Shown here piece after piece: positions 1-64,000 of a stretch of DNA of 64,000 nucleotides. The stretch spans positions 62,001 through 126,000 of the forward strand of contig JAAKEZ010000006.1 in NCBI GenBank assembly GCA_018475625.1. The letters run 5' to 3'. Both the position numbers and the translations under genes were made by a program. Position 1 is the stretch's first letter. Each line of letters starts with the position of its first letter. Below the pieces are notes generated by a model. It was not told the DNA's origin and ran no database searches. It worked only from the letters and a program-made list of their open reading frames with translations. This DNA comes from Candidatus Bathyarchaeota archaeon A05DMB-2. GTDB lineage: Archaea > Thermoproteota > Bathyarchaeia > Bathyarchaeales > Bathycorpusculaceae.

Positions 1-462
1 TTGGGCAACTTGGTGTTCGACGCCAAACTGCCCCAGCATGTCCGAGAGTTGGCGGTGAAGTGCGGCGAAGCTCTCGGCGAAGACGCTGACGCATGGGTGT
101 TCGCGCTTGACGCCATGATTGACATCGGCGAAAACAAAACCGCAGACGATGCCCTCTTAAAATCGGAGCTTGAAAAGGCAAATTTGGCGTTTGAAACGCC
201 CCGAAAAGTCAAGGCAGACGAGACGCGGTTACGCGACTTCGCAGGCTGGAATGAGCGGTTAGAAGTTGCGTTTCACGATTACATGAGCAGCGAACCTTAC
301 CAAAAAGTAAAAAGCATAATAGAAGAAAGCGTGGAAAAGAACAAACATGGCATCGTCTTTCACGAGGCGAATTCCTGCCCGGAATTCTGGGAACACACGC
401 GGCTAATCGCCGGCATCAACGTGGCGGTTCCCCTATTGAAAGGCGCACAAAGCCTAGTCTAA
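1..462 (+). CDS. lysX: LysX/RimK-family ATP-grasp ligase, C-terminal part (gene cut by window edge)
   Basis: The reading frame is open at base 1, so only the C-terminal part is present and the true start lies upstream. The last 40 residues carry a motif like the ATP-grasp metal-binding end of LysX/ArgX (HEANSCPEFW, then a GINV block), where LysX normally reads NEVN...EF...GV. LysX attaches 2-aminoadipate or glutamate to the carrier protein LysW, using ATP. The gene sits 27 bases before lysY, which fits the pathway order. Unusually, about 85 charged, helix-like residues separate the first conserved block from the HEAN motif, much longer than in the LysX I know. It could be another RimK-like ligase; the assignment leans on context. 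Confidence 0.55.
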   Translation: MGNLVFDAKLPQHVRELAVKCGEALGEDADAWVFALDAMIDIGENKTADDALLKSELEKANLAFETPRKVKADETRLRDFAGWNERLEVAFHDYMSSEPYQKVKSIIEESVEKNKHGIVFHEANSCPEFWEHTRLIAGINVAVPLLKGAQSLV

Positions 463-489
463 TCCCAGTGACATTGAGGTGAAAGAAGG

Positions 490-1542
490 TTGAGAATAGG
501 AATAGTCGGCGGAACAGGCTACGTCGGTAGCGAACTCTTACGCTTGCTGCTGCTTCACCCAGAAGCCGAGGTGACGACGGTCACTTCGCGGCAGAGCGCA
601 GGCGAATATGTCTTCAACGTGCACCCGAACCTCCGCGGACTCACCCAACTAAATTTTGTCCCCCTAGACATAGCGGAGCTTCAGAAAAACTGCGACCTCG
701 TGTTCACGGCAACGCCGCACGGAGGCTCCGTAAACCTCGTGCCCAAGCTTTTGGAGGCTGGCTTGAAGGTTATCGATATGAGCGCGGACTTCCGCCTTAA
801 AAACGCCGCTGACTACGATAAGTGGTACGGCTGGAAACATACCAACCCGCAGCTGCTTAAAGAGGCAGTGTACGGTTTGCCTGAATTTCACCGAGAAGAG
901 ATAAAGAACGCCCGCTTGGTCGCTTGCCCCGGTTGCATGGCAACAGCCACCATTCTCGCGTTGGCGCCGTTCGTGAAGGCAGACCTCATCGAAAAGAACC
1001 GCGTGGTCGTGGACGTGAAAATCGGGTCCTCAGGCGGAGGCAGCAAACCCACTATCGCATCGCATCATCCAGAGCGGTTCGGAGGCGTCCGACCCTACAA
1101 GGTAGCGGGACACCGTCACATCGCGGAAATCGAGCAGGAACTCAACAACCTGTCCGATGAGCCGGTGACTGTGGCGTTTACGCCGCACGCGGTCAACATG
1201 GTCAGAGGCATACTTGCCACTATTCACGTTTTCCCTAAAAACCCGTTGGCAACGAAAGACGTGTGGAAGACGCTGCGCTCAACTTACGAGGGCGAACCGT
1301 TCATCCGCTTCGTCAAATACCTTAAAGGCGCTTACCAGCTTCCCGACCCCAAAGTCACTTTGGGCACGAACTTCTGCGACATAGGCTTCGAACTGGACCC
1401 GCACGCGAACCGGCTGCTGCTGTTCTCGGCATTAGACAACATGGTCAAAGGCGCTTCGGGGCAGGGAGTCCAGTGCCTAAACATAATGCTGGGTATAGAC
1501 GAGACTACGGGCGTGAAGAGCGCGGGTTTCCATCCGATGTGA
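490..1542 (+). CDS. lysY: LysW-aminoadipyl/glutamyl-phosphate reductase (ArgC/LysY)
   Basis: NADPH-dependent reductase that turns the phosphorylated, carrier-bound aminoadipate (lysine) or glutamate (ornithine) into the semialdehyde. The protein is 350 residues, normal for the family. It starts with the Rossmann motif GIVGGTGYVGSELLRLL and has the active-site cysteine in the ACPGCMATA block near residue 148. The TTG start at 490 is preceded by a purine-rich Shine-Dalgarno (GAGGTGAAAGAAGG) and places the Rossmann strand at residues 2-5. It is followed by lysZ after 6 bases. Lysine versus ornithine specificity cannot be read from the sequence; one enzyme may serve both. Confidence 0.93.
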   Translation: MRIGIVGGTGYVGSELLRLLLLHPEAEVTTVTSRQSAGEYVFNVHPNLRGLTQLNFVPLDIAELQKNCDLVFTATPHGGSVNLVPKLLEAGLKVIDMSADFRLKNAADYDKWYGWKHTNPQLLKEAVYGLPEFHREEIKNARLVACPGCMATATILALAPFVKADLIEKNRVVVDVKIGSSGGGSKPTIASHHPERFGGVRPYKVAGHRHIAEIEQELNNLSDEPVTVAFTPHAVNMVRGILATIHVFPKNPLATKDVWKTLRSTYEGEPFIRFVKYLKGAYQLPDPKVTLGTNFCDIGFELDPHANRLLLFSALDNMVKGASGQGVQCLNIMLGIDETTGVKSAGFHPM

Positions 1543-1548
1543 TCTGCC

Positions 1549-2358
1549 ATGTTGTACGTAGTGAAAATGGGCGGGAGCATACTCAAAGAAGGTGCATCAT
1601 CCGACTTGGTGGCGGATTTGAAGGAGTTAGCGAAAGAGAACCGCATCGTTCTGGTCCACGGCGGAGGCGTAGAAGTCACCGAAACCGCCGCCAAGCTGGG
1701 CAAGGAGCAGCGGTTCATAGTCTCGCCGGAAGGCTTCCGAAGCCGCTACACCGATAAAGAGACAATAGAAATCTACACAATGGTCATGGCGGGCAAAATC
1801 AACAAGCAAATAGTCCTCGCACTGCAAAGCCGAGGCGTGCCAGCCGTCGGCTTATCAGGCTTGGATGGCATGCTGTTGAAGGCGGAGCGGAAAAAGCGGC
1901 TCATCGCTGTTGACGAACGCGGACGCAAAAAGGTGATTGACGGCGGCTACACAGGAAAACTAAACACGGTTAACCTGAGCCTGCTCCAGTTCCTGCTAGA
2001 AAAGGGCTACGTGCCCGTTGTGACACCCATCGCCGTAAGCGAGGAGTTTGAGCCGCTGAACGTGGACGGCGACCGAACCGCTGCCTTCATCGCGGGCGCC
2101 CTCAACGCAGACCGCCTGATTCTGCTCACCGATGTGCAGGGCTTAGTCCTGAAGGGTAAGCCAGTCACGAAGATAAGCGCCACCGAGGCGAAAGAGATTC
2201 TCGGCAACATTGGGCGTGGCATGAGCACCAAAGTGCACGCGGCTTTGGAGGCGCTCAACCAAGGCATTAGCGAAGTCCTAATCACTTCGGGTAGCGGCGC
2301 CAACCCCGTTTCCTCCGCGTTAAAACACGAGTCTGGCACAGTGATTACCCGTGAATGA
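1549..2358 (+). CDS. lysZ: LysW-aminoadipate/glutamate kinase (ArgB/LysZ)
   Basis: Amino-acid kinase that phosphorylates the side-chain carboxyl of carrier-bound aminoadipate or glutamate. The protein is 269 residues with the N-terminal VVKMGGSIL nucleotide-binding loop, the substrate loop LVHGGGVEV and a C-terminal GRGMSTKVHAA segment conserved in the acetylglutamate kinase family. The ATG at 1549 lies 6 bases after the lysY stop and puts the first strand at the usual place. Its 3' end overlaps lysJ by 8 bases, so translation is probably coupled. It belongs to the carrier-protein (LysW) branch rather than N-acetylglutamate synthesis because of its operon partners. Confidence 0.93.
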   Translation: MLYVVKMGGSILKEGASSDLVADLKELAKENRIVLVHGGGVEVTETAAKLGKEQRFIVSPEGFRSRYTDKETIEIYTMVMAGKINKQIVLALQSRGVPAVGLSGLDGMLLKAERKKRLIAVDERGRKKVIDGGYTGKLNTVNLSLLQFLLEKGYVPVVTPIAVSEEFEPLNVDGDRTAAFIAGALNADRLILLTDVQGLVLKGKPVTKISATEAKEILGNIGRGMSTKVHAALEALNQGISEVLITSGSGANPVSSALKHESGTVITRE

Positions 2359-3562
2359 AAAAGAAATAATTGACGCTGAAAACCGGCTGATGGCAAACGT
2401 CTTCGCCAAGAAACCCGTAGTGCTAACCAAGGGCAAGGGCGCGCTGGTCTGGGACGTGAACGGCAAAGAATACCTGGACTGCACAAGCAGCTACGGCGTG
2501 GCGCTGCTGGGACATGCTCACCCGAAAATCGCCGAGGCGGTTTGCCGGCAAGCGGAGAAGCTTATTTCTTGCCACGCTGGCTTCTACAACGATGTGCGCG
2601 TTGAATTCCTCCAAAAACTCACCAGCATAACGCCGAAAGGCTTGGACAAGGCGTTTCTTTCGAACAGCGGCGCCGAATCCGTTGAGTGCGCCATAAAACT
2701 GGCCCGCAAATTTATGGGCAAGCCCGAGATAATCGCTGTGATGGGAGGTTTCCATGGGAAAACTATGGGCGCATTGTCTGCCACGTGGGATAAGAAGTAC
2801 CGCGAGCCTTTCCTGCCTCTGGTGCCCGAGTTCAAGCACGTTCCACCCGACAACCTCGAGAAAATGCGCGAAGCCATCTCGGAGAAGACTGCCGCTGTGC
2901 TTGTTGAGCCCGTCCGCGGCGAAGGTGGCGTTCGTGTGCCACCTGACGGTTTCCATAAGGGATTACGAGAGCTCTGCGACGAAAAAGGCGTTCTCCTGAT
3001 TTATGATGAAGTGCAGACAAGTTTCGGGCGGACTGGCAAGCTGTTCTGCTGCGAGCACTGGGGCGTGGTTCCCGACGTGATGTGCCTGGCTAAGCCGTTT
3101 GCGGGCGGCTTGCCCATCGGCATAACCGTGGCTAAGGAAAACATAATGTCCTCACTCAAGGTCGGCGAGCACTCAACCACTTTCAGCGGCAGTCCCCTTG
3201 TGTGCGCGGCGGGTTGCGCTGCGATAGATGTGCTGGTGGAGGAGAAACTGGCGGAGCGCGCTGCGGTTTTGGGCAAGTACTTCAAGGACCAGTTGACGCA
3301 GCTGCAAGCTAAGTACCGAGTCGTGAAAGAAGTGCGCGGCTTGGGCTTGATGCTGGGCATGGAACTGCGCTATGACGTCCTCAATGTGATACTTAAGGCG
3401 CTGGACAACGGCGTGCTTGTTTTGGACGCGGGAAGAACAGTCCTGCGTTTCCTGCCGCCCTTAGTCATTGAAAAAGTCCAAATTGACCGAGCGCTTTCAG
3501 TCCTGGACAAGGTTTTGGAGGAAGAGGAGAATACAAGATCAAGCGGTGCGTCTGTTAACTAA
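2351..3562 (+). CDS. lysJ: LysW-aminoadipate-semialdehyde/ornithine aminotransferase (ArgD/LysJ)
   Basis: Class III PLP aminotransferase that aminates the carrier-bound semialdehyde with glutamate. It has 403 residues, with the SNSGAESVECAIKLAR block and the FHGKTMGALSAT motif. The cofactor aspartate sits in LIYDEVQTSFGRTGK, and a lysine follows in CLAKPFAGGLPIG. The GTG start at 2351 overlaps the lysZ stop by 8 bases. The conserved fold ends near residue 385; the last residues (EEEENTRSSGASVN) run over the start of lysK and are probably an unimportant tail. Confidence 0.93.
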   Translation: MNEKEIIDAENRLMANVFAKKPVVLTKGKGALVWDVNGKEYLDCTSSYGVALLGHAHPKIAEAVCRQAEKLISCHAGFYNDVRVEFLQKLTSITPKGLDKAFLSNSGAESVECAIKLARKFMGKPEIIAVMGGFHGKTMGALSATWDKKYREPFLPLVPEFKHVPPDNLEKMREAISEKTAAVLVEPVRGEGGVRVPPDGFHKGLRELCDEKGVLLIYDEVQTSFGRTGKLFCCEHWGVVPDVMCLAKPFAGGLPIGITVAKENIMSSLKVGEHSTTFSGSPLVCAAGCAAIDVLVEEKLAERAAVLGKYFKDQLTQLQAKYRVVKEVRGLGLMLGMELRYDVLNVILKALDNGVLVLDAGRTVLRFLPPLVIEKVQIDRALSVLDKVLEEEENTRSSGASVN

Positions 3563-4679
3563 CCTGCTAGGAATCTACAGTCCATCAGGCAAGGAAGAAG
3601 CTATAGGCAACTTTCTCGCCGAAGAAATGACCAAACTGGGGTTCCAAGTTGGGAAAGACGGCATCGGCAACGTCATAGGCGTGGTCGGCGAAGGCAAACC
3701 CGTCATCCTCTTATGCGGACACATGGACACCGTGGCTGGGCACCTGCCGCTCAGGGTTGAAGAAGGTAAAATCTACGCGAGAGGCGCCGTGGACGCGAAA
3801 GGACCGCTTGCCGCCATGGTCATGGCTGCGGCAGCAGCCAGCAAAGACCCACGTTTCAAAAGTAAGATTTTGATTGCCAGTGTTGTGGAGGAAGAAGCGA
3901 CAAGCCGAGGCGTAAAGCACCTGATAACTCAAGGGATAGAAGCTGACTATGCCATATTCGGTGAGCCCAGCGGTGTGGAGAACATAACTATCGGCTACAA
4001 GGGGCAGGTTCAGCTTAAAGTAGTTGTGAAGACTGAGACAGGGCATTCTTCCACGCCTTGGCTTTATGATAACGCATTGGAGAAGGCGTATGAGCTTTGG
4101 CTGCAAATCAAGAACGCTTATCCTTACCCTTTGCTGGATAAGCAGGAAAACTCGGAAAGCCCCTTTAACGCTGTGACGGCTTGCCTGACTAAGTTGACGG
4201 GTGGAAGAGCCACCTCTGTGATTCCCTTCGAAAGCGAAATGACTCTTGACATTCGGGTTCCTCCCCAGTTCACTACAGCGCAGGTGATTGAGCAGACGCA
4301 GAAAATTATCGCTGATTATCAGACGAGAAATCCGAAAGTTTCGGTTAAGGCTATAGTTAACGATACGGTGGAACCGTTTGAAGTGAACAAAAGCTCGCTA
4401 CTGGTTCACGCTTTGTCTGCGGCTGTTAGAAAAGTTTTGAATAAGCCAGCTACGTTGCTGCGGAAGACTGGGACAGGCGACATGAACATTTTGGGCAGAG
4501 CCATGAACTTGCCCATCGTCACCTATGGGCCAGGCGACTCTCATTTAGACCACCGGATAGATGAGCACATCGTCATAAGCGAGTACTTGGACAGCATCCA
4601 AATTTTCAAGGAAACCATCCTGAAATTGGGTGAATTGCACAACAGAAATGGGAATGGAGCCGATAGCGCACGGGCATAG
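3531..4679 (+). CDS. lysK: LysW-lysine/ornithine hydrolase (LysK), probable ATA start
   Basis: Zinc peptidase of the M20 family that releases lysine or ornithine from the carrier protein. Metal ligands are visible in LLCGHMDTV, the following RGAVDAKGPLA, and VVEEEATSRG. The far upstream TTG at 3468 would add about 20 basic residues encoded over lysJ and not expected in the family. The family start falls just before AVRLLTNLLGIYSPSGKE. Two candidates exist: ATA at 3531, 8 bases after GGAGGA (3517-3522), or GTG at 3546, which lacks a well-spaced Shine-Dalgarno. I chose ATA, giving 382 residues, because of the ribosome site; GTG gives 377. Function confidence is high, start confidence moderate. 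Confidence 0.88.
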   Translation: MQDQAVRLLTNLLGIYSPSGKEEAIGNFLAEEMTKLGFQVGKDGIGNVIGVVGEGKPVILLCGHMDTVAGHLPLRVEEGKIYARGAVDAKGPLAAMVMAAAAASKDPRFKSKILIASVVEEEATSRGVKHLITQGIEADYAIFGEPSGVENITIGYKGQVQLKVVVKTETGHSSTPWLYDNALEKAYELWLQIKNAYPYPLLDKQENSESPFNAVTACLTKLTGGRATSVIPFESEMTLDIRVPPQFTTAQVIEQTQKIIADYQTRNPKVSVKAIVNDTVEPFEVNKSSLLVHALSAAVRKVLNKPATLLRKTGTGDMNILGRAMNLPIVTYGPGDSHLDHRIDEHIVISEYLDSIQIFKETILKLGELHNRNGNGADSARA

Positions 4680-4700
4680 CCGCTTCCCTTGAGCTCAGTT

Positions 4701-6107
4701 TTACGTTCTGCCGAGTTTGAACTCGTCGTGTATGGCTTTAACCACGTTTTCTCCGTCTTTTTCCTTAACAACGAACGAGATGTTCAACTCAGAAGAGCCC
4801 TGTGCAATCATGCGAATGTTGATGCCTTTGCGGGCGACCGCCGTGAAAATTCTCGAAGCCACGCCCAGCGTGCCCTTCATGTTGGCACCCATCACAGCTA
4901 CCACTGAGACGTCGTCTTCTGCGGTGACTTCGCTGACCAATCCTCCGCCCACAAGTGCTATCTCCAATGTGCTGAGCGCCCTGCCAACGAGACTTCTGCG
5001 AATAACCATCGAAATGTTGGCTTCGGAGATGGCTGTTGAAATCATCATGATGTTGATGCCGTTCTTGCCGAGCACTTCGAAGACTTTGGCGTAGCTTCCT
5101 GGTGCGCCGACCATGCCTGCGCCGCTGACGTTGACCATAGCCACATCTCGGATTAGCGCTACTGCTTTCACAACGTCGGTGGATTTGGTGCTTTGTACAT
5201 CCGTGATTAGGGTTCCTGGGTTCTCGGCGTGGAACACGTTTCTGATTCTGACTGGAATCTTCTCCTTGATGATGGGCTCTAACGCTCGTGGGTGCATTGC
5301 TTTCGCTCCGAAAATAGCCATCTCCGCCGCCTCCTGATACGAAAGTTCAGGCAGCATCTTCGCGGATGGAATGATTTTCGGGTCTGCTGTCATTATTCCG
5401 TCAACGTCTGTCCATATCCAAACCTCATCAGCCGCCAAGGCGACGCCTAGGATGGTGGCTGTGTAGTCTGATCCGCCGCGCCCAATAGTAGTGACCACTC
5501 CGTCCTGCGTTGCAGCGATGTATCCTGTCACCACAGGGATTACCTTCTTTTCCAGAAGTGGCGCGATGCGCTCCTTTAACTGGTGCACAGTCACGTTCAT
5601 GAGCGGGCTGGCTTCGCCGAAGTTGGAGTCTGTTACTATGCCTGCTTCTTTTCCCGTGAACCATTGTGACTCAAGTTTCATGTCTCGGAGGGCGCCCCAG
5701 ACAAGAGGCGCGGACAATCGCTCTCCGAAGGATAAGACGTAGTCTCTTGATTTAGGTGTGAGTTCGCCCACGTAGCTGATTCCCGTGAGGACCTTCTCTA
5801 ACTCGTCTGCGGTCTTTTCGATGATTTGTTCGACTTCCTTTCGTGCGCGAGCGTTTTCGATGGCTTTCGAAGCTGCTGTCAAGTGTTTCTTAAGTATTTT
5901 CTGCTTGAATGTTCGAACGGATGTTTCGTTTCCTTTTTTCGCCAGTTCAGCGGCTTCACCAAGTTCATCGGTCACGCCGTCTAAAGCTGAAACTACAACG
6001 GCTACGCTATAGCCCTTATTGACATTGTCTGCCACCAAGTTTGCAACGTGGCGTATTCTTTCGCCCGTCGCCACGGAGGTTCCTCCGAACTTCATTACTA
6101 TCTTCAT
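4701..6107 (-). CDS. lysC: Aspartate kinase
   Basis: Phosphorylates aspartate, the first step to aspartate semialdehyde, which feeds threonine, methionine and homocysteine. The protein is about 468 residues: a kinase domain opening with KIVMKFGGTSVA and two C-terminal ACT domains from about residue 315 (VNVSGAGMVGAPGSYAKVF and VAVMGANMKGTLGVASRIF), which normally bind the feedback inhibitor. I chose ATG at 6107 rather than GTG at 6116, because GGAG lies 8 bases before the ATG. It is the last gene of thrB-thrC-hom-lysC, 19 bases after hom. Since lysine is probably made by the LysW route, inhibition by threonine or methionine is more likely; that is inference. Confidence 0.95.
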   Translation of the reverse strand: MKIVMKFGGTSVATGERIRHVANLVADNVNKGYSVAVVVSALDGVTDELGEAAELAKKGNETSVRTFKQKILKKHLTAASKAIENARARKEVEQIIEKTADELEKVLTGISYVGELTPKSRDYVLSFGERLSAPLVWGALRDMKLESQWFTGKEAGIVTDSNFGEASPLMNVTVHQLKERIAPLLEKKVIPVVTGYIAATQDGVVTTIGRGGSDYTATILGVALAADEVWIWTDVDGIMTADPKIIPSAKMLPELSYQEAAEMAIFGAKAMHPRALEPIIKEKIPVRIRNVFHAENPGTLITDVQSTKSTDVVKAVALIRDVAMVNVSGAGMVGAPGSYAKVFEVLGKNGINIMMISTAISEANISMVIRRSLVGRALSTLEIALVGGGLVSEVTAEDDVSVVAVMGANMKGTLGVASRIFTAVARKGINIRMIAQGSSELNISFVVKEKDGENVVKAIHDEFKLGRT

Positions 6108-6126
6108 GCATTCCACTCCAAACCTT

Positions 6127-7158
6127 TTATGTGAGCAGTTTATTCGCCAGATGCTGCCTTATATATAACAGGTCTCTTAAAACTGCACTGGCGGTTTCCA
6201 TGCCACCTGCACCTCTGCCGACGAGGGTTTGCTCGCCAGCGAATTCGGTAGAGAAGGTTACCGCGTTTAGGACTCCGCTAACGCATAAAGGGTCAGTTTT
6301 CGGTATCTCCGTTGGCTTTACCGTCGGTCTGCCTCCACCGTCTACGGAGCCTATGAGTTTGATGGTGTTGCCACTATTTGAGGCTTCATCAAGCGCCTGC
6401 AATGAGATATCGCGGATGCCTGTTCTATCCACGTCTTTTAAGGTTATTTTCTTGTTCATTATCCAGTTCGCCAGAATGACTACTTTACAAGCAGTATCAA
6501 ACCCGTCAATATCCATGGACGGCTCTCTCTCAGCGTAACCAAGCTTCTGAGCGTTTGCAAGCGCTTCTTGAAATGTCACGCGGTTTTGAGACATTTCCGT
6601 CAGTATGTAGTTGGTTGTGCCATTCAGTATTCCTCGGATGGCGAGGATTTTGTCTCCTGCTAGGCAACGTTTGGCAAACTCAAGCATGGGCGTTCCGCCG
6701 CCGACGGTGCCGCTAAACCGCAGGTAAACCTTGTTGTAGTCGGCTAGTTCTGTGAGGGCTGGCATGGCTAAAGCTAATGGTCCCTTGTTGGTTGTCACCA
6801 CATGCTTGCCCGTTTTGAATGCCTTAGTTATGTGGGATAGGGCTGGTTCAGCGTTTTTGATGTTTACGGGCGTAACTTCAATAACCACTTCTGCCTCAAC
6901 TGACTCAATGACGTCTAGCGCTGACATTCCTGGGTGCCCAAAGTCGGGGTCTTTTGATATTGGAAAACCTCGTTGTTTAATCGCCTCCAGCTTTTCAGGG
7001 CTCAACCCTCTCGGGTTTATAACTGCGCCGTCTATGTCGGCGATGGCGACGATTTTTGGGTTAAACCCGTAATCCTTAACCTTTTCTGCGTATCGACGAG
7101 CAAGTATGGTGGTTACGCTCTTCCCGACTACGCCGAAGCCTACTAAGATAATTCTCAT
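6127..7158 (-). CDS. hom: Homoserine dehydrogenase
   Basis: Reduces aspartate semialdehyde to homoserine with NAD(P)H. The protein is 343 residues with an N-terminal Rossmann motif (RIILVGFGVVGKSVTTIL), the TTNKGPLA segment, and the catalytic region GTVGGGTPMLEFAK followed by RGILNGTTNYILTEM. It is the short archaeal form without a C-terminal ACT domain. ATG 7158 begins exactly at the first beta strand. It lies 7 bases after thrC and 19 before lysC, so the four genes are very likely one transcript. Confidence 0.95.
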   Translation of the reverse strand: MRIILVGFGVVGKSVTTILARRYAEKVKDYGFNPKIVAIADIDGAVINPRGLSPEKLEAIKQRGFPISKDPDFGHPGMSALDVIESVEAEVVIEVTPVNIKNAEPALSHITKAFKTGKHVVTTNKGPLALAMPALTELADYNKVYLRFSGTVGGGTPMLEFAKRCLAGDKILAIRGILNGTTNYILTEMSQNRVTFQEALANAQKLGYAEREPSMDIDGFDTACKVVILANWIMNKKITLKDVDRTGIRDISLQALDEASNSGNTIKLIGSVDGGGRPTVKPTEIPKTDPLCVSGVLNAVTFSTEFAGEQTLVGRGAGGMETASAVLRDLLYIRQHLANKLLT

Positions 7159-7165
7159 TTTGCTT

Positions 7166-8413
7166 TCACCGTGCCAATACTGCTACTTGTTTCTTTAAGC
7201 CTAAAGCCTCTTCTATCGCCGCTATTTCAGCATCAACTTCCAACGGTTTCTCACTTACCTTAACTGCTGTATCAGGATCCTTGAGACCGTGCCCAGTGGT
7301 AACACAAACAACCCGCTCACTCTTGTCTATCGTGCCGTTGTCAACCAGCTTTATCAACCCAGCGATTGATGACGCGCTCGCAGGCTCCACGAACAAGCCC
7401 TCAACCCGCGCCAGTAGTTTCTGCGCGCTCAAGATTTCTTCGTCAGTCACAGTCTCCGCAGTCCCATGCGATTCACGGATAGCGGTCAACGCTTTCTTCC
7501 AGCTCACTGGCGCGCCGATTCTGATGGCAGTGGCAATGGTTTCAGGTTTGCCCACTGGTACGATGGTGTTACTTCCCGTTTTGATTGCATGCGCTATTGG
7601 TGCCGACCCTGCTGCTTGGATTCCAGTCATCATCGGCACCTCCTTTACCAAACCGAGGTCGTGGAATTCGCGGCAGCCTTTCCATATGGCGCTTATGTTG
7701 CCAGCATTGCCGACAGGAACGACTATGCGGTCGGGCGCTTCCCCACTCAGTTGGTCGCAGATTTCGTAGCCCAGAGACTTCTGTCCCTCTATCCGGAACG
7801 GGTTAATCGAGTTCAGCAAGTAAACGCTGCCGTGCTTCTCCGAAAGCTCCAGCACTATGTCCAAAGCTTGGTCGAAGTTTCCGCGCACCTGAAGCACTTT
7901 GGCGCCGTAGATCATGGCTTGCGCAAGCTTACCGTATGCGATTTTGCCCGAAGGAATCAGCACCGCACACTGCAGCCCCGCTTTCGCAGCATAAGCAGCT
8001 AACGACGCAGATGTGTTGCCCGTGGAAGCGCAGATGACAGCTTTCACGCCGAGTTCTACGGCTTTGGTGACGCCAACAGTCATGCCACGGTCTTTGAATG
8101 AGCCGGTGGGGTTTTCGCCCTCGTTCTTCACGTAAAGCTGCTTGAGCCCCAGTTTTTCGCCGAGGCGCTGGCACCTGTGGATGCCTGTTCCGCCCTCGTT
8201 CAAAGAAACTATCTTCGATGCGTCGCGGATGGGCATGAAATCCCTGTACCGCCACACCGACAGCGGCGCGCTTCTCCACTCGCTTTTCTTTGCGGCTCTC
8301 TCTAGTTCGCCATGGTCGTATTTTACTTCGAGCAGGTCGCCGCATTTTCGGCAGAAATAACCTATTTCGTCTATGGCGTACTTGCTTCCGCAGTTGATGC
8401 ATTCCTGGTGCAC
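7166..8413 (-). CDS. thrC: Threonine synthase
   Basis: PLP enzyme converting O-phosphohomoserine to threonine. The PLP lysine is in NPTGSFKDRGMT, and a glycine-rich phosphate loop (VVPVGNAGN) follows. The N-terminus is a zinc ribbon with CINCG and CRKCG knuckles. I chose GTG at 8413, which shares one base with the thrB stop (TAGTG) and has GGAG 8 bases upstream, giving 415 residues; an in-frame ATG at 8434 would add seven residues. It sits between thrB and hom in the aspartate-family operon. Confidence 0.94.
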   Translation of the reverse strand: MHQECINCGSKYAIDEIGYFCRKCGDLLEVKYDHGELERAAKKSEWRSAPLSVWRYRDFMPIRDASKIVSLNEGGTGIHRCQRLGEKLGLKQLYVKNEGENPTGSFKDRGMTVGVTKAVELGVKAVICASTGNTSASLAAYAAKAGLQCAVLIPSGKIAYGKLAQAMIYGAKVLQVRGNFDQALDIVLELSEKHGSVYLLNSINPFRIEGQKSLGYEICDQLSGEAPDRIVVPVGNAGNISAIWKGCREFHDLGLVKEVPMMTGIQAAGSAPIAHAIKTGSNTIVPVGKPETIATAIRIGAPVSWKKALTAIRESHGTAETVTDEEILSAQKLLARVEGLFVEPASASSIAGLIKLVDNGTIDKSERVVCVTTGHGLKDPDTAVKVSEKPLEVDAEIAAIEEALGLKKQVAVLAR

Positions 8414-9360
8414 TATTCCATCTCCATTATGCATGCGCCTTTGCCCGGCTTCGTGGCGAACGCGGTTGCCTCAACACCTGCACATTCGAAGCCTGCTTTC
8501 ATAGCTGAGGCGACTTTGGCTGCGTCCGCTTTCTTCTTGTTGACTATGCTTAGCATTGCGGGTCCCGCCCCGCTGATGGTTACCCCGCACGCGCCGGCTT
8601 TTAAGGCGTTTTCCTTAACCCGCTCGTAACCCGGAATCAGGAAAGCTCTTGCAGGCTCCACAACTGCATCCTGCATCGCTTCGCCTATGAGGTCCACGTT
8701 GCCAGTGGCGAAACCGGCGGCTAAGGCTGCCGCCTTGCCCACGTTGTGGACGAGCTTTTCGATGGGAACCTGTTTGGGCACTACGGAGCGGGCTTTTTCC
8801 GTTTTGTTTCGAAGCGTCTTCACGTTGTGGTAAGCCACGCACACTTCCATGTCCACGGGTGCTTTCAAGTTAACTATCTCCAAAGGATTGTATGATTTGA
8901 TGATGACAAAGTCTCCACATATAGCGGCTGCCACATTATCCGCATGCTCGAAGCCAGCGGAAGCAACCTCGCCCTTCGCAGCAAGCCGAACCACCTGAGT
9001 GCTGTTCAGGTTGAGGCTGAACATGTGGTTTAAGCCGTAAGCCACAGCTGCCGCTGAAGCTGCGCTGCTGCCTAAGCCAATGCCGGGCAAGATGCCTTTC
9101 ATAATCTTTACGTGAACGCCTGTTTTCAACGAAAACTCCTTCAAGATATGCGCTGCGACGACGCCTGCAGTGTTTTTTTCAGGCGCTGTGGGGATCGCTG
9201 CCGCCGAGATTCCAGCCACTTCTATCCTGACGCCGCTGGGAATCCGCGTTAGGGTTACTTTATCGCTGGGCTCTGCTAAGGCTAAGCCGAAAACGTCGTA
9301 GCCTGGACCCAGGTTGGCGGTCGTTGCAGGTGCCTTGACGGTTACTTGGTTGTGGGGCAT
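8413..9360 (-). CDS. thrB: Homoserine kinase (GHMP family)
   Basis: Phosphorylates homoserine for threonine synthase. The protein has 315 residues with the GHMP signatures: an N-terminal KAPATTANLGPGYDVFGLAL segment, the ATP loop ILPGIGLGSSAASAAAVAYG, and a C-terminal ACGVTISGAGPAML motif. It is the first gene of the thrB-thrC-hom-lysC transcript. A TATA-like box (9401-9410 on this strand) lies about 45 bases before the ATG. Its stop codon overlaps the thrC start by one base. Confidence 0.95.
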   Translation of the reverse strand: MPHNQVTVKAPATTANLGPGYDVFGLALAEPSDKVTLTRIPSGVRIEVAGISAAAIPTAPEKNTAGVVAAHILKEFSLKTGVHVKIMKGILPGIGLGSSAASAAAVAYGLNHMFSLNLNSTQVVRLAAKGEVASAGFEHADNVAAAICGDFVIIKSYNPLEIVNLKAPVDMEVCVAYHNVKTLRNKTEKARSVVPKQVPIEKLVHNVGKAAALAAGFATGNVDLIGEAMQDAVVEPARAFLIPGYERVKENALKAGACGVTISGAGPAMLSIVNKKKADAAKVASAMKAGFECAGVEATAFATKPGKGACIMEME

Positions 9361-9400
9361 GGTTTCATCTCTGTGAATCTGGAGAATGTATCAAACCGCG

Positions 9401-9410
9401 ATTATAAATA
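9401..9410 (-). promoter_or_regulatory. TATA box for thrB-thrC-hom-lysC
   Basis: Read on the minus strand the bases give TATTTATAAT, an archaeal TATA element. The expected start of transcription, about 26 bases downstream, would leave a leader of about 20 bases before the thrB ATG. The element lies in the 72-base gap between thrB and the ACT regulator gene. Confidence 0.5.
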
Positions 9411-9432
9411 ATATTGTCTGAGAAGCTCATGT

Positions 9433-10038
9433 CTAGCCCACCATGTTCGACAGCACCTCGTAGGCTTTGAGGCTGTCTCTCTTTTCCACCACGATTATGG
9501 TCTCAGTCCAGCATGATATGAACTCTATCATGTTGACGTTCTGCTCCGACAAAAGCGTTGTTAGGAACGCGACGACTCCGGGTGTGGCTTCCAACTCTTC
9601 GGGGGAGTGGATGACTATCATGGTACAATTCTCATGCTTCACGAGTGCATTGGTTCTTTCGGGTAACTCGCTTCTGTCCAGCAGGTAAACGCGCTTGTCG
9701 AGCAAGTCCACTTTCATCGCGTTTTTTGCTTCTAGCTCTTTAGCGGTTATCATGACGGATTTTCTGTCATAAACCGCGATGCTGCTACGCTTCAGGACGT
9801 GCAGGACTTTTTCTTCTCTTTTCTGCTTGTGCCTTTGAAGTTCCTCGGCGTATCTTCGGAGGGCGGCTTTTACGGCGCTGGTGTTGCTTGTTTTCAACTC
9901 TTTTTGAATCTGGCGGGATAGTTCGCTGAGGTTGACTATGCCTTTTTCCAACGCTTCGAGCAGGTAGGGCTTGTTTCTTAGGTGATTTCTTACGTTTTGG
10001 GCGATTGTCATGGTGCAGTAATGTATCAATTGGGACAT
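9433..10038 (-). CDS. ACT-domain regulator of amino-acid metabolism (COG2150-like)
   Basis: Predicted regulator of about 201 residues. The N-terminal 90 residues are helical and rich in Arg/Lys, resembling a DNA-binding helix-turn-helix (PYLLEALEKGIVNLSELSRQ, then AVKAALRRYAEEL). The C-terminal half looks like ACT domains (CTMIVIHSPEELEATPGVVA and VNMIEFISCWTETIIVVEK). I recognise it as the archaeal COG2150 type. A TATA-like element centred near 10076 implies a leader of about 12 bases before ATG 10038; ATG at 10011 is an alternative. It lies directly upstream of, and in line with, the aspartate-family operon and is divergent from argG, so it is a good candidate for controlling one or both. 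That role is inferred from position. Confidence 0.7.
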   Translation of the reverse strand: MSQLIHYCTMTIAQNVRNHLRNKPYLLEALEKGIVNLSELSRQIQKELKTSNTSAVKAALRRYAEELQRHKQKREEKVLHVLKRSSIAVYDRKSVMITAKELEAKNAMKVDLLDKRVYLLDRSELPERTNALVKHENCTMIVIHSPEELEATPGVVAFLTTLLSEQNVNMIEFISCWTETIIVVEKRDSLKAYEVLSNMVG

Positions 10039-10121
10039 TTAAGCCTTGCTGTGTTACAAAAAAGTCGCAAAGTTTAAAAATGCCGCAAGTTAGGTAAGGG
10101 GAATAAATCAGTACCAAAAAC

Positions 10122-10136
10122 GGGGGAGCAAACATA
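10122..10136 (+). promoter_or_regulatory. Strong Shine-Dalgarno and ATA start of argG
   Basis: GGGGGAG at 10122-10128 is followed after 5 bases by ATA at 10134. The frame has a stop (TAA) at 10104-10106, and no ATG, GTG or TTG occurs between it and GTG 10182, which lies after the ATP-binding loop. The ribosome site therefore points to ATA as the initiator. Confidence 0.6.
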
Positions 10137-11363
10137 AAGGAAAAAATTGTACTCGCCTACTCCGGCGGACTAGACACGTCCGTGCTCATCAAGTGGCTTC
10201 AAGAAAAATACGAAGCCGACGTCATCACCGTAACCGTCAACGTCGGACAAAACGAAAACCTCAACGCATCAGAGGAAAAAGCCAAGAAACTCGGTGCACT
10301 CAAGCACTACTCCATCGACGCCAAGGACGAGTTTGCCACAGACTACATTTTCCCAGCCATAAAAGCCAACGCACTCTACGAAGGCAAATACCCCATAAGC
10401 ACCAGTCTAAGCCGCCCGCTCATAGCCTCGAAGATGGTGGAAGTCGCCGAGAAAGAAGACGCCACAGGCTTCGCACACGGTTGCACAGGAAGAGGAAACG
10501 ACCAAGTGCGCTTCGACGTGACGCTCGGGGCTCTGGCTCCTGGCTTAAAGATTATTGCTCCTGTTCGCGAGTGGTGCATGACAAGAGAAGAAGAAATAGC
10601 ATACGCCAAAGCCAAGGGCATCCCCGTCTCAAACACCGCCAAGAAGTACAGCATCGACGCCAGCGTCTGGGGCAGAGCCATCGAATGCGGTTTGCTGGAA
10701 GACGCCAGCCAAGAACCACCAGAAGACGCTTACGAATGGACAGTCGCGCCTGAAAAAGCGCCAAACACGCCCGAATACGTAACCATCAAGTTTGAGGAAG
10801 GCGTGCCAGTCGCGATTAACGGTGAAAAACTGAAGCCCCTTGCGCTCATCGAAGAGCTGAACAAGACCGCTGGAAAACACGGCGTTGGGCGCATAGACCA
10901 CATCGAAGACCGCTTGGTAGGGATTAAGTCCCGTGAAGTCTACGAGTGCCCAGCCGCCACCGTGTTGTTAGAAGCGCACAAGGACTTGGAGAAGATGGTT
11001 CTCACTCGACACGAAGTGCTGTTCAAGCAGCAGGTTGACGCGGAATGGGCATATTTGGCCTACGTGGGCTTATGGGTGGACCCGTTGCGGGAGGACCTTG
11101 ACGCCTTCATAAACAAAACTCAGGAAAACGTCACCGGCGAAGTTAAAATAAAACTCTACAAGGGCGGGCTCACAGTGGTTGGGCGCTCGTCGCCGATGTC
11201 GCTCTACGACAAGAACCTCGCGAACTACAATATCAAGACTACATTTAACCAATCCTGCTCTAAAGGCTTCATCGAGCTCTGGGGACTCCAGACCAGAATG
11301 CACAACGCCCTGAAAAAGAGTGCAAAGAAACAGAGAGGAGCCAAAACTGCCAAGCCAGCTTGA
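10134..11363 (+). CDS. argG: Argininosuccinate synthase, apparent ATA start
   Basis: Joins citrulline and aspartate with ATP. The ATP-pyrophosphatase loop is AYSGGLDTSVLIKW, encoded at 10155-10196, so the first canonical start (GTG 10182) would cut it away. Starting at ATA 10134 gives KEKIVLAYSGGLDTS after the initiator, the normal beginning of this family, and 409 residues. Later conserved blocks include STSLSRPLIA, HGCTGRGNDQVRF and the C-terminal ELWGLQTR. argH begins 23 bases after the stop. A base error that removed an ATG cannot be excluded from the sequence alone. Confidence 0.93.
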   Translation: MKEKIVLAYSGGLDTSVLIKWLQEKYEADVITVTVNVGQNENLNASEEKAKKLGALKHYSIDAKDEFATDYIFPAIKANALYEGKYPISTSLSRPLIASKMVEVAEKEDATGFAHGCTGRGNDQVRFDVTLGALAPGLKIIAPVREWCMTREEEIAYAKAKGIPVSNTAKKYSIDASVWGRAIECGLLEDASQEPPEDAYEWTVAPEKAPNTPEYVTIKFEEGVPVAINGEKLKPLALIEELNKTAGKHGVGRIDHIEDRLVGIKSREVYECPAATVLLEAHKDLEKMVLTRHEVLFKQQVDAEWAYLAYVGLWVDPLREDLDAFINKTQENVTGEVKIKLYKGGLTVVGRSSPMSLYDKNLANYNIKTTFNQSCSKGFIELWGLQTRMHNALKKSAKKQRGAKTAKPA

Positions 11364-11386
11364 GCGGACATGCGGAGGTGTTGAAG

Positions 11387-12898
11387 ATGTCAAAGATTCT
11401 GCGGGGCGGTCGGCTGTCACCTGTGCGGGAAGACGTTGCCAAATTCACCTCATCCATGAAAGACGACGCCAGACTGTCAAAAGCGGTTTTTGCCATTAAC
11501 AAGGCGCACGTGGTGATGTTGATGGAGCAGAAAATCCTAAAGCAATCAGACGGAACCAAGCTTCTGCAAGCCCTAGCCAACTGCTCCAACGCTGAGTTGG
11601 ATGCTTCCGCTGAAGACGTGCATATGGCTGTGGAAGAGGCAGTCCTCAAGGAGACAGGCGCAGAAACAGGCGGAAACCTTCACATCGCCAAGAGCCGAAA
11701 CGACCAAGTCACCACGGCTATCCGCATGGAATTACGCAACCAGATGCTCAGCCTAATGCGCGCCATTACGCATGTGCAGGATCACTTGATGGAAGTGGCG
11801 GAGGAGCATGTGAACACCGTCATTCTCGAGTACACTCACCTGCAGCCCGCGCAGCCCGTCACATTCGCTCATTATCTTCTCTCGTACGTGGACGCGTTGG
11901 AACGCGACCTGCAGAGACTGCAAAACGCCTACGCCAGAGTTAACCTCTGCCCTCTTGGCGCCGGGGCCTTAGCCACGACGAGTTTCCCGATAAACCGCGA
12001 CCGCACCGCTGAACTCTTAGGCTTCAGCGGCTTAGTGGAAAACTCGATTGACGCCGTTGGTAGCCGAGACTTCGTCACTGAAACAATCGCCGCGCTCACG
12101 CTGATTGCCGTGAACCTCAGCCGCTTCGCCGAGGACCTAATAATCTGGAGTTCGCCCGACTTTGGAGTGTTGGAGCTTCCAGACGAGTTCACCAGCACAA
12201 GCAGCATCATGCCGCAGAAGAAAAACCCTGAAGTCTTAGAGGTCATCCGCGCAAGAGCCAGCCATGTGATAGGCGATTTTGTGGCGTCAGCCGCCGCAGT
12301 GAAGAGTTTGCCGTCCACCTATAACCTGGACTTTCAGGAAATCACGCCTAAGCTGTGGGCGTCAATAGAAAACGTGCAAGCCTCGCTCGACATGTTCCAC
12401 AAACTGCTGCCAAAACTGAAAGTGACCGCGGACGTGTCTGGCAAAGCCAACGCGAGTTTTGTGGCTGCGACCGAGCTGGCTAACTTGCTTGTTCGAAAGT
12501 ATAATGTGCCGTTTCGAACAGCGCATAAGATTGTCGGTGCCCTCGTCAAATCGTTAATTGAGGCGAAGCTAACTTTCAAGGACGCCACGCCCACACTGCT
12601 ACAGAAAGCGGCTGAGGACGTTGCAAGCATCAAATTAACAGTCAAAACTGAAGACCTGAAAGCGCTCGCAAACCCGCTTGCCCTAGTTGAAGCCTGCAGG
12701 GTCAAGGGTGGACCAGCACCCGCCGAAGCCAAAAGAGCGTTAGATGCACGGAAGAAACGGCTGTTGCTGACCAAATCCAATATATTGCAGATGGACAAGG
12801 AGCTTGAAGAGGCTGAAAACAAACTGGAGAAGGCCGTCCAAGCATATTTCCCCGTGAGTTCCAGCGGAAACGCAAAACTTAAAAATTCAAAATTGTAG
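11387..12898 (+). CDS. argH: Argininosuccinate lyase
   Basis: Splits argininosuccinate into arginine and fumarate. The protein is 503 residues; signature elements are GGNLHIAKSRNDQV, the catalytic histidine in EYTHLQPAQPVTFAHYL and the serine loop TSTSSIMPQKKNPEV. I chose ATG 11387 because GGAGGTG lies 7 bases before it; the frame itself opens earlier and overlaps argG. A C-terminal tail of about 60 lysine-rich residues after the last conserved block is longer than in bacterial enzymes and looks like a coiled coil (KELEEAENKLEKAVQ). Confidence 0.95.
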   Translation: MSKILRGGRLSPVREDVAKFTSSMKDDARLSKAVFAINKAHVVMLMEQKILKQSDGTKLLQALANCSNAELDASAEDVHMAVEEAVLKETGAETGGNLHIAKSRNDQVTTAIRMELRNQMLSLMRAITHVQDHLMEVAEEHVNTVILEYTHLQPAQPVTFAHYLLSYVDALERDLQRLQNAYARVNLCPLGAGALATTSFPINRDRTAELLGFSGLVENSIDAVGSRDFVTETIAALTLIAVNLSRFAEDLIIWSSPDFGVLELPDEFTSTSSIMPQKKNPEVLEVIRARASHVIGDFVASAAAVKSLPSTYNLDFQEITPKLWASIENVQASLDMFHKLLPKLKVTADVSGKANASFVAATELANLLVRKYNVPFRTAHKIVGALVKSLIEAKLTFKDATPTLLQKAAEDVASIKLTVKTEDLKALANPLALVEACRVKGGPAPAEAKRALDARKKRLLLTKSNILQMDKELEEAENKLEKAVQAYFPVSSSGNAKLKNSKL

Positions 12899-12911
12899 GT
12901 AGTATAGGGCT

Positions 12912-14054
12912 TTGGTCCCAGAACTTAACACCAGCAAAAGCAAAAAAGCGGTTCTACTCTTAGAAGATGGCACCTTTTTCGTCGGCAAAGGTTTTGGAGC
13001 AGCAGGCAAGACTTCAGGCGAAGTCGTTTTCTCAACATCCATGGTCGGTTACCCAGAAGCGCTCACTGACCCCTCGTACAAAGGGCAGATTCTCAGCTTG
13101 ACTTACCCGTTGGTGGGGAACTACGGCGTCCCGCCCTACGACCTAAACTACGGTCTCCCACTTTACTTCGAGTCTGACCGCATCCAAGTGCAAGCCCTCG
13201 TCATCCATGAACTATGCCTCGAACCGTACCACTGGGCGTCAACGAGGACGCTGGACAGGTGGCTTTCAGACGAAGGCATCCCCGGGATCTACGGCATCGA
13301 CACCCGACGCCTCACCAAGAAGCTCAGAACGCACGGCGTCATGCTGGGTATGGTAAAAGTGTGCGAGGCTGGCGAAGAGCCGAATTTAGAACGGCTTTTA
13401 ACGGAAGCCAAGAGAATCCAAGACCCCAACCTGACCGACTTGGTCAAGGAAGTAACCGTGAAAGAGCCCGTGCACTATAAGGCAGACGGCAGCAAAACCG
13501 TTGTGTTGATTGACTGCGGTGTGAAATTCAGCATCATGCGGAACCTGCTGAAGCGCGGCATAAGCTTGGTGCGCGTGCCTTACGATTTTTCAGCCAAAGA
13601 AATCATGGAGTACCATCCTGACGGAGTTTTCCTCAGCAACGGTCCAGGCGACCCTAAAAAATGCGTCAAAACCATAGAAAGCGTCAGCGAACTAGTTGAC
13701 AAGGTGCCGTTGATGGGCATATGCCTCGGCGCTCAGATACTAACGCTCGCGGTGGGCGGCGACACTTACAAGCTCAAGTATGGGCATCGCTCCCAAAACC
13801 AGCCCGCGCTGGATTTGAACACTAACCGCTGTTACATCACCACCCAGAACCACGGCTACGCCATCGACACGGAATGCTTCTGCAGAACACCGTTGGAGCC
13901 CTGGTTCATAAACGTCAACGACAAAACCATTGAAGGCGTCAAACACAAGACCAAGCCAGTTTTCGCGGTGCAGTGGCACCCCGAAGCCTCGCCAGGACCC
14001 TACGACACCGAATTCCTATTCGACACCTTCAAAAAAATGATGGAGGTTGCCTAA
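12912..14054 (+). CDS. carA: Carbamoyl-phosphate synthase, small (glutaminase) subunit
   Basis: Hydrolyses glutamine and passes ammonia to CarB to make carbamoyl phosphate for arginine and pyrimidines. It has 380 residues: an N-terminal CarA domain (LLEDGTFFVGKGFGA, SMVGYPEALTDPSYKGQI) and a class I glutaminase with the nucleophile cysteine in MGICLGAQ and the histidine/glutamate pair in VQWHPEASPGP. TTG 12912 starts 13 bases after argH. The stop is one base before the carB ATG, so the subunits are probably translated together. Confidence 0.95.
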   Translation: MVPELNTSKSKKAVLLLEDGTFFVGKGFGAAGKTSGEVVFSTSMVGYPEALTDPSYKGQILSLTYPLVGNYGVPPYDLNYGLPLYFESDRIQVQALVIHELCLEPYHWASTRTLDRWLSDEGIPGIYGIDTRRLTKKLRTHGVMLGMVKVCEAGEEPNLERLLTEAKRIQDPNLTDLVKEVTVKEPVHYKADGSKTVVLIDCGVKFSIMRNLLKRGISLVRVPYDFSAKEIMEYHPDGVFLSNGPGDPKKCVKTIESVSELVDKVPLMGICLGAQILTLAVGGDTYKLKYGHRSQNQPALDLNTNRCYITTQNHGYAIDTECFCRTPLEPWFINVNDKTIEGVKHKTKPVFAVQWHPEASPGPYDTEFLFDTFKKMMEVA

Positions 14055-14055
14055 G

Positions 14056-17000
14056 ATGCCGAAGTTCGAGTGGATAAAGAAGGTGCTGGTGCTGGGAAGC
14101 GGCGCCATAAAAATTGGTGAAGCCGCTGAATTCGACTATTCGGGTAGCCAGTGCCTCAAAGCTCTGCGGGAAGAAGGCATCGAAACAGTCTTGGTAAATC
14201 CCAACATCGCAACTATTCAGACGGACCCGCGCCTGTCAGGCAAAGTCTACCTGCTTCCAGTAACGCCTGAATATGTGGAGAAGGTGATTCAGAAAGAAAA
14301 GCCCGACGGCATCCTCCTCGGCTTCGGCGGTCAAACAGCGCTGAATTGCGGCATCGAACTCGTCAAAAGCGGCGTGCTGGGCAAGTACGGCGTGAAAGTT
14401 CTCGGAACACCCGTCAGCGCAATAGAGGACACGGGCGACAGAGAACGTTTCCGACAGGCCATGCTCAAAGCAGGTGTGCCACCGCTGAAAAGTAAGCCTG
14501 CCACCACAGTTAAAGAAGCCCTTGACGTTGCCAACGAAATCGGCTACCCAGTCATAGTCCGCGTCGCGTACACTCTAGGCGGCAAGGGCGCAGGCGTAGC
14601 ACACAACGCTTGGGAACTCAGAGAAATCGTCACACGCGGCTTGGTGCAGAGCAGAATAACCCAAGTGCTGGTTGAGGAGTATGTGGGTCACTGGAAAGAA
14701 GTCGAGTACGAAGTCATGCGCGACTACGCGGACAACTGCTTAACAGTCTGCAACATGGAAAACTTCGACCCCATGGGCGTCCACACAGGCGACTCCATTG
14801 TGGTGGCGCCCTCGCAGACTCTGACTAACCGCGAATACCACCTTATCCGCTCTACCTCGATAAACGCTATCCGCGCTCTGGGCATAGTGGGCGAATGCAA
14901 CATTCAGTGGGCGTTGCACCCGAAGTCCGAGGAGTTCCGCGTCATAGAAGTCAACTCACGACTGTCGCGTAGCTCAGCGCTCGCCAGTAAAGTCACAGGC
15001 TATCCGCTGGCGTACATTGCCACCAAACTCAGCATCGGCTACACGCTTCCAGAATTGATCAATAAGGTGACTGAAGTCACTACTGCTTGCTTTGAGCCAG
15101 CCTTGGATTACATCACCGTGAAGATTCCACGGTGGGACCTGCAGAAGTTCAAGAACGCAGACCGCCACATAGGTCCTCAGATGCGCAGCGTCGGCGAAGT
15201 CATGGCAATCGGGCGTTGTTTCGAAGAAGCGTTGCAGAAGGCGGTGCGGATGCTGGACATCGGCAAAATCGGCTTAGTAGGCAACCCTGAAGACGAGGAA
15301 CCCGAGTCTGAAGAAAGCGTGAAAGAGGTGTTGGTGAACCCCACGGATGAGCGGCTTTTCAAAATCGTTAAAGCCCTGAAGATGGGCATCTCAGTCGAGG
15401 AAATCTACCGTCTAAGCGGGATTGACCCGTTTTTCCTGTACAAAATCCAGAACATCATCAACATGGAAGCAAAACTGCGCCAGTTGCGCCTACGAGACAG
15501 CACCGCAGCGGAAACTGTGCGCGAAGCAAAACGCTTAGGCTTCTCCGACGAACAGATTGCCGTTTGCACAGGTACTAACGAGCTTGAAGTGCGCCAGTTC
15601 CGGAAAACCGCCGGCATAATCCCCGCAATCAAACAGATAGACACTTTAGCGGCGGAGTGGCCGGCCAAAACCAACTACCTGTACCTGACGTACGGAGGAG
15701 ACGAGGATGATATAGAGCAAAGCCCCGGCAAAAGCAAGATTATTGTGTTGGGCGCAGGGGTCTTCCGCATCGGTTCAAGCGTCGAGTTCGACTGGTGTGG
15801 CGTCAACACCATCTGGGCGCTCAAGAAGAATGGCATTCAAGAAGCCATAATGGTCAACTATAACCCTGAAACCGTCAGCACCGACTACGACGTCTCGGAC
15901 AAGCTGTACTTCGAGGAGCTCAGCACCGAGAGAATCTTGGACATTTACGAGAAGGAAAACCCGTTAGGCGTCATAGCCAGCGTCGGCGGACAAATCCCTA
16001 ACAACCTAGCTATGAAACTGGCGAACGCCGGCGTGAAGTTGCTGGGCACTTCGGCGGAAGACATCGACGTCGCGGAAGACCGCTCCAAGTTCAGCGCGTT
16101 GCTGGACAAGTTGGGCATTCCGCAGCCGAGTTGGAGCAAACTCACGTCGATTGACGAAGCGAAGGGGTTTGCGGCGAAAATCGGTTACCCCGTTATCGTG
16201 CGTCCCAGCTACGTGCTGTCGGGTTCAGCGATGCGTGTAGCATATAACGAGACGGCGCTGGAGAACTTTCTGAATTTGGCAGCCAAGGTTTCCCGCGACC
16301 ACCCTGTGGTTATTTCGAAGTTCGTGGACAAAGCCCGAGAAGTTGAGGTTGACGGCGTCTACGACGGCGAAACCTGCTTGATTGGCTCGATTATGGAGCA
16401 CGTGGAGAATGCGGGCGTCCACAGCGGCGACGCCACTATGAGTATTCCTCCGCATACGCTTTCCGTTGAGGTTCAGCGGAAGATTGAGGATGCCACCGCA
16501 AAAATCGTAAAAGCCCTCAAAATCAAAGGTCCATACAACATCCAGTACCTCGTTAAAGAAGGCGAAGTCTACGTTATCGAATGCAACCTGCGCGCTTCGC
16601 GGTCAATGCCGTTCGTGAGCAAAACGCGTGGCATAAACCTCATCGAACTTGCAACACTGGCTATGCTGGGCAAAAAGTTTGAAGGTCTCAAGACTTGTGG
16701 TTTGCCACCTACGCCACACGTGGGCGTGAAAGTGCCGCAGTTCAGTTTCATGCGCTTAAGCGGCGCAGACCCGGTGCTGGGCGTGGAGATGCTGAGCACG
16801 GGCGAGGTGGCTTGCTTAGGTCCGAATTTTGCTGATGCTTTCTCGAAGGCGTTGCAGTCTGCGGAGTTCCGCATCCCCCCCAAAGGCGGCTCAGTACTCA
16901 TAACCGTGGGCGGTGAGGAGCCGAAGCGTCGGGTGGTGCCGTTGGCAAAGGCGTTTGAGGAGATGGGTTTCAAAATCTACGCTACAGCTCACACAGCTGA

Positions 17001-17331
17001 CGTTCTACGCGCCTCAGGAATTGAGAGTGTTCAGGTTTTGCACAAGATCAAGGAAGAAAGCGCCAACCCAAATATTCTGGATTATCTGCAGGAGCGAAAG
17101 ATTGACTTGGTCATTAACGTGCCAATGGGGAACAAGCAGAAGAGCTACTCTGACGTTTTAACCGACGGCTACATCATTCGGCGACAGGCTGTGGAGTTTA
17201 ACATTCCTGTGATCACGAATTTGGAGTTGGCTTCTGCTTTGGTGGATGTGCTGAAGAAACGGGAAAGCAACGGCAATTCGATTTGTTCGTTGAACGAGTA
17301 CATGGACGAGCTTCCGTGGAAGCTTTGGTGA
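14056..17331 (+). CDS. carB: Carbamoyl-phosphate synthase, large subunit
   Basis: Makes carbamoyl phosphate from bicarbonate, ammonia and two ATP. The 1091-residue protein has the full duplicated ATP-grasp arrangement: a first half starting VLVLGSGAIKIGEAAEFDYS, a linker near residue 400-550, a second half starting IIVLGAGVFRIGSSVEFDW, and a C-terminal MGS-like regulatory domain (KRRVVPLAKAFEEMGFKIYA). ATG 14056 has GGAGG 9 bases upstream; the earlier TTG at 14047 is too close to that site. It is undivided, unlike the split carB genes of some methanogens. Confidence 0.96.
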   Translation: MPKFEWIKKVLVLGSGAIKIGEAAEFDYSGSQCLKALREEGIETVLVNPNIATIQTDPRLSGKVYLLPVTPEYVEKVIQKEKPDGILLGFGGQTALNCGIELVKSGVLGKYGVKVLGTPVSAIEDTGDRERFRQAMLKAGVPPLKSKPATTVKEALDVANEIGYPVIVRVAYTLGGKGAGVAHNAWELREIVTRGLVQSRITQVLVEEYVGHWKEVEYEVMRDYADNCLTVCNMENFDPMGVHTGDSIVVAPSQTLTNREYHLIRSTSINAIRALGIVGECNIQWALHPKSEEFRVIEVNSRLSRSSALASKVTGYPLAYIATKLSIGYTLPELINKVTEVTTACFEPALDYITVKIPRWDLQKFKNADRHIGPQMRSVGEVMAIGRCFEEALQKAVRMLDIGKIGLVGNPEDEEPESEESVKEVLVNPTDERLFKIVKALKMGISVEEIYRLSGIDPFFLYKIQNIINMEAKLRQLRLRDSTAAETVREAKRLGFSDEQIAVCTGTNELEVRQFRKTAGIIPAIKQIDTLAAEWPAKTNYLYLTYGGDEDDIEQSPGKSKIIVLGAGVFRIGSSVEFDWCGVNTIWALKKNGIQEAIMVNYNPETVSTDYDVSDKLYFEELSTERILDIYEKENPLGVIASVGGQIPNNLAMKLANAGVKLLGTSAEDIDVAEDRSKFSALLDKLGIPQPSWSKLTSIDEAKGFAAKIGYPVIVRPSYVLSGSAMRVAYNETALENFLNLAAKVSRDHPVVISKFVDKAREVEVDGVYDGETCLIGSIMEHVENAGVHSGDATMSIPPHTLSVEVQRKIEDATAKIVKALKIKGPYNIQYLVKEGEVYVIECNLRASRSMPFVSKTRGINLIELATLAMLGKKFEGLKTCGLPPTPHVGVKVPQFSFMRLSGADPVLGVEMLSTGEVACLGPNFADAFSKALQSAEFRIPPKGGSVLITVGGEEPKRRVVPLAKAFEEMGFKIYATAHTADVLRASGIESVQVLHKIKEESANPNILDYLQERKIDLVINVPMGNKQKSYSDVLTDGYIIRRQAVEFNIPVITNLELASALVDVLKKRESNGNSICSLNEYMDELPWKLW

Positions 17332-17334
17332 AAC

Positions 17335-17365
17335 TTTCTATACCTATGCTCTAAACGTATAGAAA
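17335..17365. repeat. 9-bp inverted repeat between carB and the COG1900 gene
   Basis: TTTCTATAC (17335-17343) and GTATAGAAA (17357-17365) are perfect inverted arms around 13 bases. They start 4 bases after the carB stop and lie upstream of a TATA-like element (about 17376-17386) for the next gene. This could be an operator for the homocysteine genes or a weak hairpin at the end of carB. No T-run follows. Confidence 0.5.
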
Positions 17366-17455
17366 CTTCCAAAAGCCTTTAATACGCGATTGTGTATTTC
17401 GGTTGGTTATCGTTTGGAGGCATAAAAACTCAACCCCAAAAAAAATATCCGAACA

Positions 17456-18931
17456 ATAGAAGAAATAAATGAGAAAATAAGAAAGGGCGATGCCCAAGTT
17501 TTAACCGCTGAAGAAATGAAACGCCTCGTTGAAAGCAGCGGCGTCGAAGTTGCTTTCCGCGAAGTCGACGTTGTGACCACAGGAACTTTTGGAGCAATGT
17601 GTTCCTCAGGCGCCATAATAAATCTCGGGCACGCCGACCCCCCAATAAAAATAGATAAAGCATGGATTAACGATGTACCGATTTGTCATCCTGGCGCTGC
17701 CGTGGACCTGTATATTGGCGCCACTGCCATGTCGGAGCGGCAGCCTTTTGAGTACGGCGGCGGGCACGTCATCGAAGCTCTCGTCTGCGGAAAAGAAGTT
17801 GAGTTGAGAGCCACGGCTTACGGCACTGACTGTTACCCGAGGACGCAGATTAAGACCAACTTGACGAAGGATGACTTGAACCAGTTTTACCTGCTTAACT
17901 TCCGCAACTGCTATCAACGCTACAACTGCGCAGTGAACAGTCGAGACGAGACGATTTACACGTACATGGGCAAGTTGCTGCCGCGGCTGAAAAACGCCAC
18001 CTATTCCGGCGCGGGCGAGTTGAATCCGTTGATGAATGACCCTGACTACGAAACCATAGGCATCGGCACCCGAATCTTCTTAGGCGGCGCGCAAGGCTAC
18101 GTTATCGGCGAGGGAACGCAGCATGAACCTCAGAACCTTAACGGCACCATAATGGTGCGCGGAGACGCCAAGAAGATGAATCCAGAGTTTCTGCGGGGCG
18201 CAACTTTCACGCGGTACGGCACTACGCTTTACGTCGGATTGGGTATACCCATCCCCATCTTGAACGAGGGCTTAGCCAAGAAAACCGCAATACGCGACGA
18301 GGAAATCTTCACAAACGTAGTGGATTACGGAGTTCCGCGCAGAAACCGCCCGAAACTGGCGAAGGTCAGCTACAAGGAGTTGAAGTCGGGCGCCATAACT
18401 GTAGGCGACAAGCGAATCAGAGTCAGCTCACTGTCCAGCTTGAAGACCGCACGGAAAATCGCTGCGACACTGAAGGCGTGGATTGAACAGGGCGAGTTTT
18501 TCTTGACTGCGCCTGTTGAGCGTTTGCCCGTTGACACCGTGTTCAAGCCGATGCGGCAGACCGAGGAGGTGTCGTTCGTGTCTAACGTGATGCAGAAGGC
18601 AGTTACGTGCAGCGAGACGGAATCGGTGCAAGCTGTAGCGGAGCGCATCGTGACGCGGTCAGTTAACCACATCGTGATGGTCGACGACAGCGGCAAGCTT
18701 ACGGGTATAGTGACGTCGTGGGACATAACGCGTGCGTTGGCTCAGGGCAAAACCGCGCTGGCGGACATCGTCACTCGGCGCGTGATAACGGCGAAGCTTG
18801 ATGAGCCTTTGGAAACGGCGTCGAAGCGGATGGCGCAGCACAAAATCTCCGCGTTGCCAGTGATTGATAACGAGAAGAAGGTGTTGGGCATCGTCACGGC
18901 TGAAGACGTGTCCAAGCTTCTGGGAAGGTGA
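17456..18931 (+). CDS. L-aspartate semialdehyde sulfurtransferase (COG1900/DUF39) with C-terminal CBS pair
   Basis: COG1900 proteins (MA1821 type) are reported to insert sulfur into aspartate semialdehyde for homocysteine. The conserved cysteine segment is TTGTFGAMCSSGA, followed by INLGHADPPIKI; a CBS domain pair occupies about the last 120 residues (VNHIVMVDDSGKLTGIVTSW and ISALPVIDNEKKVLGIVTAE). The first canonical start is ATG 17516, but the family-like sequence RTIEEINEKIRKGDAQVLTA lies upstream in the same open frame, without ATG/GTG/TTG. I place the start at ATA 17456 with low confidence. A good TTTGGAGG (17413-17420) sits further upstream next to a run of eight A, so an indel is possible. 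Confidence 0.85.
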   Translation: MEEINEKIRKGDAQVLTAEEMKRLVESSGVEVAFREVDVVTTGTFGAMCSSGAIINLGHADPPIKIDKAWINDVPICHPGAAVDLYIGATAMSERQPFEYGGGHVIEALVCGKEVELRATAYGTDCYPRTQIKTNLTKDDLNQFYLLNFRNCYQRYNCAVNSRDETIYTYMGKLLPRLKNATYSGAGELNPLMNDPDYETIGIGTRIFLGGAQGYVIGEGTQHEPQNLNGTIMVRGDAKKMNPEFLRGATFTRYGTTLYVGLGIPIPILNEGLAKKTAIRDEEIFTNVVDYGVPRRNRPKLAKVSYKELKSGAITVGDKRIRVSSLSSLKTARKIAATLKAWIEQGEFFLTAPVERLPVDTVFKPMRQTEEVSFVSNVMQKAVTCSETESVQAVAERIVTRSVNHIVMVDDSGKLTGIVTSWDITRALAQGKTALADIVTRRVITAKLDEPLETASKRMAQHKISALPVIDNEKKVLGIVTAEDVSKLLGR

Positions 18932-18938
18932 ACGCAGA

Positions 18939-19367
18939 ATGGTGCGAATACTGCTTAGGTTCTCGGAGGACATAGTTGAGCAGCCCATAACGTCACAGAT
19001 AATCCTAGAGCTGAAGGTGCCAATCAACATCATCACGGCGCACGTGAACTCAAAAGGCGGCGAGGTTCTGGCTGAAGTGCCTGACGAATCGTTGGACAAG
19101 GTAGTTAAGGCGTTCCGCAAGCGAGGCGCCAAGGTCAGCATACCGAAACTCATCGAAGTGGACGCTGAAAAATGCGTTAGTTGCGGCGCCTGCGTCACGC
19201 TGTGCCCAGTCGAAGCCATTACGATAGATGAGGACGCGTCGGTGGTTTTCAACAAAGAAAAATGCATTGGCAGCACCTGTAGCGCCTGCGTGGATGCTTG
19301 CCCGTCGAGAGCGATAAAATCGGTGAAGCAGAACAACTCGGAACTCGTAGCCAACAACGCGCACTGA
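18939..19367 (+). CDS. NIL-domain 4Fe-4S ferredoxin of homocysteine synthesis
   Basis: A 142-residue protein with an N-terminal NIL domain (about residues 1-70; LLRFSEDIVEQPITSQIILE) and a C-terminal dicluster ferredoxin with CVSCGACVTLCP and a second CIGSTCSACVDACP cluster. It matches the MA1822-type partner of COG1900 and probably supplies electrons for sulfur insertion into aspartate semialdehyde. ATG 18939 lies 7 bases after the COG1900 stop; the longer frame opening at 18864 is inside the upstream gene. The second motif has an extra residue pair compared with a classic CxxCxxC. Confidence 0.9.
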   Translation: MVRILLRFSEDIVEQPITSQIILELKVPINIITAHVNSKGGEVLAEVPDESLDKVVKAFRKRGAKVSIPKLIEVDAEKCVSCGACVTLCPVEAITIDEDASVVFNKEKCIGSTCSACVDACPSRAIKSVKQNNSELVANNAH

Positions 19368-19381
19368 GAAGGCTTTCGGAG

Positions 19382-20089
19382 ATGAAGAACCTTTACCGCG
19401 AAGCTTTCAACCTCAAAGAGTCGCGGTGCAACGTAATCGCCGACAAGCCAGAAGGTATTGGAGCAGCCAAAGACTCAATAAAGCGACACCGGCGGCAACT
19501 TGAAGCATACATCAAAACACACCCCAAATTTTCTTACACCCTCGAACCCGTCCCAGCGCCCACCGCGCCGCTAGTAGCCAAGCTGATGGCTGAAGCCGCA
19601 GAAAAAGCAGGAGTCGGTCCGATGGCAGCTGTCGCCGGAGTGTTGGCGGATTTGGCCGTGAAAGATATGCTTCGCGTTGGTTGCGAGGTGGCGGTTGTGG
19701 AAAACGGCGGCGAAATCTCCGCGGTGGCAAACGTGCCGATTGATGTGGCGGTTGCTGCGGGAGATGAGCCCCTGTCAAAACGGTTCGGTTTCAGACTCAC
19801 GAATTTTCCCATAGGTGTTGCCACGAGTTCGGGACGGTTCAGTCACGCTTTAAGCTTCGGCGATGCAGAAGCAGCAACAGTTTTCTGCAAAAACGCAGGA
19901 TTAGCCGATGCAGCAGCAACAGCAGTGGGCAATGTGGTGAAAGGCAAGGACTGCCAAGCCGCTATTCAAGCTGGAATAAACAAAGCCCTGTCCATTCAGG
20001 GAGTCGAAGGTGTGCTCATAATCTACAAGGGCTCCGTGGGCACAGCAGGCAAAGTCCCGCAAATAATCAAAGTCGATATTTCAAAATAA
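19382..20089 (+). CDS. UPF0280/COG2122 ApbE-like protein
   Basis: A 235-residue member of UPF0280, distantly related to ApbE flavin transferases (AAVAGVLADLAVKDMLRVG, VVENGGEISA, then a GVATSSGRFSHALSFGDAEA block). In Methanosarcina a COG2122 protein has been linked to sulfide handling for cysteine and homocysteine. Here it is the third gene after COG1900 and NIL-ferredoxin, which supports a joint function. ATG 19382 (YREAF region) lies 14 bases after the previous stop; the frame opening at 19298 would overlap it by 70 bases with unrelated residues. Molecular activity is unknown. Confidence 0.85.
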   Translation: MKNLYREAFNLKESRCNVIADKPEGIGAAKDSIKRHRRQLEAYIKTHPKFSYTLEPVPAPTAPLVAKLMAEAAEKAGVGPMAAVAGVLADLAVKDMLRVGCEVAVVENGGEISAVANVPIDVAVAAGDEPLSKRFGFRLTNFPIGVATSSGRFSHALSFGDAEAATVFCKNAGLADAAATAVGNVVKGKDCQAAIQAGINKALSIQGVEGVLIIYKGSVGTAGKVPQIIKVDISK

Positions 20090-20128
20090 AAGCGCTTCCT
20101 AAATGAGCAACAGGAGGCTGAACGCGTG

Positions 20129-20710
20129 CTACCTTTTGTACCATTCGGCGAACTTGCGAAAAGCGCTTGCACGGTGTGAGAAACGATTTTTCTCTTCTAT
20201 GGTCATTTCTGCAAACACTTTAAAGCTTCCAACGGGTTGAAAGACTGGATCGAAGCCAAAACCAGAATTGCCGCTTCCCAATCTCTCCTCAAAGGCTATT
20301 TCCCCAGTCACTTCGCCCTCGAAGCACATAGGCGCCGATTGCCCATTGTAGAAGGCTATGGCTGACTGGAACGTGGCTTTTCTGTCATTCACGTTTTCCA
20401 TCAGTTTCAACAATCCCTTGTTGCCTATTGTTTTGTAAACGTAGGCGGCGTATGGTCCCGGAAATCCCTTCAGCGCGTCTATGAATAAGCCTGCATCTTC
20501 CACGATGACGGGCAGGTGGCAACGGTTGAATGTGTCTGTTACGCTTGCTGTGGCAATTTCGCTGAGGGAGTCGCTTTGTATTTCGAGGGCTTTTACCTTG
20601 ATCATGCCCACCGCGATGCCGTATGGTGAGAGTATGCTGCGGGCTTCGTTAAACTTGTGAATGTTGTGTGTGGCGAAAAAGACGACTTTGCCCTTCAATT
20701 TGAATTCCAA
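20129..20710 (-). CDS. rdgB: ITP/XTP pyrophosphatase (HAM1/RdgB family)
   Basis: House-cleaning enzyme that hydrolyses deaminated purine triphosphates to monophosphates. It has 193 residues with the N-terminal VVFFATHNIHKFNEAR motif, the acidic PVIVEDAGLFIDALKGFPGP segment, and the FGFDPVFQP loop near the C-terminus. TTG 20710 has GGAGG 9 bases upstream (on the minus strand) and starts directly after the Bud32 stop. It is the third gene of kae1-bud32-rdgB. Confidence 0.93.
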   Translation of the reverse strand: MEFKLKGKVVFFATHNIHKFNEARSILSPYGIAVGMIKVKALEIQSDSLSEIATASVTDTFNRCHLPVIVEDAGLFIDALKGFPGPYAAYVYKTIGNKGLLKLMENVNDRKATFQSAIAFYNGQSAPMCFEGEVTGEIAFEERLGSGNSGFGFDPVFQPVGSFKVFAEMTIEEKNRFSHRASAFRKFAEWYKR

Positions 20711-20711
20711 G

Positions 20712-21377
20712 CTAGGCTTCCTCCTTTCTCTCTGCCACGTAGCGACCGCGGCGTTCTATCTCCCTAATTTTGTCCAAAACCGATTTCGCGTCTTGTTCGC
20801 CGAGAACCGCCTTGTAGCCGAGCATTACGTTTTGGAAGCATTCTTCCGCGAACTCGTAATGCGTGCTCTGTAGTGCGCGTTTCATCAGGTGCAGGTCCAC
20901 TCCTCTCGCCTCAAGCTCTGTGTTTTTTTCTCCTAATCCGAAATCAACCAGAAAAACCTTGCCCTCGCTGGTCAAAATCATGTTTGAAGTGGTCAGGTCG
21001 CCGTGGATTACGTCGTGCCCGTGTAGCTTTCCGATTTGCTCGCCAATTCTGAAGCAGAGTTGTTGCCTTTCCTCCTTCGGTATATCGCCTAACAGCTGCT
21101 TGACCTGTTTGCCCTCCACGAACTCCATCGTTATCGCCGCATTCGCCATGTCCACAAGAAAAATCGTCGGTGTCGGCACCCCAGCCAGCTTCGCTTCATG
21201 CATTAACTGCGGTTCATGCGCCGTCCTGTATCTTCGAATCCGCTCATCCAACTCTGCGGGACGGTATTTTTTTGGGAACCTTACCTTGACAACGACTCTT
21301 CTGCCATACCACTCGGTGAGAAAGAGGCTCGCTTCTGCTCCTTTCTTGAGCAGTTTGCTTGACGTTATTTCAGCCAT
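20712..21377 (-). CDS. bud32: KEOPS complex kinase/ATPase Bud32
   Basis: Atypical small protein kinase of the KEOPS complex, which makes the t6A modification of tRNA with Kae1. The 221-residue protein has the short kinase core: the GAEASLFLTEWYGRRVVVK nucleotide lysine, the catalytic loop DVIHGDLTTSNMIL and the DFG segment VFLVDFGLGEKN. ATG 21377 overlaps the kae1 stop by 13 bases. In many archaea the two are fused; here they are separate genes. The C-terminus is rich in Arg/Lys, as expected. Confidence 0.94.
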   Translation of the reverse strand: MAEITSSKLLKKGAEASLFLTEWYGRRVVVKVRFPKKYRPAELDERIRRYRTAHEPQLMHEAKLAGVPTPTIFLVDMANAAITMEFVEGKQVKQLLGDIPKEERQQLCFRIGEQIGKLHGHDVIHGDLTTSNMILTSEGKVFLVDFGLGEKNTELEARGVDLHLMKRALQSTHYEFAEECFQNVMLGYKAVLGEQDAKSVLDKIREIERRGRYVAERKEEA

Positions 21378-22399
21378 GGAACATCAACCTTCTCCACGCG
21401 CCACCGCAACTTGACATAACTCTCGTCTATGGGCGTGATTACGCCGTGCGTATAAGCCAGAACTCCGGTCCAAGCTATCATGGCGCCGTTGTCAGTTGCG
21501 AACTCTCTTGGTACCACGCTGAACCGTGCATCATGCTCCTCCGCAATCACCGCCAGCATCGACTGCAACCGCTTGTTGGCTGCCACACCGCCCGTCAGCA
21601 AGACTTCTTTCTTTTCGGTGTGCGCCAGCGCTCTTTCAGTTACCTCGGTAACCATCGAAAACGCGTTCTCCTGAAGACTGTAACACAAATCCTCCAGCTT
21701 ATAGCTATCATTGCGGAGCGCGGTGGTGGCTGCCGTGAGCAAACCACTCAGGGAAAGGTCCATGCCCTTAACCAGATACGGCAGCGGAACCAGTTTTCCG
21801 CCCTTAGCCGCCAACTGCTCTAAAGCGGCGCCGAGAGGCAAGCCTTTTCTATGTTTGAGCCCTGCTTCTCGGGCGAACACGTCCAAGCAGTTGCCGAGAG
21901 CGATGTCCAAGGTTTCGCCGAAAACCCTGTACTTGCCGCAGTCGTAAGCCGTGACCATGGTGTTGCCGCCTGAAACGTAAAGCGTCACGGGGTCTTGCGC
22001 CCCTGTTGCGAGCTTCCCTATTTCGATGTGAGCTATGGAGTGGTTGACTCCGACGAGTGGAATGTTGAGATACGATGCTAATGCTCGGGCAACGGTGGCG
22101 CCTGTGCGGAGACATGGTCCCAGTCCGGGACCCTGAGAAAAAGCGATTATCGACAGGTTCCTGGGCTTGATGCCTGTTTTCTGGAACGCTTCTTCGAGGA
22201 CCTTGTCGGCTGCTTCTGCGTGGTGTCTTGCCGCTTCCCGCGGGTGAATTCCGCCTTCTTCAGGTATGTATCCGCTGGAGGCGTTAGCTAAGATTTCGCC
22301 TTTGAAGGTAGCGATTCCGACGCCGAAGTCGTCTGCCGTGGATTCCACGCCTAGACAGTACTGCTCATCTGTTGGCCTCATCTTTGCGAGTCCTTCCAT
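21365..22399 (-). CDS. kae1: tRNA N6-threonylcarbamoyladenosine transferase Kae1
   Basis: Catalytic subunit of KEOPS: transfers threonylcarbamoyl to A37 of ANN-decoding tRNAs. The protein is 344 residues with LGVESTADDFGVGI at the start, the metal-binding NHSIAHIEIG, an LYVSGGNTMV phosphate loop and GGVAANKRLQ near the C-terminus. ATG 22399 has no Shine-Dalgarno; an AT-rich TATA-like stretch about 30 bases upstream suggests a leaderless or near-leaderless mRNA. It shares a short divergent promoter region with the TFE-beta-like gene. Confidence 0.95.
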   Translation of the reverse strand: MEGLAKMRPTDEQYCLGVESTADDFGVGIATFKGEILANASSGYIPEEGGIHPREAARHHAEAADKVLEEAFQKTGIKPRNLSIIAFSQGPGLGPCLRTGATVARALASYLNIPLVGVNHSIAHIEIGKLATGAQDPVTLYVSGGNTMVTAYDCGKYRVFGETLDIALGNCLDVFAREAGLKHRKGLPLGAALEQLAAKGGKLVPLPYLVKGMDLSLSGLLTAATTALRNDSYKLEDLCYSLQENAFSMVTEVTERALAHTEKKEVLLTGGVAANKRLQSMLAVIAEEHDARFSVVPREFATDNGAMIAWTGVLAYTHGVITPIDESYVKLRWRVEKVDVPWLK

Positions 22400-22447
22400 G
22401 TTTTTAGTCGTTTTCGGGGATACATATTTTTATGTGGAGTCTGCGCA

Positions 22448-22457
22448 TATATTTAAT
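22448..22457 (+). promoter_or_regulatory. TATA box for the TFE-beta-like gene
   Basis: ATATATTTAA lies with its centre about 25 bases before ATG 22476/22482, the spacing expected from TATA box to transcription start. This suggests a leaderless transcript and supports a start at 22476 or 22482. Confidence 0.5.
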
Positions 22458-22475
22458 GTAACCGCGAACTTGATG

Positions 22476-22886
22476 ATGGTTATGCCTAAACGTAATGATT
22501 TGGAACAGAAAGCGCTCCATTTCGTGATGAACACTGGCTACAACGGCGTGTTGCAGTCAGAACTTTGGCGGGAACTGGGCGCAAGCAGCAGAGAAGGCTC
22601 AAGGATAGCCATTAAGCTTGAAGAGAAAGGATTAATTCGCCGGGAGAAAGAGCTGGAAGGCGGAAGATGGACCTACCGTCTTTTCCCCAAAAGGCTTCCC
22701 GCTTCTATAGAATCAATCGCTGATTGCCCCTGTCTCCTTTGTCAGGATAATGCGAGATGCGATCCCACGACTGCGATTTCGCCGAAGAGCTGCGCGAAAC
22801 TCACCGACTGGATCCTTTCATTGAATAATGAGGGTTCAGCCGCGTTAGGTGAACCTGATTTTGCCCAAGGCATGGATCCAAGATAG
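22476..22886 (+). CDS. TFE-beta / RPC39-like transcription factor with Fe-S motif
   Basis: About 136 residues. The N-terminal part is a winged helix (KALHFVMNTGYNGVLQSEL and SREGSRIAIKLEEKGLIRRE). The C-terminal part has four cysteines in CPCLLCQDNARC and a later ISPKSCAKLTDWI segment. This layout matches the cubane Fe-S domain of RNA polymerase III subunit RPC39 and archaeal TFE-beta, which assist promoter opening with TFE-alpha. ATG 22476 or 22482 is favoured by the TATA spacing; the frame opening upstream overlaps kae1. The 3' end overlaps rlmE by 26 bases. An ordinary Fe-S winged-helix regulator is the alternative. Confidence 0.7.
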   Translation: MVMPKRNDLEQKALHFVMNTGYNGVLQSELWRELGASSREGSRIAIKLEEKGLIRREKELEGGRWTYRLFPKRLPASIESIADCPCLLCQDNARCDPTTAISPKSCAKLTDWILSLNNEGSAALGEPDFAQGMDPR

Positions 22887-23493
22887 AAAAAGGGATTACT
22901 ACTATAAGAAAGCTAAGGCGGAGAATTACCGCTCAAGAGCGACTTATAAGCTGTCGCAAGCCGTGGCGAAGTACCATTTCATACGCCGAAACGATGTTGT
23001 GGTTGATTTAGGCGCGGCACCAGGCGGATGGATACAAGCCGCCAGAAAAATCGCTGGAAAACACGGTTTCGTCCTCGGCGTAGACCGGAAACCCATTGAA
23101 CCGTTTCCTCAAGACTACATCCGAACCATCGTCGGCGACATAGCCGAGCCTGAAACGCTGTGGCAAATTCGAAGTTTTCTGCCGAGAAAGGCAGATGTTG
23201 TGATTTCGGATGTTTCGCCGAACATTTCTGGAGTCTGGGAAGTCGATCATGCACGGCAAATCGACTTGGCGAGTCAGGCGTTAAACATCGCCCTGCACGT
23301 GTTGCGTCCGGGGGGCAACTTCTTTGTCAAGGTGTTTGAAGGCGACTTGCTTAACGACTTCATGAAAACGGTTGAGGCACACTTTGAATCTGTAAAGGTC
23401 GTAAAGCCGAAGGCTAGCCGCGCGAAGAGTAGCGAAATGTATCTTTTAGCGATGCACCTGAAACCCACTAGCCGGGTTGAAGAGCAAAACTAA
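22861..23493 (+). CDS. rlmE: rRNA 2'-O-methyltransferase RlmE/FtsJ
   Basis: SAM-dependent methyltransferase for ribose 2'-OH of 23S rRNA. It has 210 residues with the SAM loop VVDLGAAPGGWIQ, the DRKP strand end and the catalytic tetrad residues: K in YRSRATYKLSQ, D in VVISDVSPNISG, K in NFFVKVFEGD and E near SSEMYLLA. TTG 22861 starts PKAWIQDRKRDYYY, the usual beginning of the archaeal family, with AGGTG about 8 bases upstream; GTG 22849 is possible. It overlaps the end of the TFE-beta-like gene, so the two are translationally linked. Confidence 0.93.
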   Translation: MPKAWIQDRKRDYYYKKAKAENYRSRATYKLSQAVAKYHFIRRNDVVVDLGAAPGGWIQAARKIAGKHGFVLGVDRKPIEPFPQDYIRTIVGDIAEPETLWQIRSFLPRKADVVISDVSPNISGVWEVDHARQIDLASQALNIALHVLRPGGNFFVKVFEGDLLNDFMKTVEAHFESVKVVKPKASRAKSSEMYLLAMHLKPTSRVEEQN

Positions 23494-23521
23494 TCTTCAC
23501 CATACGCTATTTTAGTGACGG

Positions 23522-24223
23522 ATGAAAACCTTGAGAATAACCTCTGCGGATTCTTCAGCCGCCATACTGGATGAAAAGTTCGCGCCGCTGCGCCTTGTTG
23601 CTTCCGCGTCGGTGCTGGTTAACCCGCCGTACCGTGAGCCGCAGTCTCGTTTGGCGGAGCCGATTTTCAAGGAGATAGACGGCTCTTACGAAGTAATCGT
23701 GCGTGAGGCTGAGCTTTGCCGCGACCTGCTTGACAAGGTGAAGGCTGACGTAGTGCACTTGGACATGTCGCTGGGCGGTATTTCGCTTGAAGAGTTGTCC
23801 CCTGTGCAGCTTTCAAACACGAAAATCTCCACCCGAGCGCGGCAGCACATCCTAAAAGTGTTGCCCAAGCTGCGGAAGATTGCGGGTGAAATCAGGCGGA
23901 AACACGGGATCGAGGTTTTGGCAATCGGCAAGGAAAGCATCCCAGTAAGAGTCGCAGAGCTGACAAGCGGCGCGGAGGCTATACTTTTCGTTTGCGCTAA
24001 GGTTGTGGAAGACAATCAGCCCGTTCTTTTGGGTTTACCTTCCGAGTGCCAATACAGAATAGCAGACGGGAAGGTTTACCTGTATTCACTTATGGCGGCG
24101 GAGCATGACGTCCGCGGCTTCGCTGAGGATGTGTCTGGCGTTTTAAAAAAGGTTAATATCTTGGAAACTTTAAATCCATGTGCAAGAGGTTTTCGCGCCC
24201 TGAAAATACGTCCATTGAGTTGA
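23522..24223 (+). CDS. Conserved archaeal protein, possibly DUF4152
   Basis: A 233-residue soluble protein without signal peptide or membrane segment. The pattern VHLDMSLGGISLEELSPVQ followed by an Arg-rich RARQHILKVLPKLRKIAGEI stretch resembles archaeal DUF4152 proteins as I recall them; their function is not known. Conserved acidic residues (VNPPYREPQ, VHLDMSLGG) would fit a nuclease-like fold, which is a guess. ATG 23522 lies 28 bases after rlmE in the same direction, so it may share its transcript. Confidence 0.6.
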   Translation: MKTLRITSADSSAAILDEKFAPLRLVASASVLVNPPYREPQSRLAEPIFKEIDGSYEVIVREAELCRDLLDKVKADVVHLDMSLGGISLEELSPVQLSNTKISTRARQHILKVLPKLRKIAGEIRRKHGIEVLAIGKESIPVRVAELTSGAEAILFVCAKVVEDNQPVLLGLPSECQYRIADGKVYLYSLMAAEHDVRGFAEDVSGVLKKVNILETLNPCARGFRALKIRPLS

Positions 24224-24241
24224 GAAGAGGTTTTGTTTAGC

Positions 24242-24793
24242 ATGAGTTTAACCGCAGTGTGGAGGAACTCTTCGCCGAGACGCAAAAGAATCTACTCGGT
24301 AATCGCGGTTTTCATAGTCGCCGTTATAGTCACCTTGATAGGCGGTTTGGTGCCGGTCAGCGCGGAACAAGCACACCAAATCAACGACAGCCTTAACCAA
24401 ACCGTTACCACGGCAACCGAAAGCGGTTCGCTGACACAGTATATCTTCGGAAACAACTTTCTCATTTGTCTGTTAATGTTCGTTCCCGTCTTGGGACCAG
24501 TTTTCGGTTTGTTCGTGCTCTTCAACACAGGCACGGCAGTCAGCGCCGTCGCCGTAGCACAAGGATATCCATCAATTTTAGGATTCATAACGTTGGTCAT
24601 AACGCCAGTGTTTTGGCTGGAATTCGCCGCTTACTCAACCGCCATGGCTGCAAGCGTTTGGCTGTTCCACCGTCTTCTGCAAGGCAGAGGATTCCGTGAA
24701 CTCAGGAACACATGCATCTTCATTTCGATTTGCGCCGTGCTGCTTGCCATAGGCGCCGTGGTGGAGGCAGCTCTGATTTCAATCGTAGCATAA
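24242..24793 (+). CDS. SpoIIM-like (DUF95) integral membrane protein
   Basis: A 183-residue membrane protein. A basic N-terminus (NSSPRRKRIY) is followed by a first membrane helix (about 19-42), an outer loop of about 35 residues rich in Gln/Asn/Thr, then three hydrophobic segments ending near the C-terminus. The glycine-rich GNNFLICLLMFVPVLGPVFG and later EFAAYSTAMAAS pattern fits the SpoIIM/COG1300 family, found widely in archaea outside sporulation. Its role there is not established. ATG 24242 is 18 bases after the previous gene. Confidence 0.75.
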   Translation: MSLTAVWRNSSPRRKRIYSVIAVFIVAVIVTLIGGLVPVSAEQAHQINDSLNQTVTTATESGSLTQYIFGNNFLICLLMFVPVLGPVFGLFVLFNTGTAVSAVAVAQGYPSILGFITLVITPVFWLEFAAYSTAMAASVWLFHRLLQGRGFRELRNTCIFISICAVLLAIGAVVEAALISIVA

Positions 24794-24815
24794 AAAGGCG
24801 AAGCGGTTTCGTAGC

Positions 24816-25691
24816 TTAGTTCTTTTCCATTTTTTCGACACAACTTATCTCCAAGCTCATGTCTAAGGCTTTGGCGCTGTGTGTGAGTTCTCCTAAGCTG
24901 ATTATATCCACCTGCGTCTCCGCGTATTCTAAGAAATTTTCCTCGGTGATTTCGCCGCTTGCCTCCAGCAGGACTTTGCCAAAAAACCCTGCCTTCCGCA
25001 GCGACTCCACAGTCTCTTCGATTTGCTGCGGCGAGAAATTGTCAAGCATAATCACGTCTGCACCTGCCTTGGCGGCTTTCAGGGCGTCTGCGGCTTTGGT
25101 GACTTCCACCTCGACCTTCTTAGTGAATGAAGCGTTCTGTTTTGCGGTTTTCACGGCTGATTCGACGCTTCCAGCCACGGCGAGGTGGTTGTCCTTAATC
25201 AGCACCATGTCATCGAGATGCAGCCTGTGGGGGTCGCCGCCTCCGATGAGCACGGCTTTCTTGTCGAAATAGAGCATGCCGGGCGCGGTTTTGCGAGTCG
25301 CCGCGATTCGAGCCTTAGCCTGAGCATTTTTCAGTTTTTCGCTGAGCCTTCTGGTTGCGGTGGCGATGCCGCTCATGCGCGACAGCAGGTTTAGCAGGGT
25401 TCGCTCAGCTGAGAGGATGGTTCGGGCGTCCCCGAAAATCTTCATTATGACTTGTCCTTTCTTGACTTCCTTTCCGTCTGCTACTTCTGCTTTAACGCTT
25501 AAGCCTAAGGTCTCCGCGAGAATCGTGGTCTCTTCGATGCCCGCCGCGATGCCAGTATCTTTGGCGAGGACTTCAGCCTCAACCGTCAAGTCCGCGGGAA
25601 CAAGCACCGCCGTGGTTACGTCGCCTTGTCCTATGTCTTCGGCGAGCAGTCGGGTTAGTTTTTCTTCCAGACCCCTGCGTGGGATGAACAT
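24816..25691 (-). CDS. nadC: Nicotinate-nucleotide pyrophosphorylase (quinolinate phosphoribosyltransferase)
   Basis: Converts quinolinate and PRPP to nicotinate mononucleotide in NAD synthesis. The 291-residue protein has the expected LAEDIGQGDVTTAVLVP start, NLLSRMSGIATATR, the substrate-binding RIAATRKTAPGMLYFDKKAV and the HRLHLDDMVLIKDNH block. ATG 25691 gives the normal length; the open frame extends upstream for 50 residues that look like non-coding AT-rich sequence. No nadA or nadB is nearby. Confidence 0.94.
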   Translation of the reverse strand: MFIPRRGLEEKLTRLLAEDIGQGDVTTAVLVPADLTVEAEVLAKDTGIAAGIEETTILAETLGLSVKAEVADGKEVKKGQVIMKIFGDARTILSAERTLLNLLSRMSGIATATRRLSEKLKNAQAKARIAATRKTAPGMLYFDKKAVLIGGGDPHRLHLDDMVLIKDNHLAVAGSVESAVKTAKQNASFTKKVEVEVTKAADALKAAKAGADVIMLDNFSPQQIEETVESLRKAGFFGKVLLEASGEITEENFLEYAETQVDIISLGELTHSAKALDMSLEISCVEKMEKN

Positions 25692-25864
25692 GACTTGTAT
25701 TCTTCTCGTTCTGGGCTTAAAACACTTGCTTTTGTTGACCCTGTTTACTTTTCCCAAGCTTTTCCTTCGATTAAAATGTAACTTCTCTACTTTATCAACA
25801 TATAACCAAAAGCGAAAAACCCTAAAATAAAACTCACACACTTCAGTCCAAATTGACGTTTAGC

Positions 25865-26929
25865 TTAGCGTTTGCGTTTCTTAAAATAGACCAGCAAACC
25901 TATGCCGATAACAGCAACTGAAGCTATTGAAGTTGTAACAAGCGTTATTGGAAAAGGTTCTGAGGTTGAAGTTGATGATAGTGAAGGCAGAGGAAATAGT
26001 GACGGGTCAAAGGAAGTGGAAATAGGGCTTGCAAGCGGTGATTGGTCTGAGCTACTAATAGCGTCTGCAGCTATATCTTCGATGTTTTGATAGTTGTTAT
26101 CCCAATAATTATTATAGACTCTATTTTGAGCGCTTGCGGAAAGTGTTGCTCGGGGGTCGCCTTGGTAGAAAAGCCCAAAAACATTATTTATGAAATTGTT
26201 TTCAAAAATGTTGTTTTTAAAGTTGTTACCAGTTAAATAAAGCCCTGCACCGCCGTTGTTGGTTAGATTATTTCTGCTAATATTTGAGAATTTTAAATTA
26301 TCAATTTCTGCTCCGTGAAAGTGCCCTGAAACGTTATTGTATTCTATGTTAATAAAAAATGAATCTGTAATCCGAAAGCCAGGAGTATTTGAATTATCCC
26401 TAAATTCATTGCCTATTATAGTGCTATTAGTGCATGATGTCATAGAAATGCCAACGCCAACTCTATTAAGACTATTTTGAATAATTATTATGTTTGATGA
26501 ATTTGTGACGCTAATATCCGTGAAGAAATCAGTATAGCTGAAATTATTAACAAATCGTACATTATTGATAATTACATTGCTTCTATTTGAGATTTGGATC
26601 AATGGTGACCCAGTTCTCGGCTTCCATAATTGCTCATCTGAGGATGATAACATGAGTGAAAATCCGTTACCATCAAGCATTACATTATCTTTTTGAATTT
26701 CAATAGTATAGTTGAAGATGTCACCCTTGAGGACATACATGTTACCTGAGCGTTCAATCGGCAGCGTAGGTGGGTCTATATCGCCATTACTTTTAATATA
26801 GCCTTGGTTCATTGCTATTTTTTCAGGTAGATAGGGGTTTGCTTTTGTTAGGCTCGTAGATTCTGTTGCCATCAGCGTGGAAACTACCAGTAATGATATA
26901 AGCAATGACGTCAAGCCTTTTCCTTTCAT
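25865..26929 (-). CDS. Membrane-anchored beta-helix surface protein (NosD-like)
   Basis: A 354-residue exported protein. An N-terminal signal peptide (about 1-30, GLTSLLISLLVVSTLMA) precedes a right-handed beta-helix region (about 70-275) with many Asn-rich NosD-like turns such as NRSNVIINNVRFVNN and NSTIIGNEF. A Ser/Thr/Pro linker (about 288-322) leads to one membrane helix (VTTSIASVAVIGIGLLVYF) and a KKRKR end. It is therefore tethered outside the cell, likely glycosylated on its many NxS/T sites, and may bind or act on sugars. It is clearly AT-richer than its neighbours, which suggests transfer or rapid evolution. No catalytic residues can be named. Confidence 0.85.
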   Translation of the reverse strand: MKGKGLTSLLISLLVVSTLMATESTSLTKANPYLPEKIAMNQGYIKSNGDIDPPTLPIERSGNMYVLKGDIFNYTIEIQKDNVMLDGNGFSLMLSSSDEQLWKPRTGSPLIQISNRSNVIINNVRFVNNFSYTDFFTDISVTNSSNIIIIQNSLNRVGVGISMTSCTNSTIIGNEFRDNSNTPGFRITDSFFINIEYNNVSGHFHGAEIDNLKFSNISRNNLTNNGGAGLYLTGNNFKNNIFENNFINNVFGLFYQGDPRATLSASAQNRVYNNYWDNNYQNIEDIAADAISSSDQSPLASPISTSFDPSLFPLPSLSSTSTSEPFPITLVTTSIASVAVIGIGLLVYFKKRKR

Positions 26930-27003
26930 GATAATAAGCCCCTTTCTACTGCTTATTGCCTGTCTAATTATTGGGCTTTTTCCGCGGTAAAAGCGTTTTT
27001 GTA

Positions 27004-27049
27004 AAGGTTTCTTGACTAACCTCCCAATTCTTAGTCAAGGTTTCTTGAC
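27004..27049. repeat. CTTGAC half-site cluster: direct and inverted repeats
   Basis: AAGGTTTCTTGAC occurs at 27004-27016 and again at 27037-27049. CTTGACTAA (27011-27019) and TTAGTCAAG (27031-27039) form a perfect 9-bp inverted repeat. Together these give three CTTGAC/GTCAAG half-sites within 46 bases, in the 322-base divergent region between the surface-protein gene and the glycosyltransferase gene. It looks like a regulator binding site. The rest of that gap holds the G-run motif at 27124 and a TATA-like box near 27217; no gene is seen there. Confidence 0.5.
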
Positions 27050-27123
27050 AAGGCCTCTTCCAACCACTCAACACCAACGTATCACGTCCAACAACCCAAG
27101 TTCAACCTATAATCCAATCCTAT

Positions 27124-27139
27124 TTATAGAGGGGGGTAT
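27124..27139 (+). repeat. 16-bp G-run motif, copy 1
   Basis: TTATAGAGGGGGGTAT, followed by AGC. An identical 16-mer is at 42873-42888, also intergenic. It lies about 110 bases before the glycosyltransferase start. Function unknown; it could be a promoter-linked element. Confidence 0.5.
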
Positions 27140-27251
27140 AGCACCAGAGATCATATGGAATCAAATCATCCTGAAAAATAAGTGAAATCCATCCTGTTTG
27201 CCTGATAAAGGGGATAAGTAAAATAAATCTTGGCGCTTATTTGTGGGTATT

Positions 27252-28391
27252 ATGCGACTGATGCTTTGCTGTTCCGAACTCGGTTTAGGGCACGTATCCC
27301 GAATCATACCTTTAGGCAAAAAACTGCAGGAGAAAGGTCATGAACTTTTCTTTTTCTCTGGCGGCAAAGCCTATGAGCTTTTGCGGAAAGAGTTCAGGAA
27401 CGTTTACCACTGTACGCCCGTGGCTTGGTACGAGAACGCGCGCGGCATCGTCACCTCCGCGTCGCTCATCAACATCCTTTTTCCTCTGCCCGCGTACAAC
27501 CCTGAGAAAGCCACGTTCGAAGTCAAGAACAGTAGCGGTATGGAAACCATCCACCGCTACTACGACCTGCGATGTCACATCAGGAAAATCAAGCCTGACT
27601 TGCTCATTTCCGACGGGGACATGCATGCGCTCCGCCTTGCAAGCAGATGGCATATCCCCTCGGTTTACATTGCTAACATGGTTCGCCCGAGCTACGGTTT
27701 TTCTGCGTTGCTTAGCCCTGGCGAGCGCTTCATCGAACGCTACGTGAAGCAATGCGCACGGATAATTGTGCCTGACAACCCGCCGCCCTACACGGTTTCA
27801 GAGTATAACCTTGGCGATTTGGACGGCATGGGCGTCGGGGAAAAAGTTGATTTCGTCGGAAGCTTCCTCGACATCGCACCCATAGAAGGCGGAGAAGAGC
27901 ACATTTTCGCGCCCATCAGTGGACCGTTTGGAACAAGGGCGAGGCTGACGCAGATGATAATTCCCGTGCTTGAAAAACTTGAAACCAAGAGCATAGTCAG
28001 CTTAGGCGTGCCTGGCACGAGAAGAACTGGCAAAACAGGCAACTGCGAGATATACACATGGCTAACCGCCGCAGAGCGGCAGGATTACGTCAGAAATGCC
28101 AAGCTGATGATTTTCAGCGGGGGTCATGCCACATGCTTTGAAACCATAAAGTACGGGAAACCGAGTGTCTGTATTCCCACGCAGCCAGAGCAGTTGGGCA
28201 ATGCTGCGAAGCTCCAGAACTTGGGCTGCTCAATAACTGCGAAGAACAAGAACGAGCTGCGGGTGGCGATTCAGAAAATCGAAGAAAACATGGAGTTTTA
28301 CAGGCGGAATGTTGCCGTGCTTAACGCGGTTTCCAACAGGTTCCAGGGGTTAGACCACGCTGTGGAAATCATCGAGAATGCTGTGAAATAG
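27252..28391 (+). CDS. Glycosyltransferase, MurG/UGT-like (GT-B fold)
   Basis: A 379-residue GT-B type glycosyltransferase. The N-terminus LMLCCSELGLGHVSRIIPLG is the usual acceptor-side loop, and the C-terminal LMIFSGGHATCFETIKYGKP followed by PSVCIPTQPEQLGNAAKLQ is the nucleotide-sugar binding signature of this group. No signal or membrane helix is seen, so it works at the cytoplasmic face. A TATA-like box near 27217-27226 would allow an almost leaderless start at ATG 27252; GTG 27243 is an alternative. Its neighbour is a surface protein, so surface or lipid glycosylation is plausible. Substrate unknown. Confidence 0.8.
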   Translation: MRLMLCCSELGLGHVSRIIPLGKKLQEKGHELFFFSGGKAYELLRKEFRNVYHCTPVAWYENARGIVTSASLINILFPLPAYNPEKATFEVKNSSGMETIHRYYDLRCHIRKIKPDLLISDGDMHALRLASRWHIPSVYIANMVRPSYGFSALLSPGERFIERYVKQCARIIVPDNPPPYTVSEYNLGDLDGMGVGEKVDFVGSFLDIAPIEGGEEHIFAPISGPFGTRARLTQMIIPVLEKLETKSIVSLGVPGTRRTGKTGNCEIYTWLTAAERQDYVRNAKLMIFSGGHATCFETIKYGKPSVCIPTQPEQLGNAAKLQNLGCSITAKNKNELRVAIQKIEENMEFYRRNVAVLNAVSNRFQGLDHAVEIIENAVK

Positions 28392-28402
28392 CTGCGCCAG
28401 AC

Positions 28403-29029
28403 TCATTCTCCGCTGAGGTGTACGCGTTTGACTTCGCCATTCGGAGTTTCTTCTTCGAAGATTATGGCGTGGAACTTGTAGATTTTGACGTCTTTCGTCA
28501 GCCACGCGTCCATGGGCAACCCGGCTTTGGCGCAGCTTTGGCAGAGGAATTCTTCTTCGCACCAGCCCCATTCCACGGGCACCTGAGGCAGGAGCAGTCC
28601 TTTGTAGTAGCCTTTTTCGATGATTAATCCGTCTTCGCCGACCTTGACTTTCTTGAGGTACTCTTTTGAGTTTTCAACCTCTATCTTTTCAGGTGGGGTG
28701 AGCACGCTGACTTCAAAAACCACTTTGCTGAGTTCGCTTAGCACGAGCGGATAGAACCTTGGGTCTTGGGTTGCCGCGTTTATGGCTGAATCAATAACTG
28801 CCTCCACCAGAGGATTAGTTGGATAAGGGTATCCGATGCAGCCGCGGAGCTGTTTCTCCGCATTTTTGAAGCTGTTTATGGTGACGAAGACGCCGCAGCG
28901 CTCCTGAAGTTTCGCAGGAGTGTTTTCTGGCGGAGTGATGGTTTTCCTTGTTTCCAAGTACTCTTCCACCGCGTTCCGTGCAAGTTTGATTAGGAATCTT
29001 CCTTCTTCCAAGTTTAACTCAAACGTCAA
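28403..29029 (-). CDS. AMMECR1 family protein
   Basis: A 208-residue member of the AMMECR1 domain family, conserved from archaea to human but of unknown biochemical function. The hallmark LRGCIGYPYPTNPLVEAV is present, along with CGVFVTI before it and the FEVSVLTPPEKIEV strand block. The TTG start at 29029 has GGAGG 7 bases upstream. It faces the glycosyltransferase gene and follows the proteasome gene in the same direction with about 58 bases between. Confidence 0.9.
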   Translation of the reverse strand: MTFELNLEEGRFLIKLARNAVEEYLETRKTITPPENTPAKLQERCGVFVTINSFKNAEKQLRGCIGYPYPTNPLVEAVIDSAINAATQDPRFYPLVLSELSKVVFEVSVLTPPEKIEVENSKEYLKKVKVGEDGLIIEKGYYKGLLLPQVPVEWGWCEEEFLCQSCAKAGLPMDAWLTKDVKIYKFHAIIFEEETPNGEVKRVHLSGE

Positions 29030-29087
29030 GTTGTTTCCTCCTAAGCGCAGTTGCCTGCGGCTCAGTCAGTGTGGGTAGAGGTTTGGG

Positions 29088-29726
29088 TTAGAATTTTATG
29101 GTTTCTTCAGCTAGTCCTTCCTTGGTTATTATCAGGAAGTCTATGCCGTCTCCGCTCATGGCGTCTCTGCTTATTGCTGATTTTATAGCTCTGGTCACCA
29201 GCTTCTTTGCCTCTTCTACACTCATCCCTTCCTTGTAGCCTTCTTCGAGGACACCCATGGCTATTTCTGTTCCTGAACCCACTGCTGCATACTTGTCTGG
29301 TATCAGCGACCCCAGAACGTCTAGCACGAAAAGCGAGGCGCCTTCGTCGTCTAAGCCGCCTACGATTGTCTGCGTTATTAGCGGCGCATATCGGCGGTTG
29401 AAGAGTATGTTTGCCATGAGTTTTGACGCGGCGCGGACTGTGATTGGTCTGCCAACGTCCATGTTGAACAGTTCAGCTTGGGCTTCCACTTCTTTGGCTA
29501 GGATTTGCATGTCGCCGACGAGTCCCGCGCAGGCTGCGCCTATGCAATCGGTTATTCTGAAGACTTTTTTGCCGCCTTTGCTGGCGACGAAGTAGCCGTA
29601 TGTCACGCGTTTTTCAGCGGCTAAGACCACGCCGTCGGCGCAGACGACTCCGATTGTGGTGGCACCGGGAATCCAAGCTAAACCGTTTTGTTGCGCTTGA
29701 GGTGGCTGGGAACCGTAACCTTCCAT
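29088..29726 (-). CDS. psmB: Proteasome beta subunit, probably non-catalytic
   Basis: A 212-residue 20S core beta-type subunit: DGVVLAAEKRVTYG, the long GAACAGLVGDMQILAKEVEAQ block and the C-terminal SRDAMSGDGIDFLIIT are typical. The usual processing site is G followed by TTTVG; here the site reads PGATTIGVV, so Ala occupies the position of the nucleophile Thr1 when aligned to the conserved downstream E17-K/R pair. Crenarchaea carry such inactive beta subunits next to an active one. ATG 29726 has AGGTGA upstream; the frame opening at 29765 is too long. An active partner should be elsewhere in the genome. Confidence 0.92.
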   Translation of the reverse strand: MEGYGSQPPQAQQNGLAWIPGATTIGVVCADGVVLAAEKRVTYGYFVASKGGKKVFRITDCIGAACAGLVGDMQILAKEVEAQAELFNMDVGRPITVRAASKLMANILFNRRYAPLITQTIVGGLDDEGASLFVLDVLGSLIPDKYAAVGSGTEIAMGVLEEGYKEGMSVEEAKKLVTRAIKSAISRDAMSGDGIDFLIITKEGLAEETIKF

Positions 29727-29895
29727 GGTTTTCACCTTTTCTCGTTGATATACGCAAGACAACATATTAAGGTTACTTATAAGCGCTCTACAGCCTGTTT
29801 ATGCGTTTTTGCCTTGCCTAAACGCTAACCGAGTTATTCGATGAATGATAGATTATTAGGCTTCACGCTGCATATTTCAAATCAAATGGTGGAAA

Positions 29896-30042
29896 ATGAG
29901 CGAAGCTAAACCCGTCAGATGCCAGAAATGCGGGAAACTTTTAAGCTACGTAACTGTGCTCGCGAAAGGTTTGCGCTTCCAGCAGCCTCTCAAAGACGTC
30001 GAGATAATCGCCATCTGCATGGATTGCACACAGAAGAAGTAG
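29896..30042 (+). CDS. Small zinc-ribbon protein, 48 residues
   Basis: ATG 29896 to TAG 30042 encodes 48 residues with two CxxC knuckles: CQKCGKLLSY near the start and CMDCTQKK at the end, separated by about 28 residues. This is a compact treble-clef or zinc-ribbon pattern. GGTGGAA lies just upstream as a ribosome site. It stands alone between the proteasome promoter and the MGMT gene. It resembles small archaeal zinc-finger proteins of unknown function. Confidence 0.65.
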   Translation: MSEAKPVRCQKCGKLLSYVTVLAKGLRFQQPLKDVEIIAICMDCTQKK

Positions 30043-30120
30043 CCCTAAACTCTGAGCCGAGGAAAACTGCACAAGGTTTTAACGCTTAATACGCTTATCA
30101 ATGCATGGCTGTGACAGAGT

Positions 30121-30708
30121 ATGATAGGTGTTTACGCCAAAAAAATCGACGACGTTTGGTTCGGGGTTGCTTGTGATGAGCACAGGGTTTTCGGCACCTC
30201 ATTCGCCTCCACCGAAAACGGGGCGCTTGCTGGGCTTCTGCAAGGCTTGCCTTTCAACGTTCCTTTCCAAGTTTTCTCGGAGCCATCCGCTCTGGCAGAA
30301 CGCGTTCTCGCAGTCGTGAAAAGTATCTATGAGGACAGGGATGCAGCTCAAAACTTCCCGTTAGCCACTGAGCATCTGCCAGCTTACACTCGTCGAGTGC
30401 TCGAAACGGCATCCGCCATCCCAGTTGGTTACGTGGCGACTTACGGTTCCGTTGCCAAGGCAGCAGGCGGCGGCGCGAGAGCGGTTGGCAACGTCATGGC
30501 TCGGAACCCCTTCGCTCCGATTGTTCCTTGCCACAGGGTGGTCAGCGCTGCGTTCGGGTTGGGCGGTTACGGCGGCGGTTTAGACATGAAACATGCGTTT
30601 TTGGTTCGTGAAAAACGAGGGTTCACGGCGCCCCGGAGTATTCAGGTTGGCGACGGCGAACTGCAGGTTTTTCCAGTTGAGTTCGTGCTGAGAAAGCTCA
30701 AAGAATAA
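30121..30708 (+). CDS. ogt: Methylated-DNA-protein cysteine methyltransferase (MGMT)
   Basis: Repairs O6-alkylguanine by moving the alkyl group to its own cysteine. The 195-residue protein has the helix-turn-helix IPVGYVATYGSVAKAAG with the arginine finger region ARAVGNVMARNP and the active-site IVPCHRVV. The N-terminal domain (1-95) is poorly conserved, as usual. ATG 30121 sits about 30 bases after an AT-rich box. The last 20 residues extend past the usual end. Confidence 0.92.
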   Translation: MIGVYAKKIDDVWFGVACDEHRVFGTSFASTENGALAGLLQGLPFNVPFQVFSEPSALAERVLAVVKSIYEDRDAAQNFPLATEHLPAYTRRVLETASAIPVGYVATYGSVAKAAGGGARAVGNVMARNPFAPIVPCHRVVSAAFGLGGYGGGLDMKHAFLVREKRGFTAPRSIQVGDGELQVFPVEFVLRKLKE

Positions 30709-30768
30709 GTTGTTGGACAAGTCTTTATCAGTCCGACTTCAATATAGAACGGATGAGAAGGCGTCTTA

Positions 30769-31599
30769 ATGGAAAATCGAACTGATTGGTTGAGTATTCT
30801 TCTGCAGTGCAAAGACAAAGTCAAAACCAGCATACAGCCGCACCTGAAGGCTCGAAGGGAACCGCCACCTGATTTGGGTGTGGGCGCTGGCGGTGACCCG
30901 ATTAAGCTGGTGGATTTGGCTGCGGAAAAAGCCATTGTGAAGATTCTTCAGCAAAACGACGTTTCGTTCACGCTCATAAGCGAGGAGTCCGGCGTGAAAA
31001 AGTTTGGTGCAGCGCCAGCTCAGTGTTATGTGACAGTTGACCCGATAGACGGCACTAACAATCTTGTCCGCGGGCTTCCCTTTTATGCCACATCCATAGC
31101 GGTGTCCACCGCGCCTGTTTTGTCCTCGGTTTACGTGGGTTTGGTGGCAGACCTCCATCATGATACTACGTACACCGCACTGGCAGGTGAAGGCGCTTAC
31201 TGCGACGGCGAAAAAATAGCTTCTTCCACAGCGGTATCTCTGGACGATGCGATGATTGGTTTAGACTTAAACACTTACAGAGTCGCTGAAATCGCGTCTC
31301 AGTTGACCAGCCTTATCCAGCACACAAAGCACATCAGGCATTTCGGCGCCAACGCGCTTGAACTGTGCTATGTGGCAGCAGGCTTAACAGACGCTTTCGT
31401 TGACGTCCGCGGCAAACTCCGAGCAACCGATGTGGCAGCGGGCGTTCTCATACTGCGAGAGGCAGGCGGAGTTGTCACCACACCTCAAGGCGAAGCGCTT
31501 GAAGTCAAGCTGGACGCCAAAGAAAAAGTCAATTTCGTAGCCTCTGGAAACGCGCAGATTCACAAAACCATTCTCGGCTTGGTAAAACCCAAATGTTGA
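30769..31599 (+). CDS. Inositol monophosphatase / archaeal FBPase family
   Basis: Mg-dependent sugar or inositol phosphatase, 276 residues. Metal ligands are visible: E in LISEESGV, the DPIDGTNNLVRG motif, and the C-terminal GKLRATDVAAGVLILREAGG. Archaeal members often act on both inositol 1-phosphate and fructose 1,6-bisphosphate; which one applies here cannot be read. It overlaps the following phosphoesterase gene by 7 bases, so the two are co-translated. Confidence 0.88.
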   Translation: MENRTDWLSILLQCKDKVKTSIQPHLKARREPPPDLGVGAGGDPIKLVDLAAEKAIVKILQQNDVSFTLISEESGVKKFGAAPAQCYVTVDPIDGTNNLVRGLPFYATSIAVSTAPVLSSVYVGLVADLHHDTTYTALAGEGAYCDGEKIASSTAVSLDDAMIGLDLNTYRVAEIASQLTSLIQHTKHIRHFGANALELCYVAAGLTDAFVDVRGKLRATDVAAGVLILREAGGVVTTPQGEALEVKLDAKEKVNFVASGNAQIHKTILGLVKPKC

Positions 31600-32438
31600 A
31601 GCTATTGCTGCCTCACCCTGCCGCGCTCATAAAAACGGGTAAAACAGAAACACTGGTCATCGCCGACCCTCACTTGGGATGGGAGCTGGCGTTACAGGAA
31701 AAGGGTATCCATGTTCCAAGCCAGACTCCGAGGATTCTACAGAAACTGGTCACGCTGCTTTCTGAGCAGAAGCCCGATGCGCTCGTGATTCTTGGCGACG
31801 TCAAGTACACCGTTGTCACCACAGAAGCCGGCGAGTGGCATGATATACCAGAGTTCTTCACTGAGCTCCGAAACCAAGTAAGCAACATAGCCATAGTGCG
31901 AGGTAACCACGACGCCAACCTTGAACCCCTGCTGCCAGAAAACATCCGGATGCTGCCAGCCACAGGCACAATCATAGGCGACGTAGGTTTGTTTCACGGT
32001 CACAAGTGGCCATCTCCCGCGCTTCTGGGCTGCAAGACGCTGGTCATGGGGCACCTTCACCCCGTCGTGGTGTTCTGTGACCCAGCAGGCTTCAAGATGA
32101 CGCAGCAGGTGTGGATGAAAGCCACCTGCGACACCAAAGCCTTAGCTAAGGTTCTCTTGCAGAAGCACGGCGTGAAGGTTGAGGGTACGGTTGAGGCGAC
32201 ACTTCAGAAACATTACAAGGTCAAGCCTAAGGCGACGCAGATTTTCATGATGCCCAGCTTCAACGACTCCCTCGGCGGCAGACCTGTAAACGAGACACGA
32301 AGGCGCAAGCAGCAGCTCGGTAGCGAAGCGCTCATCGGGCCAGTCTTGCAGTCGAAAGCTGTGGAAGTTGACAACGCAGAGCTGTATCTCCTAGATGGCA
32401 CCTATCTGGGAACGTTAAACCAGCTTAGGAGACTGTAA
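31593..32438 (+). CDS. Calcineurin-like metallophosphoesterase (COG1407)
   Basis: A 281-residue two-metal phosphoesterase with all five motifs: IADPHLGWE, VILGDVKYT, VRGNHDANL, GLFHGHKW and MGHLHPVVV. This matches the archaeal COG1407 family, sometimes found next to Lhr helicases and proposed to act on nucleic acids or nucleotides. No helicase is adjacent here. Start ATG 31593 overlaps the upstream gene by 7 bases. Confidence 0.88.
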   Translation: MLKLLLPHPAALIKTGKTETLVIADPHLGWELALQEKGIHVPSQTPRILQKLVTLLSEQKPDALVILGDVKYTVVTTEAGEWHDIPEFFTELRNQVSNIAIVRGNHDANLEPLLPENIRMLPATGTIIGDVGLFHGHKWPSPALLGCKTLVMGHLHPVVVFCDPAGFKMTQQVWMKATCDTKALAKVLLQKHGVKVEGTVEATLQKHYKVKPKATQIFMMPSFNDSLGGRPVNETRRRKQQLGSEALIGPVLQSKAVEVDNAELYLLDGTYLGTLNQLRRL

Positions 32439-32590
32439 AGAGGTCAAGCACTCAAAACATTTTTTCGCAGCATTACAATTCCATCGGCATCTACCTTTAA
32501 ATAAGGGAGTGGTATAGAGAAAATCGCGCGTCAGTTTAGGTCAAAAAAGTTATGAGTTTTAATGATTACCTTATTAGCGTTGTTTATGGT

Positions 32591-33535
32591 TTAGGAGTTT
32601 TCGTTGTCTACGACCTGTTCTGACGAGTTCCAAACATCTTCAATCAGATTCTGCAAGTCCTTCAGCACTAAGGCCAATTTTTCACCTTTATCGGTCAAGC
32701 CATATGCTTTCGGAGTTTTCCTCGTGAACACGAGCTTTTTCCCTTTCAGCCCTCTCAGGTATTTGTAGATTCTCCTCATTGAAAGTTTTGCTTTTTCAGC
32801 CAGTTTCTTGGCGGAAATTCCCTCGCTAGGGATACTGTCATAGACTTTACGTTCGGTTGAAGAAAGCGTTTCTTTAGCTGGGTCCCGTTTTGACCTGAAG
32901 AAGAATACGTACTCCCTTTCTTCGGGAGTTTCTATCAACCCCACCGTTTTCAGCCGTTTCAGTATACGTGAAGCATTTTTCGGCGAGATTAAGGCTTCCA
33001 CTTCTTCGAAGGTTTTGGGTCCAGGCAGCAAAGCGCTGAGAAGCGTTTCTTCGTAGCATTCGGAGTGTGCTGGCAAAACATTGGCGAACTCGGGAAAACC
33101 TCCAAGCACCTCGGTGAGTCTACCTCCGAACGTGGTAGCATAGTATTGGTCTTGGGTCTCAGCGGCAAGCCCAACTTCCATCAGCGGACGCAGGTACTCT
33201 TTGTTGATTGTGTCTTGGCTGTGCACACGTCCTCCTCTTTTGAGTTCCTGTTGAATTTGGCTTACGCTGTACCGTCCTTTAACGATAGCTTTCAGGATAT
33301 GCAGTCGCGTCTCGTTTTTCAGGACGTTGAAAAGGTTTTTCACGAAATCTGGGTTGTCCATGGTTTCGCGGAGTTGTCTCAGTTCATTTTTGAGTTTCCA
33401 GACGTTGCAGCGTGTTATGCATTCAAGCGGGTTTAGGGGAGCGCAATTTCGGCATTCAGCATCTAGAGACCTTAGCATTTCTGTCAGGTGGCTGTTTCTT
33501 TCTATGCCTCCAGCCGTTGGCATCGCACTTCTCAT
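32591..33535 (-). CDS. Two-winged-helix regulator with N-terminal Cys cluster
   Basis: A 314-residue predicted transcription regulator. Residues 28-43 hold four cysteines (AECRNCAPLNPLECITRC), which could bind a metal or Fe-S cluster. A first ArsR-like winged helix follows at about 65-140 (NETRLHILKAIVKGRYSVSQ) and a second at about 225-290 (ISAKKLAEKAKLSMRRIYKY). No membrane segment. It is divergent from the COG2522-type gene, and three phased palindromes lie between them. ATG at residue 5 is an alternative start. The effector is unknown. Confidence 0.75.
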   Translation of the reverse strand: MRSAMPTAGGIERNSHLTEMLRSLDAECRNCAPLNPLECITRCNVWKLKNELRQLRETMDNPDFVKNLFNVLKNETRLHILKAIVKGRYSVSQIQQELKRGGRVHSQDTINKEYLRPLMEVGLAAETQDQYYATTFGGRLTEVLGGFPEFANVLPAHSECYEETLLSALLPGPKTFEEVEALISPKNASRILKRLKTVGLIETPEEREYVFFFRSKRDPAKETLSSTERKVYDSIPSEGISAKKLAEKAKLSMRRIYKYLRGLKGKKLVFTRKTPKAYGLTDKGEKLALVLKDLQNLIEDVWNSSEQVVDNENS

Positions 33536-33624
33536 CTGCTCTTTTCCTTTACTTTGAGGACGGTGCCGTGACGGGTAAAGGAGTGAGAGATTGGGTGCGA
33601 AAATTTTTGGTTGTTGTTCCCGTC

Positions 33625-33680
33625 ATGACACACGTCATAAAACACATGACACACGTCATAAAACACATGACACACGTCAT
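33625..33680. promoter_or_regulatory. Three phased palindromic operators
   Basis: ATGAC-ACAC-GTCAT occurs three times, at 33625-33638, 33646-33659 and 33667-33680, exactly 21 bp apart (two helical turns), separated by AAAACAC. The last copy abuts a TATA element (TTTATATAC, about 33682-33690). It lies in the divergent region between two predicted regulators, so one or both are expected to bind here, with cooperative binding on one DNA face. Confidence 0.75.
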
Positions 33681-33681
33681 A

Positions 33682-33690
33682 TTTATATAC
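33682..33690 (+). promoter_or_regulatory. TATA box for the COG2522-type regulator
   Basis: TTTATATAC lies directly next to the third operator palindrome and about 40 bases before GTG 33725. A bound regulator at the third palindrome would cover the TFB recognition site, suggesting control of this promoter. Confidence 0.6.
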
Positions 33691-33724
33691 GTTTTCCCAA
33701 ATAATAGCTAAATTTGGTGGAAAA

Positions 33725-34105
33725 GTGCTGCTTCCCTGCGAAGTCGGAGTAAAGACAGTTTTGCCCGCGGTAAAAGCCCTCATGGCAAGAACAATCGTGG
33801 AGAAGCATGGAATGAAAGAAAAACAAGCCGCAGAGATCCTCGGCTTATCCCAATCCGCAGTAAGCAGATACGTCACCAAGGGCAGAGGAAACATCATAAC
33901 ACTCGAAAACGTGCCAGAAGTAGGGCAACTCATAGACAAGATGACCACCTTTCTAATCTTCGAACCCCACAAAAAGAAGGAAATTCTCGAACTCTTCTGC
34001 GCCACCTGCGAAACAATCCGAAAAAAAGGGCTAATGTGCCAGCTCTGCAAGGAGAAGATGAACAAGAACTGGGCGGAATCATGCACCTTCTGTAACTCAA
34101 CGTAA
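33725..34105 (+). CDS. XRE-type HTH regulator with Cys-rich C-terminus (COG2522-like)
   Basis: A 126-residue DNA-binding protein. The HTH is clear at about residues 30-60 (KEKQAAEILGLSQSAVSRYV). The C-terminal third has three CxxC pairs (CATC, CQLC, CTFC), a likely metal or Fe-S site, as in COG2522 proteins. The GTG start has GGTGG 4 bases upstream. It is preceded by the three palindromes and a TATA box and is followed by HtrA in the same direction after 62 bases. Likely a redox or metal-sensing regulator; inference. Confidence 0.8.
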   Translation: MLLPCEVGVKTVLPAVKALMARTIVEKHGMKEKQAAEILGLSQSAVSRYVTKGRGNIITLENVPEVGQLIDKMTTFLIFEPHKKKEILELFCATCETIRKKGLMCQLCKEKMNKNWAESCTFCNST

Positions 34106-34167
34106 CTGAGGAGCATTGAAAGCTTATTAAAAACGACGCCAAAGTATGTTCCGAGGCGAAAACATAA

Positions 34168-35103
34168 TTGTCCTCATACGATGAGAAGAAAGCCCTCGAC
34201 ATAATCGAACAGGTAAGCAAAAGTGTCGTCAACATAAGCACCGTAAAACTCGTACACAACATCTTCTACCAAGCCGTGCCAGTCGCAGGCATGGGCTCAG
34301 GCACCATAATCGACCCAGAAGGGCTCGTGCTCACCAACAACCACGTGGTCGGCGGAGCAGAAAAAATCAACGTAACACTCTATAACAACAAAGTCTTGGA
34401 AGGCATCATAGTGGGTTCATGCGCCGCACACGACATAGCCGTCGTAAGAATCAAGGGCAAAAACCTCCCAGCTGCAGAACTCGGCGACTCAGACAAGCTA
34501 CGAGTGGGGCAGAGAGTATTTGCCATCGGTAACCCGTTCGGCTTGGCGGGAGGACCAAGCGTCACCTCAGGCGTAATCAGCGCCATCAACAGAACCATAG
34601 ACTCCGAAAAGGGCCTCTTGGAGAACCTTGTGCAAACAGACGCTTCCATCAACCCTGGAAACAGTGGTGGACCGTTAGTGGACTTAGAAGGCAAAGTCGT
34701 TGCCATAAGCACGGCGATAATTCCTTTCGCCCAAGGCATAGGCTTCGCTATACCAATCAACTCCGCAAAAATATGCACTCAGGGCATAGTGACCGAGGGA
34801 ATCGCCAGAAGACCCTGGCTGGGGATAATAGGGTTAAGCATAACACCAGAAATAGCGCGGTACTACGGTTTGCCAGTGAGTCAAGGAGTACTTGTTACCA
34901 GAGTGGCTGAAGGGAGTCCAGCAGAAGACGCTGGAATGGCGAGCGAAGACATAATCCTAGAAATAGACGCTGTGGAAACTCGCCGAATCGAAGACTTAGT
35001 CAAGGAGTTACATAAGAGAAAAATCGGAGACAAAATCAGAATCTACGCCTTGCGCAACGGAAGAGAACACTTCTTTGAGTTAAAGCTAAGCGAATCGCCT
35101 TAA
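34168..35103 (+). CDS. HtrA/Deg-like serine protease with PDZ domain
   Basis: A 311-residue trypsin-like protease with one PDZ domain. The catalytic triad is visible: His in LTNNHVVGG, Asp in AAHDIAVVRI and Ser in NPGNSGGPLVD. The PDZ domain covers about 215-308 (RPWLGIIGLS, GVLVTRVAEGSPAEDAGM). No signal peptide or membrane helix is seen at the N-terminus, so it is predicted to be cytoplasmic, unlike most bacterial HtrA. TTG 34168 is the only start that keeps the whole domain. Confidence 0.92.
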   Translation: MSSYDEKKALDIIEQVSKSVVNISTVKLVHNIFYQAVPVAGMGSGTIIDPEGLVLTNNHVVGGAEKINVTLYNNKVLEGIIVGSCAAHDIAVVRIKGKNLPAAELGDSDKLRVGQRVFAIGNPFGLAGGPSVTSGVISAINRTIDSEKGLLENLVQTDASINPGNSGGPLVDLEGKVVAISTAIIPFAQGIGFAIPINSAKICTQGIVTEGIARRPWLGIIGLSITPEIARYYGLPVSQGVLVTRVAEGSPAEDAGMASEDIILEIDAVETRRIEDLVKELHKRKIGDKIRIYALRNGREHFFELKLSESP

Positions 35104-35139
35104 CCTTAAAATCTTCAACCCTCAAGGAAGCGCAATATT

Positions 35140-35565
35140 TTGAGCCAAAACGAAATTGAAGAAATACTCACCAAATACAGGACAGTTGCCGTGGTGGGGC
35201 TTTCACGAGAACCTGAAAAAGAAAGCTTCAGAGTAAGCGCTTATCTGAAAAAACACGGTTTCCGCATAATACCTGTCAACCCCTTTGCTGACGAAATTCT
35301 GGGAGAAAAAAGCTACAAAAGCCTGATGGATATTCCGCCTGAAATTCAGAAAACAATTGAGGTTATAGAGGTTTTCAGACCCGCGAAGGATGTGCCGCCT
35401 ATAGTGGCGCAAGCCATCAAGCTGAAGCAGATTTTTGGAAAGCCATATGTAGTCTGGATGCAGCTTGGCATAGTCAATGAAGAAGCCGCAGAAATGGCGA
35501 AGAAAGCTGGTTTGACGGTTGTTATGGACAAGTGCATGATGGTTGAGCACCACCGCTTGCGATAG
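35140..35565 (+). CDS. CoA-binding Rossmann protein (COG1832)
   Basis: A 141-residue single-domain CoA-binding protein: RTVAVVGLSREPEKESFRVS is the nucleotide loop, followed by IIPVNPFADEILG and PYVVWMQLGIVNEEA. The C-terminal MDKCMMVEHHRL is typical of the family. Its role is not established. TTG 35140 has AAGGAAG upstream and follows HtrA by 36 bases in the same direction. Confidence 0.88.
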   Translation: MSQNEIEEILTKYRTVAVVGLSREPEKESFRVSAYLKKHGFRIIPVNPFADEILGEKSYKSLMDIPPEIQKTIEVIEVFRPAKDVPPIVAQAIKLKQIFGKPYVVWMQLGIVNEEAAEMAKKAGLTVVMDKCMMVEHHRLR

Positions 35566-35574
35566 GCGCTTTTC

Positions 35575-36417
35575 TTAGGCGATTCCGCCTATGACCACTG
35601 AGGCAACGGTTGCGATGATCACGATTGCTATGGTCTCGTAGAACGTTATCTTCCAGTTAACTCGCGTTTTTTTGGAGCGGTAACGAACCAAGAACACGCC
35701 GATGATAATGGCGACTATGGTTAAGGACAGAATGAAGTTCAAAGGAGGCTCCAAGAGGATGTACGTTACTATGGGTATGCTGCCTGCGAGAAATGTTGTT
35801 GTGCCGCATATTATCGCCGCGTAAAGATTCGACCGGTGAATCTCCTTGTCTAACAGAGTGAATAGTTTGTTAACGAGCATAAGTGATTTGTCGCGTTCCT
35901 TCTTGTCCGGGATGTCGCTCAGGCTGTAGCTCATCAGGTTCTGCAGCGTCAATATGTCCGCGAGGTCTTCGGTTATGCCGCCCAGCAGGAAGCTTGAGAA
36001 GTTGGTTATGGCGACGGCGCTTAGGGTTAGAAAGGCAGCGAAAATTGCCGCCTTAACCGTTAACGCGGCAATAAACGCTGAGACAATGACAACTATGCCC
36101 GTTATTGAGCCGTCTACTAGTCCCGCCACAACCTCAAGGATTGGCTCTTTCTTCAGTAGGAGGCTTTCCCATTCCTTGCTCAGTTTGACGCCCTGCTTGG
36201 TCAACTGCACCGTGTCATCCTGCTGCATGATTAGGCCTTCAGAGATCATTTCCTGCAGGGTTTTCTCCAAGTCAGCCATTTCAACGCAGGCGTGACCAAC
36301 ACAGACTTTGTCGATTCGGCGTTTAAGCCGAGATTTTTTAATCGGGGTGCCTTTGCTGAGGTTTAACAAGACTATGACTCTTATAACATCAGGCAACTCT
36401 TGGATTTCAAAGGACAC
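35575..36417 (-). CDS. Winged-helix domain fused to VIT1/CCC1-like membrane domain
   Basis: 280 residues. The first 85 form a cytoplasmic winged-helix-like region (LPDVIRVIVLLNLSKGTPI, then DDTVQLTKQGVKLSKEWESL). The rest has about five hydrophobic segments (about 97-118, 121-143, 198-220, 228-245, 258-278). AGLVDGSITGIVVIVSAF at the first helix resembles the GLxDG start of VIT1/CCC1 iron/manganese transporters. The middle loop (150-195) is charged. The GTG start has GGTGA 9 bases upstream. Function is inferred; transport is not certain because later VIT motifs are weak. Confidence 0.65.
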   Translation of the reverse strand: MSFEIQELPDVIRVIVLLNLSKGTPIKKSRLKRRIDKVCVGHACVEMADLEKTLQEMISEGLIMQQDDTVQLTKQGVKLSKEWESLLLKKEPILEVVAGLVDGSITGIVVIVSAFIAALTVKAAIFAAFLTLSAVAITNFSSFLLGGITEDLADILTLQNLMSYSLSDIPDKKERDKSLMLVNKLFTLLDKEIHRSNLYAAIICGTTTFLAGSIPIVTYILLEPPLNFILSLTIVAIIIGVFLVRYRSKKTRVNWKITFYETIAIVIIATVASVVIGGIA

Positions 36418-36536
36418 TCAGCACGTCACCGTTGGACAATCAAAATGGTTTGCGGGGACTAATAACTCTTATGTGGCTTCAGGGCTCCGAAGGACATGAC
36501 CAAATCGTTGAGAAAACAACATTGTCCAAGCCTCGC

Positions 36537-37013
36537 TCAGATTTGCTCTAGCGCTTTTTCTATCCCTGCATAATCCGGCTCAACCGTCGGGTCCTCCGAC
36601 ATCCAAACGTAGCGCACTACGCCGTTTTTGTCCAAAATGAATATGGAGCGTTCCGCAACTGTGTAGCCGTCTAATCCCGCAAAGTTATGCATCTCGATGC
36701 CATAACTCTTTATGACTTGGCGGTTGTAGTCGCTCAGAATTGGGAACGTCAGCCGATTTTTCTGCGCGAATTCCCTGTTCGAGAAAGGGTCGTTAACGCT
36801 TATTCCGATAACTTGGGCTTTAAGGTCTATCAGTCGAGCCATGGAATCCCTGAAGGCGCACATCTCTTTGGTGCAGACAGAAGTGAAAGCGCCCACGAAA
36901 AAGGCTAACACCACTTTTTTGCCGAGAAACTCCTTCAAGCTTCGTGGTTTCAACTCCGTGTCGGGCAAAGTGAAGTCTGGAGCCTTGTCCCCAACTTTGA
37001 TTGAGTTTGGCAT
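36537..37013 (-). CDS. Peroxiredoxin (AhpC/TSA, BCP-like)
   Basis: A 158-residue thiol peroxidase. The peroxidatic cysteine is in [15 protein letters not shown], with a second cysteine five residues later. The family motif is normally PxxxTxxC; here the proline is replaced by valine. The conserved arginine is in [17 protein letters not shown]. Cytoplasmic, reducing peroxides with electrons from thioredoxin or glutaredoxin-like partners, which are encoded 1.5 kb away. Confidence 0.9.
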
Positions 37014-37067
37014 TTCAAAATCCTCAGGTGTAAATGAGGAAAATTCGCCTATAAATTGGTAGCGTTT

Positions 37068-37727
37068 TCACCCGAAACTGAAAGCTGAAGGGCATATCTT
37101 GTTCAGCACGCATCCAGCGCAGTTAGGCTTTTTCGCGGTGCATACTCGTCTGCCGTGGAAAATCAGCAAGTCCGTGATTCGCATCCACTTATCCTTCGGC
37201 ACGATGCTCATGAGGTTTTGCTCTATCTTGTTCGGGTCATCATTTTCACTGAGCCCAAGTCTCTGCGCAAGCCTTCGCACGTGAGTATCCACGGCTATGC
37301 CGGCGACTATGCCGTAAGCGTTGGTTAGAACAATGTTCGCGGTTTTTCTTGCCACACCAGGCAGCTCAACCAGTTCCTCCATCGTCTTGGGAACTTGCGA
37401 GTGGTACTTCTCCACGAGCATTTTGGCTGCGTTTTGCAGGTTTTTGGCTTTGTTATGGTAGAAGCCCGTGGACCTTATGTCCTGCTCAAGTTCTTTCAAG
37501 TTTACGTTGGCGTAGTCCTCTGGCTTCTTGTACTTTTTGAACAGGGTCTTGGTTACTGTGTTGACGAGTTCATCCGTGCTCTGGGCTGAGAGCATGGTTG
37601 CCACGAGTAGCTCAAGCGGGTTCGAATAGTGCAAAGCAACTTTTGCGTCTGGGTGTTCCTTCTCAAGTAGTTCGATTATTTTGAGCGCTCGAGCTTTGGG
37701 TTCCAGGTAAATTTCAGGTTTTTTCAT
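37068..37727 (-). CDS. nth: Endonuclease III
   Basis: DNA glycosylase/AP lyase for oxidised pyrimidines, 219 residues. The helix-hairpin-helix with the catalytic lysine is ELPGVARKTANIVLTNAYG, the catalytic aspartate is in AVDTHVRRLAQRLG, and the C-terminal [4Fe-4S] cluster is formed by C-x6-C-x2-C-x5-C (CTAKKPNCAGCVLNKIC). The start ATG 37727 follows an AT-rich stretch without a clear Shine-Dalgarno. Confidence 0.95.
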   Translation of the reverse strand: MKKPEIYLEPKARALKIIELLEKEHPDAKVALHYSNPLELLVATMLSAQSTDELVNTVTKTLFKKYKKPEDYANVNLKELEQDIRSTGFYHNKAKNLQNAAKMLVEKYHSQVPKTMEELVELPGVARKTANIVLTNAYGIVAGIAVDTHVRRLAQRLGLSENDDPNKIEQNLMSIVPKDKWMRITDLLIFHGRRVCTAKKPNCAGCVLNKICPSAFSFG

Positions 37728-37814
37728 AAATAGCGCCTTATTTATGAGAAGGTTTTCTTTCTACAAAAACTTTTACTGTGCGTTCTTTAAAGCATAGTGT
37801 GAGGTGGCGTCCGA

Positions 37815-37964
37815 TTGAAGATGAAGCTTATGGTTGACGGGGTGGAGATACCGCTCAACGACTTTGTTGAAAGAATCCTGGCTGGAATGGTGGTTGGCGG
37901 TGTGAACACTCTAAAGGGTATAAAAGAGGACTGGAAAAAAATTGAAATCGAAGTCACAAAATAG
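37815..37964 (+). CDS. Small conserved protein, 49 residues
   Basis: TTG 37815 (or ATG 37821) to TAG 37964 encodes about 49 residues: KLMVDGVEIPLNDFVERIL, a Gly/Val-rich turn, and an acidic-basic end (IKEDWKKIEIEVTK). GAGGTGG lies 7 bases before the TTG. The pattern resembles short archaeal hypothetical proteins with a VDG.EIPLN.FV motif that I recall from other archaea; function unknown. It stands between nth and the FTR gene. Confidence 0.55.
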   Translation: MKMKLMVDGVEIPLNDFVERILAGMVVGGVNTLKGIKEDWKKIEIEVTK

Positions 37965-37979
37965 CAGGGAAAAAGGGCA

Positions 37980-38519
37980 TTATCCGAGAAAGTCTATCCG
38001 CATCTTTATCTGCGCGAACATTTCCCTTTTTGCCTTGCATACCGGGCAGACATACGGCGGGTCATCTCTGAAAACCACGTAACCGCATTGTTTGCAGTAC
38101 CACAGTTTCGGTCCAACCTTGACAAACTCCTCCTTTTCCTCGACTGCTGCAGGTTTTGCTTCTGCGGGTGGGGCGAAGGCTCTTGACTGTTTCTCCAGGG
38201 GTCTGCGTTCAGGAACGGTAGGCAACGGAACTTTGCCCTCGTAAACGTCTTTGCTGACGTAGAGTCTGCAGTAGCATGCTCCGAATTCCGCTACGTCGGG
38301 GTCTCTATAGTCGCATGGGCAGATTATGTCTCTATCGTAGTCAAAGTTGCCTGACGCGAGCCTGCAGGGGCATGAGGGATAACCGTAGCGGTCTTCATTG
38401 ATTTTTAAGCCTTCCAGCAAACCTTGGAGCAGGTCTGGGTCAGGAACGAGGTAGTACCCGTAAGTTTGCGCGTCAGCTTCGGCTCTTTTGCGAACTTGCT
38501 CAATCGTTACGGGCGTCAA
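37980..38519 (-). CDS. Ferredoxin:thioredoxin reductase catalytic subunit fused to rubredoxin-like domain
   Basis: 179 residues. The FTR catalytic domain (about 1-95) has the CPC, CPC, CYC arrangement: GYPSCPCRLASG, DIICPCDYRD and ACYCRLYVS, which carry the [4Fe-4S] cluster and active disulfide. A Pro/Ala/Glu linker (about 108-135) joins a C-terminal rubredoxin-like domain (LWYCKQCGYVVFRDDPPYVC). The protein reduces disulfides with ferredoxin electrons. The gene overlaps the glutaredoxin-like gene by 4 bases, so that protein is the likely partner. Confidence 0.88.
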   Translation of the reverse strand: MTPVTIEQVRKRAEADAQTYGYYLVPDPDLLQGLLEGLKINEDRYGYPSCPCRLASGNFDYDRDIICPCDYRDPDVAEFGACYCRLYVSKDVYEGKVPLPTVPERRPLEKQSRAFAPPAEAKPAAVEEKEEFVKVGPKLWYCKQCGYVVFRDDPPYVCPVCKAKREMFAQIKMRIDFLG

Positions 38520-38809
38520 ATTCCAAGCGCCTCCTTAAGCAGGTCTTTGCGGAAACCTGTCACCACAACCTTGTTGTCTATTATGGTGGTGGGGTAGCTG
38601 AGGCTTCCGCTCTTGTTCTGGATTTCTTGGCGGATTTTCTGCTTGTCTTCCTCGTTGAGGAGGTCAACGTCGATATACTCGTATTCTACGCCGTTGTCTT
38701 TCAGGTACTGCTTGGTCATTTTGCACCAGACACATGTGCTCAGGGCGTACACGACGACTTTATGCTGGTTTTTGTCACCTTTAACTTTTGAAAATTGCAT
38801 GGCTTTCAC
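38516..38809 (-). CDS. Glutaredoxin/thioredoxin-like redox protein
   Basis: A 97-residue thioredoxin-fold protein with an active site CVWC in VVYALSTCVWCKMTKQYL and the cis-proline region SYPTTIIDNKVVVTGF. GTG 38809 has GGAA about 8 bases upstream; ATG 38800 is an alternative. It is co-transcribed and overlaps with the FTR-rubredoxin gene, which suggests that it receives electrons from it. Confidence 0.88.
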   Translation of the reverse strand: MKAMQFSKVKGDKNQHKVVVYALSTCVWCKMTKQYLKDNGVEYEYIDVDLLNEEDKQKIRQEIQNKSGSLSYPTTIIDNKVVVTGFRKDLLKEALGI

Positions 38810-38901
38810 TTGCTATTCCTTTCGGTTAACGCGCATATAACTGTTTAGCTAATGCGATGGATTTTGAGAAAAAGTGGAAAGCGCCTCATCAGCGCCTTGC
38901 T

Positions 38902-39216
38902 CTATGGAGGCGTTATTTTTATCGCCTGGGTTGGGCACTGCATCTCGCAAGCTAAGCACTGTATGCAGTCAGATTCTCGGACAGGGTCAGATTTCTTCTC
39001 AGAAGTTGGATGGCCAGGCGCATCTGCCCAATCGTACAGCGACACGGGGCAAACGTCAATGCATACACCGTCTCCAGTGCACACGTCCCAGTCGACAGCA
39101 ACGTTGGTTCCGTGAATGCCTTGCTTCGTTGGCGGTTCTATAGGTCCCCAGACTTTATGTCCGTTGTGCTCTCCAGCAACTTGGCGGTTTTTCTGAAAAT
39201 CAGGGTCTATCGGCAA
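38902..39216 (-). CDS. Zinc-containing dicluster ferredoxin (zfx type)
   Basis: About 104 residues. The N-terminal part has RQVAGEHNGHKVWGPIEPP and GIHGTNVAVDWDVC, the zinc-binding extension typical of archaeal zfx ferredoxins. Clusters: CTGDGVCIDVCP (with a CxxD-type spacing that fits [3Fe-4S]) and CIQCLACEMQCP ([4Fe-4S]). TTG 39216 with GGTGA upstream starts PIDPDFQKNRQ, the family's normal beginning; the frame runs on to 39321 but that part looks non-coding. It is a likely electron donor for the nearby FTR. Confidence 0.88.
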   Translation of the reverse strand: MPIDPDFQKNRQVAGEHNGHKVWGPIEPPTKQGIHGTNVAVDWDVCTGDGVCIDVCPVSLYDWADAPGHPTSEKKSDPVRESDCIQCLACEMQCPTQAIKITPP

Positions 39217-39332
39217 AATTTCACCTAACCATAATGCGTACCACGGACAAATATTAAGTTTTTCCGCTACCCAGGTGCGGGGTCTCCGCAAGATATTTCG
39301 GCGAAAGCAGCATATCCTCAATAGTGGTTTGT

Positions 39333-40109
39333 ATGGTTAGGTACCATTTGCCGCGTGGCATGCGTTACGCGACACTTGAGGAACGCAGGGCATTCTACAC
39401 TTCAGAATTCAACTTCAAAAAAGTGCAGGAGTGGCTTGCGCTACTCAGAGGCAAAGTGAAGTTCGCTGTGGTCATCGGCAGGCACACGCGTATATTCCCC
39501 GAAAAATACCGTGAGGACGCTGGAACCACCATAATAATCGACGAGTACACGGGCTTAGCGGATGTGCGCGACCAGATACTGGAGTTTCTGCCCGAAGCCG
39601 CATACTACGACCGAAACGTCTACGACAGCAACGACCGCAAGACATGTCAGGAGCTGGCGTTTGACCTTGACCCCGAAAACATAACCTGCCCAGTTCACGG
39701 CACTTTAGCGGATAAGATGCGGCGCGGTCAGGGCTTGGGTTTCTGCAAGCTGGAGCTTAACATGGTCAAGCAGCAGGCGATAGGGTTGTACGAGTATCTC
39801 GAAGGGAAGTTCGCGGACTTGCGGGTGGTTTATTCTGGCAGGGGGTTCCACATCCACGTTTTTGACCCTGAAGCTTACGGGTTTAGCACGAGAAAAAGGC
39901 GGCTAATCGCGCGGGAAGTGAAAAGAAAAGGTTTTCAGATTGACGAGTGGGTGACCGCTGGCGGCATGCGCTTGATTAGGTTGCCTTATAGCCTGCACGG
40001 ATTAGTGTCGCGAATTGTGGTTCCCGTGAAGAAGGGCGAACTTGACCGTTTCGACCCTGTCCACGACAAAAGGTGTGTTCCGCGTTTTCTCGGCGGCGTT
40101 ATTTCTTGA
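39333..40109 (+). CDS. Short PriS-family DNA primase small subunit
   Basis: 258 residues, against about 330-350 for canonical PriS. The N-terminus ATLEERRAFYTSEF matches the family. The metal-binding Asp pair is in LAFDLDPEN, the nucleotide motif is VVYSGRGFHIHVF, and MRLIRLPYSLHGLVSR lies in the last active-site strand. Cysteines in CPVHGT and GFCKLE may bind zinc. The C-terminal part of full-length PriS is missing. It could be the replicative primase subunit in compact form or a PrimPol-like repair enzyme. ATG 39333 is preferred to GTG 39324. Confidence 0.8.
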   Translation: MVRYHLPRGMRYATLEERRAFYTSEFNFKKVQEWLALLRGKVKFAVVIGRHTRIFPEKYREDAGTTIIIDEYTGLADVRDQILEFLPEAAYYDRNVYDSNDRKTCQELAFDLDPENITCPVHGTLADKMRRGQGLGFCKLELNMVKQQAIGLYEYLEGKFADLRVVYSGRGFHIHVFDPEAYGFSTRKRRLIAREVKRKGFQIDEWVTAGGMRLIRLPYSLHGLVSRIVVPVKKGELDRFDPVHDKRCVPRFLGGVIS

Positions 40110-40191
40110 CTTCTTTGGCTTTTTTCTCTTTCTTTCCGTAATAGTAATATTTTTTCTTCTTTTCCTCTTCTGCTTTTTTGGCTTTGGACAT
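40099..40191 (-). CDS. Possible 30-residue Lys/Tyr-rich peptide
   Basis: ATG 40191 to TAA 40099 encodes 30 residues: a Lys/Glu-rich start, four consecutive tyrosines, Gly, and a second Lys-rich half (KYYYYGKKEKK). The 3' end overlaps the end of the primase gene by 11 bases, convergent. A TTTTATC element lies about 40 bases upstream on this strand. Its composition suggests an RNA- or ribosome-associated peptide, but it may be chance in an AT-rich gap. Confidence 0.35.
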   Translation of the reverse strand: MSKAKKAEEEKKKKYYYYGKKEKKAKEVKK

Positions 40192-40314
40192 AACAATCAC
40201 AGTAGTACTATCCTTTGGACGCCAGATAAAAGAGTTTCCAGCCCGAGAACGCGTGCAGGGCATTGAAAGGTTTATTTGGGTTCCTGCGTTTCTGTTGCTG
40301 TAGAGGTTTTGTTT

Positions 40315-41688
40315 ATGGAACGTTTTGATGTCCTCGTAATTGGCACAGGCTCAGGAATGATTATCGCCTCAACCGCTGTGGAGAATGGGTTCAGAACCGC
40401 CGTTGTGGATAATGGACCAATGGGCGGCACCTGCATAAACCGCGGCTGCGTACCCTCAAAGATGCTTATCTACCCCGCTGACGTCGCCACCATGGCGCAG
40501 GAGGCTGGGAAAATCGGCGTCCACGCCACGATAGACTCTATAGACTTCCGTAATATTATGACGCGGATGCACACTCTCGTCAACGGTGACTCTAGCAGGC
40601 AAGCGCGGGCGGTTGAAGCTACCCCAGATCTGACGTGGTTTAAAGAGCAAGGCACCTTCACAGGAGACTACAAATTACAAGTAGGCGACCGCACGATAAC
40701 GGCAAACATGATTTTCATCGCTTCAGGTGCGCGACCAGGGATTCCGCCGATTAAGGGCATCGAGAACGTAGGTTACCTGACGAGCGACACGGTTTTGGAG
40801 TTGGAGAAGCCGCCCGGGAGCATCCTGATTGTGGGCGGAGGCTACATAGGCGTGGAGTATGGGCACTTCTTCGCGGGCATCGGCACCAAAACCACCATAC
40901 TTCAGAGACCGCCAAGGCTTTTGCCTGACGAGGAGCCTGAAATCTCCGATTTGCTGCGGAAGGAGTTGCAGAGGCGCATGGAGATTTACACGAATTTCGA
41001 GGTTATGGAAGCCAAGCAGGAAGGAAGCATGAAGACGGTGGTGGCGAGGAACCGCGAAAACGGTGCATTGCAGGAATTCCAAGCTGAAGCGCTGATGATT
41101 GCGGCTGGTAGGGTTCCTAACTCGGATATCTTGAAGCCTGAGAAAACGGGCGTGGCGCTGGATGAACGCGGATACATAAAGGTGAACGAGTTCCTTGAGA
41201 CGAGTAAGAAGAACATCTGGGCTTTCGGCGACGCCATCGGCAGGGAAATGTTCAAGCACGTTGCCAACTACGAAGCGGGAATCGTGTGGCATAACGCGGT
41301 TCATGACCACAAGGTTCAGATGGATTTTTCAGCGGCGCCCCATGCCGTTTTCAGCCATCCGCAGGTCGCCTCCGTTGGTTTGAAGGAAGCTGAGGCTAAG
41401 CAGCAGGGCTACAAAATCTTGGTTGGCAAGGCGTTGTACAAGGACACTGCGATGGGCGGCGCTATGGGCGAGCCTGAAGGCTTCGTCAAAGTCATCGTTG
41501 AACGCGAAACAGGCAAAATCCTAGGCGGACACATAATCGGCGCCGAAGCCTCGATACTCATTCAGGAAATCGTCAACGCCATGGCAACCGAAACCAAAAG
41601 CTACGCGCCAATAATCAGAGCCATGCACATTCACCCCGCGTTGCCAGAAGTGGTGCAGAACGCGTTCGGAAACCTTAGACCCGCCTAA
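40315..41688 (+). CDS. FAD-dependent pyridine nucleotide-disulfide oxidoreductase
   Basis: 457 residues, dihydrolipoamide dehydrogenase/mercuric reductase family. FAD loop FDVLVIGTGSGMIIAS, redox disulfide GGTCINRGCVPSKM, NAD loop ILIVGGGYIGVEYGHFFA, and the C-terminal dimer motif MHIHPALPEVVQNAF with the His-Glu pair region. ATG 40315 has GAGG 8 bases upstream; the longer frame from 40276 is not supported. No 2-oxoacid dehydrogenase genes are nearby, so lipoamide, coenzyme A disulfide or another disulfide may be the substrate. Confidence 0.9.
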   Translation: MERFDVLVIGTGSGMIIASTAVENGFRTAVVDNGPMGGTCINRGCVPSKMLIYPADVATMAQEAGKIGVHATIDSIDFRNIMTRMHTLVNGDSSRQARAVEATPDLTWFKEQGTFTGDYKLQVGDRTITANMIFIASGARPGIPPIKGIENVGYLTSDTVLELEKPPGSILIVGGGYIGVEYGHFFAGIGTKTTILQRPPRLLPDEEPEISDLLRKELQRRMEIYTNFEVMEAKQEGSMKTVVARNRENGALQEFQAEALMIAAGRVPNSDILKPEKTGVALDERGYIKVNEFLETSKKNIWAFGDAIGREMFKHVANYEAGIVWHNAVHDHKVQMDFSAAPHAVFSHPQVASVGLKEAEAKQQGYKILVGKALYKDTAMGGAMGEPEGFVKVIVERETGKILGGHIIGAEASILIQEIVNAMATETKSYAPIIRAMHIHPALPEVVQNAFGNLRPA

Positions 41689-41696
41689 ATTTAGTC

Positions 41697-42253
41697 TCAT
41701 TTATTCTTAACTGTTTTTTGTAATTCATAGTATGCCAGTCGCGGCGTCGTTCCGTTTCCAACCAACCAGAACTGATGGTTTTATCCCGCATTATCTAAGA
41801 GTGAATACCAGAAAAACCTCGAAACTTTCCAGTTGAAATATTGGAGAGCCTCACTCATGTACTGCCCTTGTCCGTTTTCTCCTTCCGAATCTGCCCGTAT
41901 CTTGTTTCAGTAACCCATATTTCCATGTTGAAAAGCCCGCGGTAATAAGTAAGGGATTGGTTGTATTCTTCCCAAATCCACGACTCTTTTCCGTGCAGGG
42001 GTAAGCGTGGACGGAAATGACGTCGCCGTATTGCGCGATATTCAACGCCGCAAGCTACTTTGCAAACTCCTTGTCAAGTGCAAGATTGGTGGCGTTGCCT
42101 GACCACAGGGTTAAGCCGCCGAAAAGTAGTGTTTCGCGGATGGGTCGTATTGGCGGATGATTGGCGAAGCTGTCTGTGCCATTGAAAAGTAGAATTGGAC
42201 GATTTTGCTCATGTTTTCCGTGCTCGAAGTGTCCAAATCGTTGTTAAGCGCGT
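41697..42253 (-). pseudogene. Decayed glycoside hydrolase (clan A-like barrel)
   Basis: Reading the minus strand from 42253 to 41697, protein-like segments continue through all three frames: NALNNDLDTSSTENMSKIVQ, then LLFGGLTLWSGN and YGDVISVHAYP, then NMEIWVTET, then FFWYSLLDNAG and TPRLAYYELQ ending at TGA 41699-41697. Order and motifs (HAYP, WVTET, FWYSL, AYYEL) match the C-terminal half of a (beta/alpha)8 glycoside hydrolase, where the WVTET glutamate is the nucleophile. At least three frameshifts and two in-frame stops are present. The N-terminal half is gone, replaced by aEF-1beta. Confidence 0.75.
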
Positions 42254-42529
42254 TTATCTGCTGGATCTGCGCACCATCAACGTTTGAACTTGGCTTACTC
42301 CCTCTATCTTCCCTAGCTCGCCCTCAAACTCGTCCACGATACCCGTCTTGTCCTCGGGGAACCGCACCTGAACCAGAAGAGCCTTCAACCCAAATGCTAT
42401 GGGTTCCTCACCGTATCCTTCAAGGGAAGCGAACTGGGGCAAACAAGCCTCAATCTTCTTCTTGAGGGGATCAAAAGTTTCCATTATGTCTTCAGGAAAA
42501 ACCTTGTAAGTGACAATAACACTGCCCAT
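42254..42529 (-). CDS. ef1b: Translation elongation factor aEF-1beta
   Basis: Guanine-nucleotide exchange factor for EF-1alpha, 91 residues, the normal archaeal size. MGSVIVTYKVFPEDIMETFD and the later EEPIAFGLKALLVQVRFPED are typical. ATG 42529 has GGAGGG 7 bases upstream; the frame opening at 42613 overlaps the zinc-ribbon gene. The C-terminus (VQTLMVRRSSR) is slightly unusual; its last bases join the pseudogene frame. Confidence 0.92.
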   Translation of the reverse strand: MGSVIVTYKVFPEDIMETFDPLKKKIEACLPQFASLEGYGEEPIAFGLKALLVQVRFPEDKTGIVDEFEGELGKIEGVSQVQTLMVRRSSR

Positions 42530-42548
42530 ACCTAAATCCCTCCAGCTT

Positions 42549-42740
42549 TTACGGTCCAGTGAAACCGCATTTTGGACACTTGTAAGTGCGACCGAACCTC
42601 CTGCATTTCCCACAGCGCTTTATCTGTATCTCACCGCAATTCGGGCAGAGAAACTTGGTTGCCTCGACTCCCGGCGGAATCGGTTTGCCGCAACTTGTGC
42701 ACGTGACTAAGGATAAGTTTTCTGATTTTTCAGACATCAT
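42549..42740 (-). CDS. Zinc-ribbon RNA-binding protein (DUF1610-type) upstream of aEF-1beta
   Basis: 63 residues with four CxxC knuckles: [31 protein letters not shown] and CPKCGFTGP. This double zinc ribbon is the small archaeal protein usually encoded directly before aEF-1beta; here 19 bases separate them. Zn-dependent RNA or ribosome binding is assumed. ATG 42740 or 42737 are both possible. Confidence 0.88.
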
Positions 42741-42872
42741 GGGTTCACATCCGTGACGCGGTTTGTAATTGTAAGCCTTCCTTATATCTTCTATGCTCAC
42801 CAACCACAAAAACCCAGAGCCAACAATATACACCCGCCTATTTGGAGCCTAATGGCGATTCTATGCAGAAAC

Positions 42873-42888
42873 TTATAGAGGGGGGTAT
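42873..42888 (+). repeat. 16-bp G-run motif, copy 2
   Basis: TTATAGAGGGGGGTAT, followed by CGC; identical to 27124-27139. It lies in the 254-base gap between the zinc-ribbon gene and the dehydrogenase gene, with a 19-bp palindrome about 55 bases downstream. Confidence 0.5.
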
Positions 42889-42943
42889 CGCTATTGGCGC
42901 CGAAACAGCTCAAACCATGCTGAAACCAGCAGAGTGGAGGGGA

Positions 42944-42962
42944 CTGTCCGCTGAGCGGACAG
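42944..42962. repeat. 19-bp palindrome
   Basis: CTGTCCGCT-G-AGCGGACAG, two perfect 9-bp arms around one base. It lies between the 5' end of the zinc-ribbon gene and the 3' end of the dehydrogenase gene. It could be an operator or the hairpin of a small RNA. A run of six T (43076-43082 region, plus strand) follows about 110 bases later. Confidence 0.55.
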
Positions 42963-43087
42963 CGTCATACTAGCTCCTTTAAATAATGGGTATAGACGAT
43001 CACCTATCCATTCAGCCTGCATCGGTGGCTCATGGACGCCCAACAGGCGAACACTCCGCTCAAAGAAAACCAGGCTCTTTTTTGAAG

Positions 43088-44116
43088 TTAAGTTTTGTTC
43101 GGTTCAAGAATTACCTTCAAGGATTCACCTGCTTCCGCCATCAGCCTGAATCCTTCCGCCGCCTGCTGCAAACTGAGCCTGTGCGTTATCATGTCTTTCA
43201 CGTTCAATTTTTTCTGTGCCAGAATCGCCAATGACTCTGCCAAATCGTTCGATGCTGCACCGTAACTGGTTCTCAGCGTCACCTCGTTCCTCCAGAACCG
43301 CGTTATAGGCAACGGAATCCTGACTGTTGGGTCTGGCACAGCGAAGAACAGTATGGTTCCGCCTTTGTCCACGCACTCCAACGCCGTCAAAGCTGCTTGC
43401 GCGGCACCGGTGCAAACAATAACTTGGTCAGCCAACCGCCCATCGTTAACTTCCTTCAACTTTTCAGGCAAATTCTCCTTCGCGTCAATCACAAAGTCCG
43501 CGCCAAACCGTTCAGCCATCCTCAACCTGTAGGGATTCAAATCCGCAACCACAACACGCCAGACACCCCGAAACCGCGCCAACTGAGCATGCAGCAGTCC
43601 AGCCACGCCACCACCGATGATCAACAGCGTATCATCTTTCCCAACTGACGCAAGCCGCTGACCACGAACCACACAAGCTAACGGTTCAATGAAAGTGCCC
43701 TCTTCAAAAGACATGTCCGAAGGCAACCTGTAAACCCCCTGCTTCACATTCAACCGCGGGACTCTAATGTATTCTGCGAAGCCACCTGGAAAATAATTCG
43801 AAGTATGCAACGTCTCGCAAGCCGTGTGGTGACCACGAAGGCAATAGTGGCACTTGCCACAGGGCACATGATGCGAAACAAATACGCGGTCACCCACCCT
43901 GAACGTTGCGACTTCGGCGCCTGTTTTTGCTATGACACCTGTTGCCTCGTGACCCAGAACCCTTGGAGCCTTCGGAACACGGTACCACTCTGTCACGTCA
44001 CTGCCGCAGATGCCGCTCGCCATCACCTTCAAAAGAAACTCGTCATCGCCGATTTCCGGAATCGGCATCTCTTGAATTCTAACGTCGCGGTTGTTATAGT
44101 AAACGGCTACTATCAT
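43088..44116 (-). CDS. Zinc-dependent MDR alcohol/polyol dehydrogenase
   Basis: 342 residues, medium-chain dehydrogenase. Catalytic zinc ligands: ASGICGSDVTEW and VLGHEATGVI; structural zinc cysteines in PCGKCHYCLRGHHTACE; NAD loop LLIIGGGVAGLLHAQLARF. It resembles threonine/sorbitol dehydrogenases; the substrate cannot be told. It lies 25 bases after the LsrF-like aldolase gene, so the two likely act on the same sugar-derived compound. Confidence 0.88.
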   Translation of the reverse strand: MIVAVYYNNRDVRIQEMPIPEIGDDEFLLKVMASGICGSDVTEWYRVPKAPRVLGHEATGVIAKTGAEVATFRVGDRVFVSHHVPCGKCHYCLRGHHTACETLHTSNYFPGGFAEYIRVPRLNVKQGVYRLPSDMSFEEGTFIEPLACVVRGQRLASVGKDDTLLIIGGGVAGLLHAQLARFRGVWRVVVADLNPYRLRMAERFGADFVIDAKENLPEKLKEVNDGRLADQVIVCTGAAQAALTALECVDKGGTILFFAVPDPTVRIPLPITRFWRNEVTLRTSYGAASNDLAESLAILAQKKLNVKDMITHRLSLQQAAEGFRLMAEAGESLKVILEPNKT

Positions 44117-44141
44117 TGGTTCACCAGAAACGCCTATGCAC

Positions 44142-44951
44142 CTAGACGGTTCCAGCTTTCACCTGTTCAAACAGGTTTTCGGCTTCTTCCGGCGTGTAAC
44201 CATCGTGAATTATGGCTCTAATCGCTCTTATTGCGGCAACTGGGTGGTCAGTTTGCCAGATGTTCCTACCTAAATTCACGCCTATAGCGCCTTTCTGCAT
44301 GCCGTCATAGACGAAGTCGAACACTTCGCGTTGGGTATCCACTTTTGGTCCGCCAGCTATAACCACAGGTACTGGGCAGCCCTCAACGACCTTGTCAAAT
44401 TTTTCTTGGCAGTAATAGGTTTTCACCACTCTGGCTCCGATTTCAGCTGCCACGCGGCAGCACAACGCCAAATAGCGTGCTTCACGCTTCTCAAGTTCCC
44501 TGCCGACAGCTGTAACAGCCATCACCGGTATCCCATAATCCTCACACTGATCCACCAGTCTCGCCAAGTTTGACAGACTCTGGTGCTCGTACTTGCTGCC
44601 CACGAAAATGGACATGGAAACAGCGCTTGCGTTGAGGCGTATAATTTCACGGATGGATGTTACCAAGTTTTCGTTGGCTAAATCCTCGCCGACAACGGTT
44701 GCCGCACCTGAGACACGCAGAATGATAGGCTTAGTCTTTGTAGGGTCAATGCAGTTTCGGAGCACGCCACGTGTCATCATCAACGCGTCAGCGTACTGCC
44801 ACAAAGGCTTTATGGTTTCGCCGGGTTTCTCCAGCTTATGTGTAGGTCCTTGGAAGTATCCGTGGTCAATCGGTAGGAAAAGTGCTTTGCCGTCAGCTTG
44901 AATTAGTTGAGCTAAACGATTTTTCATTCCCCAATCCAATTTATGTCTCAC
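44142..44951 (-). CDS. LsrF-like class I aldolase/thiolase
   Basis: 269 residues of the DhnA/LsrF group. It strongly resembles bacterial LsrF (3-hydroxy-5-phosphonooxypentane-2,4-dione thiolase) as I recall it: LDWGMKNRL, PIDHGYFQGPTHKLE, GSKYEHQSLSNLARLVDQ and the Schiff-base lysine in GARVVKTYYCQEKF, then CPVPVVIAGGPK. The GTG start at 44951 starts just before LDWGM. No other lsr genes are present, so an AI-2 role is unlikely; a pentulose- or aldol-type reaction coupled to the downstream dehydrogenase is a guess. Confidence 0.85.
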   Translation of the reverse strand: MRHKLDWGMKNRLAQLIQADGKALFLPIDHGYFQGPTHKLEKPGETIKPLWQYADALMMTRGVLRNCIDPTKTKPIILRVSGAATVVGEDLANENLVTSIREIIRLNASAVSMSIFVGSKYEHQSLSNLARLVDQCEDYGIPVMAVTAVGRELEKREARYLALCCRVAAEIGARVVKTYYCQEKFDKVVEGCPVPVVIAGGPKVDTQREVFDFVYDGMQKGAIGVNLGRNIWQTDHPVAAIRAIRAIIHDGYTPEEAENLFEQVKAGTV

Positions 44952-45113
44952 CGCGGAACCTTTGGATTCAGAATTAAATAAGCTTTTGTTTTAGCTGCAA
45001 AAATTTGCAGTTTTCGCAGATTATCGATGGCTCAGGCACTTAATCTTGCTTTCGAATAGTTTATCAATCTGATTCCAATCCGAATAAAGCATTGACTGCA
45101 GGGTTGATGGGTT

Positions 45114-46916
45114 TTGGAGTCGGTCTGCGCGTTAAGATGTCCTGTCTGCGGAATTGAAATAGACCCGGAAAATGTGGAAACCAGAATGCAGATGACATAC
45201 GACACCTTTGGAGGAAAAAAATACTGTTTCTGCAGTAAAAACTGCAGGCAGCACTTCATCGAAGACCCCAAAATCGCATACTTTTCCATGGAAATAGGAA
45301 TCGCTAATGATATCCCAACGTACAGTGGTGGACTAGGCGTTTTGGCAGGCGATATCGTGAAAGCAAGCGCAGACTTAAGGCTGCAGATGGTAGCGTTAAC
45401 ACTGGCAAGCAGAAAAGGCTACTTCAAGCAAAAAATTACCCCAAGCGGCGAACAACAGGAGTTCCCGGACGAATGGGATCCGTCTAAATCCTTGTTTTTG
45501 ATGCCAAAGACAGTCACTGTAATGATTGAGGGGCGTCAGGTGAAAATTCAGGCTTGGCTTTACGAGCACCAAAGCCCCACTGGTGGCATGGTTCCGATAC
45601 TTTTCTTGGACACCGATTTGAAGGAAAATGCGGCAGAGGACAGAGGCATCACAGATTATCTTTATGGTGGCGATAAGCGGTACAGGCTTAAGCAGGAGAT
45701 TGTTCTGGGAATAGGCGGAGTAAAACTTCTCAAAACATTAAATTTCAAAGTCAGGAAGTATCACATGAACGAAGGTCATTCTGCCCTATTAACTTTTGAA
45801 CTGTTAAAAGACAATAGTTTGGATTCTGAGAGAGTTAGGAACCTTTGTGTTTTTACAACGCACACGCCTATCGAAGCGGCGTTTGACCAGTTCTCGTATG
45901 ATTTGGTTGAGCAAGTTCTAGGCAACGATTATATGCTTTCAACATTGAAACAGTACGCTGGACCAGATAACCTGAACATGACTTATCTGGCTTTGAACTT
46001 AAGCAAGTACGTGAACGGCGTTTCCAAGTCCCACATGGAGTATTCAAGGAAGCTGTTTCCAGGGCACTACATAAGATCAGTGACAAACGGGGTTCACTCT
46101 TTCAGTTGGACCTGCCTTGATTTCAGAATGCTTTTTGACAAATACATTCCAGGCTGGGCAACCGAACCTGTTTTGCTCGTGAAAGCCATGGACATTCCGA
46201 ACCATGAGGTGTGGGGTGCTCATATGAGGGCTAAGATGAAGCTCATGGAGTTTGTCGAGAAAAAAGCAGGAGCGAAGTTAGACCCTGAGGTTTTGACGAT
46301 TGGTTTCGCCAGAAGAGCGACAGGTTACAAGAGGGCGACGTTGATTTTTTCTGACCTGCACAGGTTGTTGGATGTGAATAGACGAGGAAAGATCCAGATG
46401 GTGTTCGCTGGAAAAGCGCATCCTCGGGATGAAGATGGTAAGCGTATGATACGGGCGATTTATGATTACGCGCATCAGTTGAAGGACGAGATTAAAGTCG
46501 TTTATCTTGAAAACTATGATATGGAAATTGCTGGTAAGCTTACTTCGGGAGCGGATGTTTGGCTTAACACTCCTGTTCCGCCCATGGAAGCTTCCGGGAC
46601 AAGCGGGATGAAAGCAGCTCATAATGGTGTGGTGAACTTCAGCGTTCTGGACGGCTGGTGGCTGGAAGGGTGTGTTGAGGGCGTAACTGGCTGGTCAATC
46701 GGTCCACATCCCAAAGATTTTGTTACCGAATCGGAGAGGAAAGAGGTTGAACTGCATGACTTGTACAGTAAACTGGAGTACTTGATTGTTCCGACTTTTT
46801 ACGGCCAGAGGGATGCGTGGATAACTTTGATGAAGAACTCGATTGCCAGAATTGCTCATTACTTCCAAATTCAATGGGTCATGCGCAGATACATAACTGA
46901 AGCCTACATCATTTAG
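45114..46916 (+). CDS. YHS domain fused to alpha-glucan phosphorylase
   Basis: 600 residues. Residues 8-50 are a YHS metal-binding domain (RCPVCGIEIDPENVETRMQM, then FGGKKYCFCSKNCRQHF). Immediately after comes a GT35 phosphorylase: KIAYFSMEIGIANDIPTYSG, GLGVLAGDIVKASADL, YHMNEGHSALL and the PLP lysine in EASGTSGMKAAHNG. The enzyme releases glucose 1-phosphate from glycogen-like glucan. The usual N-terminal region of about 90 residues is replaced by YHS. TTG 45114 is the only start that keeps the first CPVC knuckle. A debranching enzyme gene lies at 61 kb. Confidence 0.9.
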   Translation: MESVCALRCPVCGIEIDPENVETRMQMTYDTFGGKKYCFCSKNCRQHFIEDPKIAYFSMEIGIANDIPTYSGGLGVLAGDIVKASADLRLQMVALTLASRKGYFKQKITPSGEQQEFPDEWDPSKSLFLMPKTVTVMIEGRQVKIQAWLYEHQSPTGGMVPILFLDTDLKENAAEDRGITDYLYGGDKRYRLKQEIVLGIGGVKLLKTLNFKVRKYHMNEGHSALLTFELLKDNSLDSERVRNLCVFTTHTPIEAAFDQFSYDLVEQVLGNDYMLSTLKQYAGPDNLNMTYLALNLSKYVNGVSKSHMEYSRKLFPGHYIRSVTNGVHSFSWTCLDFRMLFDKYIPGWATEPVLLVKAMDIPNHEVWGAHMRAKMKLMEFVEKKAGAKLDPEVLTIGFARRATGYKRATLIFSDLHRLLDVNRRGKIQMVFAGKAHPRDEDGKRMIRAIYDYAHQLKDEIKVVYLENYDMEIAGKLTSGADVWLNTPVPPMEASGTSGMKAAHNGVVNFSVLDGWWLEGCVEGVTGWSIGPHPKDFVTESERKEVELHDLYSKLEYLIVPTFYGQRDAWITLMKNSIARIAHYFQIQWVMRRYITEAYII

Positions 46917-46982
46917 ATTTGCCTCTTGAAACTTGCTAAACAATTTACTTTCATAAAATCCGAAGCGGGTGACGCAAAAAGA

Positions 46983-47213
46983 TTAACCCTGTTTTTCAGC
47001 GGTGTATTTTGGTTTAAGGATCAGATAACCTTTCTCTATAAGCCAATGATGGAACTGGTAGGTTGTGTAGCGGCATGCGGTGACGCATGTTTGTCTTAGT
47101 TTCTGGTATGCTTCCGATTTTTCCTCTAGCTTGTTCAGTTCCATCTGAACTGGGCATTTTACGTCTTTGCAGAATTCTCTGCGCTTGTACTCAATGAACC
47201 CTTCCAAGGGCAT
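46983..47213 (-). CDS. Small conserved protein with four cysteines
   Basis: 76 residues: FCKDVKCPVQMELNKLEEKS near the start, then LRQTCVTACRYTTYQFHHWL and GYLILKP. Two Cys pairs around a helical, charged middle suggest a metal or Fe-S site. I recall similar short archaeal proteins ending FHxWLIxKGYLIxxP, without a known function. It faces the phosphorylase gene (convergent). Confidence 0.6.
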   Translation of the reverse strand: MPLEGFIEYKRREFCKDVKCPVQMELNKLEEKSEAYQKLRQTCVTACRYTTYQFHHWLIEKGYLILKPKYTAEKQG

Positions 47214-47275
47214 TTCTCATCACGGCTACTTTTCAGCCTAAGTTAATAAGCATTATTGGTTACGTAAAAATGAGG

Positions 47276-47815
47276 TTATTCCACAAGCAGCTGATGCCAA
47301 AAATTTCTGCGCTTGTTAGCGAATAACCCTACGAAAAGAACAGCCATGAGTGCGTGTACCAGCAGAGACGCGTTTTCCACACCACCTAAGATTGGAACGA
47401 TTGGGCTTGGTGTTTCATTCACTGAAATGAAGGGCCAGAGAACCGGGTTGTCGATGTGATTCGTGACATCTAGTAACACATGGGAAAGACAGCCGAGAGT
47501 GCAGGAAAAGACAAGGCTAGGGGAGAATCGGCATTTTTCTTTAACCTTTAGCTCATCAACTGAGAAGACTGCACTTGTTAATTTGGGGTAGATTAGAACG
47601 GTTATGGCTATGGCGAGTGCGGTGCCAAGTGTAAAAGCGCCAAGTAGACTGTGCAGCACAAGCCTGTCTGAAACTTGTTTTCTGGATAGCAGAACTATGA
47701 AGGGGATTTCAAGGTCTGGCAACATCGAACCTACAATCAACCCTGGAAGTTTGAGTTTTCCTCCAAGTTTGTAGAAAACATAAGCAACAGGATAATGGAA
47801 AGGCGTAACGGGCAA
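47276..47815 (-). CDS. DUF4184 membrane protein
   Basis: 179 residues. MPVTPFHYPVAYVFYKLGG and LPGLIVGSMLPDLEIPFIVL are typical of DUF4184, a membrane family related to metal-dependent membrane hydrolases; the conserved His/Asp (FHYP, PDLE, HVLLDVTNHID) suggest metal binding. About four to five membrane helices. The TTG start at 47815 has GAGGTG 8 bases upstream, while the longer frame to 47992 runs into the thermosome promoter region. Confidence 0.75.
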   Translation of the reverse strand: MPVTPFHYPVAYVFYKLGGKLKLPGLIVGSMLPDLEIPFIVLLSRKQVSDRLVLHSLLGAFTLGTALAIAITVLIYPKLTSAVFSVDELKVKEKCRFSPSLVFSCTLGCLSHVLLDVTNHIDNPVLWPFISVNETPSPIVPILGGVENASLLVHALMAVLFVGLFANKRRNFWHQLLVE

Positions 47816-48045
47816 GCTTTCTACACCTCTTTGCCGTAGGGTTTGACGTGCTATGCATAAATGACTTGTGACGAAAAACAGGTGGCGCGAGGACTGACTG
47901 GCGTGAGCTATCGCACAATTTTTGTCTATAGTTCCCTTAAGGGAGGGGTAGTCCTCCTTAGCAGGAGAAGTCGCTCCGGTTCCAGTAAACAACCCCTTTT
48001 GAACCAGCAGGACAAATCCAACTTTACAGTTCTCTTTAAGGGTAA

Positions 48046-48058
48046 AAGTTTATATTTT
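48046..48058 (+). promoter_or_regulatory. TATA box for the thermosome gene
   Basis: AGTTTATATTTTC lies about 70 bases before ATG 48122. Transcription would begin near 48080, giving a leader of about 40 bases with GAGG as ribosome site. A palindromic CCCTTAAGGG (about 47935-47945) lies further upstream. Confidence 0.55.
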
Positions 48059-48121
48059 CGTTGGGTTTCTGCTTAATTCCGATTGAAAAAGGTTCTAACG
48101 GAAAAAAGCGAGGTTAACAAA

Positions 48122-49771
48122 ATGGCGTATTTAACAACAACGGGGTCAGGACAGCCAGTCCTAATCCTCAAAGAAGGCACAACGCGAAGCAGAGGAAAAG
48201 AAGCTCAGAGAAACAACATCATGGCAGCACGCGTAATCGGAGAAGTCCTCAAAACCACACTGGGACCACGCGGCATGGACAAAATGCTCATTGACAACCT
48301 CGGCGACATCACAATAACCAACGACGGCGCAGCCATCCTCAAAGAGATAGATGTGGAGCACCCAGCGGCAAAAATGATGGTTGAAATCGCCAAAACTCAG
48401 GACGACATGGTTGGCGACGGAACAACAACCGCCGTAGTTCTCGCAAGCGAACTGCTCAAGAAGGCTGAGGAATTGCTCGACCAGAATATCCACCCAACGA
48501 TACTCGTAAGCGGTTACCGGAAAGCAGCGCAGAAAGCCATCGAAATCATAGGCAAATCCGCCCAGCCAGTCGACATAGACGACAAGAAAACGCTCCTGAA
48601 AGTGGCTTTGACGTCCATGGGCAGCAAAGCCGTCGGCGCAGCACGCGAGCACTTGGCGCAAATCGCCATAGACACGGTGAAGCAGATTGCCGAGAAACGA
48701 GGAGACAAGATGATTGCAGACATAGACAACATCCAGCTGGTGAAGAAGACAGGCAAAAGTCTCCTTGAAACCCAGCTTGTACGTGGTATAATCGTTGACA
48801 AAGAAGTCGTTCATCCAGGCATGCCCAAGAAGAAAGAAAACGCGAAAATCGCCTTGCTCGACGCAGCCTTAGAAATCGAGAAAACCGAAATCAGCGCAGA
48901 AATCCGCATCCGCGACCCCGCACAAATGAAGGCTTTTCTAGATCAGGAAACCACCATGATGAAGGAAATGGTCGACAAGATCAAAGCTTCAAAAGCAGAT
49001 GTGGTCTTCTGCCAAAAAGGCATTGACGACATGGTTCAGCACTTCTTGGCGAAGGAAGGCATAATGGCTGCACGCCGCGTAAAACAATCCGACATGGAGA
49101 AACTTTCACGCGCCACAGGTGCCAGGATCGTTTCTGACCTTGAAGACCTGCAAGCTGAAGACCTCGGCACCGCGGGTTTGGTGGAGGAACGCAAAATCGG
49201 CGAGGACAAAATGATATTCGTCGAAAAATGCAAAGACCCCCGCAGCGTAGCCATACTTATCCGCGCTGGGCTCGAACGCATGGTGGATGAAGCCGAACGC
49301 GCCATGACTGATGCACTGTCAGTCGTCTCAGACGTCATCGAGAACAGCAAAATCGTCGCGGGTGGAGGAGCAGCTGAAATCGAAGTTGCCAAGGAACTCC
49401 GCAAGTACGCCACCAAAGTCGGTGGACGCGAGCAGCTGGCGATTGAAGCCTTCGCAGATGCGGTTGAGGTGATCCCTCGCACGCTAGCCGAAAACGCAGG
49501 CTTAGAGCCCATAGACATTCTCGTTGACTTGCGCAGCGCGCATGAGAAGGAAGACGGCAAATACACAGGCGTCAACGTTTTCACCGGCAAAACCCAGAAC
49601 AGCTTCGACGAAGGCGTCATCGAACCCATCGTAGTCAAGGAACAAGCCATAAAATCCGCCGCGGAATCCGCAGCCATGATACTCCGCATCGACGACGTAA
49701 TAACCGCGAAAGCGCCGAAAGGCGGTCCAGGGGGCGGAGCACCACCTGGCGGTCCTGAAGGCGAAGAATAA
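48122..49771 (+). CDS. ths: Thermosome subunit (group II chaperonin)
   Basis: 549 residues. ATP-site motifs [24 protein letters not shown] and [15 protein letters not shown] are intact, and [16 protein letters not shown] is in the C-terminal equatorial domain. The tail is Gly/Pro-rich ([18 protein letters not shown]). ATG 48122 has GAGGT 8 bases upstream. Only one subunit gene is seen; archaeal thermosomes often have two or three types, so others may lie elsewhere. Confidence 0.97.
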
Positions 49772-49775
49772 GCAT

Positions 49776-49816
49776 CTTTCTTTTTTTTACCACCATTTTT
49801 GTTTTGTAATTTGTTT
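49776..49816 (+). terminator. Oligo-T terminator after the thermosome gene
   Basis: Directly after the stop at 49771, the coding strand carries CTTTCTTTTTTTT and then further T-rich runs (TTTTTGTTTTG). Such T tracts end transcription in archaea without a hairpin. Confidence 0.6.
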
Positions 49817-49998
49817 TTGTAACTGTCTGTTGCTAATGGGTGCCATAAGTTTTAGATGTTGCAGACTGCTGTCTTTCGGCTTATGGTTTTTGGTTTGCCG
49901 TTGAGTATTTTTGGTGTTTTTGGGGTCGATAATCCTTTTTGCCGAGGGGAAAGTAAATTAATACAGACGAAAATGTGTATGTACTTTATGGTTGAAGG

Positions 49999-50076
49999 GC
50001 TCCGGTAGTATAGTCCGGTCAAGTATAACGGCCTCTCGAGCCGTGGACCCGGGTCCGAATCCCGGCCGGAGCACCA
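49999..50076 (+). tRNA. tRNA-Glu (CTC anticodon)
   Basis: A full cloverleaf folds: acceptor GCTCCGG/CCGGAGC, anticodon stem ACGGC/GCCGT with loop CTCTCGA (anticodon CTC), T-stem CCGGG/CCCGG with loop TCCGAAT, discriminator A. The 3' CCA is encoded. No intron. It is alone between thermosome and moaA. It reads GAG codons. Confidence 0.95.
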
Positions 50077-50143
50077 AAAACTCCATGCTATAGCCGCTGC
50101 AATCACGCCAAGCTTTTGTCGCACTTTTTAGGTTGCCACTTGC

Positions 50144-51082
50144 CTACTGGTTTTTGTTATAGGGTTCTCTTCGCTCGTTCACGCGAATAAAAAGTGCCCT
50201 TAACTCTTCGTCGCTCGCGCCTTGGCGCATGGGTGTCAGAAGGTCAACCAAGTTGTCGTTCCTCATGAGACAGGGCTTCAGTTTCCCGTCACTCGTCACT
50301 CGCAGTCTGGTGCAGTGCTGGCAAAACTCGCTGTTCTCGGTCGGATGCACCACCTCCACCGTCACGTCAGGAAGATGATAAACGTGGCGGTTGTGCATGA
50401 ACGGTCTGTTTTCCAGGCTGACCGCTTTCTGCCGCAACATCTCCTCATTTGCGTCCAGCAACTCATGGTACACTGAGAAATAAGCGTCGTCCACGTTCAC
50501 GGGGTCAAGCTCGATAAGCTGCAGAATGGTGCCAGTTTCCCGCGCAAAATCCATCATCTCAGGAACCGCATCACCGTTAACGCCTTTCAAAACCACCATG
50601 TTGAGTTTGACTGGGTAGAACCCTGCGGCGACGGCGGCTTTGACGCCATCCAAAGCATCTTCAATTCTTCCGCCAGTAAGCTTGTGATAAACCTCAGCGT
50701 CCAGAGTTGGTAGACTGATGTTCACGCGTTTCAGTCCGCACTGGCGAAGCTCTCTGGCTTGGAAGCCCAGCAAATTACCATTAGTCGTCAATGAAAGTTC
50801 TCTCAAGTTAGGTATGGCTGCTATGCCCGTGACGATTTCGCATAGGTCTTTCCGCATGAGCGGTTCTCCGCCGGTCAGCTTGATTCGATCGATGCCTAAG
50901 CTTATGGCGATTCGTGCGATGCGGGTAATTTCGTCCACGGTCATTTCTTCGGCTTTGCCTCTTGAGCACTGGCCGAGTTCTTCGCCTTCTTTGTGGCAGT
51001 AGTCGCAGCGAAGATTGCATCGCTGAGTAACCGCTATCCTCAGGTTGAGAAGGGGTCTACCGCATTTGTCTGTTAACACCAT
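50144..51082 (-). CDS. moaA: GTP 3',8-cyclase MoaA
   Basis: Radical SAM enzyme for the first step of molybdopterin synthesis, 312 residues. The SAM cluster is RCNLRCDYCHKEG; the second C-terminal cluster cysteines are in CQHCTRLRVTSDGKLKPC; KLTGGEPLMRKDL is the SAM-binding GGE motif. Start ATG 51082 is two bases after the moaB stop. The usual bacterial C-terminal GG is absent. Last gene of moaC-moaB-moaA. Confidence 0.95.
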   Translation of the reverse strand: MVLTDKCGRPLLNLRIAVTQRCNLRCDYCHKEGEELGQCSRGKAEEMTVDEITRIARIAISLGIDRIKLTGGEPLMRKDLCEIVTGIAAIPNLRELSLTTNGNLLGFQARELRQCGLKRVNISLPTLDAEVYHKLTGGRIEDALDGVKAAVAAGFYPVKLNMVVLKGVNGDAVPEMMDFARETGTILQLIELDPVNVDDAYFSVYHELLDANEEMLRQKAVSLENRPFMHNRHVYHLPDVTVEVVHPTENSEFCQHCTRLRVTSDGKLKPCLMRNDNLVDLLTPMRQGASDEELRALFIRVNERREPYNKNQ

Positions 51083-51084
51083 CG

Positions 51085-51615
51085 TTATTCCCGAGCGTGC
51101 TTAACGATATGAGGCGCCTCGGGACATATAAGCAATTCGACAGAAATTCGCACAGCGTCAGGGGAACCTGGTATGCAAAACAGCGCCTTGCCCTTCGCCA
51201 CGCCAGCCACCGCCCGCGACATAACCGCAGCGGAGCCAACCTTGTCGTAGCTTAAGCGTCTGAAAAACTCGCCAAATCCTGGTAGCGTCTTTTCCATGAA
51301 AGGCGAAACCGACTCAATCGTAACATCCAAACGCGTCACGCCAGTCCCGCCGCAGAAAATCGCCGCATCTACACCAGGATTGCCCAGAAGGCTTTTCACG
51401 GCGTGTTCAATCATCACCCTATCATCCGGCACGACTCTCCGAAACAGCACCCGGTGCCCAGCATTCTTCAGCAAAGCCTCAATCATGTCGCCTGAAACAT
51501 CCGTCGTCTGCTCGCCCTTCTGCATCGCCAAATAACGCGAGGTGCTACAGATGAAAACCGCAAAGTTAAGTGTCTTGGGCGCGTGTGCTTTGTGTATTTT
51601 CGAGGTTTCGCCCAT
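51085..51615 (-). CDS. moaB: Molybdenum cofactor protein MoaB/MogA-like
   Basis: 176 residues, adenylation domain of molybdopterin biosynthesis. FAVFICSTSRYLAMQKGEQT, then DAAIFCGGTGVTRLDVTIES and the C-terminal KALFCIPGSPDAVRISVE are the molybdopterin-binding motifs. ATG 51615 has AGGTG 8 bases upstream; the frame to 51699 overlaps moaC. It lies 4 bases after moaC. Confidence 0.93.
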   Translation of the reverse strand: MGETSKIHKAHAPKTLNFAVFICSTSRYLAMQKGEQTTDVSGDMIEALLKNAGHRVLFRRVVPDDRVMIEHAVKSLLGNPGVDAAIFCGGTGVTRLDVTIESVSPFMEKTLPGFGEFFRRLSYDKVGSAAVMSRAVAGVAKGKALFCIPGSPDAVRISVELLICPEAPHIVKHARE

Positions 51616-51619
51616 CTTG

Positions 51620-52057
51620 TTACACCTGTTTGAACTTCTTAACAACATGAATATTGTCAATCGATGTGGTTGGGTACTGTCCATTCGCGTCCTTCTCATA
51701 CTGCTTCGTCATGTCCCACACCGTCAACAACCCCATGGAAACCGCGGCAAGAGCCTCCATCTCTACGCCCGTCTGAGCCCGAGTCTTCACCGTAGCAGAC
51801 ACTTCGACAGTGGACGAGTCTCTAACCGTGGCTTCCACCGCCACACTCGTCAACGGCAACGGGTGGCACAGAGGAATCAGGCTACTGGTTTTCTTGGCGG
51901 CGAGGATCCCCGCGATTTTCGCTGTGTATAAGGGGTCGCCCTTCGCGATTTTCCCTTCTCGAATAAGGTTCACTGTTCGAGGTTTCAGCTTGATTGTTCC
52001 CTTTGCAGTTGCTTCCCTGAAAACTTCGGCTTTCCCTGAAACGTCAATCATAACCAC
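51620..52057 (-). CDS. moaC: Cyclic pyranopterin monophosphate synthase MoaC
   Basis: 145 residues. VMIDVSGKAEVFREATAKG at the start, then LIPLCHPLPLTSVAVEA, the GVEMEALAAVSMGLLTVWDM block and the catalytic lysine region. GTG 52057 has GGAGG 8 bases upstream; the TTG at 52072 would itself overlap that site. It works with MoaA to form cPMP. It follows the ArsR-type gene by 35 bases. Confidence 0.93.
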   Translation of the reverse strand: MVMIDVSGKAEVFREATAKGTIKLKPRTVNLIREGKIAKGDPLYTAKIAGILAAKKTSSLIPLCHPLPLTSVAVEATVRDSSTVEVSATVKTRAQTGVEMEALAAVSMGLLTVWDMTKQYEKDANGQYPTTSIDNIHVVKKFKQV

Positions 52058-52092
52058 GCGCTTAGCCTCCAAGATTCAGTATATTTTTATGC

Positions 52093-52359
52093 TTATTTAT
52101 CCTGCTCCCACGCCTCTATTAGGTTTTGCACCGCCCGCGCCTTGGCTGAGGCTTCATTGAACTTGTACATGCGAATTCGCCCGTAAACCCGCTGCCGCAA
52201 AATGCCTTCAGCCTCCAACAGCTTCAGGTGCTGATTGGTCGTCGAGTAGTTCAAGCCTATCCGCCGTGCTATTTCAGAAACGTTAACTGCTCCCAACCGC
52301 GACAGCAGCTTCAGGATTTTCATCCTGGGCTTGGAAGAAAAAACCTCTTCAACATCCAT
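52093..52359 (-). CDS. ArsR-type winged-helix regulator
   Basis: 88 residues, a single winged helix: FSSKPRMKILKLLSRLGAVN, VSEIARRIGLNYSTTNQHLK as recognition helix and a basic wing (QRVYGRIRMYKF). No cysteine metal site. It lies 5 bases after cdc6 and before moaC, all in the same direction. It could control the replication gene, the moa genes, or itself. Confidence 0.85.
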   Translation of the reverse strand: MDVEEVFSSKPRMKILKLLSRLGAVNVSEIARRIGLNYSTTNQHLKLLEAEGILRQRVYGRIRMYKFNEASAKARAVQNLIEAWEQDK

Positions 52360-52364
52360 AAGCT

Positions 52365-53549
52365 TTACGCTCTCTCTTTTTCTAGCAATGTACTTAATTC
52401 TCTCTCCAGCTCCACGGTGGGAACCGCGGGCAAAGAAATCCGCGTTGACCTGCCATGTGCACCTGTTGAGGCGACCGAGGTTTTCAGTATGCCCAGCGCC
52501 GAGAGAAGTTGGACATACTTCCAGAGCTGAGTGTGGCTTTTGGGCGTCTCGTTATATTCTTCGCAGACTACAGCGTAAGCTCCCTCAACCTCAGACAAGG
52601 ACGCATAAGCTTTCTGACTCTCCTTGAAAATTCGCGCCGCGCTGAGCAGGAACAGTTTTTCATGCCGCCCAAGCGCGGTCAACTCGCTTCTTCGCAGCGT
52701 CGGAAGTATGCTGGAAACCGCTTTCCGCACGCATTCTGGCTCAACTTGTCCTGCGTCTTCAGCGTCAGCGTACTTTCCCGCCCGCCACAAGAGTTCGATG
52801 GCGAAGCGTGCGTTTCCGCTTTCAGAGACAGCCAGCTCCGCTACAAGGTCCACGACGTCTTCGGAAACCGTTGAGGGCTCAAACGCCATCGCAACCCTGT
52901 CATTCAAAATATCCACAAGCTGGTCTTTCAGGTACCGTTCTAAGCGGATTACGTTGCGTTGCAGCGTGCTCCGTGCGCTCGCGTCTAACCGCTCTGTGGA
53001 TTTCAGGTCCCGCATGACACTTATTAGCGATAACCTCTGTGGTTTGCCCGTCCGCATTTCTTGCAGCCGAGTCAGCGTGTAAACGGCTTCGGAGCCTTCC
53101 TTCTCGATGAGCGTGTCGAACTCGTCCAATGTGAGAATCACAAACGCGTTATCCTCATCCAGCGCCTGCATGAATATTCTGAGGATTTCTTCCGCGGAGT
53201 AGCCGCGGCTCGGGAAGGTGGGGCGGAAAGCCGTCAGTGCATGCTGTAGGATAAGGAAGAGTTTGCCGCGGTACTCACGGCAGTTCACATGGATGTAACG
53301 CAGGTTTACTCCCTGCTTGTTCGCCTCAGAAGTTATGTCTGTGCCGAAGCGTTGGGCTAGGACTGTTTTTCCCGTGCCCACATCGCCCGTTATGATGACG
53401 CGCTGAGCCATGCGCTCGGGGAAACGCAGCAGAAAATTGAAAAATTCCATCAGCAAGCGGTGTTCCTCTTCTCTGTGAGGCAGGCGGCGGGGAACGTAGT
53501 TTATGTCGAGTTTTGACTCGTCTTTGAACACGCTTCGACGGGGCGTCAC
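52365..53549 (-). CDS. cdc6: ORC1-type replication initiator Cdc6/Orc1
   Basis: 394 residues. AAA+ motifs: Walker A VIITGDVGTGKTVLAQRFG, Walker B AFVILTLDEFDTLIEKEG; a C-terminal winged helix (about 300-394) binds origin DNA. It recognises origins and loads MCM. It is divergent from the arginine decarboxylase gene across 121 AT-rich bases that hold one ORB-like sequence. In many archaea cdc6 lies next to an origin; other origin marks were not seen. Confidence 0.93.
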   Translation of the reverse strand: MTPRRSVFKDESKLDINYVPRRLPHREEEHRLLMEFFNFLLRFPERMAQRVIITGDVGTGKTVLAQRFGTDITSEANKQGVNLRYIHVNCREYRGKLFLILQHALTAFRPTFPSRGYSAEEILRIFMQALDEDNAFVILTLDEFDTLIEKEGSEAVYTLTRLQEMRTGKPQRLSLISVMRDLKSTERLDASARSTLQRNVIRLERYLKDQLVDILNDRVAMAFEPSTVSEDVVDLVAELAVSESGNARFAIELLWRAGKYADAEDAGQVEPECVRKAVSSILPTLRRSELTALGRHEKLFLLSAARIFKESQKAYASLSEVEGAYAVVCEEYNETPKSHTQLWKYVQLLSALGILKTSVASTGAHGRSTRISLPAVPTVELERELSTLLEKERA

Positions 53550-53609
53550 GTTTTCTTGACCTCACCAGACTATCTTTTTTGGATTGTGTTATTCTTTTCT
53601 CTTGCGAAG

Positions 53610-53630
53610 ATTCCTTTTGGAACAAAAGGC
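53610..53630 (+). other. ORB-like sequence next to cdc6
   Basis: ATTCCTTTTGGAACAAAAGGC resembles the core of archaeal origin recognition boxes (TTCC-N3-GGAAAC-AAAGG). Only one copy is seen in the cdc6 promoter region, so it may be an autoregulatory Cdc6 site or chance rather than an origin. Confidence 0.3.
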
Positions 53631-53670
53631 TAATAAAGTAATGCGTTAATCTCTATTTTCGATTCATCAA

Positions 53671-54258
53671 ATGATACCCAAGTATTTCTTCCTGACTAAG
53701 GGTGTTGGAAGACACAAAGAGCAACTGCAAAGTTTCGAGTTAGCTTTGAGGGACGCCGGCATCCACTACTGCAACCTCGTGAACGTTTCAAGCATCGTGC
53801 CGCCAGGATGCAAGATGGTCTCAAGAGAGCAAGGCTTGAAAATGGTGCAGCCGGGAGAAATCACCTTTGTGGTTTTAGCCAGAAACGCCACCAACGAGCC
53901 GCACAGATTACTCGCTTCATCCATTGGTGTCGCTATACCATCAATCAAGAACCAGTACGGCTACTTGTCTGAGCATCATTCTTTCGGGCAGACTGATGAT
54001 AAGGCTGGAGACTACTCAGAGGATCTGGCTGCTACCATGCTGGCGACCACGATGGGCATACAGTTTGACCCTGAAACGGCGTGGGACGAAAGAAAACAAC
54101 TCTTCAAAACCACTGGGATGATAATCAAGACCACTAACATAACTCAGACGGCAATCGGAGACAAGAACGGCTTGTGGACCACAACAGTGGCTGCGGCGGT
54201 TTTCGTGTCTGCAAAGAATGGCCAGCTTTTGAAAGCGAAGGCAAAGACACATTCGTAG
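53671..54258 (+). CDS. pdaD: Pyruvoyl-dependent arginine decarboxylase
   Basis: 195 residues. Makes agmatine from arginine for polyamines and tRNA-Ile2 agmatidine. The self-cleavage site is the Ser-Ser pair at residues 40-41 in [14 protein letters not shown], which forms the pyruvoyl group; the catalytic glutamate is in [14 protein letters not shown]. Start ATG 53671. It stands alone, divergent from cdc6. Confidence 0.94.
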
Positions 54259-54333
54259 ATTTCACAGTCTCTCCATTTCTCAAATTCGTTGGACATCCGC
54301 GATTGCTAGGCGACCTGTTTGACGCCATAAAGC

Positions 54334-54343
54334 CTTTATTAAT
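54334..54343 (+). promoter_or_regulatory. TATA box for the metal ABC transporter
   Basis: CTTTATTAAT lies about 30 bases before ATG 54368. Directly downstream is GTAACTTAC, a short palindrome that could bind a metal-dependent repressor. Confidence 0.4.
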
Positions 54344-54367
54344 GTAACTTACTTTAGTCTGAATGAA

Positions 54368-55078
54368 ATGGTTTTCATGGAAGCGTCTGACGATTACGTC
54401 TTAAAAGTGTCCAACCTGAGCGTGAAGATTTCAAATCAGCAAATCATAGATAACGTGACTTTTAAGATTAAACGGGGCAGCTCATTAGCCATAGTTGGGC
54501 CCAACGGTGCAGGCAAAACAACCCTGTTCAGGGCGCTGCTGAACTTGGTTCCATACAGAGGGAAGATTGAATGGGGCGCAAAAGTGAAAATCGGGTACGT
54601 TCCCCAGATATTGTCTGTCCGTGATGTACCGATTTCGGTGAAGGAATTCCTGTCGTATAAAAACGAGTCACTCCAAGACATGAAAGCTGCTCTTGCTTCC
54701 GTCGGGTTGGACAGCGAAGCCATAATCGACAAGAGCCTTGCAACTTTGTCAGGCGGAGAGATGCGCAGGGTCCTTATCGCTTGGGCAATAGTGGACAATC
54801 CTGATGTTCTGCTGTTTGATGAGCCCACGACCGGCGTGGACTTGGACAGCGAAGAAGCCATCTACGGCATGTTGAAGAAGCTTACCGTGAAAAACAAAAT
54901 AACGCTTCTCCTGATTTCGCATGACCTGCATATCGTTAGGGAATATTCGGATTATGCGTTGGCGTTGAATAAGTGCGTGGTTTTCTTCGGCGCGTCTAAA
55001 GATGTTATGGATCCAGTTACTCAGAAGTTGATTTACGGAGAGCCCATCTGCAAGGAGTTTGGTGAGGCTTATGTCTGA
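54368..55078 (+). CDS. ABC transporter ATP-binding protein, zinc/manganese type
   Basis: 236 residues. Walker A VGPNGAGKTTLFRALL, signature TLSGGEMRRVLIAWAI, Walker B DVLLFDEPTTGVDLDS and the switch His in LLLISHDLHIV. It pairs with the ZnuB/MntB-type permease, whose start overlaps its stop by 8 bases. Probably imports zinc or manganese. Confidence 0.9.
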   Translation: MVFMEASDDYVLKVSNLSVKISNQQIIDNVTFKIKRGSSLAIVGPNGAGKTTLFRALLNLVPYRGKIEWGAKVKIGYVPQILSVRDVPISVKEFLSYKNESLQDMKAALASVGLDSEAIIDKSLATLSGGEMRRVLIAWAIVDNPDVLLFDEPTTGVDLDSEEAIYGMLKKLTVKNKITLLLISHDLHIVREYSDYALALNKCVVFFGASKDVMDPVTQKLIYGEPICKEFGEAYV

Positions 55079-55859
55079 AGCGGTGCTGTACAGTCTCGTA
55101 GTGGGAGCCACTGTGGGGCTTGCCGCTGGCTACCTCGGATCGATTATGGTGCTTGAAAAGATGGCGCTCGTCGGCGACGCTTTGTCGCATGTCGCCTTGC
55201 CTGGACTTGCCTTGGGGGTGCTGTTTAATTTCAACCCGCTGGTGGGCGGGTTCGCGTTCCTTTTCGTCTCAGCGGTTTTGATTTGGCACTTAGGCAGGGT
55301 CACGAAGCTGTCGTTTGAGACGCTTGTGGGCGCCACGTTCACGCTGGCGTTGGCGATTGGCATCTTGCTTTTTGGAGATAACTTGGATGCGCTTGAAGAA
55401 GCCTTGTTCGGAGACATAACCAAAGTCGGTGCTATCGAAGCCGTGGTTGCCGTGATAATTTCTGCTGCTGTGATTGCATTAACGAGGCTTATTTACAGAA
55501 AAATAGTGCTGGGTTTAATCTCTGAAGAGTTGGCTATTTCTAAAGGCATCAGCATCGCCCGAAACAACCTTTTGTACCTGCTGCTTGTTTCTCTCACAGT
55601 GGCTGTGGGCATACAGATTACGGGGACCTTGCTGGTCGGATTCTTGGTGGTGACGCCTGCCGCGGCGGCGAAAACAATAAGCGCCAACATGTCCCGCTAT
55701 CTGCTGCTTAGTTCTTTATTCGGCGCTATTTCAGCAGTTTCCGGTATACTAATGTCCAGCTACTTCAACATCCTTCCCGGTCCATTAGTGGTGATTTCGG
55801 GCATTGCAATATTCGTGATTGTTATCATTATCAGGTGGCGCAAGAAATTCACTTATTAG
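55071..55859 (+). CDS. ABC transporter permease, ZnuB/MntB family
   Basis: 262 residues with about eight membrane helices. The EAVLYSLVVGATVGLAAGYL start, the GDALSHVALPGLALG segment near residue 45 and LLVGFLVVTPAAAAKTIS are typical of zinc/manganese ABC-3 permeases. ATG 55071 has GGTGAGG upstream and overlaps the ATPase gene. No substrate-binding lipoprotein gene lies nearby. Confidence 0.9.
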   Translation: MSEAVLYSLVVGATVGLAAGYLGSIMVLEKMALVGDALSHVALPGLALGVLFNFNPLVGGFAFLFVSAVLIWHLGRVTKLSFETLVGATFTLALAIGILLFGDNLDALEEALFGDITKVGAIEAVVAVIISAAVIALTRLIYRKIVLGLISEELAISKGISIARNNLLYLLLVSLTVAVGIQITGTLLVGFLVVTPAAAAKTISANMSRYLLLSSLFGAISAVSGILMSSYFNILPGPLVVISGIAIFVIVIIIRWRKKFTY

Positions 55860-55934
55860 CATTGAAAACAACTACCTTTGGCCAGTTGCCAAAAATTCCT
55901 AAAGACTTAATGGCTATGTTGAGGTTTGAAGCGC

Positions 55935-56357
55935 ATGAAGTTCACTGGCAGAACAGCAACCGCCATAATACCGTTCCCTAAAGCCAAGATTCTTCTAATC
56001 AAGAGGTCTACGCCGCCCTTCGTTGGGTACTGGGCTTTGCCTGGCGGAAGAGTTGACATTGGAGAAACCGTGGAGCAGACCATAGTGAGAGAAGTGAAAG
56101 AGGAAACAGGGCTCGACGTGGCGGTGGTGAAGAAGATAGGTGAATACCACGAGCAAGGCGTACAGGGCGGCATGGAGTACGACTACTATCCAGCCTGTTT
56201 TCTCGTGAAAACCTTGAGCGGGAAAATCAAACGGCAAAAGAGTGAGATCGAAGACATCAAACTGTTCAGGTTAAGCGAGGTTCCAGAGCTTGCGTTTGAG
56301 CATTCGCAGATGGTTAAGGACTACGTCGCGATGCGCGCGGCTGAAGGGGAAAAATGA
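55935..56357 (+). CDS. NUDIX hydrolase
   Basis: 140 residues with a full Nudix box: GGRVDIGETVEQTIVREVKE followed by ETGL. Resembles ADP-ribose or 8-oxo-dGTP type pyrophosphatases; the substrate cannot be told. ATG 55935 has GAGG 10 bases upstream; the TTG at 55926 is too close to it. Confidence 0.9.
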   Translation: MKFTGRTATAIIPFPKAKILLIKRSTPPFVGYWALPGGRVDIGETVEQTIVREVKEETGLDVAVVKKIGEYHEQGVQGGMEYDYYPACFLVKTLSGKIKRQKSEIEDIKLFRLSEVPELAFEHSQMVKDYVAMRAAEGEK

Positions 56358-56481
56358 TTTCTATGACTGATTTATCCCTATGTATAATCCCGAACATGTT
56401 GCCTTCAGTGTCCGAGTAGTAAGTCAAGTAGCTTCTGAGCGAAGGATATTTTGCTGAATTGCGGCTTTGATGTTCTTTCTG

Positions 56482-56646
56482 CTATGATTTATGGGTTTTC
56501 TCAGTGGTAGCCGTCCTCAGTCGTCTCCTAACTTTTCTGTACGCTTCTCCAGGCTTCACTCCTTCGGTGCAAAGTCGAACATAATCTGAGATTACTAAAT
56601 TCTCGATTGTGGGTGCTTGGGGTTCAATAATGCGTTTTTTGCTCAT
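56482..56646 (-). CDS. Small hypothetical protein, 54 residues
   Basis: ATG 56646 to TAG 56482, 54 residues, basic at the C-terminus: APTIENLVISDYVRLCTEGV, then KPGEAYRKVRRRLRTATTEK. The start is two bases after the stop of the upstream small gene (TGAGGATG), so they form a two-gene unit. Not recognised. Small basic-helical product, possibly DNA- or RNA-binding. Confidence 0.4.
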   Translation of the reverse strand: MSKKRIIEPQAPTIENLVISDYVRLCTEGVKPGEAYRKVRRRLRTATTEKTHKS

Positions 56647-56648
56647 CC

Positions 56649-56930
56649 TCATTCACTCTCCACGCTTGACGGTCTGCTGGCTTCCTTGGAAAGTTTCATG
56701 AGGTACTCGCGATATTTCTGCATAATCTTGTCGTGGGCTTCTCTTTCTTTCACCGACCAATCGTAAAGCTTTAGAATTCCACTCTTTGAGTAGTCCAGAG
56801 GCGTTAAACGCTTAACTTCCCTGCGAGCCTTCTCATCACCAAATTCCTTCGAGGCGTGTGTTGCTGCTTGCACTTCAACGACTCTCCTTAAAACTTGTTT
56901 AGAGTTGGTTGCCTGTGATGTTACGAACAA
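56649..56930 (-). CDS. Small hypothetical protein, helical
   Basis: 93 residues from TTG 56930, but a TATA-like TTTAAATAA lies only about 10 bases upstream, and GGAG stands 10 bases before an in-frame GTG at 56873, which would give 74 residues and may be the true start. The protein is charged and helical (EFGDEKARREVKRLTPLDYS, then KEREAHDKIMQKYREYLMKL). Not recognised. It precedes the 54-residue gene with the TGAGGATG junction. Confidence 0.45.
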   Translation of the reverse strand: MFVTSQATNSKQVLRRVVEVQAATHASKEFGDEKARREVKRLTPLDYSKSGILKLYDWSVKEREAHDKIMQKYREYLMKLSKEASRPSSVESE

Positions 56931-57062
56931 AAATTATTTAAATTGTTGTAGTTGCATGGTTACAGTCACAGTCCTTTCATGCTGGGTGCTGCAGCTGATT
57001 TAACTCAGCATACCATGCTTATCCAAACAGTTATATTCACTCGCTTTTTAAACTCGACCAAA

Positions 57063-57449
57063 TTATGCGTTTTCTTCTTTGCTCTTCAGTTTTTCTTCAA
57101 TAAGCATCAGTAGTTCTTCTGGTTTTACCGGCTTCACCAAGTAAGCATCTGCTCCCTCGTCAAGCGCCTTGATACCGTTCTCCAGTGATGGAAAACCTGT
57201 AATCATAATTTTTATGGTGTCTTGCGAGGTGTTCCTCATCTTGGCAAGCAGGTCCGTCCCATCCATGTCTGGAAGCCTAACATCCACCAAGGCCAAGTCA
57301 TAATGCCGTGCTTCAGCTTTCTCAATTGCTTCTTTTCCAGTTTCCGCCGAGTCAATGTCATAGCCGTTCTTTTGAAGTATGCGGGTGAACGTTCGAAGTA
57401 TGGACTTATCATCATCCACAACTAGAATGGTTTTCTTATGTGCAGGCAT
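57063..57449 (-). CDS. Response regulator, receiver domain only
   Basis: 128 residues, a CheY-like receiver: ILVVDDDKSILRTFTRILQ with the acidic pair, the phosphorylated aspartate in LALVDVRLPDMDGTDLL, conserved Thr in IKIMITGFPS and Lys in AYLVKPVKPEELL. No output domain and no histidine kinase nearby. Start ATG 57449, with GAAGGAG about 11 bases upstream that overlaps a possible small ORF. Confidence 0.92.
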   Translation of the reverse strand: MPAHKKTILVVDDDKSILRTFTRILQKNGYDIDSAETGKEAIEKAEARHYDLALVDVRLPDMDGTDLLAKMRNTSQDTIKIMITGFPSLENGIKALDEGADAYLVKPVKPEELLMLIEEKLKSKEENA

Positions 57450-57453
57450 ACTT

Positions 57454-57649
57454 TTATGGCTCCTTCGATACTATCTTGGCATATTTCTGCATCGATTCTA
57501 AACTTTGCTCATAAGAGACTGCCGATTTATAATCAATATTCTCCGCATCTGTTTGCAACCTTCGCTTTACGAATTCGCAACATCCTAGAGTGTGTGCGGA
57601 ACAATGCTTTAAAGATTGTGCTCCGCTTGTTCTTTGATAGACTCAGCAT
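57454..57649 (-). pseudogene. Possible broken small ORF upstream of the response regulator
   Basis: On the minus strand a basic frame begins at ATG 57649 (LSLSKNKRSTIFKALFRTHS) and ends early. A second frame carries protein-like RRLQTDAENIDYKSAVSYEQ and SLESMQKYAKIVSKEP up to TAA 57456-57454, just before the response regulator. One frameshift near 57560 would join them into a gene of about 65 residues. A TTTATAA box lies at about 57662-57670. The hairpin at 57596-57626 is inside. This is a low-confidence reading. The rest of the 57450-57844 gap shows only the TATA box of the next gene. Confidence 0.3.
57596..57626. repeat. Imperfect hairpin, GCGGA-ACAAT / ATTGT-GC-TCCGC
   Basis: GCGGAACAAT and ATTGTGCTCCGC pair with a two-base bulge around a loop of nine bases (GCTTTAAAG). 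No T-run follows, so it is not a clear terminator. It may be an operator or RNA structure, or part of the broken ORF. Confidence 0.35.
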
Positions 57650-57775
57650 CCGCCTTCTAAGCTTATAAATAATATTCGTTTTTCCATGTGAACTTGCTGA
57701 ATCAAATATGTTTCAATAGTAGAACGCAACCGAAATCATAAAGTTTCTCGCCATCTGCGTTACTTGTACTACCAT

Positions 57776-57788
57776 TTTATATATTAAA
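57776..57788 (+). promoter_or_regulatory. TATA box for the TrmB-like regulator
   Basis: TTTATATATTAAA, a strong archaeal TATA element about 65 bases before TTG 57845. Transcription would start near 57808, leaving a leader of about 35 bases with GGAG at 57831. Confidence 0.65.
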
Positions 57789-57844
57789 ACGTGCAAAATT
57801 ATGAATCAGCCGTCTAACTTCAATTCGATTGGAGCAACGGGAGT

Positions 57845-59533
57845 TTGAGCGAGAAAGACATCACAAGTTTTCTACAGGTTCTGGGCTTGTCAAAACGGGA
57901 AATACAGGTTTACATGTTTCTCGCCAAAAGCGGAGTCCAATCAACCAGTTTTGTCGCCAAACGTCTCAAAATGGAAAGGGTTCAAGCTTACCGTACGTTC
58001 AAAAAACTCCAAGAAAAAGGCTTTATTGAGGCAACTCTGGAAAGACCAACGCGTTTCACTATAGTTCCGTTCGAAGTGCTCTTGGAAACGTTCATCAACG
58101 CCAAGAAAAATGAGATTGCCAGCCTCAACGAACAAAAAGAAAACCTCATGGCCGCTTGGAAGACCATGAGTGCGCCCGAATCCGAATATCCCGTGGCAAA
58201 ATTCTCAGTTATCAGCGGAAAAAAGAAGATTTACTCAAAAATGCTCAGCATGATCAACAAATCCAAGAAAAACGTCTTAATCTTAACAACTGGCTTGGGT
58301 TTAATTCAGGAAGATACCGCAGGAATTTTTGACGCACTCGTTCAGCCAGCCCATAAACGCAAGGTCGATTTCAAAATATTGACTAATATCTCACAGGATA
58401 ACCTTAAGATAACAGAGCGGTTATACAAGACGTTCTCAGCTGAAAACGCGAACATAACGCTGAGACACCTGAACCTGAGTTCACAGTTCTTCCCGCGCTT
58501 CCTCATCAAAGACGACGAAGATGCAATATTGTACGCGCCGTCAGGAGACGAGCAGTCAATACTGAACCTTGAGGACGAAGGCTTATGGATAAACGACAAG
58601 ATGTTCATCTCCATCCTAAAAGCCTTCTTCGTTCAGATGTGGCAGAGCGCCATGGAAGCCGACGCAAGAATACAAGAGCTGAAAAGCGGCATTCCTGCGA
58701 GCGAGACCATCGTTATAAAAGACCCCGAAGAAGCCTGGGCAAAAATCACACAGGTTTTAGGAACAGCCAAAGAACACGTAACCATAATCACTTCGTCTCA
58801 GAGCATTAACAGTCTTTTGGATAATGACCCATTCCGCAAATACTGCAAGGGAAACGTAAAATGCCGAATCATGGCGTCAATAGATATTGATAATATTGAA
58901 CCAGCGCAGAAACTTTCGAAGCGCTACGACATCAAGCATGTGCCAATCAGCTACTTGACCATGATGGTCGTTGACAACAAGCACCTGTTCATGTTTAAGA
59001 GGTCACCCCTCAGCGAGTGGGGCAACGAACTTTTCTACTTGGCAGACACGTTCTACACAACCGACCCAAGTTCAATCGAAAGAGTAAGCGAAATGCTCAA
59101 CGACATCTGGAAACGGGGCATAGACATCTCGGAAATAAGCCAGCAAGCAGGCATGAAAATGCCCACCGTGGAAATCTCAACCGCCGAGACAGCAGCCGCC
59201 CTCGCCATTGCCATGCTCAGAAACGGTGTCACTTCGGCTCTCATTACTGAAAATGGCAAGCCAATCGGCATGATAAGCGACAGAGACTTGTTGAAAGAAA
59301 TCGTTGAAAACGGCAAAGACCCGAAAACGACCCTTGCGAAAGACCTCAACTACACACCGCTTATAATGCTTGACGAGGAAGAATCTATAATTAACGCCTT
59401 GAGAATGATGCGTGAAAAAGGCATAAATCGCGTAGCAACCGTCAAAAACTGGCGGCTGGTCGGCATGCTAACCGAAGTCTCAGCCATGAAACAGACAAGT
59501 GTGTCTGCCAAAACAAGCCTTCCCAAAAATTAG
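57845..59533 (+). CDS. Large TrmB-like regulator with PLD-type sensor and CBS domains
   Basis: 562 residues. An N-terminal TrmB winged helix (about 1-70: TSFVAKRLKMERVQAYRTFK) precedes two similar regions of the TrmB/PLD-like sensor type (about 100-265 and 285-430; KKNVLILTTGLGLIQED and KEHVTIITSSQSINSLLD). A CBS pair follows (about 440-555: VTSALITENGKPIGMISDRD and GINRVATVKNWRLVGMLTE). TTG 57845 has GGAG 10 bases upstream. TrmB proteins sense sugars; CBS domains often bind adenine nucleotides. The genes downstream handle triose phosphate and glycogen, so control of sugar use is a fair guess. Confidence 0.82.
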   Translation: MSEKDITSFLQVLGLSKREIQVYMFLAKSGVQSTSFVAKRLKMERVQAYRTFKKLQEKGFIEATLERPTRFTIVPFEVLLETFINAKKNEIASLNEQKENLMAAWKTMSAPESEYPVAKFSVISGKKKIYSKMLSMINKSKKNVLILTTGLGLIQEDTAGIFDALVQPAHKRKVDFKILTNISQDNLKITERLYKTFSAENANITLRHLNLSSQFFPRFLIKDDEDAILYAPSGDEQSILNLEDEGLWINDKMFISILKAFFVQMWQSAMEADARIQELKSGIPASETIVIKDPEEAWAKITQVLGTAKEHVTIITSSQSINSLLDNDPFRKYCKGNVKCRIMASIDIDNIEPAQKLSKRYDIKHVPISYLTMMVVDNKHLFMFKRSPLSEWGNELFYLADTFYTTDPSSIERVSEMLNDIWKRGIDISEISQQAGMKMPTVEISTAETAAALAIAMLRNGVTSALITENGKPIGMISDRDLLKEIVENGKDPKTTLAKDLNYTPLIMLDEEESIINALRMMREKGINRVATVKNWRLVGMLTEVSAMKQTSVSAKTSLPKN

Positions 59534-59598
59534 CAAGCTCCTTTAGCGATTCGCCACCTTCAGGTGCACATTAACCTCTTTTACATGATGCCCTTTGA

Positions 59599-60357
<759 letters not shown>

Positions 60358-60375
60358 CGGCGCCGTGATTAAGCT

Positions 60376-61257
60376 TTGAAAGTTGAAGCCGAATGCGCAT
60401 CTTGTCTGCTTGCGAGGGCGACAGCGGAAACTTACATGGCGACAACGAACCCGGCGTTGCGGTTCAGAGCCATCAAAGAAGTGACAAAGCTCATAAACAG
60501 GGAATTCAAACCATCCACCATTCCCGCGGACATAGGCACCAAACGAGACCGCCTGATAAAGCAGCTCACAGGCAACAATGACCCTTACCAGCGAAGCAAG
60601 AAGCTAAGCAACCAGAAAGCCTTGAAACTGCTACCGTACGCCAGAAAACTCGTGGAGCAGGGCTACACACAGCAGGAAAGGTTCAAGAAAGCATGCTTAT
60701 GCGCCATCGTGGGCAACATACTGGAGTTCGACATTCCCGGACATCATGTTAACCTGAACGGCTTGACAAAGTACTTCAGGCAAGCAGCCAAAGACCTCGT
60801 GGTTGACGACGTGGATAAGGTTTACGAGTTGGCTAAGAAAGCCCAGAGCGTGCTTTACCTTGCGGATAACGCTGGCGAAATCGTTTTCGACACCTTGCTG
60901 GTTGAGCAGTTGAAGAACATGGGGTTAAAGGTTACCTACGTTGTTAAGGACGGCGCGGTGATTAACGACGCCACCATGGCCGACGTAGCGGTCTCGGGGA
61001 TGGACAAGCTTGCTGATCAGGTGTTGACAACGGGCACGGACGCGGTTGGGCTACTGATAAAGGAGGTTTCAGCCGAATTCATGAAAGTCTACAACGACGC
61101 GGAGTTGGTCTTCGCTAAGGGCATGGGGTACGCTGAAACCTTAACCGAGTACAACCTCACGAAGCCGCATTTTCTCCTGTTCCGAACCAAATGCAACCCA
61201 GTCGCAAACTATTTCTGCGTGCCGCGCGATAGGAATATCGCCAAGTTGATGCCTTAA
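60376..61257 (+). CDS. DUF89 / ARMT1-like damage-control phosphatase
   Basis: 293 residues. N-terminal ECASCLLARA with a helical cap, the metal motif YLADNAGEIVFDTLLVEQL and a later KGMGYAETLTEYN segment are typical of DUF89 proteins, metal-dependent phosphatases that remove damaged or overflow phosphometabolites such as sugar phosphates. The TTG start is 18 bases after tpiA; its stop is directly followed by the debranching enzyme ATG. Position between tpiA and a glycogen enzyme fits sugar-phosphate repair. Confidence 0.88.
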   Translation: MKVEAECASCLLARATAETYMATTNPALRFRAIKEVTKLINREFKPSTIPADIGTKRDRLIKQLTGNNDPYQRSKKLSNQKALKLLPYARKLVEQGYTQQERFKKACLCAIVGNILEFDIPGHHVNLNGLTKYFRQAAKDLVVDDVDKVYELAKKAQSVLYLADNAGEIVFDTLLVEQLKNMGLKVTYVVKDGAVINDATMADVAVSGMDKLADQVLTTGTDAVGLLIKEVSAEFMKVYNDAELVFAKGMGYAETLTEYNLTKPHFLLFRTKCNPVANYFCVPRDRNIAKLMP

Positions 61258-63330
61258 ATGAAGCTGTCAGCCATAACCCTGACTCATGAGGCGCTTTCAA
61301 GTCTTGATGAGTGTATCCAGAAAGAGTGGCTGGTGACGAATGGGCTGGGCGGCTACGCTTCTTCCACAGTCTTGGGCGTAAACACGCGGAAATACCATGG
61401 TCTGCTAGTTGCCGCGTTGCATCCGCCAGGCGACCGCACCGTCTGCCTCTCGAAACTGGATGAGGAGGCGCGCGTGGGCAACAACATTTACCCGCTTGGA
61501 GCTAACGAATTTCAGGGCAAGATTTTTCCGCAGGGCTACCTATCGTTAAAAGAATTTTCGATTTCTCCTTTCCCCAGATACGTCTACAGTATGGAAGATG
61601 TAGAGGTAAAAAAGACTGTTTTCATGCCGAGGGAAAGAAACGCCACCGTGACGGTTTACAGCGTGGCGAACGGCAGCGATTCAGAGGCGAAACTCAGTAT
61701 TTACCCATTGCTGAGCTGCAGGCATTTTCACTCTGTCGTGGACAGGAAACAAAGTCCATTGGAGTTTAGCCAAACACAAAACAGTCGAGAAGTCGAATTG
61801 GCGTTCACCACCCCCAAAGCCTCGGTTATTGTCCGCGCCACAAGCGGAACGTTCACTTCGAGACCAATCTGGCTGGACCGTTTGTTTTACCGTGAGGAAG
61901 CAGCGAGGGGCGAAAGTAGCATAGACGATTGTTATCAGCCGGGATTCTTCGAGGTGGTAGTTCCGCCAAGGCGGCGAGACCAATTCGCCATAGTCGTCGC
62001 GGCAAATGCGAACAGGATGGATTGCATGGAAGATTTGGATGCAGTTGGCTTCTCAATGTACGATGTTGATGGCTTGATGCGGAAAGAGTTGGATGCGTGT
62101 GAAAAGTTGCTGGATGGATTTTACGGTTTGCACAAGCAGGTGCCGATGAGCGACTGGCTGAACTGGCTCCTCTTGGCTACTGATGCTTTCATCGTTAAAG
62201 GCGTAGATGTCAGCAGGTCTGTCTTGGCGGGGTATTACTGGTTTGAGTCGTGGGGCAGGGACACCTTCGTCTCGCTCCCTGGACTGATGCTTACAACGGG
62301 CAGGTTTGAGGAAGCCAAGAAAATCTTTCTACAGTTTGCCCGCCACAGCAAGCAAGGTTTGATTCCGAACTATATTCAGGACAGGTCTGGCGAGCCAGCC
62401 TACAACACGGTGGACGCAACGTTATGGTACGTCAACGCTGTTCTGCAGTACCTGAAGTACACGGGCGACTACAGGTTCGTCCAGAAGCACCTGTGGGACG
62501 ACTTGAAAGCAGTGATTGCTTTTCACGAGAAAGGCACCAGCTATAGCATACGCGTGGACGGCGATGGCTTGTTGGCGCATGGTCCACAGTTGACTTGGAT
62601 GGATGCTGCTGTGGATGGAAACGCGGTGACGCCGCGGGCGGGAAAAGCCGTGGAAGTTCAGGCTTTGTGGTATAATGCGTTGAGGACTATGCAGCGTTTG
62701 GCGGGCAGGTTTGATGAGACGGGCTTGGCGGAGAAGTATGGTGTCATGGCTAAGAAGGCGCGGGCAAGCTTCAATCTGAAGTTTTGGAACAATCAAGCTA
62801 ACTGTCTGTTTGATGTCGTGTCGGAGTCGGGCGCTGACGCATCTCTCAGACCCAACCAAATAATCGCTGCTTCGTTAGATTTTGCCGTGCTGGACCGCAG
62901 CAAGACTGAACAGGTTGTTGATGTGGTGCAACGTGAGCTTCTGACGCCCTTTGGACTGCGGACACTGGCGCGCAGCGATGGACGGTACCATGATATGTAC
63001 GTGGGAGACAGACGTAGCAGAGACCAAGCTTACCACAACGGCACGGTTTGGCCTTGGCTGCTGGGGCCGTTCACCACGGCGTTTCTGAAGGTGAAGGGGC
63101 ACGCGGACTACAGGGTTGAGCATGCAAAAAATTTTTTCTTGCCCCTGTTCACGCAGCAACTCTCCGAGGCGGGGCTTGGCACTTTAAGCGAAATCTTTGA
63201 CGGCGAACCACCACATCAGCCTCGAGGTTGTGTGGCGCAGGCTTGGAGCGTGGCTGAGCCGTTGCGCGCTTACGTGGAAGACGTGATGCAGGTTAGGCCG
63301 CGTTATGAACTAGAGGTTCTGCAGCTTTAG
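61258..63330 (+). CDS. Glycogen debranching enzyme (amylo-alpha-1,6-glucosidase)
   Basis: 690 residues. N-terminal GDE domain (about 20-230): EWLVTNGLGGYASSTVLGVN, TRKYHGLLVAALHPPGDR; C-terminal (alpha/alpha)6 barrel (about 290-685): GYYWFESWGRDTFVSLPGLM, NTVDATLWYVNAVLQYL, AYHNGTVWPWLLGPFTTAFL. The acidic residues in ESWGRD and NTVDAT are probably catalytic. It removes alpha-1,6 branches left by the phosphorylase encoded at 45 kb. ATG 61258 touches the DUF89 stop. Confidence 0.93.
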   Translation: MKLSAITLTHEALSSLDECIQKEWLVTNGLGGYASSTVLGVNTRKYHGLLVAALHPPGDRTVCLSKLDEEARVGNNIYPLGANEFQGKIFPQGYLSLKEFSISPFPRYVYSMEDVEVKKTVFMPRERNATVTVYSVANGSDSEAKLSIYPLLSCRHFHSVVDRKQSPLEFSQTQNSREVELAFTTPKASVIVRATSGTFTSRPIWLDRLFYREEAARGESSIDDCYQPGFFEVVVPPRRRDQFAIVVAANANRMDCMEDLDAVGFSMYDVDGLMRKELDACEKLLDGFYGLHKQVPMSDWLNWLLLATDAFIVKGVDVSRSVLAGYYWFESWGRDTFVSLPGLMLTTGRFEEAKKIFLQFARHSKQGLIPNYIQDRSGEPAYNTVDATLWYVNAVLQYLKYTGDYRFVQKHLWDDLKAVIAFHEKGTSYSIRVDGDGLLAHGPQLTWMDAAVDGNAVTPRAGKAVEVQALWYNALRTMQRLAGRFDETGLAEKYGVMAKKARASFNLKFWNNQANCLFDVVSESGADASLRPNQIIAASLDFAVLDRSKTEQVVDVVQRELLTPFGLRTLARSDGRYHDMYVGDRRSRDQAYHNGTVWPWLLGPFTTAFLKVKGHADYRVEHAKNFFLPLFTQQLSEAGLGTLSEIFDGEPPHQPRGCVAQAWSVAEPLRAYVEDVMQVRPRYELEVLQL

Positions 63331-64000
63331 GGCGGGATGATTTTTCTGAGTTCTGTGGCTGCGGTTTCAGGCATAACGGTGTTTATGTACATGCCCGTGC
63401 TTTTTTCGAAACCTGCCCAGATGGATAGTTGTGGATAAACCTCCAGGTGCCAGTGGTAGCAGTCCGTGTCGGTTTTGTCTATGGATAGGTGGATTCCGTA
63501 GTTGTATGGTGGGTCGTTCACCAAGTCCTTCAGCCCTTTGAGGCTGGTTTTCAAGGTTTGGGCGAAGGCTTCAACTTCGGCTCTGCTGAGGCTGAGAAGG
63601 TTCATGTCGTGTTTTTTGGGGATTATCCAGAACTCCATTGGGTGCACGCTGGCGTACGGCGCGAACACTACAAATCGCGAGTTTTCAAGCACCAGCCGCG
63701 GGGTTTTCTTTTCTTTCTCGATTAAGTCGCAGAAGACGCATTTTCCATGTTGGTTTAGGAAGTTCTTGCTTGCCGCTACTTCTTCAGCGACTGTTTGGGG
63801 GATGATGGGCGTGGCGATTATCTGGCTATGCGCGTGCGTTAGCGAGGCGCCTGCTTCCTTGCCGTAATTGCGGAATATCGAAACGTACCGCACGTACGTT
63901 TTGGCGCTTAAGTCGCGGAGCCTATCCACATAAGCGTTAATCACATGCACCAGCTGCGGTAGTTCAGCGTCCGCCGGGTTTTCATCGTGGTTGGGCGACT
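63327..64000 (-). CDS. galT: Galactose-1-phosphate uridylyltransferase, C-terminal part (cut by window edge)
   Basis: The frame is open through base 64000, so the N-terminus lies outside; 224 residues are seen. HIT-like motifs: SPNHDENPADAELPQLVH at the visible start, then KEAGASLTHAHSQIIATPI near the active site (His-x-His), CVFCDLIEKE as a zinc site and YHWHLEVYPQL in the second HIT domain. It interconverts UDP-glucose and galactose 1-phosphate or a similar sugar pair. It overlaps the debranching gene end by 4 bases, convergent. Confidence 0.9.
   Translation of the reverse strand, partial: SPNHDENPADAELPQLVHVINAYVDRLRDLSAKTYVRYVSIFRNYGKEAGASLTHAHSQIIATPIIPQTVAEEVAASKNFLNQHGKCVFCDLIEKEKKTPRLVLENSRFVVFAPYASVHPMEFWIIPKKHDMNLLSLSRAEVEAFAQTLKTSLKGLKDLVNDPPYNYGIHLSIDKTDTDCYHWHLEVYPQLSIWAGFEKSTGMYINTVMPETAATELRKIIPP

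Follow-up and report, generated by a model that had tools for sequence, protein, structure and literature searches.

Glycogen phosphorylases are textbook allosteric enzymes, which respond to nucleotides, phosphorylation or HPr. The GT35 enzymes of the type TIGR02094 include the glycogen phosphorylase of Segatella copri (structures 9l6i and 20yr) and the maltodextrin phosphorylase of Thermococcales (NF041129). TRASH domains, which are related to YHS domains, serve in copper sensing by archaeal CopR and occur also in the chaperone CopM (PMC7830388). The archaeal cop cluster comprises the ATPase CopA, the TRASH chaperone CopM and the HTH-TRASH proteins CopR/CopT. We know of no description of a glycogen-degrading enzyme as part of a cop cluster.

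An enzyme with a copper-responsive YHS domain has been described from Mycobacterium phlei: its adenylyl cyclase is activated by 1–10 µM Cu2+, requires the YHS domain for this response, and carries the ligands D178, C181, C204 and C208; copper acts through binding and not through oxidation (PMC4626032). According to the same paper, the YHS domain of toluene-4-hydroxylase was solved without metal; this counts against a metal-binding role. YHS and GT35 are known families, and their combination is unnamed in the literature searched, which omits some journals: no paper there names a YHS domain together with a phosphorylase, none describes a metal-sensing glycogen phosphorylase, and no relevant paper on YHS with glycogen was among the matches listed.

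The fusion protein and its two domains

The window, i.e., the whole stretch of 64,000 nucleotides from Candidatus Bathyarchaeota archaeon A05DMB-2 that was analysed, contains on the plus strand a complete gene with a TTG start (45114..46916, stop included), whose single open reading frame codes for both domains in one protein of 600 aa. The fusion of YHS and GT35 proposed in the initial annotation was borne out by domain searches, which placed Pfam YHS (PF04945) at aa 10–53, with 23.4 bits in the full protein, and TIGR02094 (NCBIfam) at aa 54–598, with 527.9 bits versus a cut-off of 191.7 and coverage of profile positions 1–598 of 600. The isolated N-terminal segment yielded 27.8 bits (E 2.5e-6), a little short of the curated cut-off of 30.3 bits; many fused relatives score above the cut-off, e.g., with 54.5 and 53.9 bits, and all of the 20 aligned homologous N-termini matched Pfam YHS (best E 4.6e-15).

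The catalytic region (45273..46907, plus strand) aligned with solved phosphorylases at Asn325 (TNGV), Arg401 and Lys406 (RRATGYKR), Glu492 to Lys500 (EASGTSGMK) and His250 (HTP), and these motifs were invariant across the 61 sequences of the alignment. Lys500 (46611..46613, plus strand) is the predicted PLP-binding residue, since its motif corresponds to EASGTSNMK in a bacterial phosphorylase of solved structure; the phosphate site RR-x3-YKR aligned with KR-x3-YKR of that enzyme. In a Foldseek search the structure model was closest to the S. copri enzyme (E 4.9e-45, TM 0.81 on the query). Because motifs and fold both match those of solved phosphorylases, the protein should be an active phosphorylase.

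It differs from the TIGR02094 enzymes by its N-terminal YHS domain. In the S. copri enzyme, some 105 other residues precede the aligned core, whereas the nearest archaeal relatives have none. The further suggestion that the YHS domain replaces an N-terminal region of the phosphorylase was not upheld: the nearest unfused proteins, from Bathyarchaeia, Methanosarcina and Nitrospirota, have only a few to about 27 residues ahead of KIAYFSME and possess no N-terminal domain, so that YHS is an addition, and the protein is a short-form phosphorylase with an extra domain.

An AlphaFold2 model from 61 alignment rows had a mean pLDDT of 86.7 and a pTM of 0.88, with about 70–92 (pLDDT) in the YHS core, although just 20 of these rows contained the domain; an earlier model, built on the 20 fused rows alone, reached a pLDDT of only 71. 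The YHS/TRASH domain (aa 9–50; 45138..45263, plus strand) was modelled as a knuckle, a hairpin (28–39, with strands 28–32 and 35–39) and a helix (42–50), which reaches the core strand 53–57 via about two residues. With so short a linker, domain and core would be coupled.

Predicted metal ligands are two pairs on the plus strand, Cys9 and Cys12 in C-P-V-C (45138..45149) and Cys40 and Cys44 in C-S-K-N-C (45231..45245), and they satisfy the pattern of Asp or Cys followed by three Cys. The four columns read C-C-C-C in the clade of the window protein and D-C-C-C in most other fused proteins. Position 40 is Asp in three proteins (L026, L046, L047) and position 44 is His in the Methanosarcina protein; the sole change to a residue not of the ligand type is Asn12 instead of Cys12 in L040 and L007. 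Column conservation thus points to a quartet of C/D9, C12, C/D40 and C/H44, and the fused domain probably binds copper or zinc. When solved structures were searched with the YHS profile, the results were limited to marginal zinc-finger matches and L24e.

Distribution, origin and linkage to copper genes

The window's order (Bathyarchaeia) was represented by 163 genomes, of which 71 had such a phosphorylase and about 34 its fused form; in 398 genomes across the phylum, matches spanning YHS and core were confined to this order. Beyond the phylum, the best 80 loci of a collection scan contained the fusion in the Asgard archaeon Borrarchaeum (two copies) and in Methanosarcina sp. 2.H.T.1A.6; since only the best 80 loci were covered, more distant fusions could be missed. 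The fusion is evolutionarily conserved, and the sequences place it in three archaeal phyla.

In a tree of the catalytic domain, every fused protein fell into one clade of 28 (SH-aLRT 96), within which two unfused members, L053 and L091, were nested beside L040. The tree topology indicates one gain and one loss. No YHS remnants were detected in any frame upstream of L053 and L091; the ligand loss in L040 (Cys12 to Asn) and the loss of the whole domain in its sisters form a decay series. Several genomes with a fused gene, including that of the Methanosarcina isolate, keep an unfused paralogue as well, which fits a specialised role of the fused form. One YHS-phosphorylase (L165:1510-2058, G501:C12) is shortened to 182 aa and lies near TRAM-domain-like and thermosome genes; this copy is probably decaying, in a genome that also holds the YHS-less L053.

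Four lineages carry a separate YHS (CopM-like) gene at most 3 kb from the fused gene, and in three of them the copper ATPase CopA is also nearby. In Borrarchaeum (L164, L197) the fusion takes the divergent slot beside copA: it is transcribed away from the gene for a CopA-type ATPase, behind which a YHS protein of 50 aa is encoded. In G441 (L184) the genes for CopA, YHS, a PfkB kinase and the fusion are co-directional and separated by about 33, 33 and 160 bp. The Methanosarcina locus (L199) has the YHS gene at 3 kb and CopA at about 6.5 kb; in Bathyarchaeum (L178, L189) the YHS gene is 169–207 bp from the fusion, with an ArsR/SmtB metalloregulator gene beyond. By chance, 0.25 loci with a YHS gene within 3 kb would be expected versus the four lineages found (P 1.2e-4; 0.68 expected at 10 kb, P 0.005); the expectation was computed from YHS sites per genome, lineages and not loci were counted, the distance limit was picked after inspection of the data, and contigs were incomplete. 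Unfused phosphorylase loci showed no such neighbour (0/20), and the comparison with the fused loci (about 5/34) is by itself not significant.

The 33 genomes that carry fused genes contain 48 short YHS open reading frames, and 20 of these are no more than 500 bp away from a heavy-metal P-type ATPase, in agreement with the published cop cluster containing CopM (PMC7830388); the fused YHS domain is of the kind which serves copper handling in these genomes. Several members of the fusion family are linked to cop genes by gene order, i.e., encoded with CopA/CopM in Borrarchaeum, G441 and Methanosarcina. The window locus differs in lying outside such a cluster: no copper genes were present within 10 kb there or at most other fused loci. 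In a paper on the copper response of P. furiosus, the main text is silent on phosphorylase, glycogen and glycolysis. The P-type ATPase adjoining L046 and L047 was left uncounted, since it scores as a proton pump and not as a copper pump.

Two further observations concern these surroundings. The genes in G441 (L184:10200-18414) belong to a metal island, where CopA-YHS-PfkB-fusion adjoin PadR, a regulator of the DtxR-FeoA type, FTR1 and FeoB. In Bathyarchaeum (L050, L052, L054) a GH57 amylase, the YHS-phosphorylase, a hybrid-cluster (prismane) protein and ArsR/SmtB are conserved neighbours.

Possible metal control and alternative explanations

Metal or redox control of glycogen breakdown, as suggested in the initial annotation, is plausible; the conserved ligand quartet, the copper-sensing YHS domain of the cyclase and the linkage of several fused genes to cop clusters speak for it indirectly. 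A metal-responsive phosphorylase appears to be the best explanation, with a probability of roughly 0.45. The domain would hold one soft metal ion via residues 9, 12, 40 and 44, most likely Cu+ in the Asp-type majority and copper or zinc in the all-Cys clade of the window protein, which could have moved to zinc. As the helix 42–50 is only about two residues from the core strand, metal binding would toggle the phosphorylase between states of higher and lower activity. Glucan would then be converted to glucose-1-phosphate according to metal status, in a step which needs no ATP, and the glucose-1-phosphate released could, for instance, fuel ATP-driven copper export. The M. phlei cyclase resembles the fusion in having YHS on a short linker to a complete enzyme and in the layout D/C-C-C-C (D-x2-C ... 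C-x3-C); it differs in being another enzyme, with a C-terminal YHS domain and a linker of 8 residues, and the copper response demonstrated for the cyclase is a prediction for the fusion. The repeated adjacency of relatives to copper-export genes hints that metal may control the timing of the use of stored sugar. A more specific version is rather unlikely: that a CopM-like domain turns the phosphorolysis of glucan on or off in response to cytosolic Cu+, so that energy reserves and copper efflux would be tied together directly, and that some lineages encode the enzyme within the cop cluster. Metal control, if true, would connect copper homeostasis with the storage of carbon in uncultured archaea. 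The idea is directly testable, since the isolate Methanosarcina sp. 2.H.T.1A.6 has both forms of the gene.

As the chief alternative, the domain could be a structural zinc finger of the treble-clef type or a docking module, which would stabilise the fold or mediate contacts with partners or within an oligomer, as does TRASH in the ribosomal protein L24e, and would sense nothing. Related matches of the YHS part to L24e and FCS/MYM fingers, the four cysteines of the window clade, as in L24e, and the almost linker-free junction with the core in the model would all suit it. Yet unfused orthologues of the same family work without the domain, the majority of members are Asp-Cys3 and not Cys4, and the linkage to cop genes is left unexplained. 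We regard a purely structural role as possible, if somewhat doubtful.

It is improbable that the phosphorylase gene simply landed by a CopM-like gene and was fused by chance, with the neighbourhood as a relic and the domain of little or no function. Such an origin would accord with the short YHS genes directly adjoining fused genes in Bathyarchaeum and with the one lineage in which ligand loss was followed by domain loss. The YHS part, however, is under purifying selection, and the ligand columns were kept across a deep clade in three phyla, where replacements are still Asp or His.

A redox switch can also be envisaged, in which disulfides among up to six cysteines of the window clade (C5, C9, C12, C38, C40, C44) would gate activity. 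The extra cysteines of this clade are in its favour, but neither C5 nor C38 is conserved (L034, L128), most members have three Cys and Asp only, and in the cyclase precedent copper acted through binding rather than through oxidation; a redox switch is thus very improbable. Two redox proteins were seen near fused genes, a CoA-disulfide-reductase-like flavoprotein convergent with the fused phosphorylase (L034:5964-7421) and a dihydrolipoyl dehydrogenase about 3.4 kb upstream of the fusion gene in the window; they belong to different families and hence do not represent a shared redox partner.

Reading frame and neighbouring genes

The window gene starts with TTG, without an ATG at this place, which might suggest that the true start is the ATG of codon 25 or 27 further downstream, with an untranslated YHS part, or a join due to an assembly error; this is close to refuted, since the TTG aligned exactly with the homologous ATG of L034, substitutions in aa 1–53 are codon-structured, and the identical join occurs in dozens of independent assemblies, among them that of an isolate. 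Compared with L031, the stretch for aa 1–53 of the window gene showed no differences at first and second codon positions and five at the third, all synonymous, and compared with its relatives mostly third-position substitutions, the same pattern as in the catalytic part. The ATG match and the codon structure show that the YHS part is translated in the same frame; a downstream start and a frameshift were thereby ruled out.

Most fused genes have neighbours from central carbon metabolism: pyruvate kinase at seven loci, PGK and enolase alongside a protein of the phosphohexomutase type, and further a GlgA-like transferase and GH57. Two unfused phosphorylases (L055:2007-5641, L056:2015-5662) are situated behind phosphofructokinase and an HPr-kinase-like gene, a glycolytic setting unlike the fused ones.

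In the window, the divergent neighbour is an aldolase of the DhnA/LsrF type (44142..44951, minus strand; PRK08227, 372 bits, above cut-off). An LsrF-type thiolase (PRK08227) is not expected in an archaeon. The intergenic stretch between aldolase and fusion gene (44952..45113), which occurs in the same divergent arrangement in L031 and L033, would be a promoter region shared by both genes. A threonine-dehydrogenase-like Zn enzyme adjoins the aldolase.
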